This document shows positions 1-64,000 of a stretch of DNA of 64,000 bases, piece after piece (the first letter of the stretch is position 1; the number at the start of each line of letters is the position of its first letter). The DNA lies in the NCBI RefSeq assembly GCF_030053395.1, contig NZ_JASGBH010000010.1, positions 62,001 to 126,000 on the forward strand, written 5' to 3'. The DNA comes from Limnohabitans lacus (GTDB lineage: Bacteria; Pseudomonadota; Gammaproteobacteria; Burkholderiales; Burkholderiaceae_C). Position numbers and translations under genes: made by a program. Below the pieces are notes generated by a model. That model saw only the letters and a program-made list of their open reading frames with translations, was not told the origin of the DNA and did no database searches.

Positions 1-1386
1 ATGCCCGGCAAAGCCGAAGACCTCAACCCCAACCGTGCTGTGTACTTGCTGCCTGCTGCCACGCAGTTCGAGACCAGTGGTTCCTGCACCGCGTCCAACC
101 GCTCTTTGCAGTGGCGCGAGAAGGTCATCGACCCGCTGTGGGAGAGCCGCTCTGACCACATGATCATGCATCAGCTGGCCGGCAAACTGGGCTTTGCAAC
201 AGAACTGTCCAAAAACTACAAGATGCAAAAAGTCAAAGGCATGGACGAGCCCGTGCCCGAAGACATCCTGCGTGAGATCAACAAGTGCGTCTGGACCATT
301 GGTTACACCGGCCAAAGTCCCGAGCGCCTGAAGGCGCACATGAAGAACATGCATGTGTTCGATGTGAAGACCCTGAAGGCCAAAGGCGGGAAAGACAAAG
401 AAACCGGCTACGACTTTGGTGGTGACTACTTCGGCCTGCCTTGGCCTTGCTATGGCACACCCGAGCTCAAGCACCCCGGTTCGCCCAACCTGTACGACAC
501 CTCCAAACACGTCATGGACGGCGGCGGCAACTTCCGCGCCAACTTCGGTGTGGAGCGCGAAGGCAAAAGCTTGCTGTCTGAAGATGGCTCGCACTCCAAA
601 GGCGCGGACATCACCACGGGCTATCCAGAGCTTGACCACATCCTGCTGAAAAAGCTGGGCTGGTGGGACGAGTTGACCGATGCTGAAAAAGCCAAGGCCG
701 AAGGCAAGAACTGGAAGACCGACAGCTCAGGCGGCATGATCCGTGTGTTCATGCAAAACCATGGCTGCCACCCCTTTGGCAATGCCAAGGCGCGTGCCGT
801 GGTCTGGAACTTCCCCGATCCCATCCCGCAGCACCGCGAGCCGCTGTATGGCACCCGCCCAGACATGATGGCCAAGTACCCCACGCACGACGACAAGAAA
901 GCTTTCTGGCGTCTGCCCACCCTGTACAAAACCGTGCAGGACAAAAACATCGCCGACAAGGCGCACGAGAAGTTCCCGCTCATCCTCACCTCTGGCCGCT
1001 TGGTCGAGTACGAAGGCGGCGGCGAAGAAACCCGCTCCAACCCTTGGCTGGCCGAACTGCAGCAAGAAGCCTATGTCGAGATCAACCCCAAGACGGCGGC
1101 CGATCGCAGCATTCGCAATGGCGACCGCGTCTGGTTGCTCGGCGCCACCGGGGCCCGTTTGAACGTCCAAGCCATGGTGACAGAGCGCGTGGACAGCGGC
1201 ACGGTGTGGATGCCTTTCCACTTCTCAGGTCGCTGGCAAGGCGCCGACATGCTGGCTTATTACCCCAAGGGTGCAGCCCCTGTGGTGCGTGGCGAAGCGG
1301 TCAACACCGCCACCACCTACGGTTATGACAGCGTCACCATGATGCAAGAGACCAAGACCACCATCTGCAACATCGAGAAGGCTTGA
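1..1386 (+). CDS. fdhA: Formate dehydrogenase catalytic (alpha) subunit, C-terminal part
   Basis: This is the C-terminal 461 residues of a molybdenum/tungsten bis-MGD formate dehydrogenase, which oxidises formate to CO2. The reading frame is open at base 1, so the ATG there is an internal methionine and about half of the protein (Fe-S site, active-site Cys/SeCys) lies outside. Residues ~325-440 form the molybdopterin-dinucleotide-binding domain, with a typical LILTSGRLVEYEGGGEETRSN stretch (shown to 20: ILTSGRLVEYEGGGEETRSN) and WMPFHFSGRWQGAD near the end. The Fe-S subunit gene follows after 10 bp, and the cytochrome b subunit and FdhD lie further down, which fixes the assignment. The membrane-bound, periplasm-facing FDH type is inferred from the cytochrome partner. 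Confidence 0.93.
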   Translation: MPGKAEDLNPNRAVYLLPAATQFETSGSCTASNRSLQWREKVIDPLWESRSDHMIMHQLAGKLGFATELSKNYKMQKVKGMDEPVPEDILREINKCVWTIGYTGQSPERLKAHMKNMHVFDVKTLKAKGGKDKETGYDFGGDYFGLPWPCYGTPELKHPGSPNLYDTSKHVMDGGGNFRANFGVEREGKSLLSEDGSHSKGADITTGYPELDHILLKKLGWWDELTDAEKAKAEGKNWKTDSSGGMIRVFMQNHGCHPFGNAKARAVVWNFPDPIPQHREPLYGTRPDMMAKYPTHDDKKAFWRLPTLYKTVQDKNIADKAHEKFPLILTSGRLVEYEGGGEETRSNPWLAELQQEAYVEINPKTAADRSIRNGDRVWLLGATGARLNVQAMVTERVDSGTVWMPFHFSGRWQGADMLAYYPKGAAPVVRGEAVNTATTYGYDSVTMMQETKTTICNIEKA

Positions 1387-1396
1387 GGAGAACACG

Positions 1397-1999
1397 ATGG
1401 CACGAATGAAATTCATCTGTGATGCCGAGCGCTGCATCGAATGCAACGGCTGCGTCACCGCTTGCAAAAACGAACATGAAGTCCCATGGGGTGTGAACCG
1501 CCGCCGTGTGGTCACACTCAACGACGGTGTGCCTGGCGAGAAGTCCATCTCGGTGGCTTGCATGCACTGCTCTGACGCGCCTTGCATGGCCGTTTGCCCC
1601 GTCAACTGTTTTTACAAGACCGACGAAGGCGTGGTCTTGCACGACAAAGACGTCTGCATCGGCTGCGGCTACTGCTCGTATGCTTGCCCCTTTGGCGCGC
1701 CACAGTTCCCAGGTCAAGGCACCTTTGGTGTGCGCGGCAAGATGGACAAGTGCACCTTCTGCGCCGGCGGCCCCGAAGAGCATGGCAGCCAAGCCGAGTT
1801 CGACAAATACGGTCGCAACCGCCTTGCCGAAGGCAAGCTGCCTGCATGTGCCGAGATGTGCTCGACCAAGGCTTTGCTGGCCGGTGACGGCGACGTGGTC
1901 TCTGACATTTTCCGCAGCCGCGTGGTCCAGCGTGGCAAGGGCGCTGAAGTCTGGGGCTGGGGCACCGCCTACGGCACAGCCGCCAAGCAAGGAGCCTGA
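1397..1999 (+). CDS. fdh3B: Formate dehydrogenase FDH3-type iron-sulfur (beta) subunit
   Basis: Electron-transfer subunit of 200 aa that passes electrons from the formate site to the cytochrome b subunit. It has the cysteine pattern of four [4Fe-4S] clusters: C13/C16/C19/C23, C55/C58/C63/C67, C87/C90/C93/C97, and a fourth set with C119/C122 and CAEMC near residue 153. The start ATG has GAGGAG six bases upstream, overlapping the end of the alpha gene. Its length fits the short FDH3 beta subunits; it has no C-terminal membrane anchor helix, unlike FdnH. It is the second gene of the visible operon, and a small lipoprotein gene begins 2 bp after its stop. Confidence 0.93.
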   Translation: MARMKFICDAERCIECNGCVTACKNEHEVPWGVNRRRVVTLNDGVPGEKSISVACMHCSDAPCMAVCPVNCFYKTDEGVVLHDKDVCIGCGYCSYACPFGAPQFPGQGTFGVRGKMDKCTFCAGGPEEHGSQAEFDKYGRNRLAEGKLPACAEMCSTKALLAGDGDVVSDIFRSRVVQRGKGAEVWGWGTAYGTAAKQGA

Positions 2000-2001
2000 T
2001 C

Positions 2002-2238
2002 ATGCAACGCACATTGGTTTCTGCCACATTGGTGAGCGCTGCATTGGCTTTGTCGGCCTGCGGCGAAAAACCACAAGACAAAATGGGCATCCGCAGCGAT
2101 CAACCTGCGCAAGCAGGCACCGGTGTGGCCGCCTTCACCGAGCCAGGTTGGAAGGCTGGCGACCACGACAGTTGGTCCAACCACCTCAAGGCCCGTGCCA
2201 ATTACGGCATGAACGATCACCAACGCGCTCCCAAGTGA
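2002..2238 (+). CDS. Small lipoprotein encoded inside the formate dehydrogenase operon
   Basis: A 78-aa protein with an N-terminal export signal ending in a lipobox LSAC (residues 17-20), so Cys20 is predicted to be lipidated. The mature part is about 58 residues, polar, with W and H residues but no recognisable domain. The gene starts 2 bp after the Fe-S subunit stop and ends 18 bp before the cytochrome subunit, so it is almost certainly co-transcribed and perhaps translationally coupled. I do not recognise a family. From position it could be an assembly or stabilising factor of the periplasmic FDH complex; that is inference. Confidence 0.8.
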   Translation: MQRTLVSATLVSAALALSACGEKPQDKMGIRSDQPAQAGTGVAAFTEPGWKAGDHDSWSNHLKARANYGMNDHQRAPK

Positions 2239-2256
2239 GCGCATGAGGAGCCGATC

Positions 2257-3414
2257 ATGCGTCGCTTGATCATCACTTTGGGTCTGGGCTTGTTGGCCTT
2301 GGGCGCTGCGGCCCAAACGGCAGCCCCAGCACCGGCAGCCGAGGGTATGGGCGTTAAAAGCGCCAACATCTTCCAAGTCGCACCCAGCGCCGATACCGAT
2401 CCGAAATACAAACACCAGAGCAATGCCGAGCGTGCTCAGGTCCAGCCCGGCAACAACGCGCCCATGTGGCGTCAGGTGGGGCAGGGCGTGACGGGTTACA
2501 GCAGCTTGCCGGCGAGCGAAGCCCCTGAAGCCGGCAATTTGATTCAGAAATTTGTGCAGTACCCCGGCTCGCGTTTGACCAACGCCGGTGAAGCTTGGCG
2601 CCAGGTGCGTAACCAGTACCTGATCCCCTACGGCGGTTCGCTGATCTTGATCGTGCTGGGCGCGATTGCGCTGTTTTACTGGCGCAAAGGCACCATCGAA
2701 TTGCATGGTCAGGAGACCGGCCGCAAGATCGAGCGCTTCACGCCTTTTGAGCGCTCGGCCCACTGGGCCAATGCGATCGCGTTTTGCGCCTTGGCCATCT
2801 CGGGCATCGTTATGGCCTTTGGCAAGTTTTTCATCTTGCCTGTCATCGGCACGGCCTTGTTTGGCTGGCTGACGTATGCGCTGAAAAACATCCACAACTT
2901 TGCAGGCCCGCTGTTTGCGGTGTCCTTGGTGATCGTCATCGTGACCTTTGTGCGCGACAACATCCCCAGCAAAGAAGACTTGACCTGGATCCTCAAAGGC
3001 GGTGGTTTGGTGTCGGGTACCGAAGTGCCTTCGCACCGATTTAACGCCGGTGAAAAAATCCTGTTCTGGTCGGGTGTGTTCTTCCTCGGTCTGGTGGTGG
3101 TGGCTTCGGGCTTGGTGCTCGACAATCTGATCCCTGGCTTGGTCTATGAGCGCGCCACCATGCAGATCAGCCACATGGTGCACGCTGTGGCCACTTTCTT
3201 GATGATGGCGATGTTCTTGGGACACATCTACATGGGTACCATCGGCATGCGCGGCGCCTACAGCGCCATGCGCGAAGGCTATGTGGACGAGACCTGGGCC
3301 AAAGAACACCACGAGCTTTGGTACGACGACATCAAAGCCGGCAAGATCCCGGCCCAACGCACGCCCCCCACAGCGGCAGCACCGGCTGCCACCTCCAAGG
3401 CCGCATCGGCTTGA
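2257..3414 (+). CDS. Formate dehydrogenase cytochrome b556 (gamma) subunit
   Basis: A 385-aa membrane subunit that should carry b haems and pass electrons from FDH to the quinone pool. It starts with a signal-like segment (residues 1-20, ending GAAAQ). A ~100-residue extracytoplasmic region follows, then a first membrane helix (~residues 127-146) and four FdnI-like helices between ~170 and 330. Histidines in or near the helices (for example in HWANA, NIHNF and ISHMVHAV) are candidate haem ligands. The C-terminus is Ala/Pro-rich. The extra N-terminal periplasmic region makes it longer than E. coli FdnI (~217 aa), a form common with FDH3-type operons. Confidence 0.9.
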   Translation: MRRLIITLGLGLLALGAAAQTAAPAPAAEGMGVKSANIFQVAPSADTDPKYKHQSNAERAQVQPGNNAPMWRQVGQGVTGYSSLPASEAPEAGNLIQKFVQYPGSRLTNAGEAWRQVRNQYLIPYGGSLILIVLGAIALFYWRKGTIELHGQETGRKIERFTPFERSAHWANAIAFCALAISGIVMAFGKFFILPVIGTALFGWLTYALKNIHNFAGPLFAVSLVIVIVTFVRDNIPSKEDLTWILKGGGLVSGTEVPSHRFNAGEKILFWSGVFFLGLVVVASGLVLDNLIPGLVYERATMQISHMVHAVATFLMMAMFLGHIYMGTIGMRGAYSAMREGYVDETWAKEHHELWYDDIKAGKIPAQRTPPTAAAPAATSKAASA

Positions 3415-3428
3415 ACAGGAGCAAAACC

Positions 3429-3770
3429 ATGAAAAAGACCCTGCTTGTTTTGTCCGCGCTGGCCCTGAGCTTTGGCGCTGTTGCCAAACTGCCCGCACCC
3501 AGCGACGAAGCCAAGGCCAAGGCCGCCGAAGCGGCTGCCAAAACTGCCCACGGCAACAAAGTGGCCGACTTCCAGCTGTGCAAGTCGCGAGAAAAAGTCG
3601 CGGCCCACTACTACAAGACGGCCAAAACGACCGGTGCCAAAACCAACCCACCCACCGCGACACCCGCTTGTGTGGACCCAGGTGCTTACAAGCCAGCCGA
3701 GCAAGCAGCGGCCCCCGCAGCCCCTGCCGCACCCGCAGCGCCTGCAGCCGCACCGGCCAAAAAAGGCTGA
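3429..3770 (+). CDS. Small periplasmic protein of the formate dehydrogenase operon, Ala/Pro-rich tail
   Basis: A 113-aa protein beginning 14 bp after the cytochrome subunit. The start at 3429 is chosen because it gives a classic signal peptide (MKKTLLVLSALALSFGAVAK) and follows an AGGAG; a longer in-frame start at 3318 would overlap the cytochrome gene. The mature core is rich in Lys/Ala, with two cysteines (in FQLCKSR and TPACVDPG) that could form a disulfide. The last ~25 residues are a low-complexity Ala-Pro run ending AKKG. It has no recognised domain. It is the last gene before a strong terminator, so it belongs to the FDH transcript. Confidence 0.78.
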   Translation: MKKTLLVLSALALSFGAVAKLPAPSDEAKAKAAEAAAKTAHGNKVADFQLCKSREKVAAHYYKTAKTTGAKTNPPTATPACVDPGAYKPAEQAAAPAAPAAPAAPAAAPAKKG

Positions 3771-3796
3771 TCTTTTTTCGAGCCCATCCCTGTTTG

Positions 3797-3825
3797 TCCC
3801 CCGTCCTCACCGGCGGGGGATTTTT
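3797..3825 (+). terminator. Rho-independent terminator of the formate dehydrogenase operon
   Basis: Stem TCCCCCG (3797-3803) pairs with CGGGGGA (3814-3820) around a 10-base loop and is followed by TTTTT. It lies 26 bp after the last FDH-operon gene and 16 bp before fdhD, so fdhD probably depends on read-through or on its own promoter. Confidence 0.85.
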
Positions 3826-3841
3826 GCGTTAGGCTCCTGCC

Positions 3842-4729
3842 ATGCCTGCTGTTTTGACCGAATCCACCGAGGCCCCTGTGGCCCTCAAACCCCGCATCAC
3901 CCAATCGCATGAGTCCCTCACGCGGACGGTGCAGGTGTGCAACGAATTTGGCGAACATTCAGACACCGCCATCCCCGCAGAGCGGGCGCTGACGATTTAC
4001 CTCGACAAGAAAGAGCTCGTCACGCTGATGACCCTGGGCGCCGAGCCCGAGCACCTGGTGCTGGGCTTTTTGCGCAACCAGCGCTTGATCGACGCGGTCG
4101 AGCAGATCGAGTCCATCACGGTCGATTGGACGATCGGCGTGGGCGAAACCGGTGAACCCGGCGTGGCCGCTGTCAAAACAAGACCAGGTGCCAGACTGGC
4201 GCCGCAGCGCAGCGCAGATCGCGTGGTCACCACCGGTTGCGGCCAAGGCAGCGTCTTTGGCGATCTGATGGCCCACATCGACGAGATCGCCTTACCCGAA
4301 GCCCGCATCACCCAAGGCCAGCTGTACGGTCTGGTCAATGCCATCCGCTTGCAGGAAACCACCTACAAATCGTCTGGCTCGGTGCATGGTTGTGCCTTGT
4401 TTCAGGGCGATGAGATGCTCAAGTTTGTCGAGGATGTCGGCCGCCACAACGCGGTGGACACGATTGCGGGCTGGATGTGGATGAACGACATCAGTGGCCA
4501 AGACAAAGTGTTCTACACCACCGGTCGCCTGACCAGCGAGATGGTCATCAAGTCCGCCCAAATGGGCATCCCGGTGGTGGTCTCGCGCAGCGGCATCACC
4601 CAAATGGGGCTGGATGTGGCCAAGCGCCTGGGCCTGTGCGCCATCGGCCGCGCCACCAATAAACGCTTTTTGTGCTTCAGCGCCCCCGAGCGCCTGATTT
4701 GGCAACCCGAGCTGGTCCAAGTCAGCTGA
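3842..4729 (+). CDS. fdhD: FdhD, sulfurtransferase for formate dehydrogenase activation
   Basis: A 295-aa accessory protein. FdhD moves sulfur from a cysteine desulfurase to the Mo-bisMGD cofactor so that formate dehydrogenase becomes active. Family-typical segments include LGFLRNQRLI, SSGSVHGCALF, EDVGRHNAVDTIAG and FYTTGRLTSEMVIKSAQMGIP. The cofactor-sulfurating loop reads TTGCGQGSVFGD: Cys133 is present, but the second Cys of the CxxC pair known from E. coli FdhD is Gly136 here. Its location directly behind the FDH operon supports the role. The ATG at 3842 fits the family N-terminus, although no strong Shine-Dalgarno is visible. Confidence 0.92.
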   Translation: MPAVLTESTEAPVALKPRITQSHESLTRTVQVCNEFGEHSDTAIPAERALTIYLDKKELVTLMTLGAEPEHLVLGFLRNQRLIDAVEQIESITVDWTIGVGETGEPGVAAVKTRPGARLAPQRSADRVVTTGCGQGSVFGDLMAHIDEIALPEARITQGQLYGLVNAIRLQETTYKSSGSVHGCALFQGDEMLKFVEDVGRHNAVDTIAGWMWMNDISGQDKVFYTTGRLTSEMVIKSAQMGIPVVVSRSGITQMGLDVAKRLGLCAIGRATNKRFLCFSAPERLIWQPELVQVS

Positions 4730-4753
4730 ATCGCTGAGCACGGTTCAGCGATT
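4729..4753 (+). other. Hairpin overlapping the fdhD stop codon
   Basis: AATCGCTGA (4729-4737) and TCAGCGATT (4745-4753) form a perfect 9-bp stem with a 7-base loop. No T-run follows, so it is not a classic terminator; it may protect the 3' end of the mRNA. The rest of the 134-bp gap before the next gene shows nothing else clear. Confidence 0.5.
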
Positions 4754-4863
4754 GGGCTGCTGACGTTCCCTCGGTGGATGCAGTCGAACGTGCCGGGTGA
4801 TGGTATGGCCTTGCCAATTCCATTGGCCCTTGCCGTGATTGCAATGTGCGGTAAGGTCGCTGC

Positions 4864-7365
4864 ATGAACTCACAAGGATGGAAACACGGACTCGCGCTGG
4901 GCGCCCGGCAGTTGTGGCGCGACCTGCGGGCTGGCGAATTGCGGCTGTTGATGCTCTCGGTGGCCTTGGCGGTGGCCGCGCTCACAGCGGTGGGTTTTTT
5001 GGCCGATCGCCTGCAAGGCGGTTTGTGGCGCGACGCGCGGCAACTGCTCGGCGGTGACGCGGTCGTGGTCAGTGACCAACGCACGCCCGAAGCCTTTGCA
5101 CAGCAAGCCCGTCAGCTGGGCCTTCAAACCAACACCAACGTCAGCTTCCCCACCATGGCACGGGCCTTGCCCGAGCAGGGCGGTGCCAGTCGGCTGGTCG
5201 CCCTCAAGGCCGTGGAGCCCGGTTACCCATTGCGCGGTCGCTTGGAAGTCAGTGCCAGCCCAGTCCGCATCCCACCCGCCGGAGAGGTCTGGGTGGACCC
5301 GGCCTTGCTTGAAGCCTTGAACCTGCAAACCGGCCAGATGCTGGGCTTGGGCGATCGCCAGTTGCGCATCAGCGCCACCATCGTGCGCGAGCCCGACCGT
5401 GGCGCGGGATTCATGAACTTTGCGCCGCGTGTCATGCTCAACGCGGCCGATTTGCCCTCCACTGGACTGGTGCAACCGGCCAGCCGCGTGACCTGGCGCA
5501 TGGCTGTGGCGGGGCCCCAAGCCGATGCGTTTGTGGCCTGGGCCAAGACCGAGGTCGATGCCCGCCATGTGCGCGGCGTGCAGATCGAGTCGCTGGACAC
5601 CGGCCGCCCCGAAATGCGCCAGACCTTGGACCGCGCTTCGCAGTTTTTGAACTTGGTGGCCTTGTTGGCGGCATTGCTCTGTGCGGTCGCTGTGGCGCTG
5701 GCGTCGCGCAGTTTCGCCGAGCGGCAACTCGACGCCTGTGCCCTCTTGAGGGTGTTGGGTCAAAGCCAGCGCACACTCAGCTTGAGCTACGGCTTGGAGT
5801 TTTTGGGCGCAGGCCTGATCGCCAGCGCACTGGGCGTGTTGATCGGTTACGGCGTGCACCTGGGCTTTGTGCAGCTCTTGGCTGGCTTGGTCGAGACGCA
5901 ACTGCCCAACGCCACCGCCTGGCCTGCCCTCATGGGCATGAGCATGGGCCTGACCTTGCTCGTGGCCTTTGGCTTGCCCCCGGTGCTGCAATTGGCCAAG
6001 GTGCCGCCCCTGCGCGTGATCCGCCGTGACCTGGGGGGCCTGCAAACCAGCTCCGTGCTGGTGCTGGCCATGGGGCTTACCGGTTTTGCCTTGACGCTGC
6101 TCATGGTCAGCCGCAGCTTGACCTTGGGGCTCATCACGGTGAGCGGCTTTGCGCTGGCCTTGCTGGTCTTTGCTGGGCTGGCGGCTTTGGCGCTGGGCTT
6201 GCTGCGCCGCACAGTGCCTGGCGAGCAAGCCCCGGCTTGGCTGCGCTTGGCCACGCGCCAGGTGGCGGCGCGGCCGGTGTTTGCGGTGGTGCAGGTCAGC
6301 GCTTTGTCGGTTGGATTGTTGGCCCTGGCTTTGCTGGTGCTGCTGCGCACCGATCTGGTGGCCAGCTGGCGACAGGCCACACCGGCCAATGCGCCCGACC
6401 GGTTTGTGATCAACGTGCAGCCCGAACAAGCGCAGGATTTTTTGGCCAGCTTGCAAGCCTCGGGTGTGTCATCGCCCGACTGGTTCCCCATGATCCGTGG
6501 GCGGCTGGTGGCCATCAACGGGCGCGAAGTGGGCCCCAACGATTTCACCGCGGACCGCGCCAAACGCTTGATCGACCGCGAGATCAACCTCTCGCACAGC
6601 GACACTTTGCCCGAACACAACCCCCTCACGGCCGGTCGCTGGGTCAGCGGCGAAGCCGATGGGCTCAGTGTCGAGCAAGGCATTGCCGAGACCCTGGGCC
6701 TCAAGCTCGGCGACACCTTGCGCTTTGACATCGCTGGGCAATCGCGCGAGGCCCGCATCACCTCGTTGCGCAAGGTGGATTGGGCGTCCATGCGGGCCAA
6801 CTTTTTCATGTTGTTTCCGCAGGCGCAGATGCCCGACTTGCCTATGACCTACATGGCCGCTTTTCGCAGCCCTGAAGGTGCCAATGGTTTTGAGAACGCC
6901 TTGGTCAAGCAGTTTCCCAACATCACCAGCGTGGACATGCGCAGCACCCTGGCCCAAGTCCAGCGTGTGATGGACCAAGTCATCCGTGCGGTGGAGTATT
7001 TGTTTGGCTTTACTTTGGCGGCAGGTGTGATGGTCTTGTTGGCGGCTGTGGGCGCGAGCCGGCAGGCGCGTGAGCACGAATACGCCATCATGCGTGCGCT
7101 GGGTGCCAGCCGGCAGCTGCTGGCGCAAGTGCAGCGCACCGAGTTGTTGGGTATTGGCTGGCTGGCCGGTTTCATGGCCAGCAGCATGGCGCTGGTGGTG
7201 GGCTGGGCGCTGGCCCGCTTTGCCTTTGAATTCGCTTGGGCGCCACCACTTTGGGCGCCACTGGCCGGAGGGGCGCTGGGTGCCCTATTGGCTTGGGTGG
7301 CTGGCAGTCTGAGTCTGTCTGGGGTGCTGCGCCAGCCTGTGATGCAAACTTTGCGTGCGCTGTGA
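4864..7365 (+). CDS. FtsX-family ABC transporter permease (YbbP-like)
   Basis: An 833-aa membrane protein with two copies of the FtsX/MacB-type permease core. The first helix is near residues 20-37, clusters of helices lie at ~250-400 and ~410-500, and a C-terminal set covers ~700-830. A large extracytoplasmic part sits between them (~500-690). Size and layout match the YbbP-like permeases that are annotated in lysophospholipase-type export. No ATPase gene is adjacent; E. coli YbbP is paired with the YbbA ATPase. The ATPase at 16.5 kb belongs to another export cluster, so the partner must be encoded elsewhere. The substrate cannot be told from sequence. Confidence 0.85.
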   Translation: MNSQGWKHGLALGARQLWRDLRAGELRLLMLSVALAVAALTAVGFLADRLQGGLWRDARQLLGGDAVVVSDQRTPEAFAQQARQLGLQTNTNVSFPTMARALPEQGGASRLVALKAVEPGYPLRGRLEVSASPVRIPPAGEVWVDPALLEALNLQTGQMLGLGDRQLRISATIVREPDRGAGFMNFAPRVMLNAADLPSTGLVQPASRVTWRMAVAGPQADAFVAWAKTEVDARHVRGVQIESLDTGRPEMRQTLDRASQFLNLVALLAALLCAVAVALASRSFAERQLDACALLRVLGQSQRTLSLSYGLEFLGAGLIASALGVLIGYGVHLGFVQLLAGLVETQLPNATAWPALMGMSMGLTLLVAFGLPPVLQLAKVPPLRVIRRDLGGLQTSSVLVLAMGLTGFALTLLMVSRSLTLGLITVSGFALALLVFAGLAALALGLLRRTVPGEQAPAWLRLATRQVAARPVFAVVQVSALSVGLLALALLVLLRTDLVASWRQATPANAPDRFVINVQPEQAQDFLASLQASGVSSPDWFPMIRGRLVAINGREVGPNDFTADRAKRLIDREINLSHSDTLPEHNPLTAGRWVSGEADGLSVEQGIAETLGLKLGDTLRFDIAGQSREARITSLRKVDWASMRANFFMLFPQAQMPDLPMTYMAAFRSPEGANGFENALVKQFPNITSVDMRSTLAQVQRVMDQVIRAVEYLFGFTLAAGVMVLLAAVGASRQAREHEYAIMRALGASRQLLAQVQRTELLGIGWLAGFMASSMALVVGWALARFAFEFAWAPPLWAPLAGGALGALLAWVAGSLSLSGVLRQPVMQTLRAL

Positions 7366-7370
7366 AGCGG

Positions 7371-7376
7371 CACAAT
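7371..7376 (+). promoter_or_regulatory. -10-like hexamer close to the haemoglobin start
   Basis: CACAAT lies 8 bases before the ATG at 7385. If used as a -10 element, transcription would start at or next to the start codon. No good -35 is visible. Confidence 0.35.
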
Positions 7377-7384
7377 AGCCACCT

Positions 7385-7789
7385 ATGCAAATCGAAGAAA
7401 AACCGCCGTTCGACACGCCCTTTGAATGGATCGGCGGTGAAGACCGCGTTCGGGCTCTGGTGGACCGCTTTTATGACCTGATGGATTTGGAGCCGGCCTA
7501 CGCCGCATTGCGGGCTGCGCACGGCAGCACGCTGCAAGACGCTCGAGACAAACTGAGCTGGTTTTTGTCTGGCTGGCTTGGCGGACCCGATCATTACATT
7601 GAACGTTTTGGCCACCCGCGCTTGCGCATGCGGCACATGCCCTTTTCAATCGGCATCCTCGAGCGCGACCAATGGCTCGCCTGCATGGACCAGGCCATGG
7701 GCGAAACCGGTGTCGACCCGGTCTTGCGTGAACGCTTGGTCAAAAGTTTCTTCCAGACCGCCGACTGGATGCGCAACCGTGGCGCTTGA
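7385..7789 (+). CDS. Group II truncated haemoglobin (TrHbO-like)
   Basis: A 134-aa haem protein of the 2-on-2 globin fold, thought to bind O2 or NO or to take part in oxidative and nitrosative stress handling. Key residues are visible: Tyr30 at B10 (in VDRFYDLMD), the proximal His84 (in LRMRHMPF) and Trp97 at G8 (in ERDQWLACM), a set characteristic of group II. The length is typical. It sits 19 bp after the FtsX-type permease and 30 bp before the Smr gene, all on the same strand. A -10-like hexamer right before the ATG suggests that it can also be transcribed separately. Confidence 0.9.
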   Translation: MQIEEKPPFDTPFEWIGGEDRVRALVDRFYDLMDLEPAYAALRAAHGSTLQDARDKLSWFLSGWLGGPDHYIERFGHPRLRMRHMPFSIGILERDQWLACMDQAMGETGVDPVLRERLVKSFFQTADWMRNRGA

Positions 7790-7819
7790 TCGCCACGCCT
7801 CAAGCACACAGGACATCTG

Positions 7820-8458
7820 GTGAAAATCAACTCGCTGCAAGACCTCAAAAAGGTCCAGAAACAACTGGCCGTGGCCCAAGAAAAGGCGCAGGCCGAAGCC
7901 GTTGCCCGCGCTGCAGCGGAGCGTCAGCGCGAGGCCGAAACCAAGCTGTTTGAGCGGGCGGTGGGTACAGTCAAGCGCATGCCCGAGTCGGCCAGGGCAC
8001 CGGCTCCCAAAACCATCGTCGCACCTGTGGCCAAGCAGCGCCAAAAAGACGAGCAAGCTGTGCTGCGCGATGCACTCAGCGACGAGTTCGACGCCAGCAC
8101 TTTGCTCGACACCGATGAAATGCTGAGCTTTCGCCGCCCCGGCATCGGGCGCGATGTGACGCACAAACTGCGCAAAGGCGACTGGGCCATACAAGGCGAG
8201 GTCGATTTGCACGGCCTGCGCACCGAGGAGGCGCGTGTGGCTTTGGCCGAATTCATCCGCAATGCCCATCGCCATGGCCTGCGTTGCCTGCGCGTGGTGC
8301 ACGGCAAAGGTCTGGGCTCACCCGGCAAGACGCCGGTGCTCAAGTCCAAGGTGCACAGCTGGCTGGTGCAAAAAAACCAGGTCATGGCCTTTGTGCAAGC
8401 CAAACCCGCTGAGGGCGGTGCAGGCGCCTTGGTGGTGCTGCTCAAGCCTGCAGGTTGA
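7820..8458 (+). CDS. Smr-domain protein (putative endonuclease/nicking activity)
   Basis: A 212-aa protein that begins with GTG. Residues ~8-55 are a charged, Ala/Glu/Lys-rich predicted coiled coil. The C-terminal Smr domain spans ~120-210, with the hallmark VDLHGLRTEEAR (~133-144) and the VVHGKGLGSPG loop (~160-170). Smr domains, first seen in the C-terminus of MutS2, can nick or bind branched DNA or act on RNA; which applies here is unknown. The stand-alone arrangement with an N-terminal coiled coil is like proteobacterial SmrA/YdaL-type proteins. It follows the haemoglobin gene closely and precedes apaH by 24 bp. Confidence 0.85.
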   Translation: MKINSLQDLKKVQKQLAVAQEKAQAEAVARAAAERQREAETKLFERAVGTVKRMPESARAPAPKTIVAPVAKQRQKDEQAVLRDALSDEFDASTLLDTDEMLSFRRPGIGRDVTHKLRKGDWAIQGEVDLHGLRTEEARVALAEFIRNAHRHGLRCLRVVHGKGLGSPGKTPVLKSKVHSWLVQKNQVMAFVQAKPAEGGAGALVVLLKPAG

Positions 8459-8482
8459 ACCACTGGATCGGCTGAGTTCTCC

Positions 8483-9310
8483 ATGTCTGTTTATTTGATC
8501 GGTGACATCCAAGGCTGTGACGGGCCCCTTGAGCGCTTGCTGCAGCAAGTGGCGTTTTCGCCCAGCCGAGACCAGTTGTATGTGCTGGGCGACTTGGTCA
8601 ACCGCGGACCTGATTCAGCCGGCGTGCTTCGCCGCCTGATGGCCATGGGCTCATCGGTGCAGTGCGTGTTGGGCAACCATGACCTGCACCTGCTGGCCGT
8701 GGCCGCTGGGGCCAGCCCCTACAAGCGCCTAGACACGCTGGACAACTTGCTGCAAGCCCCAGATCGCAGCGCCATGCTCGATTGGCTGAGTCACCAGCGC
8801 ATGGCCATTTATGCCCACGGCATCTTGATGGTCCACGCGGGTGTTTTGCCAGCATGGTCAGTCGATCAAACATTGGCCCTCGCGGCAGAATTCGAAGACG
8901 TTTTGCGCAGTCCATTGTTGACCGAGTTTTTGCACCAGATGTATGGCAACCAGCCCGATGCCTGGCGCGACGATCTGCAAGGCATCGACCGTCTGCGCGT
9001 GATCGTCAATGCGTTGACGCGCCTGCGTTTTTGTACGGCTGATGGCGTCATGGAATTCAAGGCCAAAGAAGGCGCCAACGCTGCCCCTGCAGGCTTCATG
9101 CCCTGGTTCGATGTGCCGGGTCGGCAAACCGCGCAGGTGCCCATCGCCTTCGGTCATTGGTCCACGCTGGGTTGGCTGGGCCGCATGGATGTGCTGGCGC
9201 TGGACACCGGTTGCGTCTGGGGCGGCTGCCTGAGCGCCTTGCGTTGGCAGGCCAGTGGGGCGCACGAACTGATTCAGGTCAACTGTCCCCAGGCTCAGCA
9301 AGCGGCGTGA
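8483..9310 (+). CDS. apaH: ApaH, symmetrical bis(5'-nucleosyl)-tetraphosphatase
   Basis: A 275-aa calcineurin-type metallophosphatase that cleaves Ap4A to two ADP and removes Np4-type RNA caps. The metal-binding motifs are in order: LIGDIQGCDGPL at residue 5, VLGDLVNRGPDS (~34-45), LGNHDLHLLA (~63-72) and a distal HAG (VHAGVLPAW). The C-terminus has the ApaH-type FGHWSTL and LDTGCVWGG stretches. The first motif has GD-x-Q instead of E. coli's GD-x-H; to my knowledge this substitution is common in pseudomonads and betaproteobacteria. Last of the gene run that begins with the haemoglobin. Confidence 0.95.
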   Translation: MSVYLIGDIQGCDGPLERLLQQVAFSPSRDQLYVLGDLVNRGPDSAGVLRRLMAMGSSVQCVLGNHDLHLLAVAAGASPYKRLDTLDNLLQAPDRSAMLDWLSHQRMAIYAHGILMVHAGVLPAWSVDQTLALAAEFEDVLRSPLLTEFLHQMYGNQPDAWRDDLQGIDRLRVIVNALTRLRFCTADGVMEFKAKEGANAAPAGFMPWFDVPGRQTAQVPIAFGHWSTLGWLGRMDVLALDTGCVWGGCLSALRWQASGAHELIQVNCPQAQQAA

Positions 9311-9422
9311 TCCACCGCTTTGCCGTCATGCATCGCGCGCAATGGCGATCAGATGGCACTGGACCTATCGCCCTGGCCGCCACGCAAAATGACCGCAAAG
9401 GGGGGCTGCCGCACATCCTTGG

Positions 9423-9428
9423 CACAAT
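9423..9428 (+). promoter_or_regulatory. -10-like hexamer close to the CNNM-type gene start
   Basis: CACAAT, preceded by TTGG, lies 6 bases before the ATG at 9435. It is one of several short-leader arrangements in this window. The remaining 112 bp of this gap show nothing else. Confidence 0.35.
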
Positions 9429-9434
9429 GGCGGT

Positions 9435-10724
9435 ATGGACTTTTTGCTGATCGCTTTTCTCACCTTGCTCAACGGCGTGTTTGCCATGTCGGAGTTGGCG
9501 CTGGCCTCCAGTCGCAAGGCGCGTTTGGCGGTCTTGGAAGAAAGCGGTGACAAAGGTGCGCAGGCCGCATTGAAGCTGCTAGAAGAACCCACGCAATTCC
9601 TCTCCACAGTTCAGGTGGGCATCACCTCCATCGGTGTTCTCAACGGGATTGTGGGCGAAGCTGCATTCAGCGCATCGTTGGCGCAGGTGCTGGTCGGTTG
9701 GGGCCTCAGCGACTCGGCGGCCAGCGTCAGTGCCACGGCCATTGTGGTGACCCTCATCACCTTCACCACCATCATTTTTGGGGAACTGGTGCCCAAGCGC
9801 ATCGGGCAGCTCTACCCCGAGCCTGTAGCCCGTGTGGTCGCTCGCCCCATGGCCTGGCTCGCCAAGGTGGCTGGACCGTTTGTGAAGCTGCTTTCGCTGT
9901 CAACGCAAGGCATGCTCAAACTCATGCGGATCGACAGCAAGGGCAGCCAGGAAGTCACCGAAGAAGAAATCACCGCCAGTCTGGCCGAAGGCGTGAGCGC
10001 GGGCCTGATCGAAGAGCACGAGCATCAGATGGTGCGCAATGTGTTCCACCTGGACGACCGGCCGTTGACTTCCATGATGACACCGCGTGGTGACATCCAG
10101 TGGCTAGAAGCGAGCTTGACCACCCGCCAAGCCATGGAGCGCATCAACCAGATGCGCGTCGAGGGCAATCACTCGTGGTACCCCGTTTGCCGCGAAAACC
10201 TCGGCCACGTGCAGGGCGTGATCAGTGTGTCGCAATTGCTGTCTTTGCCTGCCGACGATGCGCTCACCTTGGATCACCACGCGCAGACCGCACACTTTGT
10301 GCCCGAAACCTTGACCGGCATGGAACTGCTCGAGCAAATGCGCGACCAGCCCAGCCGCATGATGTTTGTGGTGGACGAATATGGCGAAGTGCAGGGCTTG
10401 TTGACCCCACTTGACCTGCTTGAAGCCATCACCGGAGAGCTCAAACCCGAGACCCAAACCGATGCCTGGGCTAACCAAAGGGCCGATGGCAGCTGGCTGC
10501 TGGACGGTCTGATGCCTGTCAATGAGCTCAAATCGCGTTTGGACATCAAGGATTTACCTGCCGAGGACAAAGGCCGTTACAACACGCTGGCGGGATTGCT
10601 TTTGTATGTATTGGGACAACTGCCCGTGGTGACCCAATGCATTGAATTGGACGACTGGGTATTTGAAATCGTCGATTTGGATGGCAGGCGTATTGACAAA
10701 GTGTTGGCCACCCGAAAGCATTAA
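9435..10724 (+). CDS. CNNM/CorC-type membrane protein with CBS domains (HlyC/CorC family)
   Basis: A 429-aa protein. Residues 1-~180 form a DUF21 (CNNM) transmembrane domain with about four helices, the first at MDFLLIAFLTLLNGVFAMSE. Two CBS domains follow (~200-330; ADDALTLDHHAQ lies between them, and MMFVVDEYGEVQGLLTPLDLLEAI is the second). A C-terminal CorC/HlyC transporter-associated domain covers ~345-425. Homologues are linked to Mg2+ or Co2+ export; the older name haemolysin is misleading. It appears to be a single-gene unit, ending before the AT-rich H-NS promoter region. Confidence 0.9.
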   Translation: MDFLLIAFLTLLNGVFAMSELALASSRKARLAVLEESGDKGAQAALKLLEEPTQFLSTVQVGITSIGVLNGIVGEAAFSASLAQVLVGWGLSDSAASVSATAIVVTLITFTTIIFGELVPKRIGQLYPEPVARVVARPMAWLAKVAGPFVKLLSLSTQGMLKLMRIDSKGSQEVTEEEITASLAEGVSAGLIEEHEHQMVRNVFHLDDRPLTSMMTPRGDIQWLEASLTTRQAMERINQMRVEGNHSWYPVCRENLGHVQGVISVSQLLSLPADDALTLDHHAQTAHFVPETLTGMELLEQMRDQPSRMMFVVDEYGEVQGLLTPLDLLEAITGELKPETQTDAWANQRADGSWLLDGLMPVNELKSRLDIKDLPAEDKGRYNTLAGLLLYVLGQLPVVTQCIELDDWVFEIVDLDGRRIDKVLATRKH

Positions 10725-10754
10725 TGCTTTTTTCATAATCTTTTGTGCTCATTC

Positions 10755-10791
10755 GATTTAATTGAAAATCACATGTGAATTCAATTAAATC
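10755..10791. promoter_or_regulatory. Long AT-rich palindrome upstream of the H-NS gene
   Basis: GATTTAATTGAA (10755-10766) is the exact reverse complement of TTCAATTAAATC (10780-10791). The centre holds a further perfect 10-bp palindrome, TCACATGTGA (10769-10778). The whole 37-bp element ends 3 bp before a TATATT -10-like hexamer. It looks like an operator or cruciform-forming site controlling the downstream gene. Confidence 0.65.
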
Positions 10792-10794
10792 GGG

Positions 10795-10800
10795 TATATT
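10795..10800 (+). promoter_or_regulatory. -10-like hexamer of the H-NS gene promoter
   Basis: TATATT lies 32 bases before the H-NS start and directly after the palindrome. Any -35 would fall inside the right half of the palindrome, so a protein bound there should block RNA polymerase. Confidence 0.45.
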
Positions 10801-10832
10801 CAAGCATCTTTATTATTTATTCAGGAGTTGTG

Positions 10833-11129
10833 ATGAGCCAAAGCTACAAAGATCTTTTGCAACAGCGTGAAGCCCTCGAACAAGCGATTGCCGCTGCCCG
10901 TCAGCGCGAAATCTCGGAAGCCGTCGCCAAAGTGCGCGAACTGGTGGCCGAGTATGGCTTGACGGCCAATGACATTTTTCCAGGTCGTGGTGCCAAAGCT
11001 GCCAGCAAGCCTGCCAGCAAAGTGGCTGCCAAATACCGTGACCCTGCCACCGGTCAAACTTGGACTGGCCGTGGCAAAGCCCCTAAATGGATCGACGGCA
11101 AAGACCGCAATCAGTTTTTGATCGCCTGA
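10833..11129 (+). CDS. H-NS family DNA-binding protein
   Basis: A 98-aa nucleoid-associated protein. Residues ~5-45 are an amphipathic coiled coil for oligomerisation. The C-terminus carries the short betaproteobacterial H-NS DNA-binding motif, KYRDPATGQTWTGRGKAPKW (~65-84), which reads AT-rich minor grooves. The ATG at 10833 is chosen over the GTG at 10830 because AGGAG (10823-10827) lies at a good spacing. It is monocistronic, between an AT-rich palindromic promoter region and a strong terminator. H-NS proteins often repress their own AT-rich promoters; the palindrome makes that plausible here. Confidence 0.93.
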   Translation: MSQSYKDLLQQREALEQAIAAARQREISEAVAKVRELVAEYGLTANDIFPGRGAKAASKPASKVAAKYRDPATGQTWTGRGKAPKWIDGKDRNQFLIA

Positions 11130-11173
11130 CTTTCCGGCCTTGCCCTCACAGACACGACTAAACTGGTGTCACC

Positions 11174-11199
11174 AACCCCGCCCAGGCGGGGTTTTTTAT
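11174..11199 (+). terminator. Rho-independent terminator of the H-NS gene
   Basis: CCCCGC (11176-11181) pairs with GCGGGG (11186-11191) around a 4-base loop. TTTTTT follows, and AA before the stem extends the pairing. It lies 45 bp after the H-NS stop. Confidence 0.88.
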
Positions 11200-11284
11200 T
11201 GGTTTTTTAAAACGCAAAACTTTTTCAAAAGCAGTGATAAAGTCGATCAAAATCCATCTGAAATATTGCCCCTTCTCTTGATTC

Positions 11285-11836
11285 ATGTCCCTTGTGCCAT
11301 CCCATCTGCCGAACCTTGAAGAAAATCCAGAGCAAAACCGTTGGTATTTGGCCTATACCAAACCAAGGCAAGAGCAAATCGCTCAGCTCAATCTCGAGCA
11401 GCAGTCATTTGAAGCTTATTTGCCCCGCTACAAGAAGTTCAAAAAAACCGAGCAAGGTCCTGTCGCGTTGTTTGAGCCCATGTTCCCGCGGTACATCCTT
11501 TTTCGACCCCGTCGGGCAGAGCAAAGCATCTCGGTCGTGCGGAGCACCAAAGGCGTGGCCACAATCGTCCGCTTTGGGTTTGAGCCGGCCTTGCTCCATG
11601 ATGACCTCGTGCGACGCATTCGCCTCATGGAAGAAGACCGCAACCAAGCCACGCTTGTTGAATTGAGCAACCTCAAGGCCGGTCAAACCGTGCGCCTCAA
11701 ACACACGGCCTTGGGTGATGTGGAAGGGCTGATCCAAAGTGTGTCCAGCAAACGCGTCGCCGTTCTCTTTGAAATCCTTGGCCGCCCTACCGTGGTCCAG
11801 GTGGAGCACCACCAGGTCGAAGTGACCGACGTTTGA
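11285..11836 (+). CDS. RfaH/NusG-like transcription antitermination factor
   Basis: A 183-aa protein with an N-terminal NusG (NGN) domain (~18-115: WYLAYTKPRQEQIAQLNLEQ, MFPRYILF) and a C-terminal KOW-type domain (~130-180: LKAGQTVRLKHTALGDVEG). It is close in size to RfaH (162 aa). It lacks the usual NusG neighbours (secE, rplK), so it is a specialised paralogue of the RfaH/LoaP type that helps RNA polymerase through long, poorly translated operons such as polysaccharide clusters. No target operon with an ops-type element was found in the window. The start at 11285 has no clear Shine-Dalgarno. Confidence 0.85.
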   Translation: MSLVPSHLPNLEENPEQNRWYLAYTKPRQEQIAQLNLEQQSFEAYLPRYKKFKKTEQGPVALFEPMFPRYILFRPRRAEQSISVVRSTKGVATIVRFGFEPALLHDDLVRRIRLMEEDRNQATLVELSNLKAGQTVRLKHTALGDVEGLIQSVSSKRVAVLFEILGRPTVVQVEHHQVEVTDV

Positions 11837-11991
11837 CTGGGGGCCATCGCGTTGCTTTTCACGCAAGGGCTGCCGTGTCTCCACCCGCAGTTTCTGCCTG
11901 GATGGCGTGAGCCCGGTGCGCCGGTCCCCTGTTTAAACCCACCGTCAGGCAAGGCCACTAAAATCTATATTCATTCACTTGTATTCGTCCT

Positions 11992-12714
11992 TTGTCCACG
12001 CCCACGCCCCATAACCCACTGCCTCAGCACATTGCCATCATCATGGACGGCAACCGTCGTTGGGCCAAAAAACGCTTCTTGCCTGCAGCCCTGGGCCACG
12101 CAGCAGGGGCCAAGCGGGTGCGCGACATCGTCAGCAGCTGCGCGGCGCAGGGCATTGCGCATCTGAGTTTGTTTGCCTTCAGCACCGAAAACTGGAAACG
12201 CCCTGAAGAAGAAGTCTCCAGCCTCATGAGCTTGTTCATGACCTACTTGCAAAAAGAGGTTGACAGCATGAATGAGAACGGCGTTCGCCTCAAAGTTGTC
12301 GGTGACAAATCACGCTTTTCTCCAGCGCTGCAAGAGCTCATTGTTCGGGCAGAGACCATGACTGCGGCCAACCAAGCCATCACCCTCACGGTGTGTGCCA
12401 ACTACGGTGGCCGCTGGGACATGATCCAGGCTGCGCAGGCATGGCAAAGCGCCCACCCCGGTCAAAGTCTGCAAGATTTGACGGAAGAAGCCTTGGCGCA
12501 ACACCTGAGCACCTCTTATGCCCCGGAGGTGGATTTGCTCATCCGCACCGGCGGTGAGTCGCGCATCAGCAACTTCATGCTCTGGCAAGCGGCCTATGCC
12601 GAGCTCTTCTATACCGATGACCTGTGGCCCGACTTCACCCCCAAGCGCTTGACCAAGGCCATCGACTGGTTTCAGCACCGTGACCGCCGATTTGGTTCGT
12701 CGGCGCCCATCTGA
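11992..12714 (+). CDS. uppS: UppS-like isoprenyl diphosphate synthase (cis-prenyltransferase)
   Basis: A 240-aa cis-prenyltransferase that extends farnesyl diphosphate with isopentenyl diphosphate to make the lipid carrier for wall and surface polysaccharides. The first conserved box is HIAIIMDGNRRWAKK (residues 13-27), with catalytic Asp19. LFAFSTENWKRP and the RTGGESRISNFMLWQ box are also present. The NRRW form differs from the NGRW of E. coli UppS and is seen in other cis-prenyltransferase subgroups. The start is probably TTG at 11992, because no ATG or GTG precedes the first box. It lies next to the RfaH-like gene rather than in the usual frr-cdsA-dxr cluster, so it may be a second copy. 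Confidence 0.87.
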   Translation: MSTPTPHNPLPQHIAIIMDGNRRWAKKRFLPAALGHAAGAKRVRDIVSSCAAQGIAHLSLFAFSTENWKRPEEEVSSLMSLFMTYLQKEVDSMNENGVRLKVVGDKSRFSPALQELIVRAETMTAANQAITLTVCANYGGRWDMIQAAQAWQSAHPGQSLQDLTEEALAQHLSTSYAPEVDLLIRTGGESRISNFMLWQAAYAELFYTDDLWPDFTPKRLTKAIDWFQHRDRRFGSSAPI

Positions 12715-12802
12715 TGGGGCGTTAGCCGCACGCCTGAGCCTGCATCTGCCGTGATCTGCCTGAGCGCCCGTAAGCGCTGAACCGAGTGGCGTTGGTGCGG
12801 GA

Positions 12803-13939
12803 TCAGACCAGCACGTGGATCTGGGCGGCAGCATTTCGGGCACGTTCAAGGGCGCCTGGGCCTTTGGCCAAGGCCACGGCCATGCGGCGATAGGGCCGGG
12901 TGGTGGGCTTGCCGAAGATGCGCACGTCCACGCCGGGTTCGCTCAACGCGGCTTCCACGCCAGTGAATTTCGGGTCTTTGCCTTCCTTGTCGGCCAGCAC
13001 CACGGCGCTGGCGCCTTCGACGCACTCGATCACGGGGATCGGCAAGCCCAGTACAGCACGGGCGTGCAGGTCGAACTCGCTCAGGTTCTGGCTGATCAGC
13101 GTGACCATGCCGGTATCGTGCGGGCGGGGGCTCAGTTCGCTGAAGATGACTTCGTCCTTCGTGACGAAAAACTCCACGCCAAACAAGCCCGCTCCCCCTA
13201 AGTCGGTGGTGACTTTTTCGGCCATGTCTTGTGCGGCTTGGATTTGCTCGGGCTTCATGCCTTGGGGTTGCCAGCTGTATTGGTAGTCACCGCGCTCTTG
13301 CACGTGGCCAATCGGCGGGCAAAACAGGGTTTGTCCATGGCGTTGGCGCACGGTGAGAAGGGTGATTTCAAATTCGAAATGGATGAACTCTTCGGCGATG
13401 ACTTTCTGGCGGTCGCCGCGCATGCCGGCGCAGGCGTAGTCCCAGCTGGCTTGGATGTCGGCGGCGGTCTTGGCCACGCTTTGGCCTTTGCCGGACGAGC
13501 TCATGACGGGTTTGATGACGACGGGAAAGCCGATTTCGGTGGCGCGGGCCATCAACTCTTCGGCCGATTCGGCATAGCTGAATTTGGCGGTGCGCACCCC
13601 CAGGCCCACGGCCACGTCGCGGATGCGGTCGCGGTTCATGGTCAGGTTGGCAGCGCGGGCGCTGGGGATGACTTCAAAGCCTTGTTTTTCCACATCGAGC
13701 AGCACTTCGGTGCGGATGGCTTCGATCTCGGGGACGATCAGGTCGGGTTGGTATTTGGCGATGGCTGCACGCAGTGGCGCTTCGTCGAGCATGCTGAACA
13801 CGCAAAACTCGTCGGCCACTTGCATGGCCGGGGCGCCGGCATAGCTGTCGCAGGCGATGACGTGGCAGCCCAGGCGCTTGGCGCTGATGACGAATTCTTT
13901 GCCGAGTTCACCGGAACCCAAAAGCAGTATTTTTTTCAT
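12803..13939 (-). CDS. purT: PurT, formate-dependent GAR transformylase
   Basis: A 378-aa ATP-grasp enzyme that makes formylglycinamide ribonucleotide from GAR, formate and ATP, a folate-free route in purine synthesis. It opens with the nucleotide-binding [38 protein letters not shown] and [18 protein letters not shown] segments follow. The ATG at 13939 is chosen because the protein then begins [15 protein letters not shown]; a start at 14005 would add 22 unlikely residues. E. coli PurT is 392 aa, so the N-terminus is slightly shorter here. It is convergent with the UppS-like gene across an 88-bp gap that holds no clear terminator. It needs formate, the substrate of the FDH operon at the window start. 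Confidence 0.95.
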
Positions 13940-14052
13940 AAGGGTAAAGGGGTAGATAAGGGGACAACACCATTGTTGCTCAGTTGCCTGACACACAACC
14001 TGCACATGCGGTGTTCTTGACCTGCATCATGTGTAACCGCCAAGCAGCTTCC

Positions 14053-14058
14053 CACAAT
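14053..14058 (+). promoter_or_regulatory. -10-like hexamer at the adaptor gene start
   Basis: CACAAT overlaps the upstream ATG at 14057 and lies 7 bases before the ATG at 14066. If it is the -10 element, only the second ATG can be the start. The remainder of the 117-bp divergent gap with purT shows no other clear signal. Confidence 0.35.
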
Positions 14059-14065
14059 GGTTCGC

Positions 14066-15280
14066 ATGAATGCTGTTTGGACTTGGATGCGCCGACATGG
14101 CGGCAAATTGTGGTTGGGCTTACTCGCCCTGTTGCTGGGCGTGGCTTTGCTGCGCTGGTGGATGGGTCCGCATGTGCAGACCGAGGCGGTGCAACGCCGT
14201 GATTTGCTGCAAACGGTGGTGGCCAGTGGCCGTGTAGAGACGCCGCACCGGGTGGACATTGGTGCGCAAATCACCGGCACCGTGGCGCGTGTGCCTGTGG
14301 CCGAAGGACAGGCCGTCAAAGTGGGGGATGTGCTGATCGAATTGGTCAGCACCGAGTTGCAGTCTGCAAAGCGGCAGGCCGAGCTGGCCGTGATGCAAGC
14401 GCAGGGTCGGTTGCGGCAGTTGAACGACGTGCAAGGGCCGGTGCTGCAGCAGACCCTGCGGCAGGCGCAGGCCAGTCTGGACACGGCGCGGGCCAGCTGG
14501 CAACGCAATCTGACTTTGTTCGAGCAGGGCTTCATTGGCCAGGCGGCGCTGGACGAATCGCGCAAGGCCTTGGCCTTGGCCGATGCCCAGGTGTTGGCTG
14601 CACAAAAACAAGTGGCCTCGACCCAGGCTGGTGGCGCTGAGCACAGCTTGGCCGTGGGCGCTGTGGCCGAGGCGCAGGCCAACGCCGAGGTGGTCAGCGC
14701 CAAGGCCCGCTATGCGGTGATCAAGGCTTCTGTGAGTGGCCAGCTGATTGGCCGCAGCGTGGAGGTGGGTGATGTGGTGCAAGCGGGCAAGGTGTTGATG
14801 ACTTTGTCGCCCGAGGGGGCCATGCAGCTGGTGGTGCAGATCGATGAAAAGAATTTGCGCTTGATGGCAGTGGGGCAGCAGGCGCTGGCCTCGGCCGATG
14901 CCTATCCGCAGCAAAAATTCAAAGCTCAGGTGGCTTTCATCAACCCCGGCATCAATGCCCAGACGGGCGCGGCGGAGGTCAAGCTGGATCTGCCCGAGCC
15001 GGTGCCATTCCTCAAGCAAGACATGACGGTGTCGGTGGACATGGAGGTGGCGCGCAAGCCGCAAGCGCTGGCGCTGCCAGTGGGGCATGTCAACGACATC
15101 AACTTGGCAGCTCCCTGGGTTTGGCTCAGCGAGCAAGGTCATGCGGTGCGCCGCCCGGTGCGGCTTGGCTTGCGCGGTGGCGCGTGGGTGGAGGTGCTGG
15201 ACGGTTTAAGCGAGGGCGATGCGGTGATCGCTTTGCCCTATACCTTGCGCCAAGGCCAGCGCGTGCGGACTCAGCCCTGA
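14066..15280 (+). CDS. MacA-like periplasmic adaptor (membrane fusion) protein
   Basis: A 404-aa HlyD/MacA-type adaptor that links an inner-membrane ABC exporter to an outer-membrane channel. One membrane anchor lies near residues 12-30. A barrel-sandwich hybrid domain follows (RVDIGAQITGTVARVPV, then the second half GQLIGRSVEVGDVVQAGKVL), flanking a long coiled-coil hairpin (~100-210), with beta-barrel domains after it. The start at 14066 is preferred over 14057 because a -10-like CACAAT overlaps the latter. Permease and ATPase genes follow immediately, giving a split MacAB-like operon. The substrate is unknown. Confidence 0.88.
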   Translation: MNAVWTWMRRHGGKLWLGLLALLLGVALLRWWMGPHVQTEAVQRRDLLQTVVASGRVETPHRVDIGAQITGTVARVPVAEGQAVKVGDVLIELVSTELQSAKRQAELAVMQAQGRLRQLNDVQGPVLQQTLRQAQASLDTARASWQRNLTLFEQGFIGQAALDESRKALALADAQVLAAQKQVASTQAGGAEHSLAVGAVAEAQANAEVVSAKARYAVIKASVSGQLIGRSVEVGDVVQAGKVLMTLSPEGAMQLVVQIDEKNLRLMAVGQQALASADAYPQQKFKAQVAFINPGINAQTGAAEVKLDLPEPVPFLKQDMTVSVDMEVARKPQALALPVGHVNDINLAAPWVWLSEQGHAVRRPVRLGLRGGAWVEVLDGLSEGDAVIALPYTLRQGQRVRTQP

Positions 15281-15286
15281 GCAGGC

Positions 15287-16525
15287 GTGAGCATGTTCAA
15301 GCCCTGGTTGCCTTTTGAATGGATTGTGGCGATCCGATTTTTGCGTGAAGGCCGCATGCAGACGGTGTTCATTTTGGTGGGTGTGGCCATTGGGGTGGGT
15401 GTGATCGTGTTCATGTCGGCGCTGCTGGCAGGTTTGCAGGGCAACTTCATCGCACGGGTCTTGTCGGCGCAGTCGCACATTCAGCTTTTGCCACCCAAAG
15501 AGGTCACGCGCACTTTGCGCCCGGCCACGCCCAGCGAGGTGGATGCCGCCATCGTGCAGCCGCCACTGCAAAGGCTCAAGTCGATCGATCAGTGGCAGTC
15601 CTTGATCACGCATGTGCGCGAGATGGCCGACGTGACCGTGGTGGCTCCGGTGGTCAGCGGTTCGGCGCTGGCGGTGCGCGGCAGTGCCAGCCGAGCCATC
15701 AGCCTGACGGGGGTAGAGCCCGAGGGGTATTTCCAGATCGTCAAGTTGCCCGAAAAAATCGTGCGCGGCACCCCACGCTTGACGGGGCAGGACATGCTGA
15801 TCGGCACCGATCTGGCCAGCGACTTGGGCGTGGATGTGGGCGACAAGCTGCGCGTGGCCAATGCGGCGGGCGTGGCCACCACCTTGACCATCAGCGGCGT
15901 GTTTGACCTGGGCAACAAGGGTGCCAACCAGCGCAGTACCTTTGTGAGCTTGCGCACGGCACAAAGCCTGCTGGGCTTGCTGGGCGGTGTGAGCAGCATC
16001 GAAGTCACGGTGCGCGATGTGTATGCGGCCGAAGTCATCGCTCAGCGCATTCAGGCGGCCACCGGGGTGCAGGCCGACAGCTGGATCAAGACCGGTGCGC
16101 AGTTCTTTGCGGCCGTCAGTGCGCAGAGCACAGCCAACACGGCGATCCGTTTTTTTGTAGGGCTGTCGGTGGCCTTTGGCATTGCCAGTGTGTTGGTGGT
16201 GTCGGTGGTGCAAAAGTCGCGCGAGATCGGGATCATGCGGGCCATGGGCATTTCACGCGGGCAGGTGCTGCGGGTGTTTTTGCTGCAAGGCGGTTTGCTG
16301 GGCTGGGGCGGCGCGGTGCTGGGCTGTGCGGTGGGGGCGTTGGGTTTGGTGTTGTGGCAGCACATGGCCTTGAATGCCGATGGCACGCCGCTGTTTGCGC
16401 TGGTGCTCGACCCGACCTTGTTTGTGCTGGCGCTGGGACTGGCCACGCTGACGGGCTTGGCTGCGGCTTACGCACCAGCCTTGCGGGCGGCGCGGCTGGA
16501 CCCGGTGGAGGCCATTCATGGATGA
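15287..16525 (+). CDS. MacB-like ABC exporter permease (FtsX domain)
   Basis: A 412-aa permease with one N-terminal helix (~28-50), a periplasmic MacB-PCD domain (~55-280) and three C-terminal helices (~285-405), the standard MacB/LolC topology. Unlike E. coli MacB, the ATPase is not fused but encoded by the next gene. The start is GTG at 15287 or ATG at 15293, two codons later; both lie close behind the adaptor stop. The segment [20 protein letters not shown] is the conserved FtsX coupling region that contacts the ATPase. It is translationally coupled to the ATPase gene (8-bp overlap). Confidence 0.88.
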
Positions 16526-17207
16526 TTCGGAGGTGGTGGTGCGCTTGCAGGGGGTGCGCAAGGCTTTCAATGTGGGCACCGGCATCGAGACCGAGGTGCT
16601 GCACGGCATTGACCTGACGCTGCACCGGGGCGACTTTTGCGCGGTCATGGGGCCGTCGGGCTCGGGCAAGAGCACTTTGCTCAACATCATCGGTTTGCTG
16701 GACCGGCCGACAACAGGCTTGTTGCAAATGGCGGGCGAAGAAACCACGCTGTTGGCCGACCAGGCCCTCACGCGCTTGCGCGGGCACCACATTGGCTTTG
16801 TGTTCCAGTACCACCACCTGATCTCGGCCTTCACGGCTCTTGAGAACGTGATGCTGCCCCTGCTGGGTGCGGCGGGTTTCCCCAATCCAGCCATGCGCGA
16901 GCGGGCCGAAGCCCTGCTGGAGAGCGTGGGCCTGACGCCCTGGAAGAACAACATGGCCGGCAACATGAGCGGCGGGCAGCAGCAGCGCGTGTCTTTGGCA
17001 CGGGCTTTGGCCATGAACCCGGCCTTGCTCTTAGCCGATGAGCCGACCGGCAATCTGGACACCAAAAGCGCGGACGCGGTGTTTGCGCTGCTGCGCCGCA
17101 TCAACCAGGAGCAGGGCACCACGGTGCTTTTGGTCACGCACAACCCCGAACTGGGCAAGCGCTGTGACAAGACCATCCAGGTGGTGGATGGCCTGATTCA
17201 GGCTTAA
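16518..17207 (+). CDS. MacB/LolD-type ABC transporter ATPase
   Basis: A 229-aa ATPase that powers the preceding permease. Walker [10 protein letters not shown] is at 45-53, the Q-loop at FQYHHLIS (~97), the signature MSGGQ at 150-154, Walker B LLLADE at 170-175 and the switch His in VTHNPE. Its size and sequence match the LolD/MacB/FtsE group. It overlaps the permease gene by 8 bp, and its end overlaps the convergent PfkB-kinase gene by 4 bp, an unusually tight tail-to-tail junction with no room for a terminator. Confidence 0.93.
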
Positions 17208-18193
17208 GCCTGTGTGGCGATGCTTTTCAGTTGTGCGGCTGTGAGGCGGTTGCCGTGCTGGCTGACCACGGCAGCGGCGGCTCGGTTGGCCAATGCGGCG
17301 GCTTGCGCCGGGCTTTGGCCATGCGTGATGCCGTACAAAAAGGCCCCGGCAAACATGTCGCCTGCGCCGTTGGTGTCCACGGCCTTGGTGGGCACGGCGG
17401 GCACTTCGATGCGCTGCTCGCCTTGCACCACGATGCAGCCTTTGGGGCCGCGTGTCAGGCACACGGTGCTGGCCAGCTGAGACAGCTGGCCGATGATGGT
17501 GTCCAGATCGGTCGTGCCGCACCAGGTTTGCGCTTCTTCTTCATTGGCAAATAAATAGTCCAGGCCGTTGCCGATCATGGCTTCCAGACCTTGGCGGCAG
17601 AAGTTGATCATGCTCACATCGCTCAGGGTCAAGGCGGTTTGCACTTGGTGCTCGATGGCGATTTGGCGGCCTTTCACACCGGCTTCGAGGCCCGTGGGCG
17701 AAGCGGCCAGGTAGCCTTCCATGTAATAGATTTTGGACTTAGCGATGTCTTGCGGGTGCAAGGCGCTCGCGTCCAGTTGCGAAGTCGCGCCAAGAAAGGT
17801 GCACATGCTGCGCTCGGCATCGGGCGTGACCAGCACCATGCAGCTGCCGGTCTGGCCTTCTTGGGCGGCGGTGTGGGTCAGGTTGGTGGCCACGCCGTTG
17901 GCTTGCAGGTCTTGGCTGTAGAAAGCGCCGAGTTCATCATCGGCCACGCGGCAAGAGTAAAACGCTTTGCCGCCCAGCTGGGCCAGCGCCACCACCGTGT
18001 TGCCGGCCGAGCCACCACCGGTGCGACGGGCGTGCAGCCCTTGCACATGGCCCAGCAGTTCGGCGCGTTGCGCGGTGTCGATCAAGGTCATGTGGCGTTT
18101 GCTCACGCCCATGGTCTGCAACAAAGCGTCAGAGACTTCGTATTCGGTATCGACCAAGGCATTGCCGATGGCGTAGAGGTGGTAATGGGACAT
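17204..18193 (-). CDS. PfkB-family nucleoside kinase (adenosine kinase-like)
   Basis: A 329-aa ribokinase-fold kinase. The substrate-lid glycines are in [14 protein letters not shown] (~57-70), and the ATP-site/catalytic motif [14 protein letters not shown] is near residue 280, with the base Asp in GAGD. The length, the GGGSAGNT box and the opening [14 protein letters not shown] resemble the bacterial PfkB proteins annotated as adenosine or inosine-guanosine kinases rather than sugar kinases. The substrate is therefore likely a nucleoside, but this is by similarity only. It is a single gene on this strand, convergent with the ABC ATPase. Confidence 0.85.
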
Positions 18194-18250
18194 GGTCGGC
18201 TCAGAATATCAAAAGCCGTGAGTTTACCGGCCCCATCCGAGCGCGGTTTC

Positions 18251-18922
18251 TTACAGCAGGCCTTGTTCGGCCATCGACAGCGATTGCCCTTGGCCGACGA
18301 TGATGTGGTCCAGCACGCGCACATCCACCAAGGCCAAGGAAGCTTTGAGGTTTTGGGTCAAGGCTTCGTCGGCCCGGCTGGGTTGGACCGAGCCGCTGGG
18401 GTGGTTGTGCGAGAGCACCACGGCGGCAGCTTGGTGGTGGAGGGCGCGCAAGACGACTTCGCGCGGGTAGACGCTGGTTTGGCTGAGCGTGCCGCGAAAG
18501 AGCTCTTCCATGGCCAGCATGCGGTTTTGGCTGTCCAGGAAGAGCACGGCAAAGACTTCGTGGTTTTTGTGGCCCAGCTGCAGTTGCAGGTATTGCTTGA
18601 CCGCGTCGGGGGTGTGAAAGGCTTCGCGCTCTTGCAGGCGCTGGCTCAGGGCGCGGCGGGCGATTTCAAACACGGCCAGCAGTTCGGCTTGTTTGGCCGG
18701 CCCCAGGCCTTTGACCACTTTCAGCGAGCCCGGTGTGGCCTGCAAAAGGCCGGCAATGCCACCGCCAGACAGCAGCTCTTGCGCCAGCTCGAACACGTTT
18801 TTGCCGGCCATGCCGGTGCGCAGCAAGATGGCCAAGAGTTCCACATCGCTCAGGGCCTGGGGGCCACGATCGAGCAGTTTTTCACGTGGCCGCGCATCTG
18901 GCGGCAGGTCCTTGATGCCCAT
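18251..18922 (-). CDS. radC: RadC-family JAB/MPN+ protein
   Basis: A 223-aa protein with an N-terminal UPF0758/helix-hairpin-helix-like part (1-~95; [13 protein letters not shown] opens it) and a C-terminal JAMM metalloprotein domain. The zinc motif is complete: H172-N-H174 in SHNHPSGS and Asp185. Despite the name, a role in DNA repair is not established for the family. The ATG at 18922 is chosen because [12 protein letters not shown] matches the usual N-terminus; a longer form starting at 18967 adds an unrelated leader. It is divergent from slpA, with 130 bp between them. Confidence 0.9.
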
Positions 18923-18987
18923 TTGAAACCCCTCCCTGGCGCAGCCTTGGGGCCCACAAGCCCCCATGAAGGGGACGGGTCAGCCTG

Positions 18988-18993
18988 GCTTTT
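18988..18993 (+). promoter_or_regulatory. -10-like hexamer upstream of slpA-ispH
   Basis: TACAAT in the radC/slpA intergenic gap, 59 bases before the slpA ATG. It is the best -10 match there; the -35 is weak. Confidence 0.3.
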
Positions 18994-19052
18994 TACAATA
19001 GTGGCTTCTTTATGCCCGTTTGCCCGCTTCGGCGGCATTCCAGAAAACCCTT

Positions 19053-19496
19053 ATGTCCACAGTCCAACCCGGTTCTTTTTTGACGCTTCACTACCGCCTG
19101 GCAGGGCCACAGGGGGACATCATCAACACCTTCCTGGAAAAGCCCGCCACCTTGTCGTTGGGCTCGGGCGAGCTGACCCCGGCCATGGAGCAGCGCCTGA
19201 TGGGCCTGGCCGAGGGCACCCGCACGGTGCTGGAGTTGCCCGCTGGCGAGGCCTTTGGTGACCACAACCCCGACATGCAGCAGTGGGTGGCGCGCAAGCT
19301 GCTCAACGAGCTGGGTGACCCGATGGAAAAATATGCCGCTGGTGATGTGGTGCAGTTCCCCACGCCCGATGGCATGGGCACCTATGCCGGCACGGTCGTG
19401 CAGGTGGGCGATGACGGCGCGGTGTTGTTTGATTTCAACCACCCACTGGCGGGTCAGCCCGTGACCTTTGAAGTGCAACTGATCGGGGTGCTGTGA
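19053..19496 (+). CDS. slpA: SlpA/FkpB, FKBP-type peptidyl-prolyl isomerase
   Basis: A 147-aa cytoplasmic FKBP with an inserted chaperone flap (SlyD-like family). [18 protein letters not shown] opens the FKBP core, [18 protein letters not shown] is the central loop, and an IF-type insert lies in the middle (~70-120). It catalyses cis/trans isomerisation of prolyl bonds. The ATG at 19053 gives the normal N-terminus; the longer TTG start at 19020 is unlikely. It is followed by ispH with overlapping stop and start (TGATG), the same slpA/fkpB-ispH pairing known in E. coli. Confidence 0.92.
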
Positions 19497-20428
19497 TGAC
19501 TTCTGAAATTTTATTGGCCGAGCCGCGTGGCTTTTGTGCAGGCGTGGACCGGGCGATCGACATCGTCGAGCACGCGCTGGTCAAGTTCGGGCGTCCGATT
19601 TACGTGCGCCACGAGATCGTGCACAACACCTATGTGGTCAACGACCTCAAAGACAAGGGCGCGATTTTCATTGAAGAGTTGTCCGAAGTGCCGCCAGGTG
19701 CGACGCTGATCTTCAGCGCCCACGGCGTGAGCCTGGCGGTGCAGCAAGAGGCCGAGCGCCGTGGCTTTCGCATTTTTGACGCGACCTGCCCCTTGGTGTC
19801 CAAAGTCCATGTGGAGCTGGCCAAGTTGCACAAAGAAGGCTACGAGTTCATCATGATCGGCCACAAGGGCCACCCCGAGGTGGAAGGCACCATGGGCCAG
19901 CTCGACAGCGGCATCCACTTGGTGGAAGACGTGGCCGATGTGGCCAAGGCGCAGCCGGCCCAGACCGAGAAACTGGCGGTGGTGACACAGACCACATTGA
20001 GCGTGGACGATGCGGCCGAGATCGTGGCGGCGGTCAAAGCGCGTTTTCCGCAGGTGCGCGAGCCCAAGCAGCAAGACATTTGCTACGCCACGCAGAACCG
20101 CCAAGACGCGGTCAAATTGCTCAGCCCGCAGGTCGATGTGGTCATCGTCGTGGGCAGCCCCACCAGCTCCAACAGCAACCGCCTGCGCGAGCTGGCCGAC
20201 CGTTTGGGCACACCCGCCTACATGGTGGACAGCGCGGCCGATCTGGACCCCGCCTGGTTTGACGGCAAGAACAAAGTGGGCCTGACCGCAGGTGCCTCGG
20301 CCCCCGATGTGCTGGTGCAGGCGGTGATCCATCGCCTGCGCGATTTGGGTGCGGTGTCGGTGCGCACCTTGGATGGCATCCAGGAAACCATCAAGTTCCC
20401 TCTGCCCAAAGGTCTGAAGCTGGATTGA
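19496..20428 (+). CDS. ispH: IspH, 4-hydroxy-3-methylbut-2-enyl diphosphate reductase
   Basis: A 310-aa iron-sulfur enzyme, last step of the MEP isoprenoid pathway, making IPP and DMAPP. The three cluster cysteines are visible in [10 protein letters not shown] (Cys14), [11 protein letters not shown] (~98) and ICYATQNRQ (~199). The substrate motif [10 protein letters not shown] and the TTLSVDDA segment are also present. The ATG at 19496 overlaps the slpA stop; a GTG one codon earlier is possible. It produces the precursor pool that the UppS-like enzyme at 12 kb consumes. Confidence 0.96.
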
Positions 20429-20474
20429 AAAACGGGAAGACTTTGTCGCGGCGCTCCTGCCCATGTAGCGCTGA

Positions 20475-21854
<1,380 letters not shown>

Positions 21855-21885
21855 CCTCAGACGAATGCCTTCAAGGAGACTGCCT

Positions 21886-22341
21886 GTGACCTCACGTTTG
21901 ACTTTCATCGCTGCGGCGTTGCTGGTGGTTTTTCTGTCGGCTTGCTCCAGCGCGCCACCTGCGCCTTCTGTCAGCCTGGGTGCAGATGGCAAGGTCCCCC
22001 ATGCCAACCAGTTGCTGGGGCAACTCAGTTTGCCCACAGGCGCTCGCTTGCTGGGCGATCAGTCGCTCATCATCGGTTCGGGGGACAGCTGGGTCGGGCG
22101 TGTGGTGCTCGATGTGGGGCGCAACCCAGATGCGGCTTATGCCTTCTTCTTGGACACCTACCCTGCACAGGGTTGGACGGTGGTCTCAGCAGTGCGTGGC
22201 AAAACCAGTTTGCTGGTCTTGACCCGCCAAGAGCGAACTGCCACGGTGGAATTGATCGATGGCGGCATGCTGGTCAACAGCCAAGTCATCTTGACCATGG
22301 CACCACGCAATGCCCCAGTGATGTCGCCCAAAAAGCCCTGA
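21886..22341 (+). CDS. Putative lipoprotein, function unknown
   Basis: A 151-residue protein starting at GTG 21886, which has AAGGAG at 7-base spacing; an ATG at 21865 would lie before that ribosome site. The hydrophobic signal LTFIAAALLVVFLSAC ends in a lipobox, so the first Cys (~18) is predicted to be lipidated. The mature part is ~130 residues, with DAAYAFFLDTYPAQGWTVVSA and RTATVELIDGG stretches, and could form a small alpha/beta fold. I do not recognise a named function. It lies between serS and tRNA-Ser. Confidence 0.8.
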   Translation: MTSRLTFIAAALLVVFLSACSSAPPAPSVSLGADGKVPHANQLLGQLSLPTGARLLGDQSLIIGSGDSWVGRVVLDVGRNPDAAYAFFLDTYPAQGWTVVSAVRGKTSLLVLTRQERTATVELIDGGMLVNSQVILTMAPRNAPVMSPKKP

Positions 22342-22350
22342 GGGGTCTGA

Positions 22351-22356
22351 TAGAAT
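22351..22356 (+). promoter_or_regulatory. -10-like hexamer for tRNA-Ser
   Basis: TAGAAT ends 22 bases before the first tRNA base, a suitable distance for a short 5' leader. No good -35 is seen. Confidence 0.35.
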
Positions 22357-22378
22357 CACAGGCTCGACAAGATACTCA

Positions 22379-22469
22379 GGAGCGATGGCAGAGTGGTCGA
22401 ATGCGCCGGACTCGAAATCCGGTATACGGTTATACCGTATCGAGGGTTCGAATCCCTCTTGCTCCGCCA
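22379..22469 (+). tRNA. tRNA-Ser (anticodon CGA), CCA encoded
   Basis: A 91-base gene with acceptor stem GGAGCGA/TTGCTCC and an encoded GCCA end. The anticodon stem CCGGA/TCCGG encloses the loop CTCGAAA, giving anticodon CGA (reads UCG). A long class II variable arm (TATACGGTTATACCGTATCGA region) and the T-loop TTCGAAT confirm tRNA-Ser. Confidence 0.97.
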
Positions 22470-22473
22470 ACAC

Positions 22474-22499
22474 AAAAACCCCGCCATGCGGGGTTTTTT
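22474..22499 (+). terminator. Rho-independent terminator after tRNA-Ser
   Basis: AAAAA-CCCCGC (22474-22484) pairs with GCGGGG (22488-22493) around the loop CAT and is followed by TTTTTT. It starts 5 bases after the tRNA. Confidence 0.9.
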
Positions 22500-22547
22500 C
22501 TTGGCAAATTTGAATCGAAACAACGACGAACAAATAAGGTATTGACC

Positions 22548-22712
22548 ATGAAATTTTTGAAATCGCTGGCTGTGGTGCTCTGCGCTTTGGCTTTGTCTGG
22601 CTGCACATTGCTGGCCATCGCCGATGCGGCAGGCTCTGCTGTGGTGTACGGTGTCAAGACCACCGTGAATGTGCTCGATGCAGTGACGCCGGACATCATC
22701 AACAAGAAATAA
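22548..22712 (+). CDS. Tiny lipoprotein (54 aa), NF038104-like
   Basis: A 54-aa protein with signal MKFLKSLAVVLCALALSGC; lipobox LSGC, Cys19 predicted to be lipidated. The mature peptide of about 35 residues is Ala/Val/Thr-rich and ends INKK. It resembles the small lipoproteins grouped as the NF038104 family, from memory only; no function is known. It has its own strong terminator directly after the stop and a weak AAGG ribosome site 8-11 bases before the ATG. It may be transcribed by read-through past the tRNA terminator or from an unseen promoter in the 48-bp gap. Confidence 0.72.
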   Translation: MKFLKSLAVVLCALALSGCTLLAIADAAGSAVVYGVKTTVNVLDAVTPDIINKK

Positions 22713-22740
22713 AAAAAGCCCCGAAGATCGGGGCTTTTTT
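22711..22740. terminator. Bidirectional terminator between the small lipoprotein and the response regulator
   Basis: AGCCCCGA (22717-22724) pairs with TCGGGGCT (22728-22735), a perfect 8-bp stem with a 3-base loop. It is flanked by an A-run on the left and a T-run on the right, so it can stop transcription of both convergent genes. Confidence 0.92.
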
Positions 22741-22760
22741 CTGAGGCCGATGGCCAGGGT

Positions 22761-23366
22761 TTATATACCCAACCAGCCGTTGGTGCGGGCAAAGTGCAGC
22801 GCCTGTGTGCGGCTGTTGACGCCCAGGCGGCGAAACAGGCGCCAGAAGTGGACCTTCACCGTGTGTTCGCTGATGTCGAGCTTTTCGGCAATGTCGCGGT
22901 TGGACAGGCCTTGGTCCAACATCAAAATCAGTTGCTTTTGACGCTTGGACAGCTTCGTGGGCCCAGCGGCAGGATTGGCGGCCTCGTCTGCAGACGCTTC
23001 ATCTGTGACCAGCAAGGCACGCAGTGCAGCAATGATTTGCGTTGGGCTGTTGGATTTTTCGATGAACACGTCGGCACCGGCCTGCATGCAACGTTCTTCG
23101 AATTCACTGGCGCTGGAGCTGGTCACGACGGCCAAGGGTACATCGGGGTATTTGGCTTTGATCAGTTGAACGCCGGACATGCCCAGTGTGTCTGGCAATT
23201 GCAAATCCAAACAAAACAATTCCGGCGCTCCGTTTTTTTCGACCGTGGATTCGACCACGTTCAGCTTGGGAATGGGGATGATTTTCAGGCCCGGTTTGAC
23301 GCGATGAACCAGCATGGTCAGCGCGTCGCGCATCAGTGGATGGTCGTCGATGACGTAAACAGTCAT
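22761..23366 (-). CDS. NarL/FixJ-family (LuxR-type) response regulator
   Basis: A 201-aa two-component regulator. The receiver domain covers ~1-118, with acidic pocket Asp7/Asp8, phosphoacceptor Asp54 (in FCLDLQLPD), Thr/Ser switch region VTSSSASE and Lys in FIEKSNS. A linker follows, then the LuxR-type helix-turn-helix (~140-200: LSNRDIAEKLDISEHTVKVH). It should bind DNA as a phosphorylated dimer. No sensor kinase gene is adjacent, so the partner is unknown. The 84-bp AT-rich gap before trpS contains a TATACT-like -10 (minus strand) about 26 bases before its start. Confidence 0.92.
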   Translation of the reverse strand: MTVYVIDDHPLMRDALTMLVHRVKPGLKIIPIPKLNVVESTVEKNGAPELFCLDLQLPDTLGMSGVQLIKAKYPDVPLAVVTSSSASEFEERCMQAGADVFIEKSNSPTQIIAALRALLVTDEASADEAANPAAGPTKLSKRQKQLILMLDQGLSNRDIAEKLDISEHTVKVHFWRLFRRLGVNSRTQALHFARTNGWLGI

Positions 23367-23450
23367 GATTTGAATCTCGGTGTTAGTCGGAAAGTATAAG
23401 GATAGCAGTTATTTCGTAGTTTTGCAGAAATATTGTTGAAATCGACAAAA

Positions 23451-24770
23451 TCATTTCTTTGTTTTTTCGTTGGCAGTTTGCAACAACGCGAGGTTTTCTG
23501 CCAGCAGAGATTGTGCTTGCGGGCTCAGGGGTTCAAGCCAAGCGCTCAAAGCGGGCAGGCCATCTATCCCCTCAGACTGCAAGCGGCCAATGGTCTGTCC
23601 GGCGTCTTTGGGCGATGCAAAGCCATGGCTTTGCAACAACACTTGCCCTTGGGCATCGACCAGCTTGAAATAAAACAGCCCATCCTTTTCGCGGTATTGC
23701 TTGAAGCTGGGCAAGGCCACTTTGACCTCTTTGACGGCCGCACCACGGCTGCCAGAGGCCAGAGCGCGCAAGCCCACGGCATGCCGCAGTTCTTGGATGA
23801 ACGGCGTCGCCATCTGCCGGGCTTTGTCAGCGCCGGCCAGCAAGATTTGATCGAGCTTGGCGGGGTTGTGGATCAGTTCTTGGTACTGGTCGCGCATGGG
23901 CGCGATTTCGCGGTCGATGCGTTCAAACAGCACTTGCTTGGCATCCCCCCAAGCGATGCCGTCGGCAAAGGCCTGGGCCAGTGCGGCGGTTTCTTCGGCG
24001 CTGGCAAAGGCTTGGTAAATCTGGAACAGGGCCGAGCCCTCGGTGCTCTTGGCTTGGCCAGGCGCCTTGGAGTCGGTCACGATGCTGGCGATCTGCTTGC
24101 GCATTTGCGCAGCGGGTGCAAAAAGCGGGATGGTGTTGTCGTAGCTCTTGCTCATCTTGCGGCCATCCAGACCGGGCAACAGTGCGACGGATTCTTCGAC
24201 CACGGCTTCGGGCAAGACGAAGTGTTCGCCGTACAAGTGGTTGAAACTGGACGCCATGTCGCGGGCCATCTCGATGTGTTGGATCTGGTCGCGGCCCACC
24301 GGCACTTTGTGCGCCTTGAACATCAGAATGTCGGCGCCCATGAGCACAGGGTACATGAACAGGCCTGCGGTCACGTCGGCATCGGTGTCGTGGCCCGCAG
24401 CGTTGTTTTTGTCCACCGCCGCCTTGTAGGCGTGGGCGCGGTTGAGTACGCCTTTGCCTGTCACGCAAGTCAGGAACCAGGTCAGCTCTGGGATTTCGGG
24501 AATGTCGGACTGGCGGTAGAAGGTGACCTTGTCGGTGTCCAGGCCTGAGGCGATCCAGCTGGCGGCAATCTCCAGCGTGGAGCGCTGGATGCGGGCCGGG
24601 TCATCGCACTTGATGAGCGCGTGGTAATCGGCCAGGAAATAAAAACCATCGGTGTTGGCGTTGCGGCTGGCCTGCACGGTGGGGCGAATGGCGCCCACAT
24701 AGTTGCCCAGGTGGGGCGTGCCGGTGGTGGTGATGCCCGTCAGGACGCGGGTGCGGTTGGAAGTGGTCAT
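23451..24770 (-). CDS. trpS: Tryptophanyl-tRNA synthetase with C-terminal YegP/DUF1508-like domain
   Basis: A 439-aa class I synthetase, about 100 residues longer than E. coli TrpS (334 aa). The HIGH-like motif is TPHLGNYVG (~18), KMSKS is in DGRKMSKSYDN, and the Rossmann core spans ~1-330. Residues ~354-402 (FKQYREKDGLFYFKLVDAQG, then VLLQSHGFASPKDAG) look like a DUF1508/YegP repeat, followed by a short helical tail. The ATG at 24770 is chosen over the TTG at 24785. The M50 protease gene lies 36 bp upstream on the same strand. Confidence 0.94.
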   Translation of the reverse strand: MTTSNRTRVLTGITTTGTPHLGNYVGAIRPTVQASRNANTDGFYFLADYHALIKCDDPARIQRSTLEIAASWIASGLDTDKVTFYRQSDIPEIPELTWFLTCVTGKGVLNRAHAYKAAVDKNNAAGHDTDADVTAGLFMYPVLMGADILMFKAHKVPVGRDQIQHIEMARDMASSFNHLYGEHFVLPEAVVEESVALLPGLDGRKMSKSYDNTIPLFAPAAQMRKQIASIVTDSKAPGQAKSTEGSALFQIYQAFASAEETAALAQAFADGIAWGDAKQVLFERIDREIAPMRDQYQELIHNPAKLDQILLAGADKARQMATPFIQELRHAVGLRALASGSRGAAVKEVKVALPSFKQYREKDGLFYFKLVDAQGQVLLQSHGFASPKDAGQTIGRLQSEGIDGLPALSAWLEPLSPQAQSLLAENLALLQTANEKTKK

Positions 24771-24806
24771 GGTGAATGTCAACAAATAAGGTGCAGGGCT
24801 CAGGCT

Positions 24807-25475
24807 TTAGCGGATCAGCGCGGCCAAGGGGCTCAGGGTCAGTTTGAGCAGGTCAAAGGTGATGCCGATCAGCGGTTGCATCCACAGGCTGTTGACCACA
24901 CCGGAGATGACCAGCGCCATGACGATGAAAAAGCCCCAGGGCTCGATTTTGGACACCAACAGCGCCTGCCGCCAGGGCAGCAAGCCCACCAAGATGCGGC
25001 CACCGTCCAGCGGGGGCAGGGGGAACAGGTTGAAGGCGAACATGACCACATTCGTCAGCATGCCGGCTTTGCACATCTCGATGAAAAAGCGCTCGGTGAT
25101 GCCGGCACCCGCCAGCACATACAGCGCGATGCCCCACAGCAGCGCTTGCAGCAAATTGGCCGCAGGTCCGGCCAAGGCCACCCAGACCATGTCGCGCTTG
25201 GGGTGGCGTAATCGGTCAAAGCGCACCGGCACCGGTTTGGCATAACCGAACAGGAATGCACCCCCGGTGCTGAAGTACAGCAGCAGTGGCATCAAGATCG
25301 TGCCCATGGGGTCGATGTGCGGCAGCGGGTTGAGCGTCACACGCCCCAACATGGCCGCTGTCGAATCGCCCAAGCGCTGCGCGGCGTAGCCGTGTGCGGC
25401 TTCGTGCAGGGTGATGGCAAAGATCACCGGCAGGGCGTAGATCAGGACGGTTTGAATGAGGTCAGAAATGTTCAC
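24807..25475 (-). CDS. Site-2-protease-family (M50) membrane metalloprotease
   Basis: A 222-aa intramembrane zinc protease. The zinc motif HEAAH is at residues 24-28, inside a first helix. The third ligand region is PLPPLDGGRI (~145), with further helices at ~90-115, ~125-145 and ~180-205. It is the short YwhC/rhomboid-like S2P type without a PDZ domain. The start codon is GTG at 25475, with a GGGGA ribosome site and a -10-like GACAAT just upstream. It is first of the minus-strand pair with trpS; the protein substrate is unknown. Confidence 0.9.
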   Translation of the reverse strand: MNISDLIQTVLIYALPVIFAITLHEAAHGYAAQRLGDSTAAMLGRVTLNPLPHIDPMGTILMPLLLYFSTGGAFLFGYAKPVPVRFDRLRHPKRDMVWVALAGPAANLLQALLWGIALYVLAGAGITERFFIEMCKAGMLTNVVMFAFNLFPLPPLDGGRILVGLLPWRQALLVSKIEPWGFFIVMALVISGVVNSLWMQPLIGITFDLLKLTLSPLAALIR

Positions 25476-25481
25476 TCCCCG

Positions 25482-25487
25482 ATTGTC
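25482..25487 (-). promoter_or_regulatory. -10-like hexamer at the M50 protease start
   Basis: GACAAT on the minus strand, 6 bases before the GTG start. Confidence 0.35.
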
Positions 25488-25503
25488 TCAGACCTCAAGC
25501 CGC

Positions 25504-26127
25504 TCACAGCCCCAGCAGCGCCGGATCGCCTTGTCCCTGGCGCAAGACTTCGGGGCTGTCACCGGTCATGTCGACCACGGTGGTGGGCTCCAGGGTGCAG
25601 GCGCCGGCGTCGATGACGGCGCCCACTTGGTGTTCCAGGCGTTCGCGGATTTCTTCGGGGACGTTCAGCGGCCCGTCATCGCCGGCCAGGATCAAGGTGG
25701 CGGCCAGCAGGGGGGCCCCGTGCAGCTCGAGCAGGTCTTGCAGGACTTTGTGATCGGGCACGCGCAGGCCGATGGTTTTGCGCTGCGGGTGGCTCACGCG
25801 GCGGGGCACTTCTTTGGTCGCTTCCAAAATGAAGGTGAAGGCCCCAGGCGTGGCTTGCTTGATGATGCGGAACTGTTTGTTGTCCACGCGGGCGTAATTG
25901 GCCAGCTCGCTCAGGTCGCGACACAGCAAGGTCAGGTGGTGTTTGTCGTCCACGCCGCGCACCCGCCGCAGCTGGTCGGCCGCAGCCTTGTCGTCCAGGT
26001 GGCAGACCAGGGCATAGCTGGAGTCGGTGGGCACCGCCAGTACGCTGCCTTGGTTGAGCAACTGCACGGCTTGCTTGAGCAAACGGGCTTGAGGGTTGTC
26101 GGGGTGGACGCTGAAAAACTGGGCCAT
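25504..26127 (-). CDS. YciO-type Sua5/YrdC-domain protein
   Basis: A 207-aa protein of the Sua5/YciO/YrdC fold. AVPTDSSYALVCHLDDKAA (~34-52) and RVRGVDDKHHLTLLCRDLSEL (first 20: RVRGVDDKHHLTLLCRDLSE) are the conserved strands, and PGAFTFILEATKEVPRR is the nucleotide/threonine-binding loop region. TsaC/Sua5 members make threonylcarbamoyl-AMP for t6A37 of tRNA. The YciO subgroup, which this resembles in length and in the HHLTLLC motif, is related but its physiological role is less certain. It lies 6 bp downstream of the EamA transporter gene on the same strand. Confidence 0.82.
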   Translation of the reverse strand: MAQFFSVHPDNPQARLLKQAVQLLNQGSVLAVPTDSSYALVCHLDDKAAADQLRRVRGVDDKHHLTLLCRDLSELANYARVDNKQFRIIKQATPGAFTFILEATKEVPRRVSHPQRKTIGLRVPDHKVLQDLLELHGAPLLAATLILAGDDGPLNVPEEIRERLEHQVGAVIDAGACTLEPTTVVDMTGDSPEVLRQGQGDPALLGL

Positions 26128-26133
26128 GGCAAT

Positions 26134-27030
26134 TCAGGATTCAATCGGTTCGATGGTCACGCGGCTCTCGCGCACGGTGAGCCAGGCCCCCAGCCCACCG
26201 CAGACTGCGATCAGGGCCATGCCGGCAAAGGTCCACTGGTCAGGCAGATGGTTGAACACCACCCAGCCGCCGATCACGCCAAAAGCGATCTGCGCGTACA
26301 TGTAGGGCGTGAGCGTGGCCGCAGGTGCGCGGGCATAAGCCAAGATCAACAGAAAGTGGCCAATCGAGGCCAGCACACCCATGATCAAGAGCTGCAACCA
26401 GACGGTCCAGTCGGCGGGCATCTCCCACACGAAGGGCAGGGCCACGGTGGCCAAGGTGGTGCCGATCCAGCCGGTGTAAAAGTGCATGGTGATCGGGTCT
26501 TCGGTCTTGGCCATGTGGCTGGTCAGGATCTGGAAGGCCGAGTTGGTGCCCACCAGCATCAGGGGCAACAGGACTGTCCAGTCAAAGTGGTGCGTGCCCG
26601 GCCGGATGATGACCAAGGTGCCGATGAAGCCGCCGGCCACCAGCGCCCAACGCATGGGGCGGATTTTTTCTTTCAGCTTCCACGCGGCAAACACGGTGAT
26701 GACCAAAGGGGCGAGCAAAGCAATGGCCGTGAACTCGCCCACCGGCATGTACTTGAGGCTGAAAAACGCCAGGATGGAGCAGGCAAACAGCAGCAGGCCA
26801 CGGGCCAGTTGAAAGCGGGGGTGACGCGTCAAGAACACCCTGCGGCCACGGCTGGGCCAAACCGCCACGGTGGTGATCAAGGCCTGGATGGCGTAGCGAA
26901 ACCACAGCGCCACCATCAAAGAAATGCTGGCGCTGATGTGCCGTGTGGTGGTGTCCAGCGTGGCAAAACAGGCCAAAGCCAAGACCACCAGGCCGATGCC
27001 TTGCAAGGTGTTGTGGGTGGGCCTTCTCAC
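26134..27030 (-). CDS. EamA (DMT) family transporter
   Basis: A 298-aa transporter with ten predicted membrane helices in two EamA repeats (~5-135 and ~150-290). It is probably an exporter of small metabolites; the substrate cannot be told. The start is GTG at 27030, because this GTG overlaps the TGA of the upstream PHP gene (GTGA); the longer frame to 27057 lies inside that gene. Together with the PHP-domain gene, it forms a minus-strand run with the YciO-like gene. Confidence 0.87.
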   Translation of the reverse strand: MRRPTHNTLQGIGLVVLALACFATLDTTTRHISASISLMVALWFRYAIQALITTVAVWPSRGRRVFLTRHPRFQLARGLLLFACSILAFFSLKYMPVGEFTAIALLAPLVITVFAAWKLKEKIRPMRWALVAGGFIGTLVIIRPGTHHFDWTVLLPLMLVGTNSAFQILTSHMAKTEDPITMHFYTGWIGTTLATVALPFVWEMPADWTVWLQLLIMGVLASIGHFLLILAYARAPAATLTPYMYAQIAFGVIGGWVVFNHLPDQWTFAGMALIAVCGGLGAWLTVRESRVTIEPIES

Positions 27031-27869
27031 TGGATGCGATCGGCCAGCAGTTCCCACACAGGGGTCAACTGGCCAGGCAGCAGGGGCAAGGTGCCCAGAT
27101 CGATCCGGCTTTCGGTGGGGCTGTGGAAATCGCTGCCGCGCGATGCAGCCAGGCCAAACTCCAAAGCCGTTTCAGCGTAGCGCACCGCTTCTTGCGAGGA
27201 GTGGCTGCCGGTGATGACCTCCACGCCGCGTCCGCCGTGCGTCTTGAATTCGCTGAACAATGCGTACTCTTCGTTGGGCGTGAAGCCATAGCGTGCAGGG
27301 TGCGCGATCACGGCCATGCCGCCGGCATCGGTGATCCACTGCACCGCGTCTTGCAGGCGGGCCCAGCGGTGCGGCACGTAGCCCGGCTTGCCTTCGGTCA
27401 AGAATTTGCGAAACACCTCGGGGGTGTCTGAGCACACGCCGGTCTCGACCAGATGGCGAGCGAAGTGGGTGCGCGAGATCAATTCGGGGTTGCCCACGTA
27501 CTGCAGGGCACCTTCATAGGCGTTCAAGATGCCGACTTTGGCCAGGCCATCGGACATTTCTTGGGCGCGTTCGCTGCGGCCACCGCGCGTGCGGCGCAGG
27601 CCTTCGACCAGGCCCGTGTGGTGGGCATCAAAGCCCAGGCCCACGATGTGCACGGTTTGGTTGGCGAAGGTGACCGAGATCTCGGTGCCGGTGAGGTAGG
27701 GCATGCCGCAAGCGCGGGCGGCGGCCAGGGCCCGGTCTTGGCCGCCCACTTCGTCGTGGTCGGTCAAGGCCCAGAGCTCGACCCCATTGGCTTTGGCGCG
27801 TTCGGCCAGAACTTCGGGGGTGAGGGTGCCGTCAGAGACAACGGAATGGCAGTGCAGGTCTGCGTTCAT
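27027..27869 (-). CDS. PHP-domain protein (RNase AM/YciV-like)
   Basis: A 280-aa PHP-fold metal-dependent hydrolase. Metal motifs are visible: DLHCHSVVSDG (~4-14), LTDHDEVGG (~35-43), GTEISV and IAHPARYG, and SDFHSPTES near the C-terminus. Relatives include E. coli YciV (RNase AM), a 5'-3' exonuclease acting on short RNAs and on 3',5'-bisnucleotides. The ATG at 27869 (MNADLHCHS) is taken as the start; a GTG four codons upstream is possible. It overlaps the EamA gene by 4 bp. Confidence 0.88.
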   Translation of the reverse strand: MNADLHCHSVVSDGTLTPEVLAERAKANGVELWALTDHDEVGGQDRALAAARACGMPYLTGTEISVTFANQTVHIVGLGFDAHHTGLVEGLRRTRGGRSERAQEMSDGLAKVGILNAYEGALQYVGNPELISRTHFARHLVETGVCSDTPEVFRKFLTEGKPGYVPHRWARLQDAVQWITDAGGMAVIAHPARYGFTPNEEYALFSEFKTHGGRGVEVITGSHSSQEAVRYAETALEFGLAASRGSDFHSPTESRIDLGTLPLLPGQLTPVWELLADRIQ

Positions 27870-27939
27870 GTAGGTTTTCACGCGTCTATTTTAGGCCTTG
27901 CCAACAGCCCTGCCGCTGGGCGGGTCGCAGGGCCTGACC

Positions 27940-27945
27940 GATAAT
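27940..27945 (+). promoter_or_regulatory. -10-like hexamer upstream of the yfhL-type ferredoxin gene
   Basis: GATAAT followed after 7 bases by an ATG (27953) that opens a 14-codon upstream reading frame. It lies 43 bases before the ferredoxin start. Confidence 0.4.
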
Positions 27946-27952
27946 GGGGGAC

Positions 27953-28236
<284 letters not shown>

Positions 28237-28240
28237 GCGA

Positions 28241-28876
28241 TCAAGCCGCGTCTGTGGCCTCAGGCGGCACCGCTTTGGGGGGCTTGGGTGGTTTGGGGCG
28301 CGGCGGCTTGCTGGTGTGGATCAGAGCCATGGCTTTTTCCATCTCGCCGTCCAGCAGCAAAGGCAAGGCTTTCACCGAGCGCGCAATGCTGTCTTCGATG
28401 GCGTTACGGTGCTCGGCCATGGGTTTTTTGAGCACCCAGCTGACCACTTCGGATTTCACGCCCGGGTGGCCCACCCCAATGCGCAAGCGCCAATAGTCGG
28501 CTGTGCCCAGCTGGGCGTGGATGTCGCGCAAACCGTTGTGCCCCGCATGGCTGCCGCCCAGTTTGAGCTTGGCTTCGCCGGGGGCGATGTCCAGCTCGTC
28601 GTGCGCCACCAAAATTTCTTGTGGCTGGATTTTGAAAAACCGCGCCAATGCGCTGACCGATTTGCCCGACAGGTTCATGAAGGTCTGAGGTTCCAGCAGC
28701 CACAGCGTCTGGCCCTTGACGGTGGTGCGGGCCATCAGGCCGTGGTAGCTGCGCTCGGGCACCAGCGAGACCTTGAGCTCGCGGGCCACCGCGTCGATCC
28801 ACCAGAAACCGGCGTTGTGGCGGGTGTCTTCGTATTCAGAGCCAGGATTGCCCAGGCCAACCAGGAGTTTGATCAT
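28241..28876 (-). CDS. pth: Peptidyl-tRNA hydrolase with Pro/Lys-rich tail
   Basis: A 211-aa hydrolase that frees tRNA from stalled peptidyl-tRNA. All canonical active-site residues are in their standard positions: Asn10 and His20 ([19 protein letters not shown]), Asn68, Asp93 and Asn114. After ~residue 188, a proline/lysine-rich tail ([17 protein letters not shown]) extends the protein by ~20 residues beyond the E. coli enzyme (194 aa). A GATAAT -10-like hexamer lies 8 bases before the ATG. It is divergent from slyX. Confidence 0.96.
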
Positions 28877-28884
28877 GGGGTGTG

Positions 28885-28890
28885 ATTATC
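28885..28890 (-). promoter_or_regulatory. -10-like hexamer at the pth start
   Basis: GATAAT on the minus strand, 8 bases before the pth ATG at 28876. Confidence 0.4.
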
Positions 28891-28932
28891 CTTGGGTGCA
28901 GGGCCTTGCAAAAATCAGGTCCAATACAGCCC

Positions 28933-29154
28933 ATGGACATTCCAACCCCTATTGAAAACCGCCTGGTTGATCTGGAGATCAAGGCGGGCTTTACCGAAGA
29001 CTTGCTCGATCAGCTCAACGCGCAGGTGTATCGCCAGCAGCAACAGATTGACGCGCTGATTCAGGAGCTGCGACAGATGCGTGATCGCCTGCCCGAGTCG
29101 GGTGGCGGCGCTGAAGTGCGCAACCTGCGCGACGAGATCCCGCCACATTACTGA
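28933..29154 (+). CDS. slyX: SlyX-family coiled-coil protein
   Basis: A 73-aa protein, mostly one coiled coil (residues ~7-55, ENRLVDLEIKAGFTEDLLDQ onwards) with the SlyX-typical C-terminus ending DEIPPHY. Function is unknown in the family. The ATG at 28933 gives the standard N-terminus; a longer frame from 28882 is spurious. It starts 56 bp from the divergent pth gene and is followed 8 bp later by the RlmN-like gene. Confidence 0.88.
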   Translation: MDIPTPIENRLVDLEIKAGFTEDLLDQLNAQVYRQQQQIDALIQELRQMRDRLPESGGGAEVRNLRDEIPPHY

Positions 29155-29162
29155 GCCCTGCC

Positions 29163-30224
29163 ATGTGGAGCATTCAGGACATCCGTGACCATTTGCGCGC
29201 CTTGGGTGCGAACGAACGTCACGAGCAGCGTGTGCTGCGCCTGTGGACGCAAGCCAAGCCCCAAAACAGCGGTCGCAGGCCGCTGGAAAGCTTCATGCCC
29301 ACGACCGTACGCGATGCCTTGCCCTCGCTCAGTGACACCTTGGCAGGCCTGGCCACCTTGCGTGAACAGCACCCCGCGCAAGACGGCTCGGCCCGTTTGC
29401 TGGTGGGGCTGAATGATGGTCAGACGGTAGAGAGCGTGTTGCTGCCCCGCGATGGCCTGTGTGTGTCCAGCCAAGTGGGCTGCGCGGTGGGCTGCGTGTT
29501 TTGCATGACCGGCCGCGAGGGCTTGATTCGCCAGGTGGGGAGTGCTGAGATCGTGGCGCAAGTCGCCTTGGCCCGCATACTCAGGCCGGTCAAAAAAGTG
29601 GTCTTCATGGGCATGGGTGAGCCTTCGCACAACCTGGACCAAGTGATGGAGGCCATCGACCTTTTGGGTACGGTGGGCAACATCGGGCACAAGAATTTGG
29701 TGTTTTCCACGGTGGGTGACGAGCGGGTGTTCGCGCGTTTGCCGCAAGGCCGTGTCAAGCCCGCGCTGGCGCTGTCGCTGCACAGCACACGGGCCGATCT
29801 GCGGGCGCAGCTGTTGCCGCGTGCGCCACGCTTTGACCCGCAAGACTTGGTGGAAGCCGGTGAGGCCTATGCCCGTGCGACCGGCTACCCGATCCAGTAC
29901 CAGTGGACGCTGATCGAGGGCGTGAACGACAGCGAAGAAGAAATCGAAGGCATCGTGCGTTTGCTCCAGGGCAAATACGCGCTGATGAACATGATCCCCT
30001 ACAACGCAGTGCCCGACTTGCCCTATGCCCGGCCCAGCTGGGAGCGCGCCGCCGAGATCGCCCGCACCTTGCACCAGCGCGGCGTGCTGACCAAGCTGCG
30101 CCAGTCAGCGGGGCAGGATGTGGACGGCGGCTGCGGCCAGCTGCGGGCGCGGGATGTGCAGCGCGTGCAGCCCGTGAAAATTGCCATTGCGGGGCTGAAG
30201 TTGGCGACTCCCACTGCCCCGTAG
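29163..30224 (+). CDS. RlmN-like radical SAM RNA methyltransferase
   Basis: A 353-aa radical SAM protein of the RlmN/Cfr family, which methylates adenine C2 (or C8) in rRNA/tRNA. The cluster motif is CAVGCVFC (within SSQVGCAVGCVFCMTG), MGMGEPSHN is the SAM-binding GEP region, and the C-terminal SAGQDVDGGCGQLRA carries the Cys that forms the methyl-transfer intermediate in RlmN. The motif after the cluster (MTGREGLIRQ) differs from the STGxQGFxRNL of canonical RlmN, and the gene is not in the ndk-rlmN-ispG neighbourhood. It is therefore probably a paralogue. Its stop overlaps a repeated hairpin. Confidence 0.82.
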   Translation: MWSIQDIRDHLRALGANERHEQRVLRLWTQAKPQNSGRRPLESFMPTTVRDALPSLSDTLAGLATLREQHPAQDGSARLLVGLNDGQTVESVLLPRDGLCVSSQVGCAVGCVFCMTGREGLIRQVGSAEIVAQVALARILRPVKKVVFMGMGEPSHNLDQVMEAIDLLGTVGNIGHKNLVFSTVGDERVFARLPQGRVKPALALSLHSTRADLRAQLLPRAPRFDPQDLVEAGEAYARATGYPIQYQWTLIEGVNDSEEEIEGIVRLLQGKYALMNMIPYNAVPDLPYARPSWERAAEIARTLHQRGVLTKLRQSAGQDVDGGCGQLRARDVQRVQPVKIAIAGLKLATPTAP

Positions 30225-30249
30225 GTCGGTACCTTCAGGTCCGACTTTT
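30221..30249. repeat. REP-like hairpin, copy 1, between convergent genes
   Basis: The element begins GTAGGTCGGTACCTTCAGGT and ends CCGACTTTT. GTCGG-ACC pairs with GGT-CCGAC (one bulged T) around TTCA. It covers the stop codon of the RlmN-like gene and ends inside the stop region of the convergent EamA gene. A second copy with two changes is at 53845-53873, also between convergent genes. It probably serves as a bidirectional 3'-end or terminator element. Confidence 0.7.
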
Positions 30250-31152
30250 CCCTGTCCAACGCCCCGGCAGCTTGACCAGCCCACTGGACAGCGCCGTGCC
30301 CACCAAAATCACGGCACCACAAGCGACCATCCAGGCGGTGACCGACTCGCCCAGCAGCAGCACGCCATAGGCAATGGCAAAAACCGGCACCAAGAAGGTC
30401 ACCGTCAGGGCCCGGGCAGGGCCGGCATTTTCAATCAGCTTGAAATACAAGATGTAAGCCACCCCGGTGCACAGCACGCCCACCGTGATCAGCGACCACA
30501 AGGCGGTGGCGCTGGGCAGGTGCTCGGGCCTGAACCACAGGGCAGGCACGGCCAAGGCCAGGCTGGCACCCAGCTGGCTGCCCGTGGCCGTCACCAGCGG
30601 CGGCAAGCTGGGGATGTGCTTTTTGGTGAAGCTGGCCGACAGGGCGTAGCAGGTGGTGGCGGCCAGGCAGGCCAGCACGGCCCAGGCTGGCGCGATGCCC
30701 GAGGCATTGGGCTTGAAGCTCGCTTGCCCACCCGCCAGCAAGACCACGCCGCCAAAACCGATGGCCAGGCCCACGCTGCGCGAAACAGTGGGTTTGTCGC
30801 CCAGCCAGGCCCAGGCCACCAGCGCCCCAAACAAAGGCACGGTGGCGTTCAAGATCGAGGACAAGCCCGTGCTGATGTGCAAGACCGCAAAGGAATACAG
30901 CACAAACGGGATACCGCTGTTGAGCAGTCCGACAAAGAAAATCGGTTTCCAGTGTTGCCGCAAGGTCGGCCCATGGCCCTTGGCCAACAGCAGGGGCAGC
31001 AGGAACAAAGCGGCGATGGTCACGCGCAAGGCGGCTGTGGGCAGGGCGCCCAGTTCGGCAGAGGCCAGGCGCATGAACAAAAACGAGGAGCCCCAGATGG
31101 CGGACAGGATCAAAAAATCGGCCAGCCAGCCTTTGGCGTTGGGTGTGTTCAT
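30235..31152 (-). CDS. EamA (DMT) family transporter
   Basis: A 305-aa transporter with ten predicted helices in two EamA repeats (~10-145 and ~158-295), typical of the RhaT/YdcZ-like permeases that export amino acids or other small molecules. The first helix is LADFLILSAIWGSSFLFMRL. It lies 6 bp downstream of ogt on the same strand, so the two are probably co-transcribed. It is the second EamA gene in the window (the other is at 26.1 kb); the two are not close copies. Confidence 0.88.
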   Translation of the reverse strand: MNTPNAKGWLADFLILSAIWGSSFLFMRLASAELGALPTAALRVTIAALFLLPLLLAKGHGPTLRQHWKPIFFVGLLNSGIPFVLYSFAVLHISTGLSSILNATVPLFGALVAWAWLGDKPTVSRSVGLAIGFGGVVLLAGGQASFKPNASGIAPAWAVLACLAATTCYALSASFTKKHIPSLPPLVTATGSQLGASLALAVPALWFRPEHLPSATALWSLITVGVLCTGVAYILYFKLIENAGPARALTVTFLVPVFAIAYGVLLLGESVTAWMVACGAVILVGTALSSGLVKLPGRWTGKSRT

Positions 31153-31158
31153 GCAGGT

Positions 31159-31668
31159 TCAGCTGGCCAAGTGGCCTTCAAGACGAAGCAGCGCTTCTTT
31201 GCGCCAAAGCCCGCCAGCATAGCCGGTCAGCTGGCCTTGTGAGCCCACGATGCGGTGGCAAGGCACGATCAGGCTGATGGGGTTGCGGCCCACCGCAGCG
31301 CCCACCGCCCGCACGGCTTGGGGTTTGTTCAATTGTCGGGCCAGCTCGCCATAGCTTGCGGTCTGGCCAGCGTCGATGAGCAGCAAGGCTTGCCAGACTT
31401 TTTGTTGAAAAGCCGTGCCATGCGACAGGTCCAGCGGCAGGTCAAAGCGCTGGGGCTGCCCTGCCAAGTAGGCCTGCACCTGCTGGGCTGCGCTTTGCAG
31501 CACCGGGGCTTCAGGTGTCTGCGGCCAAAGCGCAATGGTTGCCGCGCTGGGGCCATGGCGCTGCTCGTCAAACCACAGGCCGCAAAGACCCCTGGGGGTG
31601 GCGGCCAAGGTGATGGGCCCCAAGGGGCTGTCGATGCGCAAACTTTGCAAAGGCGTCATGGTGTCCAT
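31159..31668 (-). CDS. ogt: Methylated-DNA-protein cysteine methyltransferase (Ogt type)
   Basis: A 169-aa suicide repair protein that takes O6-alkyl groups from guanine (and O4 from thymine) onto its own Cys. The acceptor is Cys137 in IVPCHRIVGSQG. The helix-turn-helix Arg finger region RAVGAAVGRNP and the C-terminal GYAGGLWRKEALL are standard. It lacks the Ada N-terminal domain, as Ogt does. Start 31668 (MDTMTPLQ) or the second ATG three codons on. It is the first gene of a minus-strand pair with the EamA transporter, divergent from the phosphomannomutase gene. Confidence 0.95.
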   Translation of the reverse strand: MDTMTPLQSLRIDSPLGPITLAATPRGLCGLWFDEQRHGPSAATIALWPQTPEAPVLQSAAQQVQAYLAGQPQRFDLPLDLSHGTAFQQKVWQALLLIDAGQTASYGELARQLNKPQAVRAVGAAVGRNPISLIVPCHRIVGSQGQLTGYAGGLWRKEALLRLEGHLAS

Positions 31669-31753
31669 GTTAAGGGCAGATCTTGGGGCGGAAGCTGGGC
31701 GTCTGTGGCGCCGCTCAGGCTCGGTTTCGGGCCGGTTTCGAACCGCCGCCGCC

Positions 31754-31759
31754 TACAAT
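31754..31759 (+). promoter_or_regulatory. -10-like hexamer upstream of the phosphomannomutase gene
   Basis: TACAAT, 62 bases before the ATG. A 6-bp hairpin ATCAGC-CTCTC-GCTGAT (31777-31793) followed by a T-rich stretch lies in the predicted leader and may be an attenuator. Confidence 0.35.
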
Positions 31760-31821
31760 GGAGTCAGAATGTCTAGATCAGCCTCTCGCTGATTTTCAAT
31801 TCTTTTCACCTCTTTGTCCCC

Positions 31822-33225
31822 ATGCAAGTCACCCCTTCGATTTTCAAAGCCTACGACATCCGCGGCATCGTGCCTGCCACCCTGAACGAACAAGTCGCCG
31901 AGGGCCTGGGCAAGGCTTTTGGCACCGCTGCGCGGGCCGAAGGGCATACCACCGTGGCGGTGGGGCGCGATGGTCGTTTGAGTGGCCCTGCTTTGTCGGC
32001 AGCGCTCATTCGCGGTTTAGTGGCGGCGGGCATCCGCGTGATCGATATCGGCATGGCCACCACGCCCATGCTCTACTTTGCGGCCAACACCGCCTGCCAA
32101 AGCGGCATCCAGGTCACAGGCAGCCACAACCCCAAGGACTACAACGGCTTCAAGATGGTGCTGGCCGGTCGCGCCATTTATGGCGACGAGATCCAAGCCC
32201 TGCGCCAAATGATCGAGGCCGAGACCTGGCAGCTCCAAGCCGGTGGCAGCGTGGAACACCTGGACGTGCTGGCCGACTACACCCAGCGCATCGTGGGCGA
32301 CATCCGCTTGTCGCGCCCCATGAAGATCGTGGTGGACTCGGGCAACGGCATCGCAGGTGCTTCGGCGCCTGGCATCTTCCGTGCCCTGGGCTGCGAGGTG
32401 ATCGAGTTGTTCAGCGAGGTCGATGGCGAGTTCCCCAACCACCACCCCGACCCCAGCAAGCCTGAAAACCTGCAAGACCTGATGCAAGCCCTCAAAACGA
32501 CTGGTGCCGAATTGGGCCTGGCTTTTGACGGCGACGGCGACCGATTGGGCATCGTCACAAAAGACGGCAACAACATCTACCCCGACCGCCAGATGCAGCT
32601 GTTTGCCGAAGACGTGCTCCAGCGCGTGCCCGGCGGCACGATCTTGTTTGATGTGAAGTGCTCGCAGCGCTTGGCCCCGGCCATCGAAGCCGCTGGCGGC
32701 CAAGCGCTGATGTACAAGACCGGTCATTCGCTCATTAAGGCCAAGATGAAAGAGGTGGAGGCCGCAGGCGGCCAAGCCCCATTGGGCGGCGAGATGAGTG
32801 GCCACATCTTTTTCAAGGAACGTTGGTACGGTTTTGACGACGGCACCTATGCCGGTTGCCGCTTGCTCGAGATCGTGAGCAAGCGTCCCGATGCCAACGC
32901 GGTGCTCAACGCGCTGCCCAGCAGCTTCAGCACGCCTGAGCTGAACGTGGCCTGCGCCGAAGGCGAGCCACACAGCGTGACGCGTGCCCTGCAAGCCAAA
33001 GCCGGCAGCACCTTCAGCGCGCCCGCCAAAGTGTCAGACATCGACGGCCTGCGTGTGGACTGGCCCGATGGCTTTGGCCTGATCCGGGCGTCGAACACCA
33101 CGCCGGTGCTGGTGCTGCGCTTTGAAGGCCAGACCGAAGCGGCGCTGCACCGCATCGAAGCCGACATGCTGGCACTGCTGCGCTCGGTCAAGCCCGATGC
33201 GCAGATCGGCGCTGCTGCGCACTGA
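31822..33225 (+). CDS. Phosphomannomutase/phosphoglucomutase (AlgC/ManB type)
   Basis: A 467-aa alpha-D-phosphohexomutase that interconverts hexose-1- and hexose-6-phosphates, feeding LPS, exopolysaccharide and nucleotide-sugar synthesis. The phosphoserine loop is TGSHNPKDYNGFK, with Ser101; the metal loop is DGDGDRLG (~235) and the sugar-binding loop GGEMSGHIFF (~322). The C-terminal phosphate-binding domain has RASNTTPVLVLRFEG. The length matches Pseudomonas AlgC (463 aa), which has both phosphomannomutase and phosphoglucomutase activity. It starts a plus-strand surface-sugar run with the glycosyltransferase and waaA. Confidence 0.93.
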   Translation: MQVTPSIFKAYDIRGIVPATLNEQVAEGLGKAFGTAARAEGHTTVAVGRDGRLSGPALSAALIRGLVAAGIRVIDIGMATTPMLYFAANTACQSGIQVTGSHNPKDYNGFKMVLAGRAIYGDEIQALRQMIEAETWQLQAGGSVEHLDVLADYTQRIVGDIRLSRPMKIVVDSGNGIAGASAPGIFRALGCEVIELFSEVDGEFPNHHPDPSKPENLQDLMQALKTTGAELGLAFDGDGDRLGIVTKDGNNIYPDRQMQLFAEDVLQRVPGGTILFDVKCSQRLAPAIEAAGGQALMYKTGHSLIKAKMKEVEAAGGQAPLGGEMSGHIFFKERWYGFDDGTYAGCRLLEIVSKRPDANAVLNALPSSFSTPELNVACAEGEPHSVTRALQAKAGSTFSAPAKVSDIDGLRVDWPDGFGLIRASNTTPVLVLRFEGQTEAALHRIEADMLALLRSVKPDAQIGAAAH

Positions 33226-33249
33226 CCCCGTCTTTTTCGAAAGCCCGAG

Positions 33250-34323
33250 ATGCATCCCGCCAACGCCGTGCTCAGCCAAGACCCTGAGGTCATTGTGTTC
33301 AACCTCAAGGAACGCTACACCGGCGTGTCGGCCACCATCAACGCCTTGGTGCCGCTGCAGGCGCACCAGTGGCGCTTGGGTTTTTGCGGCACCCGCATGT
33401 CCAACGGCATCGACGGCATGACGCTGCGCGAGGCCATCCATCTCTCGCGCAAGCCGCCTGAGGGGCGAGCGTTTCGGATCTGGCATGTGCGCCGCGACCC
33501 GGAAATGATGGCCGCGATTTTTGCGCGCGATGTGCTGCGTTTGCCCATCAAGTTGGTCTTCACTTCGGCGGCGCAACACCTGCATGGGGCCTTTCCGCGT
33601 TGGTTGATTTCCAAAATGGACGCGGTGATCTCCACCACGCCCTTGGCCGCATCGTTTGTGCCCAACACCACGGCGGTGGTGCCCCACGGCATTGACCTGT
33701 CGCGTTTTTCGCCACCCGCCGACAAGCGCACGGCCTGGAAAGATTCCGGCCTGCCCGGTGAGTACGGCATTGGCGTGTTTGGCCGTGTGCGCCCCGACAA
33801 GGGCAGCGATGTGTTTGTGGACGCGATGATTGAGGCCTTGCCCCACCTGCCCGGCGCCACTGCCGTGATCGCCGGTTTGGCCCAGCCCAAGCACCAGGCG
33901 TATCAAGACGCGCTCAAGGCCAAAATCGCCGCCGCAGGCTTGTCCGAGCGCATCGTCTTTTTGGGCGAAGTGCCAGCGGGGCAGGTGCACCTGTGGTACC
34001 AGCGCTGCCTGCTGTGTGTGGCCTGTCCGCGTTACGAGCCCTTTGGCTTGACGCCTTTTGAGGCGGCCGCCACCGAATGCGCCCTGGTGTGCTCGCGCAC
34101 CGGCGCGTTTGACCAGCTGAGCATTCCCGGACAAACCGGCGAGATGGTGGACACGGGCGATGCGCCCGGTCTGGCACAAGCCGTGCGCCAAGTCTTGAGC
34201 GACCGCGAGCAAGCCCTGCGCATGGGCCAAGCGGCGCGTCAGCGCGTGGTGGACCAGTTTTCTTTGGCCAAAGAAGCCGAAGGCATTGGCCGCGTGTATG
34301 CCCAGCTGTTTGCAGGTGCCTGA
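33250..34323 (+). CDS. Glycosyltransferase family 4 (GT-B)
   Basis: A 357-aa GT4-type glycosyltransferase, likely adding a sugar to the LPS core. The donor-binding C-terminal half includes FGRVRPDKGSDVFVDAM (~179-195) and the EX7E-type motif EPFGLTPFEAAATE (~259-272). The N-terminal half has an acceptor-binding Rossmann fold. It lies between phosphomannomutase and waaA (24 bp and 3 bp gaps), which supports a role in LPS core assembly. The exact sugar and linkage cannot be derived. Confidence 0.87.
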   Translation: MHPANAVLSQDPEVIVFNLKERYTGVSATINALVPLQAHQWRLGFCGTRMSNGIDGMTLREAIHLSRKPPEGRAFRIWHVRRDPEMMAAIFARDVLRLPIKLVFTSAAQHLHGAFPRWLISKMDAVISTTPLAASFVPNTTAVVPHGIDLSRFSPPADKRTAWKDSGLPGEYGIGVFGRVRPDKGSDVFVDAMIEALPHLPGATAVIAGLAQPKHQAYQDALKAKIAAAGLSERIVFLGEVPAGQVHLWYQRCLLCVACPRYEPFGLTPFEAAATECALVCSRTGAFDQLSIPGQTGEMVDTGDAPGLAQAVRQVLSDREQALRMGQAARQRVVDQFSLAKEAEGIGRVYAQLFAGA

Positions 34324-34326
34324 GTT

Positions 34327-35703
34327 TTGACGACCTTGTCACCAGTGAACTTGTCCTGGCGAGAGCGCGGTGCTTTGGCCGTCTACGGCCTGTTGATGGG
34401 GGCTTTGCAGCCTCTGCTGCGCCGTAAATTGCAGCGCCGAGGTCAGCAAGAGCCCGGCTATTTGCATCAGGTACCCCAGCGTTTTGGCGTGTATGACACC
34501 CCTGTCAAGGCGGGCGCTGTCTGGGTGCATGCCGTGTCACTGGGCGAGACCCGTGCGGCTGCTTTGCTGGTCCACGCCTTGCGCCAGCACATGCCCGGCA
34601 TGCGCTTGCTGCTGACGCACAGCACCGCCACCGGCTGGGCGCAGGGCCAAGCCCTGCTCCAGCCCGGCGATGTCCAAGCCTGGCTGCCTTGGGACACGCC
34701 CGAGGCCACCCGTCGGTTTTTGCAACGCCACCAGCCGCACTGCGGGGTGTTGATGGAGACGGAAGTTTGGCCCTCGCTGGTGCAGGCTTGCCGCATTCAT
34801 GGTGTGCCGCTGTTTTTGGCCAATGCCCGGCTCAACGACAAATCGTTTCACTCGGCCCAGCGTTGGTCTTGGTTGTCTGGCCCGGCCTACCGAGGCTTGC
34901 GTGGCGTGCTGGCGCAGTCCAATGCCGATGCCAAGCGTTTGCGGGCCTTGGGTGCGCGGGTCGATGCGGTGCTGGGCAACCTCAAATTTGACGTGCAGCC
35001 CCAGCCTGTGGCGCAGGCCAACGCGCAGCGGTGGCGAAGCCAATGGTCACGCCTGGGCCAGCCGCGCCCCGTGATCATGCTGGCCAGCACGCGAGAAGGC
35101 GAAGAAGCCCTGTGGCTGGAGGCGTTGGCCGCCAACGCAGCACGGATGCAAGCCTTTGCCGATGCGGGGGTTCTATGGCTTTTGGTGCCGCGCCACCCCC
35201 AACGCTTTGACGAAGTGCACCAACAGGTGGTGGCCAAGGGCTGCTCGGTGTTCAGGCGCAGCGCCTTGCCTGCCGATGGGGCTTGGCCTGCGCAGGCCAC
35301 GGATGCGCAGGTTTGGCTGGGCGACAGCTTGGGGGAGATGCCGCAGTACTTCCATGCGGCCGACATGGCCTTGTTGGGCGGCAGCTTCATGCCCTTGGGC
35401 GGGCAAAACCTGATCGAGGCGGCGGCCTTTGGCTGCCCCATCATCATGGGGCCACACACCTTCAATTTTGCAGAGGCTTCTGAACAAGCCCAATCCGCTG
35501 GAGCTGCGCAGCGCGTGGCCGACATGGACGGTGCCCTGAACCAGGCGCTGGCTTGGCTGAGCGACCGCGCCGCTCTGGCGCAGGCGCAGCAAGCGGGGCT
35601 GGACATGGTGGCGCAAGGGCGGGGTGCAGCCGATCGCTATGCGCAAGAGATCGTCCGCCAACTCAGCGATTCACAAGTCGGCGGCTTGAGCCACGGCGCT
35701 TGA
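34327..35703 (+). CDS. waaA: WaaA (KdtA), Kdo transferase
   Basis: A 458-aa GT30 enzyme that transfers 3-deoxy-D-manno-octulosonic acid from CMP-Kdo to lipid A precursor at the inner membrane. An N-terminal hydrophobic anchor (~12-28) is followed by VHAVSLGETRAA with the conserved Glu, GVLMETEVWPSL, and the C-terminal donor-binding LGGSFMPLGGQNLIEAAAFG. It is somewhat longer than E. coli WaaA (425 aa). The start is probably TTG at 34327, three bases after the previous stop; a GTG at 34345 is an alternative. It ends 119 bp before the convergent TolC-like gene. Confidence 0.94.
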   Translation: MTTLSPVNLSWRERGALAVYGLLMGALQPLLRRKLQRRGQQEPGYLHQVPQRFGVYDTPVKAGAVWVHAVSLGETRAAALLVHALRQHMPGMRLLLTHSTATGWAQGQALLQPGDVQAWLPWDTPEATRRFLQRHQPHCGVLMETEVWPSLVQACRIHGVPLFLANARLNDKSFHSAQRWSWLSGPAYRGLRGVLAQSNADAKRLRALGARVDAVLGNLKFDVQPQPVAQANAQRWRSQWSRLGQPRPVIMLASTREGEEALWLEALAANAARMQAFADAGVLWLLVPRHPQRFDEVHQQVVAKGCSVFRRSALPADGAWPAQATDAQVWLGDSLGEMPQYFHAADMALLGGSFMPLGGQNLIEAAAFGCPIIMGPHTFNFAEASEQAQSAGAAQRVADMDGALNQALAWLSDRAALAQAQQAGLDMVAQGRGAADRYAQEIVRQLSDSQVGGLSHGA

Positions 35704-35720
35704 AACTGCCGCAAATCTTG

Positions 35721-35755
35721 TCATTCGTCATGGCGAGCGAAGCGCGGCAATCCAG
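35721..35755. repeat. Possible dispersed repeat in the waaA/TolC convergent gap
   Basis: The stretch beginning TCATTCGTCATGGCGAGCGA and ending GCAATCCAG resembles a repeat type I have seen in many proteobacterial genomes (GTCATTGCGAGCGAAGCG...GCAATCC), from memory. Only one copy is in the window. It lies between convergent genes, as REP elements often do. Confidence 0.45.
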
Positions 35756-35822
35756 TGCTTCAAAAACAGTTCAGCCCCGCCCACCGCAGGGGATGGACAG
35801 GGCTGAGGGTTGAAGAGGCGGT

Positions 35823-37175
35823 TTACTTCTGCAGCAAGGCGTTGATGCTTTGCAGGTCTTCGGCCTTCAGCGTGCCATTGGCTTGGCGCAGTTTGAGCTG
35901 GCCGAGCAAGACGTCGTAGCGGGCTTTGGCCAAGTCGCGCTTGGTCTGGTAGAGCTGGCTTTGGCTGTTGAGCACATCGATGTTGATGCGCACACCGACT
36001 TGGTAGCCCAGTTTGTTGGCATCCAGGGCCGCTTGGCTGGAGGACTCGGCCGCTTCGAGGGCCTTGACCTGTCCCAGACCCGATTGCAGGCCCAAATAGG
36101 CGGTGCGCGTGGCTTGGGCAACTTGGCGCTGCGCGCCTTCCAAATCGTTGCGGGCTTTGTCTTCCAAGGCCACGGTTTCACGGATGCGGTTTTGCGTGGC
36201 AAAGCCAGCAAAGATCGGCATGCTGGCGGTGATGCCGGCGCTGGCGATGGTGATCTGGTTTTGGCCTGAAATGGGGGTGACCGATGTCCCGCCAATGTTC
36301 TTCTGCACGTTGTAGCCCAGCGTGAAATCCACCGTGGGCTTGTGGCCGGCTTCGGCCTTGGTGGTCTCCAGTTTGGCAATGTCCAGGTTCACTCGGGCCT
36401 GTTGGATGCCAGGGTGAGATTGAAGGCTTTGCGCGATCCACTCGTCGGCATTGGCGCCCGTTACGGGGGGCAGCTTGGCTTGGGGGCTCAAGCTCAAAGG
36501 GGTGATGCCGGATTTGCCGACCAGCAATTCAAGTGCCACTTTTTTGACGCGCAAATCGTTGTCGGCGGCGATTTCCTGGGCGATGACCAGGTCATAGCGG
36601 GCCTGGGCTTCGCGGGTGTCGGTGATGGTGGAGGTGCCGACTTCGAAGTTGCGCTTGGCGCTGGCCAATTGCTCGGCCACAGCAGACTTTTGCGCTTGCA
36701 CAAAGGTCAGGCTTTGTTGGGCAGCCAGGACTTCGAAGTAAGCCTGTGTCGTGCGCACGATCAGGTCTTGTTCTGCTTGGTTCAACGCGGCTTGCGCAAT
36801 CTCGAGTGTTTTTTGACTTTGCTGGTAAGCGGCAAAGTTGGCAGGACGGTAAAGGGGCTGGCTTGCATTGAGGCCCGCTGTTTGGGTGGTGTAACTGTAG
36901 TCGGAGGAACTGGATTGGGGTGTCAATGAACGATCTGAACGCGTTGCACCGCCATTCAACCCCAAAGTCGGCAACAAAGCCGATTTACCCTGATCCGCCT
37001 TGGCTTGGTTGGCCAGGTATTGCGCTTTGGCCGCCTGGTACCCCGCGTCATAGCCCTTGGCCATCTCGTACATGTCCACCAGACTTTGGGCCTGGCTGGT
37101 GCCGGCAAAAGCCAGAGACAAAAGCACGGCCAGCGGCAGTCGTTGGAACAAGGAGGAAGCGCGTTGTGTCTGCAT
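35823..37175 (-). CDS. TolC-family outer-membrane channel protein
   Basis: A 450-aa outer-membrane efflux/secretion protein. The signal peptide is residues 1-30 (ending GTSQAQS). Two OEP repeats follow, with long coiled-coil alpha-barrel segments (~50-230 and ~250-440). Typical stretches are YRPANFAAYQQSQKTLEIAQ, GTSTITDTREAQARYD and VGVRINIDVLNSQSQLYQTK. The sequence is of the TolC type used by type I secretion and RND pumps. It is the last gene of the minus-strand block TetR-adaptor-RND-pcm-rhodanese-TolC and is the natural exit duct for that pump, though it could also serve the ABC exporter at 14-17 kb. Confidence 0.93.
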   Translation of the reverse strand: MQTQRASSLFQRLPLAVLLSLAFAGTSQAQSLVDMYEMAKGYDAGYQAAKAQYLANQAKADQGKSALLPTLGLNGGATRSDRSLTPQSSSSDYSYTTQTAGLNASQPLYRPANFAAYQQSQKTLEIAQAALNQAEQDLIVRTTQAYFEVLAAQQSLTFVQAQKSAVAEQLASAKRNFEVGTSTITDTREAQARYDLVIAQEIAADNDLRVKKVALELLVGKSGITPLSLSPQAKLPPVTGANADEWIAQSLQSHPGIQQARVNLDIAKLETTKAEAGHKPTVDFTLGYNVQKNIGGTSVTPISGQNQITIASAGITASMPIFAGFATQNRIRETVALEDKARNDLEGAQRQVAQATRTAYLGLQSGLGQVKALEAAESSSQAALDANKLGYQVGVRINIDVLNSQSQLYQTKRDLAKARYDVLLGQLKLRQANGTLKAEDLQSINALLQK

Positions 37176-37223
37176 GGAGATCTTTCTGGGTAACCTGAAA
37201 AAGGCGAAGCGCGAGGAGGGCGT

Positions 37224-37553
37224 TCAGTACACGGGCACTGTAGGGTCGACCTGCATGGACCAGGCATGGATGCCGCCGGCCACGTTGACCACCTCAAAGC
37301 CTTGCTGGGCCAAGAAGTGGGCGACCTGCTGGCTGCGCGCACCGTGGTGGCACAGGCAAGCGATGGGGCGTGTCCGGTCCAGTTCGTCCAAACGGGCTGG
37401 AATGGTTTGCATGGGCATGTGCACCAGGTCCAGGCTGTCAGGCCGGGCACTCGCGGTTTGGAGTTCCCAGGCTTCGCGCACGTCCAGCAGCACCGGGCGC
37501 TGACTTTGCTCGGCAGCCCAGTCCTTCAATTGTGCGGGGGTGATCTGTTGCAT
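37224..37553 (-). CDS. Rhodanese-like sulfurtransferase, single domain
   Basis: A 109-aa rhodanese-fold protein with active-site loop C68-HHGARS (CxxGxRS type) and the preceding LLDVREAWELQ strand. It is cytoplasmic with no signal peptide; it may carry persulfide sulfur, but the physiological acceptor is unknown. It is 5 bp downstream of pcm and 48 bp upstream of the TolC-like gene, a conserved betaproteobacterial order as far as I recall. Confidence 0.92.
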   Translation of the reverse strand: MQQITPAQLKDWAAEQSQRPVLLDVREAWELQTASARPDSLDLVHMPMQTIPARLDELDRTRPIACLCHHGARSQQVAHFLAQQGFEVVNVAGGIHAWSMQVDPTVPVY

Positions 37554-37558
37554 GGGGC

Positions 37559-38218
37559 TCAGAAGCTAAAGCGAGAGGGTTCGGTGAAACCGCTCAAGCG
37601 GGGGGCGTTGACGTCCCAAGGCTCGGCGGTGGTGAAGCTGCTGTCGCTGCTGCGGGTGACCACGGTGGCACGCATCATGGGCTCGTCACCCACGATGGCG
37701 ACCAGGCGACCACCGACTTTGAGTTGTTGCAGCAAGGCGGTGGGCACTTGGGCCACCGAGCCACTGAGCAAGATCGCGTCAAACGGGCCGTCGGCGGGAG
37801 CGCCTTGGGTGCCGTCTGCCGCACGCACGGTGGCGTTGTGCATGCCGGCTTTTTGCAAATTGGCTTGGGCTCGGGTGGCCAGGTCGGCGTCGATCTCGAG
37901 CGACAGCACGCTGGCGGCTTGGCTGGCGATCAAAGCGGCCATGAAGCCGGAGCCGGTGCCGATTTCAAGCACTTTGTCGGTGTTTTTCAGGGCCAGCTCT
38001 TGCAGCAAACGGGCCTGCACACGTGGGGCCAACATGACCTGGTTGGCGGCTGTGCCCAGTGGGATTTCCATGTCCACAAAAGCCAGCGCCTTGTGGGCCA
38101 GCGGGGCAAAGTCTTCGCGGCGAACCACCGACAACAAGTCCAGCACCTGAGGGTCCAGCACTTCCCAAGGGCGGATTTGCTGTTCGATCATGTTGAAGCG
38201 GGCCTGGTTCAAATCCAT
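37559..38218 (-). CDS. pcm: Protein-L-isoaspartate O-methyltransferase
   Basis: A 219-aa SAM-dependent methyltransferase of the PCMT family, which repairs isoaspartyl residues in aged proteins. The SAM loop is VLEIGTGSGFMAALIA (~79-94). The N-terminus ARFNMIEQQIRPWEVLD is typical for the betaproteobacterial PCMT placed beside TolC. The ATG at 38218 is chosen because AGGAG lies 7 bases upstream; the open frame to 38335 runs into the RND gap. TAAAAT/GATATT -10-like hexamers just upstream suggest its own promoter besides read-through from the pump genes. Confidence 0.9.
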   Translation of the reverse strand: MDLNQARFNMIEQQIRPWEVLDPQVLDLLSVVRREDFAPLAHKALAFVDMEIPLGTAANQVMLAPRVQARLLQELALKNTDKVLEIGTGSGFMAALIASQAASVLSLEIDADLATRAQANLQKAGMHNATVRAADGTQGAPADGPFDAILLSGSVAQVPTALLQQLKVGGRLVAIVGDEPMMRATVVTRSSDSSFTTAEPWDVNAPRLSGFTEPSRFSF

Positions 38219-38258
38219 TTTTTCTACTCCTGAGGGGTTTATCAATATCGGGCCGATT

Positions 38259-41200
38259 TTACTGGCCTGTGCCCACAGAGCCCTGACGCGCAGGGGCCAA
38301 ACCGGCTTTTCGGCGCAGCCATTGCGCCAGATCATCCATGTAGCAGTACACCACCGGCACCACCACCAGCGTCAACAGCGAAGAAGTGATCACCCCGCCA
38401 ATGACGGCCTGGCCCATCGGGGCGCGTTGCTCAGAGCCCTCGGTCAGGGCAAAAGCCAGCGGCACCATGCCAAAAATCATGGCCAAGGTGGTCATCAAAA
38501 TCGGGCGCAGGCGCACTTTGGCGGCCATCAAGAGGGCTTGGCTGCGTTCCATGCCGGGGATGCGGCGGCCGTCCGTGTCCGTCTGATCTTCGCGGGCACG
38601 GATGGCAAAGTCCACCAGCAAGATGGCGTTCTTGGTCACCAGGCCCATCAGCATGATCACCCCGATGATGGAGAACATCGACAAAGTCGAGTGGAAGGCC
38701 ATCAGGGCCAGCACCACACCGATCAGTGTCAGGGGCAGGGCGGTCATCAGGGCCAGGGGCTGCAGAAAGCTCTTGAACTGGCTGGCCAAGATCATGTAGA
38801 TGAAGATCACCGCCAACGCCAGGGCCGACAGGGCGTAGCCAAAGGATTCGGCCATGTTCTTGGTGGAGCCGTTGAACTGATAGCGGTAGCCCGGGGGCAG
38901 GTTCAGGCCTTCCATCACGGCCTTGATGTCACCCGAGACCTGGCCTGCGGCCCGTTGGTACACGTTGGCATTGATGGCCACTTCGCGCGTCAGGTCACGG
39001 CGGTTGATCTGGTTGGAGCCGGTGCTTTCGCTCACCTTGGCCACCTGGCCCAGGCGCACGGTGCGGGTGCTGCCATCGGCGGCGCTCAGGGCAAAGGGCA
39101 GGCGTTCCAGGTCTTGCAGGTTGTTGCGCGCATCGGGCGACAGGCGCACGTTCACGTCGTAGGTTTGGTCATCGGGCGCACGCCAGTTGCCCACGGTTTG
39201 GCCTGCTACCAAGGTGCGCAGGGGGCCAGCCACTTGCGCGGTGCCCAAGCCCAGGTCCGAGGCAGCGGTGCTGCGCATTTGCACGGCAATGGTGGGCTTG
39301 TTGGCTTTGACGCTGGAGTCCAAATCGACCAGTCCCGGTATGGCGCGCAGCTTGTCCATGGCCAGCAGGGTCAGGCGTTCAAGTTCGCGCTGGTCAGGGC
39401 CTTGGATCGAAAACTCGATTTGTTTGTTGCCGCCCACGCTGTCGAGCAAACCGGCATGGGTGACGGTGATGCCCGGCACTTGCAGCAAACGCTCGCGCAA
39501 GGCGGCCGACATCTGGTCCACGCTGCGTTGGCGGTCTTTGCGGTCCACCAGGCGAACATACATGCTGGCGTTGTTTTTGCCCAGCGCGTTGCTGGTGTTG
39601 AGCGTGGTCACGGTGTAACGCACTTCAGGGAACTCGCGCACGATGGCTTCCACTTGGCGGGCCTTGGCCTCGGTCGCTTCCAAAGAACTGCCCACGGGCG
39701 TCTGGAAGCTCACGCTGGTTTCTGAAAAGTCGGCCTTGGGCACGAACTCGGTGCCCAAGAGCGGCACCATGAAGATGCTGGTCACGAACACGCCAATGGC
39801 CATCAGCACGGTCTTGCGCTTGTGCACCAGCGACCAAGCCAGAATTTTTTGGTAAGCGTCCGACAGCTTGTCGGTGCCGGTGTCAAACCAGCCGGTCACG
39901 CGGCCGATGGTTTTGTCGTACAGGGTCACGGGGGCGTGGTGCTTGCCGTGCGCCTCAATGCTGGGGTCGTGCCAGATGCTCGAGAGCATGGGGTCGAGTG
40001 TGAAGCTGACGAACATCGAAATGCCCACCGCCGCCACGATGGTGATGCCGAACTCGTGGAAGAACTTGCCGATGATGCCTTCCATGAAACCGATCGGCAA
40101 AAACACCGCCACGATGGACAGCGTGGTCGCCAGCACGGCCAGGCCAATTTCCTGCGTGCCTTCCAACGAGGCCTTGTAGGCGTCCTTGCCCATTTGCACA
40201 TGGCGCACGATGTTCTCGCGCACCACGATGGCGTCATCGATCAACAAGCCCACGCACAGCGACAGCGCCATCAGCGTGATCATGTTGATGGTGAAGCCAA
40301 ACATGTTCATGAACATGAAGGTGCCGATCAGCGAGATCGGCAGCGTCAAGCCGGTGATCACGGTGGAGCGCCAGGAATTCAAAAACAGGAACACGATCAG
40401 CACCGTCAGGATGGCGCCTTCGATCAGGGTGCGGCGAACGTTGTCCACCGCCACACGGATGGGCCGTGAACTGTCGGTGATGGGCTCCAGGCGAATGCCC
40501 GCCGGCAGCTGGGTTTTCAGCTCGGCCACGGTCTTGATCAAGCCGTCGATGACCTGGATGGTGTTCTCGTCTTGCGACTTCTGCACCGACAAGAGCAAGG
40601 TGCGCTGGCCGTTGTAGAGCGCCAGCGACTCGACCTCTTGAGCACCGTCTTGGACACGCGCCACTTGCGACAGGCGCACCGGCGAGCCGCCTTTGCGGGC
40701 CACGATGATCTGGCCAAAGTCTTCGGGGCGCTTCATGCGCGACTCGACTTGCACCATGCGCTCTTGCTCGAGCGAGCGGATCGCGCCCACCGGCAGGTCC
40801 TGGTTTTCGTTGCGCACGGCGGCCACCACCTGGTCGGCGGTGACGCCCAGCGCTTCCATGGCCGAGGGTTGCAGGTACAGGTTGATCTCGCGGCGCGTGC
40901 CGCCCACCAAGGTGACCGAGCCCACGCCGCGCACGTTTTCGAGGCGCTTTTTCAGCACCTGTTCGGACCAGTTGGTCATCTCCACCGCCGTGGGGGCTTT
41001 GGCCTGGGTGGTGTCGGGCACCACGGCCAGCGACCAGATGGCTTTGCTGGAGGGGTCAAATCGCAGCACCTTGGGTTCTTTGACTTCGGTGCGCAGGTTC
41101 GGGCGAATCGAGGCGACTTTTTCGCGCACGTCTTCGGCGGCTTTGCGACCGTCAATGTGCAGCTGGAACTCGATCACCACGACCGACTGGTTTTCGTAGC

Positions 41201-41450
41201 TGCGCGAGGTCAGGGCATTGATGCCGGCGATCGAGTTGACGCCTTCTTCGATCTTTTTGGAGACTTCGCTCTCGACGATCTCGGGCGATGCGCCGGGGTA
41301 TTCGGTGCTGATCACCACCACCGGAAAGTCGATGTTGGGGAACTGGTCAACTTTGAGGCGCTGGTAGGCAAACAGGCCCAGCACCACCAAGGCCAACATG
41401 ACCATGGTGGCAAAAACGGGGTTTTTCAGACTGACACGGGTGAACCACAT
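38259..41450 (-). CDS. RND-family efflux pump permease (HAE1/AcrB-like)
   Basis: A 1063-aa proton-driven inner-membrane pump with two homologous halves. Each has one plus five helices and a large periplasmic loop. The first helix is [20 protein letters not shown]. The proton-relay Asp pair is in [20 protein letters not shown] (first half), and the second half has [20 protein letters not shown]. The loops end with the usual [11 protein letters not shown] and [15 protein letters not shown] regions. It expels hydrophobic or toxic compounds together with the adaptor encoded 12 bp upstream. Substrate range is unknown. Confidence 0.95.
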
Positions 41451-41462
41451 GCTGGAGGCCTT

Positions 41463-42581
41463 TTATTGGGCCGCAGCCGTGAATTTGATCTGCACACCTT
41501 CGCGCACCGCGCCTGCGCTGGCGGCCAGCACTTGCATGCCCTCGGTCAGGCCTTCTACGGCCACCATCGCACGGCCTTGCACTTCGGTGCGGGCGCCGGT
41601 CTTGACGCCCACATGGCGCACGGCCTGGCCATCGATCACCTGCACATAGGGCTGGGGTTTGTCGGTGCGCACACTGGTCAAGGGCACGGCCATGGCCTGC
41701 ACGGTCTGGGTGCCCAAAGCGCCTTCGGCAAACAGGCCTTGGCGCAAACCTTCGCGACCGGCCACGCCCAGGTAAACCAACACACTGCGGCTGCCCGCTT
41801 GGGCGCTGGGATTGATGCGCAAGACGCGCGCTTCGACCGCCTGGCTCAGCCCTTCGACTTGCAGCTGCGCTTTCATGCCCACGCGCACCTGGGCCGCGTC
41901 GTTGGCGGGCAGGGCGGCTTCCAGTTCGAGTTGCGAGAGGTTGACGATCTCGACGATGCGGGCATCGATCGCCACGCGTTCACCTTGGGGCACCAAGCGC
42001 TGGGCAATCTGCCCGGTGAAAGGGGCCTTCAAGTTGGCGTCGTCCATGGCTTTGTTGGCCACATCCAGCGCCGCCACCGCGGCCATGTGGGTGGCTTTGG
42101 CGCCGTTCAAGCTGGCTTGCGAGGTGATCAGCGCGGTCTGCGAGATGAAGCCCTGGTCCACCAAAGCCTTGTTGTTGTCGTATTGGCGCTGGGCAATGTC
42201 CACCTGCGCTTTGGCCGAGTCAGCTTGTTGCTGTGCCTGGCGCTGGCGGGCCTGGTATTCCACCGGGTCCACGCGTGCCACGACTTGGCCGGCTTGCACG
42301 GTATCGCCTTCGCGCACGGACAGGCTCACCAGTTCACCGGCCACGCGGGCCTTGAGGAAGGCGCTTTGGCTGGCTTTGAGTGCGCCCGACACCGGCAAAC
42401 CCAGCGCCAGGGCTTGGGTCTTGACGGTGAAGACGTCGGACTTGGCCAATTCCAGTGTGGGGACGACCACGGCAGGCGCGGCTGCGGTGGCCGCTTTGCG
42501 CTGGCTCATCAGGCGGGCACCACCTGCCACCAGCACAGCCAGCGTCACGCCCGACAGGATCCAGAGGGTAGATTTTTTCAT
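41463..42581 (-). CDS. RND efflux periplasmic adaptor (membrane fusion protein)
   Basis: A 372-aa adaptor with an N-terminal membrane anchor (~5-25), a barrel-sandwich domain (LPVSGALKASQSAFLKARVA, VREGDTVQAGQVVARVDP and later LKAPFTGQIAQRLVPQGERV), a coiled-coil hairpin (~105-170), and beta-barrel and membrane-proximal domains. It bridges the RND permease and a TolC-like duct. Its ATG overlaps the stop of the TetR gene by 4 bp (ATGA), so regulator and adaptor are translationally coupled. Confidence 0.93.
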   Translation of the reverse strand: MKKSTLWILSGVTLAVLVAGGARLMSQRKAATAAAPAVVVPTLELAKSDVFTVKTQALALGLPVSGALKASQSAFLKARVAGELVSLSVREGDTVQAGQVVARVDPVEYQARQRQAQQQADSAKAQVDIAQRQYDNNKALVDQGFISQTALITSQASLNGAKATHMAAVAALDVANKAMDDANLKAPFTGQIAQRLVPQGERVAIDARIVEIVNLSQLELEAALPANDAAQVRVGMKAQLQVEGLSQAVEARVLRINPSAQAGSRSVLVYLGVAGREGLRQGLFAEGALGTQTVQAMAVPLTSVRTDKPQPYVQVIDGQAVRHVGVKTGARTEVQGRAMVAVEGLTEGMQVLAASAGAVREGVQIKFTAAAQ

Positions 42582-43228
42582 GGGGTTTCAGGCTTCAAGC
42601 CGCGGACCAACAGGTCGGCGTGGTTGGATAAAAAGGTTTCGGGCACCAGCGCATGCGGGCTTTGTCCGCAAGCGCCCAGCGCATGTTTTTCCATGACCAA
42701 AAAGATCAAGGGGGAGATCACCGAATGGATGACCGCATGGATATCCATGGCGCGAAATTCACCGCGGTCGATGCCGCGTTGCAAGATGAAGCGCACCAAG
42801 GCGTGGGAGGGCTCGATCACGGTGTTGCGGAAAAAGTCGGCCAAGGCGGGGAAGTTGCCCGCCTCACTCATCATGAGTTTGGAAATGCCCGAAGCTTTGG
42901 TGGCCCCGTAGCGGCGCCACCATTCGAGCATCATCCATTCGAGCAAATCGCCGCTGCTGCCTTCAAAGGACTCGGCCTCGCTGATGCCCTCGGCCACGGG
43001 GCGGGCCACGTTTTCCATGATCACCGCCTTGAAGAGTTCTTCCTTGCTGGGGAAGTACAAAAACAAGGTGCCCTTGGACACACCGGCGCGGGCGGCGACT
43101 TCTTCCACACGCGTGGCCGCAAAGCCTTTTTCGACGAACAAATCCAAAGCCGCCTCCAGGAGTTCTCCGGGGCGGTCTTGTTTGCGGCGTTCGCGTTTGT
43201 GGGGAGCGTGGGTTTCTGTGGCGTTCAC
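42578..43228 (-). CDS. TetR-family repressor of the RND efflux operon
   Basis: A 216-aa regulator. The N-terminal helix-turn-helix is RVEEVAARAGVSKGTLFLYF (~42-61), followed by PSKEELFKAV; the C-terminal half (~85-205) is a ligand-binding/dimerisation domain. The start is GTG at 43228. It is the first gene of its own target operon, and a palindrome overlaps the predicted transcription start, so it should repress itself and the pump until an inducer binds. Confidence 0.93.
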   Translation of the reverse strand: MNATETHAPHKRERRKQDRPGELLEAALDLFVEKGFAATRVEEVAARAGVSKGTLFLYFPSKEELFKAVIMENVARPVAEGISEAESFEGSSGDLLEWMMLEWWRRYGATKASGISKLMMSEAGNFPALADFFRNTVIEPSHALVRFILQRGIDRGEFRAMDIHAVIHSVISPLIFLVMEKHALGACGQSPHALVPETFLSNHADLLVRGLKPETP

Positions 43229-43239
43229 AAAAAATCAAT

Positions 43240-43261
43240 TAATGACTGATTGGTTAGTAAT
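43240..43261. promoter_or_regulatory. Putative TetR operator
   Basis: The imperfect palindrome TTAATGAC-TGATTG-GTTAGTAA (arms match at 6 of 8 positions) lies just downstream of the -10 of the operon promoter, where a repressor would block transcription. Confidence 0.5.
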
Positions 43262-43287
43262 GTAAAGCCTGGGTCCCACAGCGTCAA
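43259..43287 (-). promoter_or_regulatory. Promoter of the TetR-RND operon
   Basis: On the minus strand, -35 TTGACG (43287-43282), a 17-bp spacer and -10 TACATT (43264-43259). It is among the best sigma-70-like promoters in the window and directly precedes the palindromic operator. Confidence 0.65.
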
Positions 43288-43323
43288 GGTGTTGCGCCGC
43301 ACGTTGGCGTCAAGCGCAGGTCG

Positions 43324-43345
43324 AAAAAAAGGGGCCGAAGCCCCT
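43324..43345 (-). terminator. Rho-independent terminator of gcdH
   Basis: On the minus strand, AGGGGC-TTCG-GCCCCT followed by a run of T (the A-run at 43324-43330). It is 25 bp after the gcdH stop and also insulates the TetR-RND promoter. Confidence 0.9.
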
Positions 43346-43369
43346 GGGTTTGGCAGGTCGTGAGCGTGC

Positions 43370-44557
43370 TCAGTTGGAGAACGCTGCGATGCCCGTGATG
43401 GCGCGGCCCAAGATCAGGGCGTGCACATCGTGTGTGCCTTCGTAGGTGTTGACCACTTCCAGGTTCACCAGGTGGCGGGCCACGCCGTATTCGGCGCTGA
43501 TGCCGTTGCCGCCCATCATGTCACGCGCCAGGCGAGCGATGTCCAGTGCCTTGCCGCAGCTGTTGCGCTTGAGAATCGATGTCAGGTCCACCGAGGCGGT
43601 GCCTTCGTCCTTCATTCGGCCTAGGCGCAGGCAGCCTTGCAGGCCCAAGCTGATTTCGGTCAGCATGTCGGCCAGTTTTTTCTGGATCAGCTGGTTGGCG
43701 GCCAAGGGGCGGCCAAACTGCTGACGGTCCATCACGTACTGGCGGGCACGGAAGAAGCAGTCTTCAGCAGCGCCCAAGGCGCCCCAAGCGATGCCGTAGC
43801 GCGCGCTGTTCAGGCAAGTGAAGGGGCCTTTCAATCCACGCACTTCAGGAAAGGCGTTTTCTTCGGGGCAGAAGACCTCGTCCATGACGATTTCACCCGT
43901 GATCGAAGCGCGCAGACCGACCTTGCCGTGCACCGCAGGGGCCGACAGGCCTTTCCAACCTTTTTCAAGGATGAAACCGCGGATCGCACCTTCATCGTCC
44001 TTGGCCCACACCACGAACACGTCAGCGATGGGGCTGTTGGTGATCCACATCTTGGCGCCCGACAGGCTGTAGCCACCGGGCACTTTCTTGGCGCGGGTGA
44101 TCATGCTGCCGGGGTCGGAGCCGTGGTTGGGTTCGGTCAGGCCAAAGCAGCCGACCCACTCGCCACGGGCCAGCTTGGGCAGGTATTTCTGTTTTTGCGC
44201 TTCGGTGCCAAAGTCGTTGATCGGCACCATCACCAGGGACGACTGCACGCTCATCATGGAGCGGTAACCCGAGTCCACGCGCTCGACTTCGCGAGCGACC
44301 AAGCCGTAGCAAACGTAGTTGAGGCCCGCACCGCCGTATTGTTCGGGGATGGTCGCGCCCAAGAGGCCCAGCTCGCCCATCTCGTTGAAGATGGCGCGGT
44401 CGGTGGTTTCATTCAGAAAAGCGTCCTTGACGCGGGGCAGCAAACGCTCTTGGCAATAGGCGCGGGCGGCTTCGCTGACCTGGCGCTCGTCGTCGGTCAG
44501 TTGGGCGCTGAGGTGAAAGGGGTCTTCCCAGTTGAAGGTGTTTTTGGGGTTGGCCAT
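43370..44557 (-). CDS. gcdH: Glutaryl-CoA dehydrogenase
   Basis: A 395-aa FAD-dependent acyl-CoA dehydrogenase that oxidises and decarboxylates glutaryl-CoA to crotonyl-CoA in lysine, tryptophan and glutarate breakdown. FAD/substrate segments are [17 protein letters not shown] and [15 protein letters not shown]; the catalytic Glu (~373) is in [20 protein letters not shown], a sequence diagnostic of GcdH. It has GGAG 7 bases before the ATG. It is divergent from a LysR regulator, an arrangement known from other proteobacteria (gcdR-gcdH). It has its own promoter and terminator, so it is monocistronic. Confidence 0.96.
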
Positions 44558-44588
44558 GGGGTGTCTCCGTAAAAAAGTCCTGAGCCCG

Positions 44589-44617
44589 ATTGTCAGGGCA
44601 CCATGAATAGCTGTCTA
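44589..44617 (-). promoter_or_regulatory. Promoter of gcdH
   Basis: On the minus strand, -35 TAGACA (44617-44612), a 17-bp spacer and -10 GACAAT (44594-44589). The gcdH ATG is 32 bases further on. Confidence 0.55.
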
Positions 44618-44619
44618 AT

Positions 44620-44640
44620 ATTGATTATGGATTCATCAAT
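44620..44640. promoter_or_regulatory. Putative LysR binding site between gcdH and its regulator
   Basis: The inverted repeat ATTGAT-N9-ATCAAT lies just upstream of the gcdH -35 and 16 bases before the LysR start. The position suits both activation of gcdH and autoregulation. Confidence 0.55.
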
Positions 44641-44655
44641 ATAAATTTTTAATAC

Positions 44656-45546
44656 ATGGAATTCCGTCACCTCCGTTATTTTCTGGCCTTGGCAGAAGAG
44701 CTGCACTTTGGCCGGGCGGCCCAGCGGCTGTCGATCTCGCAGCCACCGCTGTCGCTCAACATCCAGCAGCTCGAAGCGTCGGTGGGAGCGCAGCTGTTCA
44801 CCCGCAACAGCCGGGGCGTGCAGCTCACAGCCGCTGGGCAGGCCTTTGTGCCTGCAGCCCGCGCCCTGCTGGCGCAGGCGAGCGACGCCGCCCGCGAAGC
44901 GCGCGAGGTGGCCGAGGGCCAAGCCGGTGAGCTGCACATCGGCTTTGCCGGCACCATGCTGTATTGCGGGCTGCCGCAGTTGCTGGCGCGCTTTCAGGCC
45001 AGCCACCCGCGCCTGAAGCTGGTGCTGTTGGAGATGAGTTCCAGCGAGCAGCTGTCCGAGCTGGTGCGCGACCGCTTGGATGTGGGCTTTGTCCACACCC
45101 CCCGCGTGCCGCCCGGTTTTGACCAGGTCTTGGTGGTCAGCCAGCCCTTGGTGGCTTGTTTGCCGCAATCGCACGCCTTGGCGCAGGCCAGCAGCTTGGG
45201 CCTGGACCAGTTGCGCGGAGAGCCTTTGGTGGTGGTTTCACGCACCGTCTCGCCCGACTACCACGCCCGCATCTTGAGCGAATGCGAACAGGCCGGTTGG
45301 CTGCCCCCCGCCGTGCACGAGTTGCGCCACTGGCTGAGCGTGGTGTCCTTGGTGTCCCAGGGCCTGGGGGTGGCGCTGGTGCCGCAGGCTTTGCAAAAGT
45401 CGGCGCTGGCGGGCGTGGCCTTTGTGCCCTTGGCGCAGGCCGATGTGCGCTACGACACCCGCTGCCTGTGGCGCAGCGGCCGCGACCAGATGGCGCTCAA
45501 GGACTTCGTGCAGGCGGTCAGCGCCGACTTTGTCCGAGCCGGATAA
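44656..45546 (+). CDS. LysR-family regulator divergent from gcdH
   Basis: A 296-aa LysR-type regulator. The N-terminal winged helix-turn-helix is HFGRAAQRLSISQPPLSLNI (~18-37), and the effector-binding domain covers ~90-290 (ELHIGFAGTMLYCGLPQLLA opens it). It is most likely the glutarate/glutaryl-CoA-responsive activator of gcdH, judging from the divergent arrangement and the inverted repeat between the genes. An AT-rich leader precedes the ATG without a clear Shine-Dalgarno. msrA follows 31 bp later on the same strand. Confidence 0.9.
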   Translation: MEFRHLRYFLALAEELHFGRAAQRLSISQPPLSLNIQQLEASVGAQLFTRNSRGVQLTAAGQAFVPAARALLAQASDAAREAREVAEGQAGELHIGFAGTMLYCGLPQLLARFQASHPRLKLVLLEMSSSEQLSELVRDRLDVGFVHTPRVPPGFDQVLVVSQPLVACLPQSHALAQASSLGLDQLRGEPLVVVSRTVSPDYHARILSECEQAGWLPPAVHELRHWLSVVSLVSQGLGVALVPQALQKSALAGVAFVPLAQADVRYDTRCLWRSGRDQMALKDFVQAVSADFVRAG

Positions 45547-45577
45547 TGGCCCAGCTGTATCAGACAAGGAAGATGAC

Positions 45578-46111
45578 ATGACAGAGACATTGGTGCTCGG
45601 CGGCGGATGCTTTTGGTGCACGGAAGCGGTGTACGTTAAGGTGCGTGGCGTCACCGATGTGGAGTCGGGTTATTGCAACGGCCACGCGCTGAACCCCAGC
45701 TACGAGGACGTTTGCACAGGCACCACAGGCCACAACGAAGTGGTCAAGCTGCAATACGACCCTGCCCAAGTCAGCACCCGCGAGTTGCTGGAGATTCTTT
45801 TTGTCATCCACGACCCGACCACACTGAACCGCCAGGGCAACGATCGCGGCACGCAGTACCGCAGCGGCATCTACTTCACCACACCCGCGCAGGCCGAGGT
45901 GGCCCATGCCTTGATCGCCGAGCTGACCGCCGCGCAAGCTTTTGGCCAGCCCATCGTGACCGAAGTGTTGCCGTTGGCCAATTACAGCGCGGCCGAGGAC
46001 TACCACCAAGACTTTTTCGAGCGCAACCCTGACCAAGGCTATTGCCTGGCCGTGGCCGCGCCCAAAGTGGCCAAGTTCCGCCAGACCTTTGCCCGTTTGG
46101 TGCGGGCATAA
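45578..46111 (+). CDS. msrA: Peptide methionine-(S)-S-oxide reductase MsrA
   Basis: A 177-aa repair enzyme reducing methionine-S-sulfoxide in proteins. The catalytic Cys11 is in the GCFWC motif (residues 10-14), with EAVYVKVRGV after it; YxxV-type DPAQVSTRELLEIF-like and HDPTTLNRQGNDRGTQYRS segments are standard. The start at 45578 has AAGGA seven bases upstream; the longer frame from 45422 lies inside the LysR gene. No MsrB domain is fused and no msrB is nearby. Confidence 0.96.
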   Translation: MTETLVLGGGCFWCTEAVYVKVRGVTDVESGYCNGHALNPSYEDVCTGTTGHNEVVKLQYDPAQVSTRELLEILFVIHDPTTLNRQGNDRGTQYRSGIYFTTPAQAEVAHALIAELTAAQAFGQPIVTEVLPLANYSAAEDYHQDFFERNPDQGYCLAVAAPKVAKFRQTFARLVRA

Positions 46112-46173
46112 AATCAGCATTCGCCCAACCCGTCAGACAGCTCAGCCTGTTTGAGTTCTAGCTACCCCCTCGC

Positions 46174-46518
46174 ATGATCAGTCGCTTGTTTCGCAGCCGA
46201 TTTGCCTTGACCCTTTGGCTGGTCGCGGCATTGCTGTGGGCGCCGATCTGGGGGCAGTGGCACGGCATCGCGCACCAGGTGCAGCAAGTCACGGCGGTGT
46301 CCGCAGCTGCCGCTGATCAAGACGATGGCCATGCCATGGGCTCCGGTTTGTGCCAGGTGCTGGACCATTTGGCCCATGCCAGTGCACTGCCCATCTGGCC
46401 TGCGGTCCCCGTGTTGGTGCAACTGCCGGCGCTTGCGCTGGTGTTTCGAGAAGCATCGACGTTTTCGGCCGAACCCTGGTGGCCCACACAGGCGCGCGCA
46501 CCCCCTGTCTGGATTTGA
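46174..46518 (+). CDS. Small secreted or membrane protein, DUF2946-like, upstream of a TonB receptor
   Basis: A 114-aa protein. A hydrophobic N-terminal segment (~10-27, FALTLWLVAALLWAPIWGQW) is a signal or anchor. The rest holds H29 and H34 in WHGIAHQV, a central stretch with CQVLDHLAHA, and a second hydrophobic part (PIWPAVPVLVQLPALALVF). The Cys/His spacing and its place next to a metal-type TonB receptor resemble DUF2946 proteins. A metal-handling role is inference. The next gene begins after a strong hairpin. Confidence 0.7.
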   Translation: MISRLFRSRFALTLWLVAALLWAPIWGQWHGIAHQVQQVTAVSAAAADQDDGHAMGSGLCQVLDHLAHASALPIWPAVPVLVQLPALALVFREASTFSAEPWWPTQARAPPVWI

Positions 46519-46530
46519 ACCCACGATCCC

Positions 46531-46560
46531 CGTCTGATCTGCCCGTGTGGCGATCAGACG
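46531..46560 (+). promoter_or_regulatory. Strong leader hairpin before the TonB-dependent receptor
   Basis: CGTCTGATC (46531-46539) pairs perfectly with GATCAGACG (46552-46560). Inside, GCC pairs with GGC (one bulged T), giving 12 bp around loop CGTGT. A T-rich tract (GTTCTTGTTTTT) follows and the receptor ATG is 25 bases away. It could be an attenuator, a terminator of the upstream gene, or an operator. Confidence 0.6.
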
Positions 46561-46585
46561 CGTTCTTGTTTTTCAAATTCAGACC

Positions 46586-48565
46586 ATGCAGACACATTTC
46601 AAATTTTCGGCACTGGCTGGCGCTTGCGCCCTGTGCTCGGCCATGGCGCAAACCGCGCCTGGCGAAGTCATCATCACCGGCAACCCTTTGGGCAGCGCGC
46701 AAACCGCCGTTCCTGCCAGCGCCATGGGCCGCAGCGATCTGCTCGAACGCGGGCAAAGCACGCTGGGCGAAACCCTGAACGGCTTGCCGGGCGTCGCCAG
46801 CACCTACTTCGGCCCCAACGCCAGCCGCCCCATCATCCGCGGCTTGGACGGCGACCGCATCCGCGTGCTGAACAACAATGCTTCGAGCCTGGATGTGTCG
46901 GCCCTGAGTTATGACCATGCGGTGCCGCTCGATGTGTTGTCCACAGAGCGCATCGAGGTTTTGCGCGGCGCGGCGGCCTTGCAATACGGCGGCAGCGCGG
47001 TGGGCGGGGTGGTCAATGTGATCGACAACCGAATCCCGCGTGAGGGCTTGTCTGGCGTGTCGGGCAAGGCGCAGTTGCAAGCGGCCACAGGCAATGCAGA
47101 GCGAAGCGCCGCAGCCCTTTTGGAATCGGGCAATGAACGCTGGGCTGTGCATGCTGACGGCTTCGATCGCCGTACCGGCGATGTGCGGGTGCCCGTGTCC
47201 TTGGCCTGCGACAAGCCGGGCTCACCCGCCCAAGCCCGTCGCATTTGCAATTCGGCCAGCGAATCCCGTGGCGGCGCCATCGGGGCCAGCACCTTCTGGG
47301 ACCATGGCTACCTGGGCGCCTCGGTCAACACTTACCAAAGCGATTACGGCACAGTGGCCGAAGACCAGGTGACGATCGGCATGAAGACCACCCGTTATGC
47401 GCTTGAAGGGCAAGTGCGCCAACTGCCGGGCTGGTTTGACCGTGTCAAAGCCCGCCTGAGCCACACCGATTACCAACACACCGAGTTTGACAACGGTGCG
47501 GCGGGCACCTTGTTTGCCAACAAGGGGCAAGACCTGCGTGTGGAGGCGCGGCATCGCCCGGTGGCCGGCTGGCAGGGTGTCTTGGGCTTTCAGGTGGAAT
47601 CGGGCCGTTTTTCAGCCGTGGGCGAGGAAGCCTTTGCACCCTTTAGCCGCACGCGCAGTCAGGCCGTGTTTGTGCACGAGGAGTTGCCCACCACTTGGGG
47701 GCAATTCAATGCCGGCGCGCGTTGGGAATCGGTGCGGGTGCAGTCTTTGGGCAACCCCGCGCTGGACCGCTTCGAGGTCGGCACCCGCGATTTCTCGCCT
47801 TTCAGCCTTGCAGCGGGTGCGGTGCTCAAGTTGTCGCCCACTTGGAGCCTGAGCGGCAACGCCGCCATGACACAGCGTGCCCCCAAGGATTACGAACTTT
47901 TTGCGAACGGCCCCCACTTGGCGACCCATGCTTGGGAAGTGGGCAGCAGCAGCTTGGGCGTTGAAAAATCCAACAGCATGGATTGGGGTCTGCAGTGGAA
48001 GTCGGGTCCGAACCGCATGGCGGTGACGGCATTTGCCAGCCAGTTTGCCAACTACATTGGCTTGATGAACACCAGCGCGATCGAGGAAGACTTGCCTGTT
48101 CAACATTACCAAGGCGTGAAGGCCCAGTTCAGGGGTATCGAAGCCAACGGTCGTCAGCGCTTGTGGCAAAACGCGTCCACGCTGGACCTCGACTGGCGTG
48201 CCGACACCGTGCGGGCGACCAACATCCGCACGGGGGAACCTTTGCCACGCATCGCACCCATGCGCTTGGGGGCCACGCTGGTTTATGGTCAAGGTCCTTG
48301 GAGCGCCAAAGTGGGTGCCGACTGGCATGCCGCGCAACAGCGCGTGCCCGATGGCAGTGTGGCCACCGGGGCCTACACCTTGGTCAACGCCAGTGTGTCC
48401 TATCGTCAAAAGCTCGACACCACGGTGCTGCAGTGGTTTGCCCGTTTGGACAACCTGACCCACCAGCTGGCCTACAGCGCCAGCTCGATCTTGACCACCA
48501 CCGCATTTGGCAAATCGCCATTGCCGGGCCGCAGCCTCAAGCTGGGCGTGCAGGCCAGCTTCTGA
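46586..48565 (+). CDS. TonB-dependent outer-membrane receptor (ZnuD-like)
   Basis: A 659-aa receptor. The signal peptide is residues 1-22 (ending SAMAQ). The plug domain (~30-150) contains ASRPIIRGLDGDRIRVLNNN and VEVLRGAAALQYGGSAVGGV-type motifs; the 22-strand barrel ends in the C-terminal aromatic signature KLGVQASF. The RPIIRGLDGDRIRVL/DVSALSYDHAV plug sequence is shared with ZnuD-type zinc receptors, so zinc is the likely substrate, though other metals or haem are possible. The ATG at 46586 gives the signal peptide; the upstream frame from 46547 does not. Confidence 0.88.
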   Translation: MQTHFKFSALAGACALCSAMAQTAPGEVIITGNPLGSAQTAVPASAMGRSDLLERGQSTLGETLNGLPGVASTYFGPNASRPIIRGLDGDRIRVLNNNASSLDVSALSYDHAVPLDVLSTERIEVLRGAAALQYGGSAVGGVVNVIDNRIPREGLSGVSGKAQLQAATGNAERSAAALLESGNERWAVHADGFDRRTGDVRVPVSLACDKPGSPAQARRICNSASESRGGAIGASTFWDHGYLGASVNTYQSDYGTVAEDQVTIGMKTTRYALEGQVRQLPGWFDRVKARLSHTDYQHTEFDNGAAGTLFANKGQDLRVEARHRPVAGWQGVLGFQVESGRFSAVGEEAFAPFSRTRSQAVFVHEELPTTWGQFNAGARWESVRVQSLGNPALDRFEVGTRDFSPFSLAAGAVLKLSPTWSLSGNAAMTQRAPKDYELFANGPHLATHAWEVGSSSLGVEKSNSMDWGLQWKSGPNRMAVTAFASQFANYIGLMNTSAIEEDLPVQHYQGVKAQFRGIEANGRQRLWQNASTLDLDWRADTVRATNIRTGEPLPRIAPMRLGATLVYGQGPWSAKVGADWHAAQQRVPDGSVATGAYTLVNASVSYRQKLDTTVLQWFARLDNLTHQLAYSASSILTTTAFGKSPLPGRSLKLGVQASF

Positions 48566-48620
48566 GGGCTGGGCGGCAGCTCTACGTGGTACCCGATGGG
48601 TTACCGCCATGAGGGGCCTC

Positions 48621-48626
48621 GATAAT
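48621..48626 (+). promoter_or_regulatory. -10-like hexamer at the AEC transporter start
   Basis: GATAAT, 7 bases before the ATG at 48634. Confidence 0.4.
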
Positions 48627-48633
48627 CAGCAGC

Positions 48634-49593
48634 ATGAACCTTGACCACCCCGTCCTGTCGTCGCTGCTGCCCGTGGTCTTGCTGATCTTCATCGGTTTCA
48701 TTTCCGGGCGCGCCAAGCTGGTGCGCCCGGAAGCCGTGCGGGACCTGTCCAACTTGGTGTTTCTGGTGCTGACCCAAGCCATGCTGTTTCGCACCATGAG
48801 CTCGGTGCATTTGGAGCTGCTGGAGCTGCGGCCTGTATTTCAGTATTTCGCGGTGGCAGCGGCTTTGTTTTTCGCCATGCTGATGGTCTACGGCCGAGAC
48901 TCGCGGGCCTCGGTGCTGGCCTTGGCGGGCATCTTCAGCAACACCTTGATGATCGGCGTGCCGCTGATCGGCCTGGCCTATGGGCAAGAGGGCCTGGTCT
49001 TGCTGTTCACCTTGATCTCCTTGCACGCTTTGGTCTTGTTGACCATGGCCACCTTGGTGCTGGAGTTGCAAATGGCGCACGAACAAGCGGCCCAAAGTGG
49101 CGAGCAACGCCACATGCTGGCCACCGTGCTGCAGGCCATGCGCAGCGCGATTTTTCACCCGGTGCCCTTGCCCATCTTGGCAGGCCTGCTCTATGCCCAA
49201 ACCGGCTGGGGCTTGCATCCGGTGGTCGACAAGCCCTTGCAGTTGCTGGGCAGCGCTTTCGGCCCGGTGGCCCTGGTCTTGGTGGGCATCACCTTGTCGC
49301 AAACGGCGATCGGGGTGCGGCTGAAAGAGGCGCTGCGTTTGTCTCTGGTCAAGACCGTGGTCCACCCCTTGCTCATGGCCGGTGTCGGATGGGCGCTGGG
49401 CATGCGCGGCCTGCACCTGTCGGTGATGGTGGTGGTGGCCGCTTTGCCCATCGGGGCCAATGTGTTTTTGTTCTCGCAGCGTTACCGCAAAGAGGAAGAC
49501 ACCGTCACCGCCGGCGTGGCCGTCTCCACCGCCATGGCCTTGGTCAGTGTGTCGTTGGTGATGGCGGTGTTGCCTTTGCTGCCCACAGTCTGA
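48634..49593 (+). CDS. AEC (auxin efflux carrier) family transporter
   Basis: A 319-aa inner-membrane protein with ten predicted helices in two inverted halves (first helix PVLSSLLPVVLLIFIGFISG; conserved LVFLVLTQAMLFRTM and TVVHPLLMAGVGWALGM regions). Bacterial AEC members include malate/malonate and other carboxylate transporters; the substrate here is unknown. It is monocistronic, convergent with pdxH, which ends 23 bp away. Confidence 0.88.
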   Translation: MNLDHPVLSSLLPVVLLIFIGFISGRAKLVRPEAVRDLSNLVFLVLTQAMLFRTMSSVHLELLELRPVFQYFAVAAALFFAMLMVYGRDSRASVLALAGIFSNTLMIGVPLIGLAYGQEGLVLLFTLISLHALVLLTMATLVLELQMAHEQAAQSGEQRHMLATVLQAMRSAIFHPVPLPILAGLLYAQTGWGLHPVVDKPLQLLGSAFGPVALVLVGITLSQTAIGVRLKEALRLSLVKTVVHPLLMAGVGWALGMRGLHLSVMVVVAALPIGANVFLFSQRYRKEEDTVTAGVAVSTAMALVSVSLVMAVLPLLPTV

Positions 49594-49616
49594 ACGGGTT
49601 CAGGCGGCAGTCACGC

Positions 49617-50249
49617 TCAAGGCGCCAGCCGCTCGCGAAGCCACTGATCGTCGCGCAAGGTGTAGCGCAAGCGATCGTGCAGGCGGCTTTTGCGGCCTTG
49701 CCAAAACTGCCAGCTGTCGGGCACTAGGCGGTAGCCGCCCCAGTGGGGTGGGCGAGGGGGTTTGAGCATGAATTGCGCCGCGTATTTCGCGGCGTTGGTC
49801 ACCAACACCGTGCGGCTGTCAATCACCTGGCTTTGTGGTGAGGCCCAGGCCCCGATGCGCGAATCCAGAGGCCGGCTGTGGAAGTAGGTGTCGCTTTCTT
49901 CGTCAGAGACTTTTTCCACGCGGCCTTCGATGCGCACCACGCGTTCGAGTTCGACCCAATGAAACTGCAGCGCGGCAAAAGGGTTGCCCGCCAGCTCACG
50001 GCCTTTTTGGCTGTCGTAATTGGTGTACCAGACGATGCCGCGCGCGTCGCAGCCTTTGATCAGCACCACCCGGGTGCTGGGCCGCAAGTCGCTGCCCACG
50101 GTCGCCAGTGTCATGGCATTGGGCTCGGGTACTTCGGCGGCGATGGCCTCTTGCAACCACTGTTCGAATTGCTTCAAGGGGTCGGCATGCGAGGCGTTCT
50201 CGTTGAGTTCGGCTTTTTCGTAGCTTTTGCGAAGGTCGGCGATGTTCAT
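49617..50249 (-). CDS. pdxH: Pyridoxamine 5'-phosphate oxidase
   Basis: A 210-aa FMN enzyme that makes pyridoxal 5'-phosphate from PNP or [23 protein letters not shown] and [19 protein letters not shown] form the FMN-binding split-barrel core, WASPQSQVI is the substrate lid, and the protein ends with the invariant WLRERLAP. The ATG at 50249 ([15 protein letters not shown]) is the family start; the open frame up to 50687 runs through chaC. A TATACT -10-like hexamer lies 7 bases before the ATG. chaC is 35 bp upstream on the same strand. Confidence 0.96.
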
Positions 50250-50256
50250 GCCTTCC

Positions 50257-50262
50257 AGTATA
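50257..50262 (-). promoter_or_regulatory. -10-like hexamer at the pdxH start
   Basis: TATACT on the minus strand, 7 bases before the pdxH ATG. A TTGACG lies 20 bp further upstream, slightly too far for an ideal -35. Confidence 0.4.
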
Positions 50263-50284
50263 GGCAGGTCCTGCAGGATGCCCG

Positions 50285-50911
50285 TCAATCCGCATGCCTG
50301 AGCAAGGCCGCCAAAGCCCGGTCGTGGATGCCGTGGGCCTTTAGGCTTTCGTAGGTTTGCCGCGCGTAATCGATCGTAGAGCCAAAGCGTCCGCTGGCTT
50401 GTTGAAAAATTTGCCGGTAGGTTTCGGCGGGCAAATGACCCGTGAAACTGGGGCTGCTGCGCGGCAAGGTGAAGGCCAGCGCTTTGACCGGGCCTTGGGC
50501 GGTTTGACAGGTCAGCCAGCTCGGGGTGTAAACGTCCATGGGCATCTCGCGTGCCCAAAGCCGCCGCAGCACTTCGTCGGTTTCGTTGGGCGCGACCCGG
50601 TACACCACGCCTTGACAGCTGCCGCCGGGCAGCAGCGCAAACACCAGACCCGGGCATTCGGGGCTGCCTCGGTTCAGGCGGCTCCACATTTTGAGGGCGC
50701 GGTGCCAGCCCCAGACGCGACTGGCGTGTTGCTCTTGCGCATCGAATTCAGGGCGCCAAAGCAAGGACGCATAGCCAAACACCCACAAATCTTGGTCTGC
50801 CGCCTCCGCCCGAAAGCGCTCCAGCAAATCGCTTCGATAGGGCGTCAACGGGCTTGTGCTCGGCTCGCCTGCCTTGTCGATGGTTTTTCCGGTGTGGGTG
50901 GTGTCAGTCAT
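50285..50911 (-). CDS. chaC: ChaC-type glutathione-specific gamma-glutamylcyclotransferase
   Basis: A 208-aa enzyme that splits glutathione to 5-oxoproline and Cys-Gly. The substrate loop is [15 protein letters not shown] (~42-56), [20 protein letters not shown] is the middle strand-helix, and the general-base Glu lies in [10 protein letters not shown]. The N-terminal ~35 residues are a variable extension. The ATG at 50911 is chosen; codons before it would overlap the promoter of the divergent gene. It probably tunes glutathione pools together with the GloA/GSH chemistry encoded at 54.6 kb. Confidence 0.9.
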
Positions 50912-50962
50912 GTGCCATGAGGCCCCATTACAATCTGCCCACCATTTTCGGAGAAAAGAAAC

Positions 50963-51184
50963 ATGTCGAATCCTCAAGATGACAACCAAGCTGTCGTGTG
51001 GGCCGTTTTGGTGGCCGTGATCGTGCTGGCCATTGGCCTGGCCGTTGGTTTTGGCGTTGCCAAAAGCAAAAAAGCCGCGCCTGCTGCGGCCGTGACGGCA
51101 CCAGCCGCTGAAGCTTCTGCCCCAGCTGCGGACGCATCGGCTCCCGCTGTGGCCCCTGCAGCGGAAGCCTCGGCCGCCAAGTGA
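50963..51184 (+). CDS. Small single-span membrane protein with Ala/Pro repeat tail
   Basis: A 73-aa protein with one membrane helix (residues ~11-33, VVWAVLVAVIVLAIGLAVGF), then KSKK and a low-complexity tail of ~35 residues built from short APAAEAS/APAADAS-like repeats. It has GGAG 8-9 bases before the ATG and TACAAT (50929-50934) as a -10 candidate. It is monocistronic, ending in a strong terminator, and divergent from chaC. I do not recognise a function; the tail resembles that of the FDH-operon protein at 3.4 kb only in composition. Confidence 0.78.
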   Translation: MSNPQDDNQAVVWAVLVAVIVLAIGLAVGFGVAKSKKAAPAAAVTAPAAEASAPAADASAPAVAPAAEASAAK

Positions 51185-51203
51185 TTGGCCCTAGGCCCAT
51201 TGA

Positions 51204-51227
51204 AAACCCGCTTCGGCGGGTTTTTTT
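51204..51227 (+). terminator. Rho-independent terminator of the small membrane protein gene
   Basis: AAACCCGC pairs with GCGGGTTT around a TTCG tetraloop and is followed by a T7 tract. Confidence 0.92.
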
Positions 51228-51336
51228 ACGCCTCAAACCATCCGAAAGCCGTCCAAAAACCGCCTCCTGTCGAGTTGTACCCCATCTGTAACCGCCTGAA
51301 CGGTCCAAAGCGGCCGAAGGCGGTTACCATCGGTGA

Positions 51337-51351
51337 TGTAATTTTGTTACC
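51337..51351. promoter_or_regulatory. HexR-like palindrome and extended -10 of edd-eda
   Basis: TGTAATTTTGTTACC matches the reported HexR-type consensus TGTAATTAAATTACA at 11 of 15 positions (GTAA-N5-TTAC core). The same bases contain TGA-TGTAAT, an extended -10. It is centred 30 bases before the edd ATG. Bound regulator would block the promoter. Confidence 0.5.
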
Positions 51352-51373
51352 AAGCCTTTCAAGGCCCAAGTTC

Positions 51374-53205
<1,832 letters not shown>

Positions 53206-53215
<10 letters not shown>

Positions 53216-53841
53216 ATTTGACCTCCCTGCAAGTGATGCAGGACGCCCCCGTGATCCCCGTGATCGTGTTGAACGACGTGGCCCACGCCGTGCCCATGGC
53301 CCGCGCCTTGCTGGCCGGTGGCATCCGCATGCTCGAAATCACGCTGCGCACGCCGCAGGCCCTGGCTTGCATGGAAGCGATTGCCAACGAAGTCGAAGGC
53401 GCCGTGGTGGGTGCAGGCACGGTGCGCAGCCCGCAAGACGCCGCCGCTGCCGTCAAAGCCGGTGCCCGTTTTGCAGTCAGCCCCGGCTACACCCCGGCAG
53501 TGGGCCAAGCTTGCAAAGACTTAGGTCTGCCTTTGTTGCCGGGTGTGTCCACCGGCAGCGAAATCATGATGGCCCAAGAGGGTGGCTACACCGAACTCAA
53601 ATTCTTCCCGGCCATGCAAGCGGGCGGCCCCGCCATGCTCAAGGCCTGGAGTGGCCCGTTCTTTGATGTGAAGTTTTGCCCCACAGGCGGCGTGACCCCA
53701 CAAAACGCCCACGAGCTGCTGAGCTTGCCCAATGTGGCTTGTGTGGGGGGATCGTGGTTGGTGCCTGCTGACGCCATGGCCCAAGGCGACTGGGCGCGTA
53801 TCGAAAAATTGGCGCGTGAGGCGACTCAGCTGGCACGTTGA
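53206..53841 (+). CDS. eda: KDPG aldolase
   Basis: A 211-aa class I aldolase that cleaves KDPG to pyruvate and glyceraldehyde-3-phosphate. The general base Glu44 ([10 protein letters not shown]) and Schiff-base Lys131 (TELKFFPAM) are present, with VGAGTVRSP and [10 protein letters not shown] phosphate-binding loops. It overlaps edd by 10 bp in another frame, so it is translationally coupled. It ends at a repeated hairpin shared with the convergent neighbour. A related KDPGal aldolase is encoded at 59 kb. Confidence 0.97.
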
Positions 53842-53844
53842 TGG

Positions 53845-53873
53845 GCAGGTCGGTACCTTCTGGTCCGACATTT
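53845..53873. repeat. REP-like hairpin, copy 2, between convergent genes
   Basis: GCAGGTCGGTACCTTCTGGTCCGACATTT. It has the same core as the element at 30221-30249 (GTCGGTACC-TTC-(A/T)-GGTCCGAC). It fills the 34-bp gap between eda and the convergent dehalogenase-like gene. Confidence 0.72.
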
Positions 53874-53875
53874 GA

Positions 53876-54553
53876 TCAGCGCACCGCCCAGCCGCCCGAC
53901 ATGGGAAAGGCTTGGCCGACAAAGCAGCTGGCAGCGTCGCTGCACAGGTAGGCCACAAAGCTCGCGTCTTCTTCGGCTTTGACCAAGCGGCCCAGCGGCA
54001 CTTCGCGCTTGAGGCGCTCTTGAAACCTCGGATTCGCCTGCACTTCGGCTGGGAAGTAGGTGGGGTTGTCGACAAAGTTTTGCGCCACGGCATTGAGCTG
54101 GATGTTGTCGGGCGCCAGTTCCACGCCTGCAGCCTGCACATAGGCCAGTTGCGCACCGCGTGCGGCGCTGTAGGTGGCGGCCCGCTTCATGCCGCGCAGG
54201 GCCGAGGCACTGCCCATCACAATGATTTTGCCGCCGCCACGGGCCTTCATGCCGGGCACGACCGCCCGCACCAAGCGGGGCAGTGGGTCGACCATCACCT
54301 CAAACACCTGGCGCCATTCGTCTTCGTCGATTTGCGTCACGGGGGTGGATGGCGCAGGCAGCGCCAGGTTGATCACCAGCGCATCGAGTGGGCCAGCCGT
54401 GTCGATCAGGGCCTGGGCATCGTGCGGTGCGGTGAGCAAGCGTTCGTCGGCGATCACCTCCGCGCCACATTGCGCCAAGGCCTGACACAAGGCCGGGCCC
54501 ATGAAGTCTTTGGCCTGGGTCACCAGGATGCGTTTGCCAGACAAGTTGACCAT
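53876..54553 (-). CDS. Halohydrin-dehalogenase-like SDR-fold protein
   Basis: A 225-aa Rossmann-fold protein related to short-chain dehydrogenases but lacking their cofactor motif TGxxxGIG. Instead residues 12-19 read TQAKDFMG, the T-x4-F-x-G pattern of halohydrin dehalogenases. The catalytic set is Ser115-x12-Tyr128-x3-Arg132 (Lys replaced by Arg), again the halohydrin dehalogenase triad; NFVDNPTYFP and GQAFPMSGGW match the halide-site and C-terminal regions of HheC from memory. Such enzymes make epoxides from vicinal haloalcohols and open epoxides with azide, cyanide or nitrite. AGGAG precedes the ATG at 54553. It lies 45 bp downstream of gloA on the same strand. Confidence 0.65.
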   Translation of the reverse strand: MVNLSGKRILVTQAKDFMGPALCQALAQCGAEVIADERLLTAPHDAQALIDTAGPLDALVINLALPAPSTPVTQIDEDEWRQVFEVMVDPLPRLVRAVVPGMKARGGGKIIVMGSASALRGMKRAATYSAARGAQLAYVQAAGVELAPDNIQLNAVAQNFVDNPTYFPAEVQANPRFQERLKREVPLGRLVKAEEDASFVAYLCSDAASCFVGQAFPMSGGWAVR

Positions 54554-54598
54554 GTGAGGACTCCTGAAAATGATCGCCTTTGGCGCTGATGCCAAGGC

Positions 54599-54997
54599 TC
54601 AGAGGTTCGCGTATTGCGGCCGCTGAATCAACTCGATCTTGTAGCCATCGGGATCGGTGACAAAGGCAATGACGGTACTGCCGCCTTTGACCGGGCCAGG
54701 CTCGCGCGTCACGTTGCCGCCAGCGGCTTTGATCTTGTCACAGGCGGCGTAAACGTCCGGCACACCCAGAGCGATGTGGCCATAGGCGCTGCCCATGTCA
54801 TAGCTGTCCACGCCCCAGTTGTACGTCAGCTCAATTTCGGCATGGTCTGGGTTGGTGCCGTAGCCGACAAATGCCAGCGAGTATTTGTACTCGGGGTTTT
54901 CCGAGGTGCGTTGCAGCGTCATGCCCAGCACTTGGGTGTAAAAGTCGATCGAGCGTTGCAGGTTGCCCACGCGCAGCATGGTGTGAAGAAGTCTCAT
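54599..54997 (-). CDS. gloA: Glyoxalase I (lactoylglutathione lyase), Ni-type
   Basis: A 132-aa glyoxalase that isomerises the methylglyoxal-glutathione adduct to S-lactoylglutathione. All four metal ligands are in the E. coli positions: His5, Glu56, His74 and Glu122; the short length without loops is the Ni/Co-dependent type. It is co-directional with the SDR upstream (205 bp away) and the dehalogenase-like gene downstream (45 bp). The 205-bp gap before the SDR gene shows GC-rich sequence with no clear promoter or terminator. Confidence 0.96.
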
Positions 54998-55202
54998 GGT
55001 CGGGTTCCAGGGGTCAAAGTCGGCATTTCAAAAACAGGGCAGGCCTGTCGGGCATGAGGCTAAAGGGTACCATCCAGCCCGACCGGCGGGGCATCGGCCG
55101 TGGTGCGTCCGCGACTCGGCTTCACCATGCTGTGCACCCCTTGCGCCTGCGCCAAGCCGCAGCCGATGTGGGGTAGGGATGTGTTCACACCCAGGGGTTT
55201 TT

Positions 55203-55997
55203 TCAAACAGGCACGGTGTAGTTGAGCGCCATGCGACCGCCATCCACGGTGACGATTTCCCCCGTGATGTAGCTGGCCGCGTCGCTGGCCAAAAAGGCCA
55301 CCACCTTGGCCACTTCATCGGGCTCTCCGAGGCGCTTCATCGGGGTGCGCATCATGATTTTCTTTTCGGCCGCTTCGCTCGTCAGCACCGCTTGGCGGGC
55401 CAGTTCGGTGGCGATCGTGCCGGGGGCTACCGCATTCACGCGGATGCCAAAGTCAGCCAGTGCCAAAGACATGGCCCGCGTCAACTGGTTGATGCCGCCT
55501 TTGCTCACGTTGTAGCTGGCGATGTTGGGGATGGCCAGCACCGCATTGACCGAGCTCATGTTGACGATGGCACCGCCCCCGGTGCCCTTCATGGCACGGG
55601 CTGCGGCCTGGCCCATCAGGAACGAGCCTTTGATGTTCACCTTGATCACCGCATCGAAGTCTTCCTCGGTCACGTCCAGAAAGTCGGCTGCCTTGAAGAT
55701 GCCCGCGTTGTTGACCAGCACGTCGATGCGGCCAAAGGCCTCCAGCACGTGGTCCACCAGGGCGTCGACATCGGCCTTGCGCGAAACGTCACAGGCCATG
55801 AAGCGGGCACTGTGGCCTTGTTCGCGCAGTTGCGCTGCAACGGCGTTGCCCCTCTCGCTGTTCACATCGGCCAGCACCACATGGGCTTGCTCGTGGGCAA
55901 AGCGGCGAGCACAGGCTTCGCCAATGCCATTGGCCGCGCCGGTGACGATGACCACGCGGCCTTGCAGACCGAAACTCAAATTGATCAAAGGGAACAT
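55203..55997 (-). CDS. Short-chain dehydrogenase/reductase (classical SDR)
   Basis: A 264-aa oxidoreductase with all classical SDR motifs: TGAANGIGEA (~19-28), DVNSE for NAD preference (Asp after strand 2), NNAG (~96), catalytic Ser in NMSSVNA and YNVSKGG (Tyr-x3-Lys), and PGTIATELAR. Asp rather than Arg in the second strand suggests NAD(H). The substrate is unknown; it resembles proteins annotated as glucose-1-dehydrogenase or 3-oxoacyl reductase. AGGAG lies 8 bases before the ATG. Confidence 0.92.
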   Translation of the reverse strand: MFPLINLSFGLQGRVVIVTGAANGIGEACARRFAHEQAHVVLADVNSERGNAVAAQLREQGHSARFMACDVSRKADVDALVDHVLEAFGRIDVLVNNAGIFKAADFLDVTEEDFDAVIKVNIKGSFLMGQAAARAMKGTGGGAIVNMSSVNAVLAIPNIASYNVSKGGINQLTRAMSLALADFGIRVNAVAPGTIATELARQAVLTSEAAEKKIMMRTPMKRLGEPDEVAKVVAFLASDAASYITGEIVTVDGGRMALNYTVPV

Positions 55998-56103
55998 GGG
56001 ATGGACTCCTCGCTGGGTTGGCGTTCAAGCACGCCATGCTGCCACATTCAGGACAGGCCGATGTCCTGCACTGAGTTCCATCTCTTTTGGGCGCCTGAGC
56101 ACA

Positions 56104-56121
56104 ACGCGCCCCAAGGCGCGT
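56104..56121. other. Hairpin between divergent SDR and VOC genes
   Basis: ACGCGCC (56104-56110) and GGCGCGT (56115-56121) form a perfect 7-bp stem with loop CCAA, in the 196-bp divergent gap. No T-run follows. The rest of the gap shows no clear promoter. Confidence 0.4.
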
Positions 56122-56193
56122 GAGCCCTGTGGGCATCAAGTACCATGACAGCTGTTCATCAATGCCCCATCTCGGGTCTTCAAGGAGATTGCA

Positions 56194-56571
56194 ATGTTCA
56201 GCCATGTCATGGTCGGGGTGAAAGACCTCGAAGCTTCTAAAAAGTTTTACGACGCCGTCTTGGGCACCTTGGGCCAGGCCCCAGGGATGGCCAACAACAA
56301 CCGTTATTTTTACCGCAGCCCCGCCGGCTCGTTTGGCATCACCACCCCCATCAACGGCGAAGCCGCCAGCGTGGGCAATGGCAGCACCTATGGGTTCAAA
56401 GCGGCTTCGATCGAGCAAGCCGATGCCTTCCACGCGGCAGGCCTGGCCCACGGTGGCGTGACTTGCGAAGACCCACCCGGCTGGCGTGAAGGCGCAGCTG
56501 GCAAGCTGTACCTGGCTTACCTGCGCGATCCGGACGGCCACAAGATCTGCGTCTTGCATCGTCCTGGATGA
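56194..56571 (+). CDS. VOC-family (glyoxalase/bleomycin-resistance-like) protein
   Basis: A 125-aa VOC-superfamily protein of two beta-alpha-beta3 repeats (MFSHVMVGVKDLEASKKFYD opens the first; YLRDPDGHKICVLHRPG closes the second). The family includes dioxygenases, isomerases and antibiotic-binding proteins; His4 and Glu/His candidates suggest a metal site, but the reaction is unknown. A good ribosome site (AAGGAG) precedes the ATG. It is followed by the DTW-domain gene 49 bp later. Confidence 0.85.
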   Translation: MFSHVMVGVKDLEASKKFYDAVLGTLGQAPGMANNNRYFYRSPAGSFGITTPINGEAASVGNGSTYGFKAASIEQADAFHAAGLAHGGVTCEDPPGWREGAAGKLYLAYLRDPDGHKICVLHRPG

Positions 56572-56620
56572 AAGCACCGACCACGCTGTTGGCGCACATC
56601 CTCGGTGAGGGCGCTCGCCG

Positions 56621-57418
56621 ATGGCGCATGGCCCAGTCTGCGGCTTGATGGGACATGTTCGTTTGAAAACACCCCACGCTGTCGCGCGCCTGCGCACCGA
56701 GCGCCTGGCCCGCAGCGCCAAGCCTTTCATGGCCCGTGGCGGCATCAAAGGCGAGCGCTGTCCCGGCTGTCGCCTGGTGCCCAGCCATTGCATCTGCGCA
56801 CTGCATCCCGAGTTGCCCACGCAAGCGGGCATGTGTTTGCTGATGGCCGACATCGAGCCCCTCAAGCCCAGCAACACCGGCTGGCTGATCGCCGATGTGG
56901 TGCCAGACACCTTCGCCTTTGGGTGGGCCCGCACCGAGGTCGACCCGTCCTTGCTGGCGCTGCTGGCCGATCCACAATGGCAAGCGTTTGTCGTGTTCCC
57001 GGGTGAATTTGTGACACCCGAGCGGGTGCTGCACGAGCTGCCGGTTTTGCCCGAAGGTCGGCGTCCTTTGTTCGTCTTGCTCGACGCCACCTGGCCCGAA
57101 GCGCGCAAGATGTTCCGCAAAAGCCCGTACCTCAACCATCTGCCTGTGCTCAGTTTGAAGCCCGAACAGCTGTCACGCTACCTGCTGAGGCGCTCAAGGC
57201 GGGAGGACCATTTGTGCACCAGCGAAGTGGCATCGCTGTGCTTGGAGTTGGCGGGTGAGCCCACGGCTGCACAGACCTTGCAGGCCTATCTGGACGTGTA
57301 CACGCACCATTATTTGCAAGCCAAGCACCAGTTGCCGCCGGACCTGAATGGGGCGGCATACGCCCAGTGGCGTGCGGTCCAAAGCGAGATCTCGCCAGCG
57401 TTGGCCCCTGATCTTTGA
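56621..57418 (+). CDS. DTW-domain protein (tRNA-uridine aminocarboxypropyltransferase-like)
   Basis: A 265-aa DTW protein. Four cysteines in CPGCRLVPSHCICAL (~46-60) suggest a zinc site; the family motif is DATWPEARKM (~148-157), followed by RRSRREDHLCTSEVA. E. coli TapT (YfiP) of this family makes acp3U47 in tRNAs, so the same is likely here. The start is uncertain: ATG 56621 (weak GAGG 10 bases upstream) or ATG 56648, nine codons later. It ends 45 bp before the convergent thioesterase gene. Confidence 0.86.
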   Translation: MAHGPVCGLMGHVRLKTPHAVARLRTERLARSAKPFMARGGIKGERCPGCRLVPSHCICALHPELPTQAGMCLLMADIEPLKPSNTGWLIADVVPDTFAFGWARTEVDPSLLALLADPQWQAFVVFPGEFVTPERVLHELPVLPEGRRPLFVLLDATWPEARKMFRKSPYLNHLPVLSLKPEQLSRYLLRRSRREDHLCTSEVASLCLELAGEPTAAQTLQAYLDVYTHHYLQAKHQLPPDLNGAAYAQWRAVQSEISPALAPDL

Positions 57419-57463
57419 AGTCGCGCAGAGGGCCCTGTGCGGTATGCGACAGGACCAGGAGCT

Positions 57464-58015
57464 TCAGGCACTGGTTTTGCTGGACATTTCAAAAACCAGG
57501 CAGGCGGTGCTGGCATGGGCGTACAAGGTGCCATCGGGGCCAACCAGCCGGGCCTCGGCGGTCGCCAGCTGGCGACCGCAGTGCACCACCTGGCCGATGG
57601 CCCGCACGCGTTGCACTTTGGGCGTGAGGGCTTTGACCAATTTGACACTCAGGTCGGCCGTGGTGTAGCCCCGACCGGGCGGCATCATGGTGTGCACAGC
57701 GCAGCCCAGCGCCGAGTCGAGCAAGGTGGCAAACCAGCCGCCGTGCACGGTGCCCAGTGGGTTCATGTGGTCCAGCCCGGGCTTGCCCTGAAAGATGGCT
57801 TGGCCTTCACTGACGTCCACCAGCACAAAGTTCAAAGTCTTGGCGATGCTGGCATAGGGCAACTCGCCTGCAAGCAGGCCCTGCATCACTTGAAGGCCGG
57901 TTTTGCCCTCGATTTGTTCACGTGTGGCCACGCCGGGGCCGGCGCCTGCGTCCATGCGGGCGCGGATCACGCGCTCTTCTTCGATCCATTTTTCAAGCAA
58001 GGAAGAGGTCGTCAT
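57464..58015 (-). CDS. PaaI-family hotdog thioesterase
   Basis: A 183-aa hotdog-fold acyl-CoA thioesterase of the PaaI type. The central helix LGTVHGGWFATLLDSALGCA carries the HGG motif and the catalytic Asp, and YTTADLSVKLVKALTPK follows. The N-terminal ~55 residues (with EERVIRARMDAG) are longer than in E. coli PaaI (140 aa). It is the last gene of the minus-strand sugar-acid/dioxygenase run, 52 bp after the dioxygenase gene; it may hydrolyse a CoA ester from aromatic degradation, but this is inference. Confidence 0.88.
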   Translation of the reverse strand: MTTSSLLEKWIEEERVIRARMDAGAGPGVATREQIEGKTGLQVMQGLLAGELPYASIAKTLNFVLVDVSEGQAIFQGKPGLDHMNPLGTVHGGWFATLLDSALGCAVHTMMPPGRGYTTADLSVKLVKALTPKVQRVRAIGQVVHCGRQLATAEARLVGPDGTLYAHASTACLVFEMSSKTSA

Positions 58016-58067
58016 TTTGGATGGGAAGCTGAGCTGTATTTCAACGTTAGGCCTTGAGCTTCGCTGA

Positions 58068-58964
58068 TCATTTCAAGGCGTCGGTCATCACGAAGTTGTA
58101 TTGCAGCGTGAAGAAGTCGCGGTCCATGGTTTTGCCATCGGGCGCTGGTCCGGGTTTTTGCGGCACGAAGTCCGCAATCAGGGAAGGGCGCACGCCAAAT
58201 ACCGCATCGCTGTAGAGGTTTTGGCTGGTGCGGTCAAAGATGTGGGTGATCAAGGGGCGCTGTCCGGGCGCCTGGATGCGAAAGTGCAAATGCGCTGGGC
58301 GCCAGCTTCTGCCGGTGGTGGCCTTGAGCATTTGGATAGCGGTGCCGTCTTGGGGCACGGGGTAGTCCACCGGCAAGACCGACCAAAAGCTGTAACGGCC
58401 ATCGGCGCCGGTGGTCAACACCGCACGCGCCCAAGGGCCGTTTTCTTCGATGCCGTCTTGCACGTCGTACAGACCCCGATCGTCCGAATGCCAGACATCA
58501 ATGACCGCGTTGGCCACCGGTTGGCCATGGATGTCCAGAATTTGGCCTTGGGCATACATGGGTGTGCCAGCCGCGCCCGCACTGATGTCTGCGCCCATCG
58601 CAAACTGGGGCGCATTCTCAAGCAAGAAGGGGCCGACCAGGGTGGGCTCGGTGGCGTGTTCGGGGCGGGGGTAGTCCTGCGTCACGGTGAGCATGGACAA
58701 GCCAAAAGCGTCCGAAAAAATCATGAACTCGTTGCGGCCCGGCGAGCACCATTTGCCGGTCTCTTCGAGAAAGCTCATCGTGAAGGCCCATTCCTCGGCG
58801 GTGAGCTTGACCTCTTTGGCAAAGCTGTGGATGTGCTTGATCAAAGACAGCATCAGCTCACGCAGGCGTGGGTCGGGTGTTTTCGAGTAACGCGCCAGCA
58901 CCTCCTCGGTGATCAGGTGCAAAGCGTCGTAGCGGTGTTCGGTGGTGTTGGGGGTATCGCTCAT
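58068..58964 (-). CDS. Intradiol ring-cleavage dioxygenase (hydroxyquinol/catechol type)
   Basis: A 298-aa non-haem Fe(III) dioxygenase that opens catechol-type rings between the hydroxyls. It has an N-terminal helical dimerisation domain (~15-95) and the beta-sandwich catalytic domain. Iron ligands are Tyr166 (RGLYDVQ), Tyr201 (VDYPVPQ), His225 and His227 (RPAHLHFRI). GPFLLENAP and the overall length are closest to hydroxyquinol 1,2-dioxygenases, with catechol 1,2-dioxygenase as the alternative. It lies 41 bp downstream of the KDPGal aldolase gene on the same strand, an unusual neighbour. Confidence 0.9.
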   Translation of the reverse strand: MSDTPNTTEHRYDALHLITEEVLARYSKTPDPRLRELMLSLIKHIHSFAKEVKLTAEEWAFTMSFLEETGKWCSPGRNEFMIFSDAFGLSMLTVTQDYPRPEHATEPTLVGPFLLENAPQFAMGADISAGAAGTPMYAQGQILDIHGQPVANAVIDVWHSDDRGLYDVQDGIEENGPWARAVLTTGADGRYSFWSVLPVDYPVPQDGTAIQMLKATTGRSWRPAHLHFRIQAPGQRPLITHIFDRTSQNLYSDAVFGVRPSLIADFVPQKPGPAPDGKTMDRDFFTLQYNFVMTDALK

Positions 58965-59005
58965 GGTGGGTATTTCCGGAGGTGAATAAACGGAGGCTTG
59001 ATTGA

Positions 59006-59632
59006 TCAGCCCCGCAAGGCTCGCACAAAGCGCTGGGCTGCGGCGCCCACCTCTTGCGCCGATTGGCCCGGCTTGTACAACGCCGATCCCAAACCAAATC
59101 CTTTGGCGCCTGCGCTCAGGTAGGCGGCCATGTTGTCGGGTGTGATGCCGCCCACGGGCAGCAAAGCGGTGCTGCTGGGCAAGACCGCGCGCAGGGCCTT
59201 GAGCACGCTGGGGGTGATCATTTCGGCTGGGAAAAGTTTCAGGGCATGGGCGCCCGCATGCAGCGCTGCAAAGGCCTCGCTGGGCGTGGCCACGCCAGGC
59301 ACACAGACCAGACCCAGGCGCAAGGCTTCATGCACGACCACCGGATCAAAGTGCGGCGAAATGATGATGCGCCCGCCTGCGGCCTGCACCTCGCGCACCT
59401 GCGCGCTGGTGAGCACGGTGCCCGCGCCGATCAAATGGTTCGGGTGCTGCGCAGCCAAAGCCGCGATGCTCTCCAAAGGGCGGGGTGAGTTGAGCGGCAC
59501 TTCGATCAAGGCAAAGCCGCTGTCCACCAAGGCATGGCCGATGGCGGGCGCCTCTTCGGGCGTGAGGCCACGCAAAATGGCGACCAGCGGCAGTTGATCC
59601 AGCGCTTGCGCGAATTGTTCGGCAGTGTTCAT
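59006..59632 (-). CDS. dgoA: 2-Dehydro-3-deoxy-6-phosphogalactonate (KDPGal) aldolase
   Basis: A 208-aa class I aldolase of the Eda/DgoA family that cleaves KDPGal to pyruvate and glyceraldehyde-3-phosphate. General base Glu44 (FALIEVPLNSP) and Schiff-base Lys132 (HALKLFPAE) are present, with GAGTVLT and PVGGITPDN loops. The PLNSPRPLESI segment and its pairing with dgoK mark it as the galactonate type rather than Eda. The ATG at 59632 overlaps the dgoK stop (ATGA), so the two are coupled. Confidence 0.93.
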   Translation of the reverse strand: MNTAEQFAQALDQLPLVAILRGLTPEEAPAIGHALVDSGFALIEVPLNSPRPLESIAALAAQHPNHLIGAGTVLTSAQVREVQAAGGRIIISPHFDPVVVHEALRLGLVCVPGVATPSEAFAALHAGAHALKLFPAEMITPSVLKALRAVLPSSTALLPVGGITPDNMAAYLSAGAKGFGLGSALYKPGQSAQEVGAAAQRFVRALRG

Positions 59633-60537
59633 GCGGTGTGTGTCCAAGGTTGGGCCAAAGCGGCGTGTCCTGCCCAGGTGGCTTCATCGCCCAGGCATTG
59701 GCTGTCCATGCCCAAGGCGTGCAAAGCCACGGTGTAGCGCTGCGTGAGCTGGGCGCTGCCCACCAGCAGCACAGCACTGCCAGGGCGTGCCATGGCCCGC
59801 AGCTCTTCGCCGATCAAAAGGCCGGATAAAAATGAGGGGTGCTGCTCGGGCGGCAGGCTGCCAAACAGCGCCAGGGTGCGGGTGGCAAACATGCTCGACA
59901 GCACACTGGGTGTGCGCTGTGCCAATTGCACGCCGTGCACAAAAGCGCCTTCATGCCAGGGCGCATCGGCCTGCAGGGTGCGCGAGAGGATCGAATGCTG
60001 GCTCAAGAGCGCGAACACTTCACCGGTCATGAAGCTGCGAAAGCTCAGCACGCGCCCAGCCGCCACCTGCGCCCATTTGCTGTGGGTGCCGGGCAGAACC
60101 ACGGTGGCATCGCGCTGCCCCGACAAAGTCAGCGCACCAAAAATCTGGATCTCTTCGCCGCGCATCACATCGTGCTGCGGCACGGGCAGGCCATCGTGGT
60201 GCTGGCAGCTCAGGCCTGGCACGATCGCCATGCGCCCGGCTTGCAGCCAGTGCAGGGCGCCCGCCAATTCTTCAAAGCCCGCAGGGCAGGGGCAGTAGGG
60301 CGCTTCTTGCCAGCCTTGCTGGCTGCCCGCCATGCCCGAGATCAGGCAAAAGGCCTCGGGCGCTTGCATCCAGTCACCAAAGCATGCGTCAAACACGGCT
60401 TCAAACTGGCCTTTCGCCACGGTCATGATGCCGCGAGGGAACTGCCGCGATTCCAGGACTTGGCCTGCCGCATCCAAACGGGCGCCGCGCAAACTGCTGG
60501 TGCCCCAATCGACGGCGATCAATGGGCGTGTGCTCAT
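59629..60537 (-). CDS. dgoK: 2-Dehydro-3-deoxygalactonokinase
   Basis: A 302-aa DgoK-family kinase (ASKHA-type fold) that phosphorylates 2-keto-3-deoxygalactonate. VDWGTSSLRGARLD (~9-22) is the phosphate-1 motif, MRGEEIQIFGAL and VLPGTHSKWAQV are conserved, and GSAQLTQRY lies near the C-terminus. The ATG at 60537 overlaps the stop of the upstream PfkB kinase gene (ATGA). The open frame to 61107 is a shadow of that kinase. It acts directly before DgoA in the De Ley-Doudoroff route. Confidence 0.94.
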   Translation of the reverse strand: MSTRPLIAVDWGTSSLRGARLDAAGQVLESRQFPRGIMTVAKGQFEAVFDACFGDWMQAPEAFCLISGMAGSQQGWQEAPYCPCPAGFEELAGALHWLQAGRMAIVPGLSCQHHDGLPVPQHDVMRGEEIQIFGALTLSGQRDATVVLPGTHSKWAQVAAGRVLSFRSFMTGEVFALLSQHSILSRTLQADAPWHEGAFVHGVQLAQRTPSVLSSMFATRTLALFGSLPPEQHPSFLSGLLIGEELRAMARPGSAVLLVGSAQLTQRYTVALHALGMDSQCLGDEATWAGHAALAQPWTHTA

Positions 60538-61481
60538 GGCTGGAGGCTTTTCAAAACGGCATCGGGGCGTGGCAAGGGCGCGACCGCGCCATAGCCTTGC
60601 ACCGACAGCGAGGCCGCGGCATTGGCATAGGCGGTGGCGGTCCACACATCGTCGCCTTGCGACAGGCGTGCCAGCAAGTTGCCTGCAAAGCAGTCGCCAG
60701 CACCCGTGGCGTCCACCGCTTGCACGGCGCAGCCGGGCACACGTTGACGTGTCTGCCCATCGGAAGCGATCGCCCCCTCGGCGCCGAGTTTGAGCACCAC
60801 GTGCTGCGCGCCTTGTGCGTGGCACCAGTCCACGATGGCATCGGGCTCGGTCAAGCCGGTCAAGGCCGTGATGTCTTCCAAGCTGGGCAAGAACAGATCG
60901 CACAGCCCGATGGCGTGGGTGATGCACGCTTGGGCGCGGGCCAGCGGCCAGAGCAACAAACGCAAATTCGAGTCGAGCGCCACCCGCGTGCCCGAGGCAC
61001 GTGCGGTCTGCATGGCGGCCAAAGCCGTGTCGCAAGCCGATGCCGAAATCGCCAGGCTGATGCCCGACAAGTGCAGCCACCGGCTGGCTTCGATCGTGCC
61101 TTGCCAAGTCTGCACGTCAGAAGGCTGCATGCGGCTGGCGGCGGAGCCTGCGCGGGCATAGCTGAAGTGGTGGCCCTGTGCATCGTGGCTGACAAAGTAC
61201 ATGCCGGTGGGGGCATTCGCATCGCGCAGCACCGCTTGGGTGTTCACGTTCTCGCCTTGCCACAAATCCATCAGGCGGTCGCCCCAGCGGTCTGTGCCCA
61301 AGCGCGTGAGGTAGGCCACCTGAGCGCCGGCGCGGGCTGCAGCAATGGCCGCGTTGCTGGTGTCGCCGCCAAAGCCTTGCAGGTACAAAGGCGGATCCGC
61401 CTGCGTCTGGTTGAACTCGACCATGGCCTCACCCAAGGCCACGATGTCGCATGTTTTGACGCGTGTGGTCTCAGCGCACAT
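60534..61481 (-). CDS. kdgK: PfkB-family 2-dehydro-3-deoxygluconokinase (KdgK-like)
   Basis: A 315-aa ribokinase-fold kinase. LQGFGGDTSNAAIAAARAGA (~34-53) is the sugar-binding N-terminal motif and VDATGAGDCFAGNLL (~259-273) the ATP/catalytic motif with base Asp. The GDTSN box is typical of KDG kinases, which phosphorylate 2-keto-3-deoxygluconate to KDPG. That product would be cleaved by Eda encoded at 53 kb. It overlaps dgoK by 4 bp and follows the DenD-like gene by 6 bp. Two kinases of different folds in one operon suggest that both keto-deoxy epimers are processed. Confidence 0.9.
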   Translation of the reverse strand: MCAETTRVKTCDIVALGEAMVEFNQTQADPPLYLQGFGGDTSNAAIAAARAGAQVAYLTRLGTDRWGDRLMDLWQGENVNTQAVLRDANAPTGMYFVSHDAQGHHFSYARAGSAASRMQPSDVQTWQGTIEASRWLHLSGISLAISASACDTALAAMQTARASGTRVALDSNLRLLLWPLARAQACITHAIGLCDLFLPSLEDITALTGLTEPDAIVDWCHAQGAQHVVLKLGAEGAIASDGQTRQRVPGCAVQAVDATGAGDCFAGNLLARLSQGDDVWTATAYANAAASLSVQGYGAVAPLPRPDAVLKSLQP

Positions 61482-61487
61482 GGCGAC

Positions 61488-62492
61488 TCAGTTCAAGCCC
61501 TTCAAGGCATCGGCCGGGTAGCCGGGGCGTGTTTGGCAGTCTTCGATGTATTGCGCGATGATGGCCTCGAAGTTGCTCTCGGCTTTCAAGCCCAGCGCGT
61601 TGGCACGCTCAGAGGTCGAGCCACGCGACCAATTGGCCACAATGCCCGCCACGCGCTCGTCGCGCTCGAACTTCACCCGTGCACGCACGGCAGGGCCTGC
61701 AACTTTTTCAAGCGCGTCCAGCATCTGGCCCACCGTCACATTCAGGCCTGGCAGGTTCAGCGCCATGCGGCCCCCCACGGCTTCGCGGCTGGCTTCAAAC
61801 ACGGTGATGAGGCCGTGAATCGTGTTGCCCGGTGAAGACAAGGGGTGCGAGACACTGGCGTCCACAGGGCAGACGGCGTCCACGCCCGCCAGAGGCTCGC
61901 GGATGATGCCGCTGAAAAACGAGGAAGCTGCGCCGTTGGGCTTGCCGGGGCGAACGGCCACAGTCATCAAGCGGGCCGAGCGGCCATCGATGTAGCCCTT
62001 GCGGGTGTAGTCGGACACCATGTGCTCGATCATCAGCTTGTGCGTGCCATAAGACGTTTGTGGCGTGGGCAAGGTGGTGTCGGTCACCAGGTCGGGCATG
62101 GGGTTGCCGATGTCGGGGCCGAACACGGCCACCGAGCTGGCAAACACCAGACGGGAAGCTTTGCCCGAGGCTCGGATGCTGTCGAGCAGCAAGCGGCTGC
62201 TGTCCACGTTGGAGCGCAAGCCCAGGTCAAAGTCGAGCTCACACTCGCCCGACACGGCCGAGGCCAGGTGGAACACACCGTCAAAACCGCTCTTGAACAA
62301 ATTGCCTTGTTCCAGCATGGGGCCCGCATGGCCCTTGACCCGGGGGTCGGACAACAGGTCGGCGGGGGCGGGGAAGAGGTCGGCAATGACCAATTCGCTC
62401 ACGCTTTGGCCATTCAATTGGCCACGTTTCAATATCTCGCGGGCCAGTCGGGCACCCAAAAATCCGGCACCGCCGGTGATCAAAATGCGCAT
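61488..62492 (-). CDS. denD: NAD-dependent epimerase/dehydratase-family protein, D-erythronate dehydrogenase-like
   Basis: A 334-aa extended SDR with ITGGAGFLGARLARE (~4-18) for NAD binding, a Ser in FASSVAVFG and the YGTHK catalytic Tyr-x3-Lys. The segments TVAVRPGKPNGAASSFFSGI and NLPGLNVTVGQMLDALEKVA are very like D-erythronate dehydrogenase (DenD), which oxidises D-erythronate at C2. No OtnC, OtnI or OtnK partner is visible here, so another sugar acid may be its substrate. AGGA lies 9 bases before the ATG at 62492; the frame to 62603 enters the REP pair. It is first of the four tightly packed genes. Confidence 0.85.
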   Translation of the reverse strand: MRILITGGAGFLGARLAREILKRGQLNGQSVSELVIADLFPAPADLLSDPRVKGHAGPMLEQGNLFKSGFDGVFHLASAVSGECELDFDLGLRSNVDSSRLLLDSIRASGKASRLVFASSVAVFGPDIGNPMPDLVTDTTLPTPQTSYGTHKLMIEHMVSDYTRKGYIDGRSARLMTVAVRPGKPNGAASSFFSGIIREPLAGVDAVCPVDASVSHPLSSPGNTIHGLITVFEASREAVGGRMALNLPGLNVTVGQMLDALEKVAGPAVRARVKFERDERVAGIVANWSRGSTSERANALGLKAESNFEAIIAQYIEDCQTRPGYPADALKGLN

Positions 62493-62561
62493 GGTTTTTC
62501 CTGTTTGTGTCGAAAGTGGTGTGTCACAAGCTGCAGCCGTCCAACCGCTGGGAGATGGGTG

Positions 62562-62641
62562 TTTTGTAGGAGCCCACCCCGTGGGCGATTGTGCGTGGAC
62601 CACAAAGGTCTGTATCGCCCACAGGGTGGGCTCCTACAAAA
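62562..62641. repeat. Inverted pair of 28-bp REP-like elements
   Basis: The left arm 62562-62589 begins TTTTGTAGGAGCCCACCC and ends GTGGGCGAT. The right arm 62614-62641 is its reverse complement with one mismatch. The spacer is 24 bp. Each arm also has a small internal palindrome (GCCCAC/GTGGGC). The shape resembles the GTAGGAGC-type REP elements of pseudomonads. It sits between the dehydratase and denD genes. Confidence 0.8.
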
Positions 62642-62654
62642 GAAGGCCGTTTCA

Positions 62655-64000
62655 TCAGTGGTTGTCTTTGGGCACGGCCGCGCCGCGCTGGCCGACCAGA
62701 AAGTCCATGTCCGCGCCTTCGTCGGCTTGCAGCACGTGGTCGATGTAAAGCTTCCAGTAGCCCGATTGCATGGCGGGGGCGGGTTTTTCCCAGAGCGACA
62801 AACGTTTGGCCAGTTCTTCGTCGCTGATCAGCAGTTGCAGTTTGCGCTCGGGCACGTTGAGTTCAATCATGTCGCCGTTTTGCACCACCGCCAGTGGCCC
62901 ACCTGCAGCGGCTTCGGGTGTGGTGTGCAGCACCACGGTGCCATAGGCCGTGCCGCTCATGCGGGCGTCGCTGATGCGCACCATGTCGGTGATGCCTTTG
63001 CGCAGCACCTTGGGCGGCAAGGGCATATTGCCCACCTCGGCCATGCCGGGGTAGCCCTTGGGGCCGCAATTTTTGAGCACCAGGATGCAGTTTTCGTCGA
63101 CGTCCAGACTCTCGTCGTCGATGCGTTTGTGGAAGTCGTGGCTGTCTTCAAACACCACGGCGCGGCCGGTGTGCACCATCAGCGCAGGCGTGGCAGCGCT
63201 GGGCTTGATGACCGCGCCACGCGGGGCCAAGTTGCCGCGCAAGATGGCGATGCCTGCTTTTTCCTTGAAGGGTTCGTCGAACTTCTTGATCACGCGCGGG
63301 TCGTAGTTCACGGCGCTGGCGATGTTCTCACTCACGGTCTTGCCGCTCACGGTGACGATGTCTTTGTGCAGCAGGTGCTCGATTTCTTTCATCACCACCG
63401 GCAAGCCACCGGCGTAGCAGAAGTCTTCCATCAGGTGTTCGCCAGACGGCTGCAAATTCAAGAGGCAAGGCAGCTCGCTGCCCAAGCGCTCGAAATCGTC
63501 CACCGTGAGTTTCAGGCCCAAGCGACCGGCAATCGCGATCAGGTGGATCACCGCATTGGTCGAGCCGCCAATGGCCGCCAGCGTGCGGATCGCGTTTTCA
63601 AAGGCTTCGCGGGTGAGCACTTGGCTGATGGTCTGGTCGGTGTGCACCATCTCGACGATGCGCCGCCCGGCTTCGCGGGCGAGCACATTGCGACGGCCGT
63701 CCACCGCAGGGTAAGCAGCATTGCCGGGCAGGCCGATGCCCAGGGCTTCGACCATGCTGGCCATGGTGCTGGCGGTGCCCATGGTCATGCAGTGGCCGTG
63801 GCTGCGGTGCATGCAGCTTTCGGCTTCAAAGAAGTCGGTCAGCTTGAGGGTACCCGCGCGGACTTGTTCGCTCATGCTCCACACGCCGGTGCCCGAGCCG
63901 AGTTCTTGGCCGCGCCATTTGCCGTTCAGCATGGGGCCACCCGACACGCCGATGGTGGGCAAGCCCGCGCTGGATGCGCCCATCAGCAAACTGGGCGTGG
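62655..64000 (-). CDS. IlvD/Edd-family sugar-acid dehydratase (L-arabinonate/galactonate dehydratase-like), 5' end cut
   Basis: The C-terminal ~448 residues of an IlvD/Edd-family Fe-S dehydratase; the start lies beyond base 64000. The cluster-Cys segment SHGHCMTMGTASTMASMVEA, AIGGSTNAVIHLIAIAGRLG, MEDFCYAGGLPVVMKEI and the C-terminal LYIDHVLQADEGADMDFLVG are characteristic of the pentonate/hexonate dehydratases (L-arabinonate, D-xylonate, galactonate) rather than IlvD itself. The role is dehydration of an aldonic acid to a 2-keto-3-deoxy acid, the substrate of the two kinases in this operon. The exact sugar acid cannot be fixed. Confidence 0.88.
   Translation of the reverse strand, partial: TPSLLMGASSAGLPTIGVSGGPMLNGKWRGQELGSGTGVWSMSEQVRAGTLKLTDFFEAESCMHRSHGHCMTMGTASTMASMVEALGIGLPGNAAYPAVDGRRNVLAREAGRRIVEMVHTDQTISQVLTREAFENAIRTLAAIGGSTNAVIHLIAIAGRLGLKLTVDDFERLGSELPCLLNLQPSGEHLMEDFCYAGGLPVVMKEIEHLLHKDIVTVSGKTVSENIASAVNYDPRVIKKFDEPFKEKAGIAILRGNLAPRGAVIKPSAATPALMVHTGRAVVFEDSHDFHKRIDDESLDVDENCILVLKNCGPKGYPGMAEVGNMPLPPKVLRKGITDMVRISDARMSGTAYGTVVLHTTPEAAAGGPLAVVQNGDMIELNVPERKLQLLISDEELAKRLSLWEKPAPAMQSGYWKLYIDHVLQADEGADMDFLVGQRGAAVPKDNH

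Follow-up and report, generated by a model that had tools for sequence, protein, structure and literature searches.

A predicted D-type halohydrin dehalogenase gene at an on/off position beside gloA in Limnohabitans

Halohydrin dehalogenases (HHDHs) serve the synthesis of epoxides and chiral alcohols. Members of the family are described as homotetramers (PMC4989007) and are recognised by two sequence signatures, T-x4-F/Y-x-G and S-x12-Y-x3-R (PMC4989007; PMC11976700); their natural role is left open in the sections of the family review considered here (PMC4989007). Within subtype D, the same sections give HheD19-HheD38 as 57-95% identical to the assayed enzymes HheD-HheD6 (PMC4989007). HheD2 is presented as a gammaproteobacterial halohydrin dehalogenase (PMC5892878), and the protein of PDB entry 7b73 is likewise treated as a halohydrin dehalogenase (PMC9629495).

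The present study characterised a gene, here termed hhe, within a window of 64,000 nucleotides (the whole stretch of DNA analysed) from Limnohabitans lacus. Its features, in window coordinates, are as follows.

51374..53215, plus strand: edd, presumably 6-phosphogluconate dehydratase (syntenic in related loci), upstream of eda
53206..53841, plus strand: eda, KDPG/KHG aldolase (TIGR01182, 253.9 bits against a cut-off of 156.05), convergent with hhe
53876..54553, minus strand: hhe, predicted D-type halohydrin dehalogenase gene, 225 aa, ATG to stop
54050..54079, minus strand: loop NFVDNPTYFP, residues 159-168, identical in HheD2
54158..54211, minus strand: motif 2, S115-x12-Y128-x3-R132, predicted catalytic triad
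54497..54520, minus strand: motif 1, T12-QAKD-F17-M-G19, predicted nucleophile pocket, where classical SDRs have TGxxxGxG
54554..54598, minus strand: gap of 45 nt from the gloA stop to the hhe start, with no terminator-like site listed
54599..54997, minus strand: gloA, lactoylglutathione lyase (glyoxalase I), 132 aa (TIGR00068, 171 bits against a cut-off of 120)
55203..55997, minus strand: classical SDR with TGAANGIG and Y-x3-K, used as contrast protein and outgroup

The immediate upstream neighbour of hhe is gloA, which is co-directional with it (two further GloA models, NF007629 and NF050074, matched below their cut-offs). An AGGAG resembling a ribosome site was read directly shortly 5' of the hhe ATG, and the spacing makes co-transcription of gloA and hhe likely. 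The classical SDR at 55203..55997 belongs to the conserved neighbourhood. Further along the minus strand, an intradiol dioxygenase (58068-58964; PF00775, PF04444) did not reach the NCBIfam cut-off for either catechol or chlorocatechol 1,2-dioxygenase. A run of genes at 59006-62492 (minus strand), beside edd/eda, looked by eye like sugar-acid aldolase, kinase and epimerase genes and has counterparts in several related loci.

The initial annotation had reported TQAKDFMG at residues 12-19, the set Ser115-x12-Tyr128-x3-Arg132 and no SDR cofactor motif, and had read these as the mark of a halohydrin dehalogenase; translation and a pattern scan confirmed the motif set. Each HHDH pattern matched the protein a single time: T-x4-[FY]-x-G at residue 12 (TQAKDFMG) and S-x12-Y-x3-R at residue 115 (SASALRGMKRAATYSAAR). 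The classical SDR pattern T-G/A-x3-G/A-x-G finds TQAKDFMG in its place, and in S-x10-14-Y-x3-K the lysine is replaced by Arg132. S115, Y128 and R132 were invariant in 31/31 alignment rows. Among 121 proteins (the query and the best 120 of 7583 homologues), 119 combined motif 2 with a motif 1 lying in the first 45 residues; the remaining two, P0008 and P0057, carry N-terminal extensions that place motif 1 deeper in the sequence. Of these two, P0008 (368 aa), which starts with a glyoxalase part, would read as a GloA-HHDH fusion; its GloA part runs off frame after about 87 residues, and it was taken as a frameshift artefact.

Both motifs were kept in 82/85 D-type genes of at least 600 nt from the loci examined, a set in which some loci are duplicated and from which L028 and L029 were excluded as too short. 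The exceptions were a gene at a contig end that is present twice (L016, L146) and L145, the reading of which is without the middle of motif 1. Seven other SDR matches in the query's own genome (L031-L037, drawn from the best 8 of 24) showed TGxxxGxG or TAxxxGxG frames with Y-x3-K. An unrelated 308-aa frame in L035 fits both HHDH patterns once position is ignored, so that the patterns without position and kinship are no proof and the case leans on these two as well.

Kinship was assessed by sequence, phylogeny and structure. The best PDB sequence match was 7b73 (HheD2; 330.7 bits, E 3.8e-98), followed by 8xxb (HheD8 mutant; 283.5 bits), the HheB entries 4zd6 (172 bits) and 5b12 (168.1 bits), 6a41 (123.8 bits) and then HheA-type entries. 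SDR-level scores were represented by a Thermus protein labelled SDR (9fe6; 88.3 bits) and DHRS4 (83.3 bits). With 82.5 bits, 7wkq, named a halohydrin dehalogenase, did no better than true SDRs, and the ranking therefore expresses kinship with the D and B types and not with every HHDH. Identity was 68% to HheD2 (222 residues), 59% to the HheD8 mutant and 43% to HheB; for seven SDRs encoded in the host genome it was 25-32%.

In a maximum-likelihood tree of 45 rows (8 of them SDRs, midpoint-rooted, without rows for HheC, HheE, HheF or HheG, and with long branches flagged by the program), the query, HheD2 and HheD8 formed one clade (97/89), HheB fell in the neighbouring clade and the SDR rows lay behind a 100/99 branch. 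Foldseek returned HheD2 (four chains), HheD8, HheB (four chains) and 6a41 ('Dehalogenation enzyme') as its top ten chains. Phylogeny and comparison of the structure model, both proposed with the initial annotation, came out on the side of the halohydrin dehalogenase identity.

HheD2 (7b73) shares with the query both motifs, the loop NFVDNPTYFP and the clade, with about one third of the residues differing. The deposited HheD8 sequence (8xxb) is a triple mutant (A69F/M124P/R127G), the structure of which contains chloride according to its title; its loop, NFVENPTYFP, agrees with that of the query at nine of ten positions. The initial annotation had likened NFVDNPTYFP to the halide-site region. 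HheB (4zd6) is short like the query and carries both motifs, the position of Phe17 being taken by Tyr, and differs in the loop (AQHWTQNKEYFWPE). The predicted structure of the query has low confidence at several loops, NFVDNPTYFP included; the cofactor motif is absent by sequence. Since its identities of 68% and 59% fall within the published range of 57-95% and it clusters with named D-type enzymes, the gene is predicted to encode a D-type HHDH. The subfamily is known and includes enzymes that have been assayed.

Activity and mechanism can be proposed from these relatives. By homology, Arg132 would lower the pKa of Tyr128, which could then take the proton of a vicinal halo-alcohol, the substrate oxygen being held by Ser115, as we assume. 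The resulting alkoxide would expel the halide into the pocket formed by motif 1 (T12, F17, G19), yielding an epoxide. The reaction would proceed without NAD(P)H and would be reversible, so that halide, azide, cyanide and nitrite could open epoxides.

Database names give little hint of such an enzyme. Relatives are called 'SDR family oxidoreductase' or '2-keto-3-deoxy-L-fuconate dehydrogenase' at source, and once 'putative ketoacyl reductase', much as the initial annotation had expected of automatic naming. Among the best 25 of 184 NCBIfam matches for the protein, none exceeded its cut-off. In the open-access literature searched, halohydrin dehalogenase and Limnohabitans were never joined, save for one mention in a reference title, and searches on role or habitat returned nothing relevant.

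Among named records, the nearest relatives were found in a Comamonadaceae MAG (95% identity), Limnohabitans sp. Jir72 (92%) and L. planktonicus II-D5 (91%). The query's own genome holds a single D-type copy, the next SDR match reaching only 33% identity. D-type matches occurred in 26/90 sampled genomes of the genus, 19/56 when good genomes were considered (E 1e-40), in 59/399 sampled genomes of the family, spread over 40/141 genera (E 1e-45), and in 5/369 genomes of the class, own genome counted. The description of halohydrin dehalogenases as a small family, offered in the initial annotation, is outdated in view of the 59/399 figure.

More than one D-type lineage is present in the genus. Most matches are 84-95% identical to the query; a second lineage (G027, G071, G074) is 64-66% identical and branches elsewhere within the D-type clade. 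The loci of this second lineage (L152, L142 and L143, respectively) sit at other genomic places, and a receptor-type gene adjoins hhe in L143 and lies three genes off in L142. Where present, hhe is under purifying selection, with a median dN/dS of 0.071 (17 alleles, 136 pairs) next to 0.058 for sdr, 0.085 for edd and 0.086 for gloA.

The position of hhe was surveyed at 80 gloA loci in 79 genomes, obtained by matches at E 1e-45 among the 90 genus genomes, over a stretch 0.2-3 kb behind gloA. Placement relied on tblastn, because gene calling erred at some loci (L005, L015, L020). At 21/80 loci hhe followed gloA immediately and in the same orientation; no other arrangement of hhe was found in this stretch (0/80). 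Of the remaining 59 loci, 46 had eda opposite gloA within 600 nt and no hhe; in many of these 46, only 5-45 nt separate the ends of the gloA and eda tblastn matches. The last 13 comprised a contig end (G034), a long gap in which no gene was called (G040), three loci with an oppositely oriented receptor-type gene (G013, G023, G055), which we take to encode a periplasmic receptor of the Bug/TctC type, and eight with other neighbours.

Seen by genome, 21 of the 26 hhe-positive members of the genus carry hhe in this slot. In G006 the gloA-eda slot is empty and an hhe copy of the same lineage is located elsewhere, G027, G071 and G074 carry the divergent type, G074 away from its gloA and the other two without a gloA match, and G050 holds a piece of hhe at a contig start, without a gloA match. 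Frames of 427-428 codons running over hhe in G004, G005 and G014 (L148, L147 and L149) were rejected as fusions because gloA is called separately there and ends before hhe.

Mapped onto a tree built from gloA and eda for 63 loci, of which 18 carry hhe (17/80 were dropped because either gene was missing or for coverage), the presence of hhe switches 10 times (bootstrap 10-12), and the well-supported branches alone force 5 switches. These are changes of state and not necessarily losses, since the flanking genes may recombine along with hhe. A tblastn search of those gaps longer than 100 nt among 16 empty sites found no hhe remnants, the best E being 2.7. Distance correlations between hhe and its neighbours ranged from r 0.20 (gloA) to 0.73 (chaC), based on 7-17 taxa and no permutation test, and are too mixed to be read further. 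In this genus, hhe is an on/off accessory gene with one fixed spot beside gloA. The gloA-eda junction (L156-L185, L190-L239) acts as an exchangeable slot, holding hhe, a receptor-type gene or otherwise mostly short gaps.

Periplasmic receptors of the Bug/TctC type are abundant in bacteria like these. Putative receptors of this type formed the commonest loose neighbour cluster outside the slot (5 loci), and across D-type loci there no recurrent pathway-type neighbour gene was found. Among 63 loci outside the slot (51 with at least 2 kb on each side; duplicates L016 and L026 and partial L028 and L029 dropped), gloA was adjacent to hhe in none within the sequence examined (0/63). In two other genera gloA lay near hhe on the opposite strand, 2250 nt away in L107 (hhe 69% identical) and 1929 nt away in L145 (63% identical). 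The hhe of L145 (G427) is close to homologues of pdxH, chaC, gloA and a thioesterase.

Links to epoxide hydrolases and other dehalogenases were also considered. No EHN-type epoxide hydrolase was detected in the 90 genus genomes (0/90), no limonene-type hydrolase in the query's own genome, and no epoxide hydrolase gene next to hhe, whose neighbours are gloA and eda. Across the family, EHN matches occurred in 7/59 hhe-positive versus 26/340 hhe-negative genomes, a difference that is not significant (p 0.30). A type II 2-haloacid dehalogenase exceeded its cut-off in the query's own genome and in 49/90 genus genomes, with a distribution (18/26 with hhe versus 31/64 without, p 0.10) that is likewise not significant. 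HHDH-like proteins of Novosphingobium pSA2 (44% identity) and of a Microbacterium sp. J1-1 plasmid (33% identity) have an epoxide hydrolase gene directly upstream; the classical arrangement therefore exists elsewhere and was not found at hhe here. In the pSA2 protein, motif 1 opens with Ser and not with Thr; the protein groups with HheB, and its gene (L187, 4992-5669) lies near aldehyde and acyl-CoA dehydrogenase genes. Two other plasmid matches were classical SDRs by motif.

On these data, the most probable reading, to which we give a probability of roughly 0.88, is that hhe encodes a D-type HHDH, predicted to act on haloalcohols and epoxides without a cofactor and to fill an accessory role, either detoxifying or catabolic. 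The substrates removed or used in this role may be natural haloalcohols or epoxides. The type II 2-haloacid dehalogenase of the query's own genome was counted in favour of this reading. That the protein is instead a classical NAD(P)-dependent SDR oxidoreductase whose cofactor motif has drifted is hardly credible: TGxxxGxG and Y-x3-K are both missing, the protein has only 225 aa, many SDRs align to it only from near residue 46, and it groups with HheD2 and HheD8 in the tree. A rather unlikely alternative retains the HHDH fold and gives it a natural reaction other than dehalogenation, with another leaving group or another nucleophile, for instance nitrite, cyanide or cyanate, hypothetically acting on a cellular or algal epoxide, and dehalogenation as a side activity. 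No pathway gene recurs among the neighbours of hhe outside the slot, which speaks against this alternative, yet the sections of the family review considered here allow other physiological functions and place only two of the then-known HHDH genes in an epoxide hydrolase operon (PMC4989007). Two further observations speak for this alternative: D-type genes are as widespread as the family sample indicates, and 52 of the 59 genomes carrying them have no EHN match, the co-occurrence not being significant.

The partnership with glyoxalase I suggested in the initial annotation is only partly supported: the adjacency to gloA was found only at one slot in one genus, at 21/80 loci. It is distinctly unlikely that gloA and hhe form a functional detoxification operon dealing with electrophiles from the same source (2-oxoaldehydes together with epoxides or haloalcohols). 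The constancy of the arrangement in the slot and the 45-nt gap would fit such an operon, as would the placement of hhe within 2.3 kb of gloA in L107 and L145, two cases against about 0.07 expected (63 x 4.6 kb / 4 Mb; a rough, post hoc estimate). They are countered by the lack of any adjacent gloA at the 63 loci outside the slot, by G006, where hhe lies elsewhere while its own gloA-eda slot is empty, by the unrelated gene that occupies the slot in three congeners, and by the hhe reading of L145, which is without the middle of motif 1.

For the D-type HHDH that we favour, the enzyme itself is of a known kind, and the finding is of greater use for its on/off slot next to gloA. A wider view, in which D-type HHDHs serve Burkholderiales, those of freshwater and others, as widespread accessory genes for detoxification and not mainly as pollutant degraders, with hhe as an exchangeable unit of a glyoxalase I operon jointly clearing electrophiles, is very unlikely on present evidence. 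If it were true, sugar catabolism or algal haloperoxidase chemistry would be the source of the 2-oxoaldehydes and of the halohydrins or epoxides that gloA and hhe clear. D-type HHDH genes occur often across the family, many of them named as other oxidoreductases at source. The locus amounts to a natural experiment, in which relatives that carry a single HHDH gene at this spot can be compared with others that lack it, and the clean on/off slot beside gloA makes the natural role testable in near relatives.
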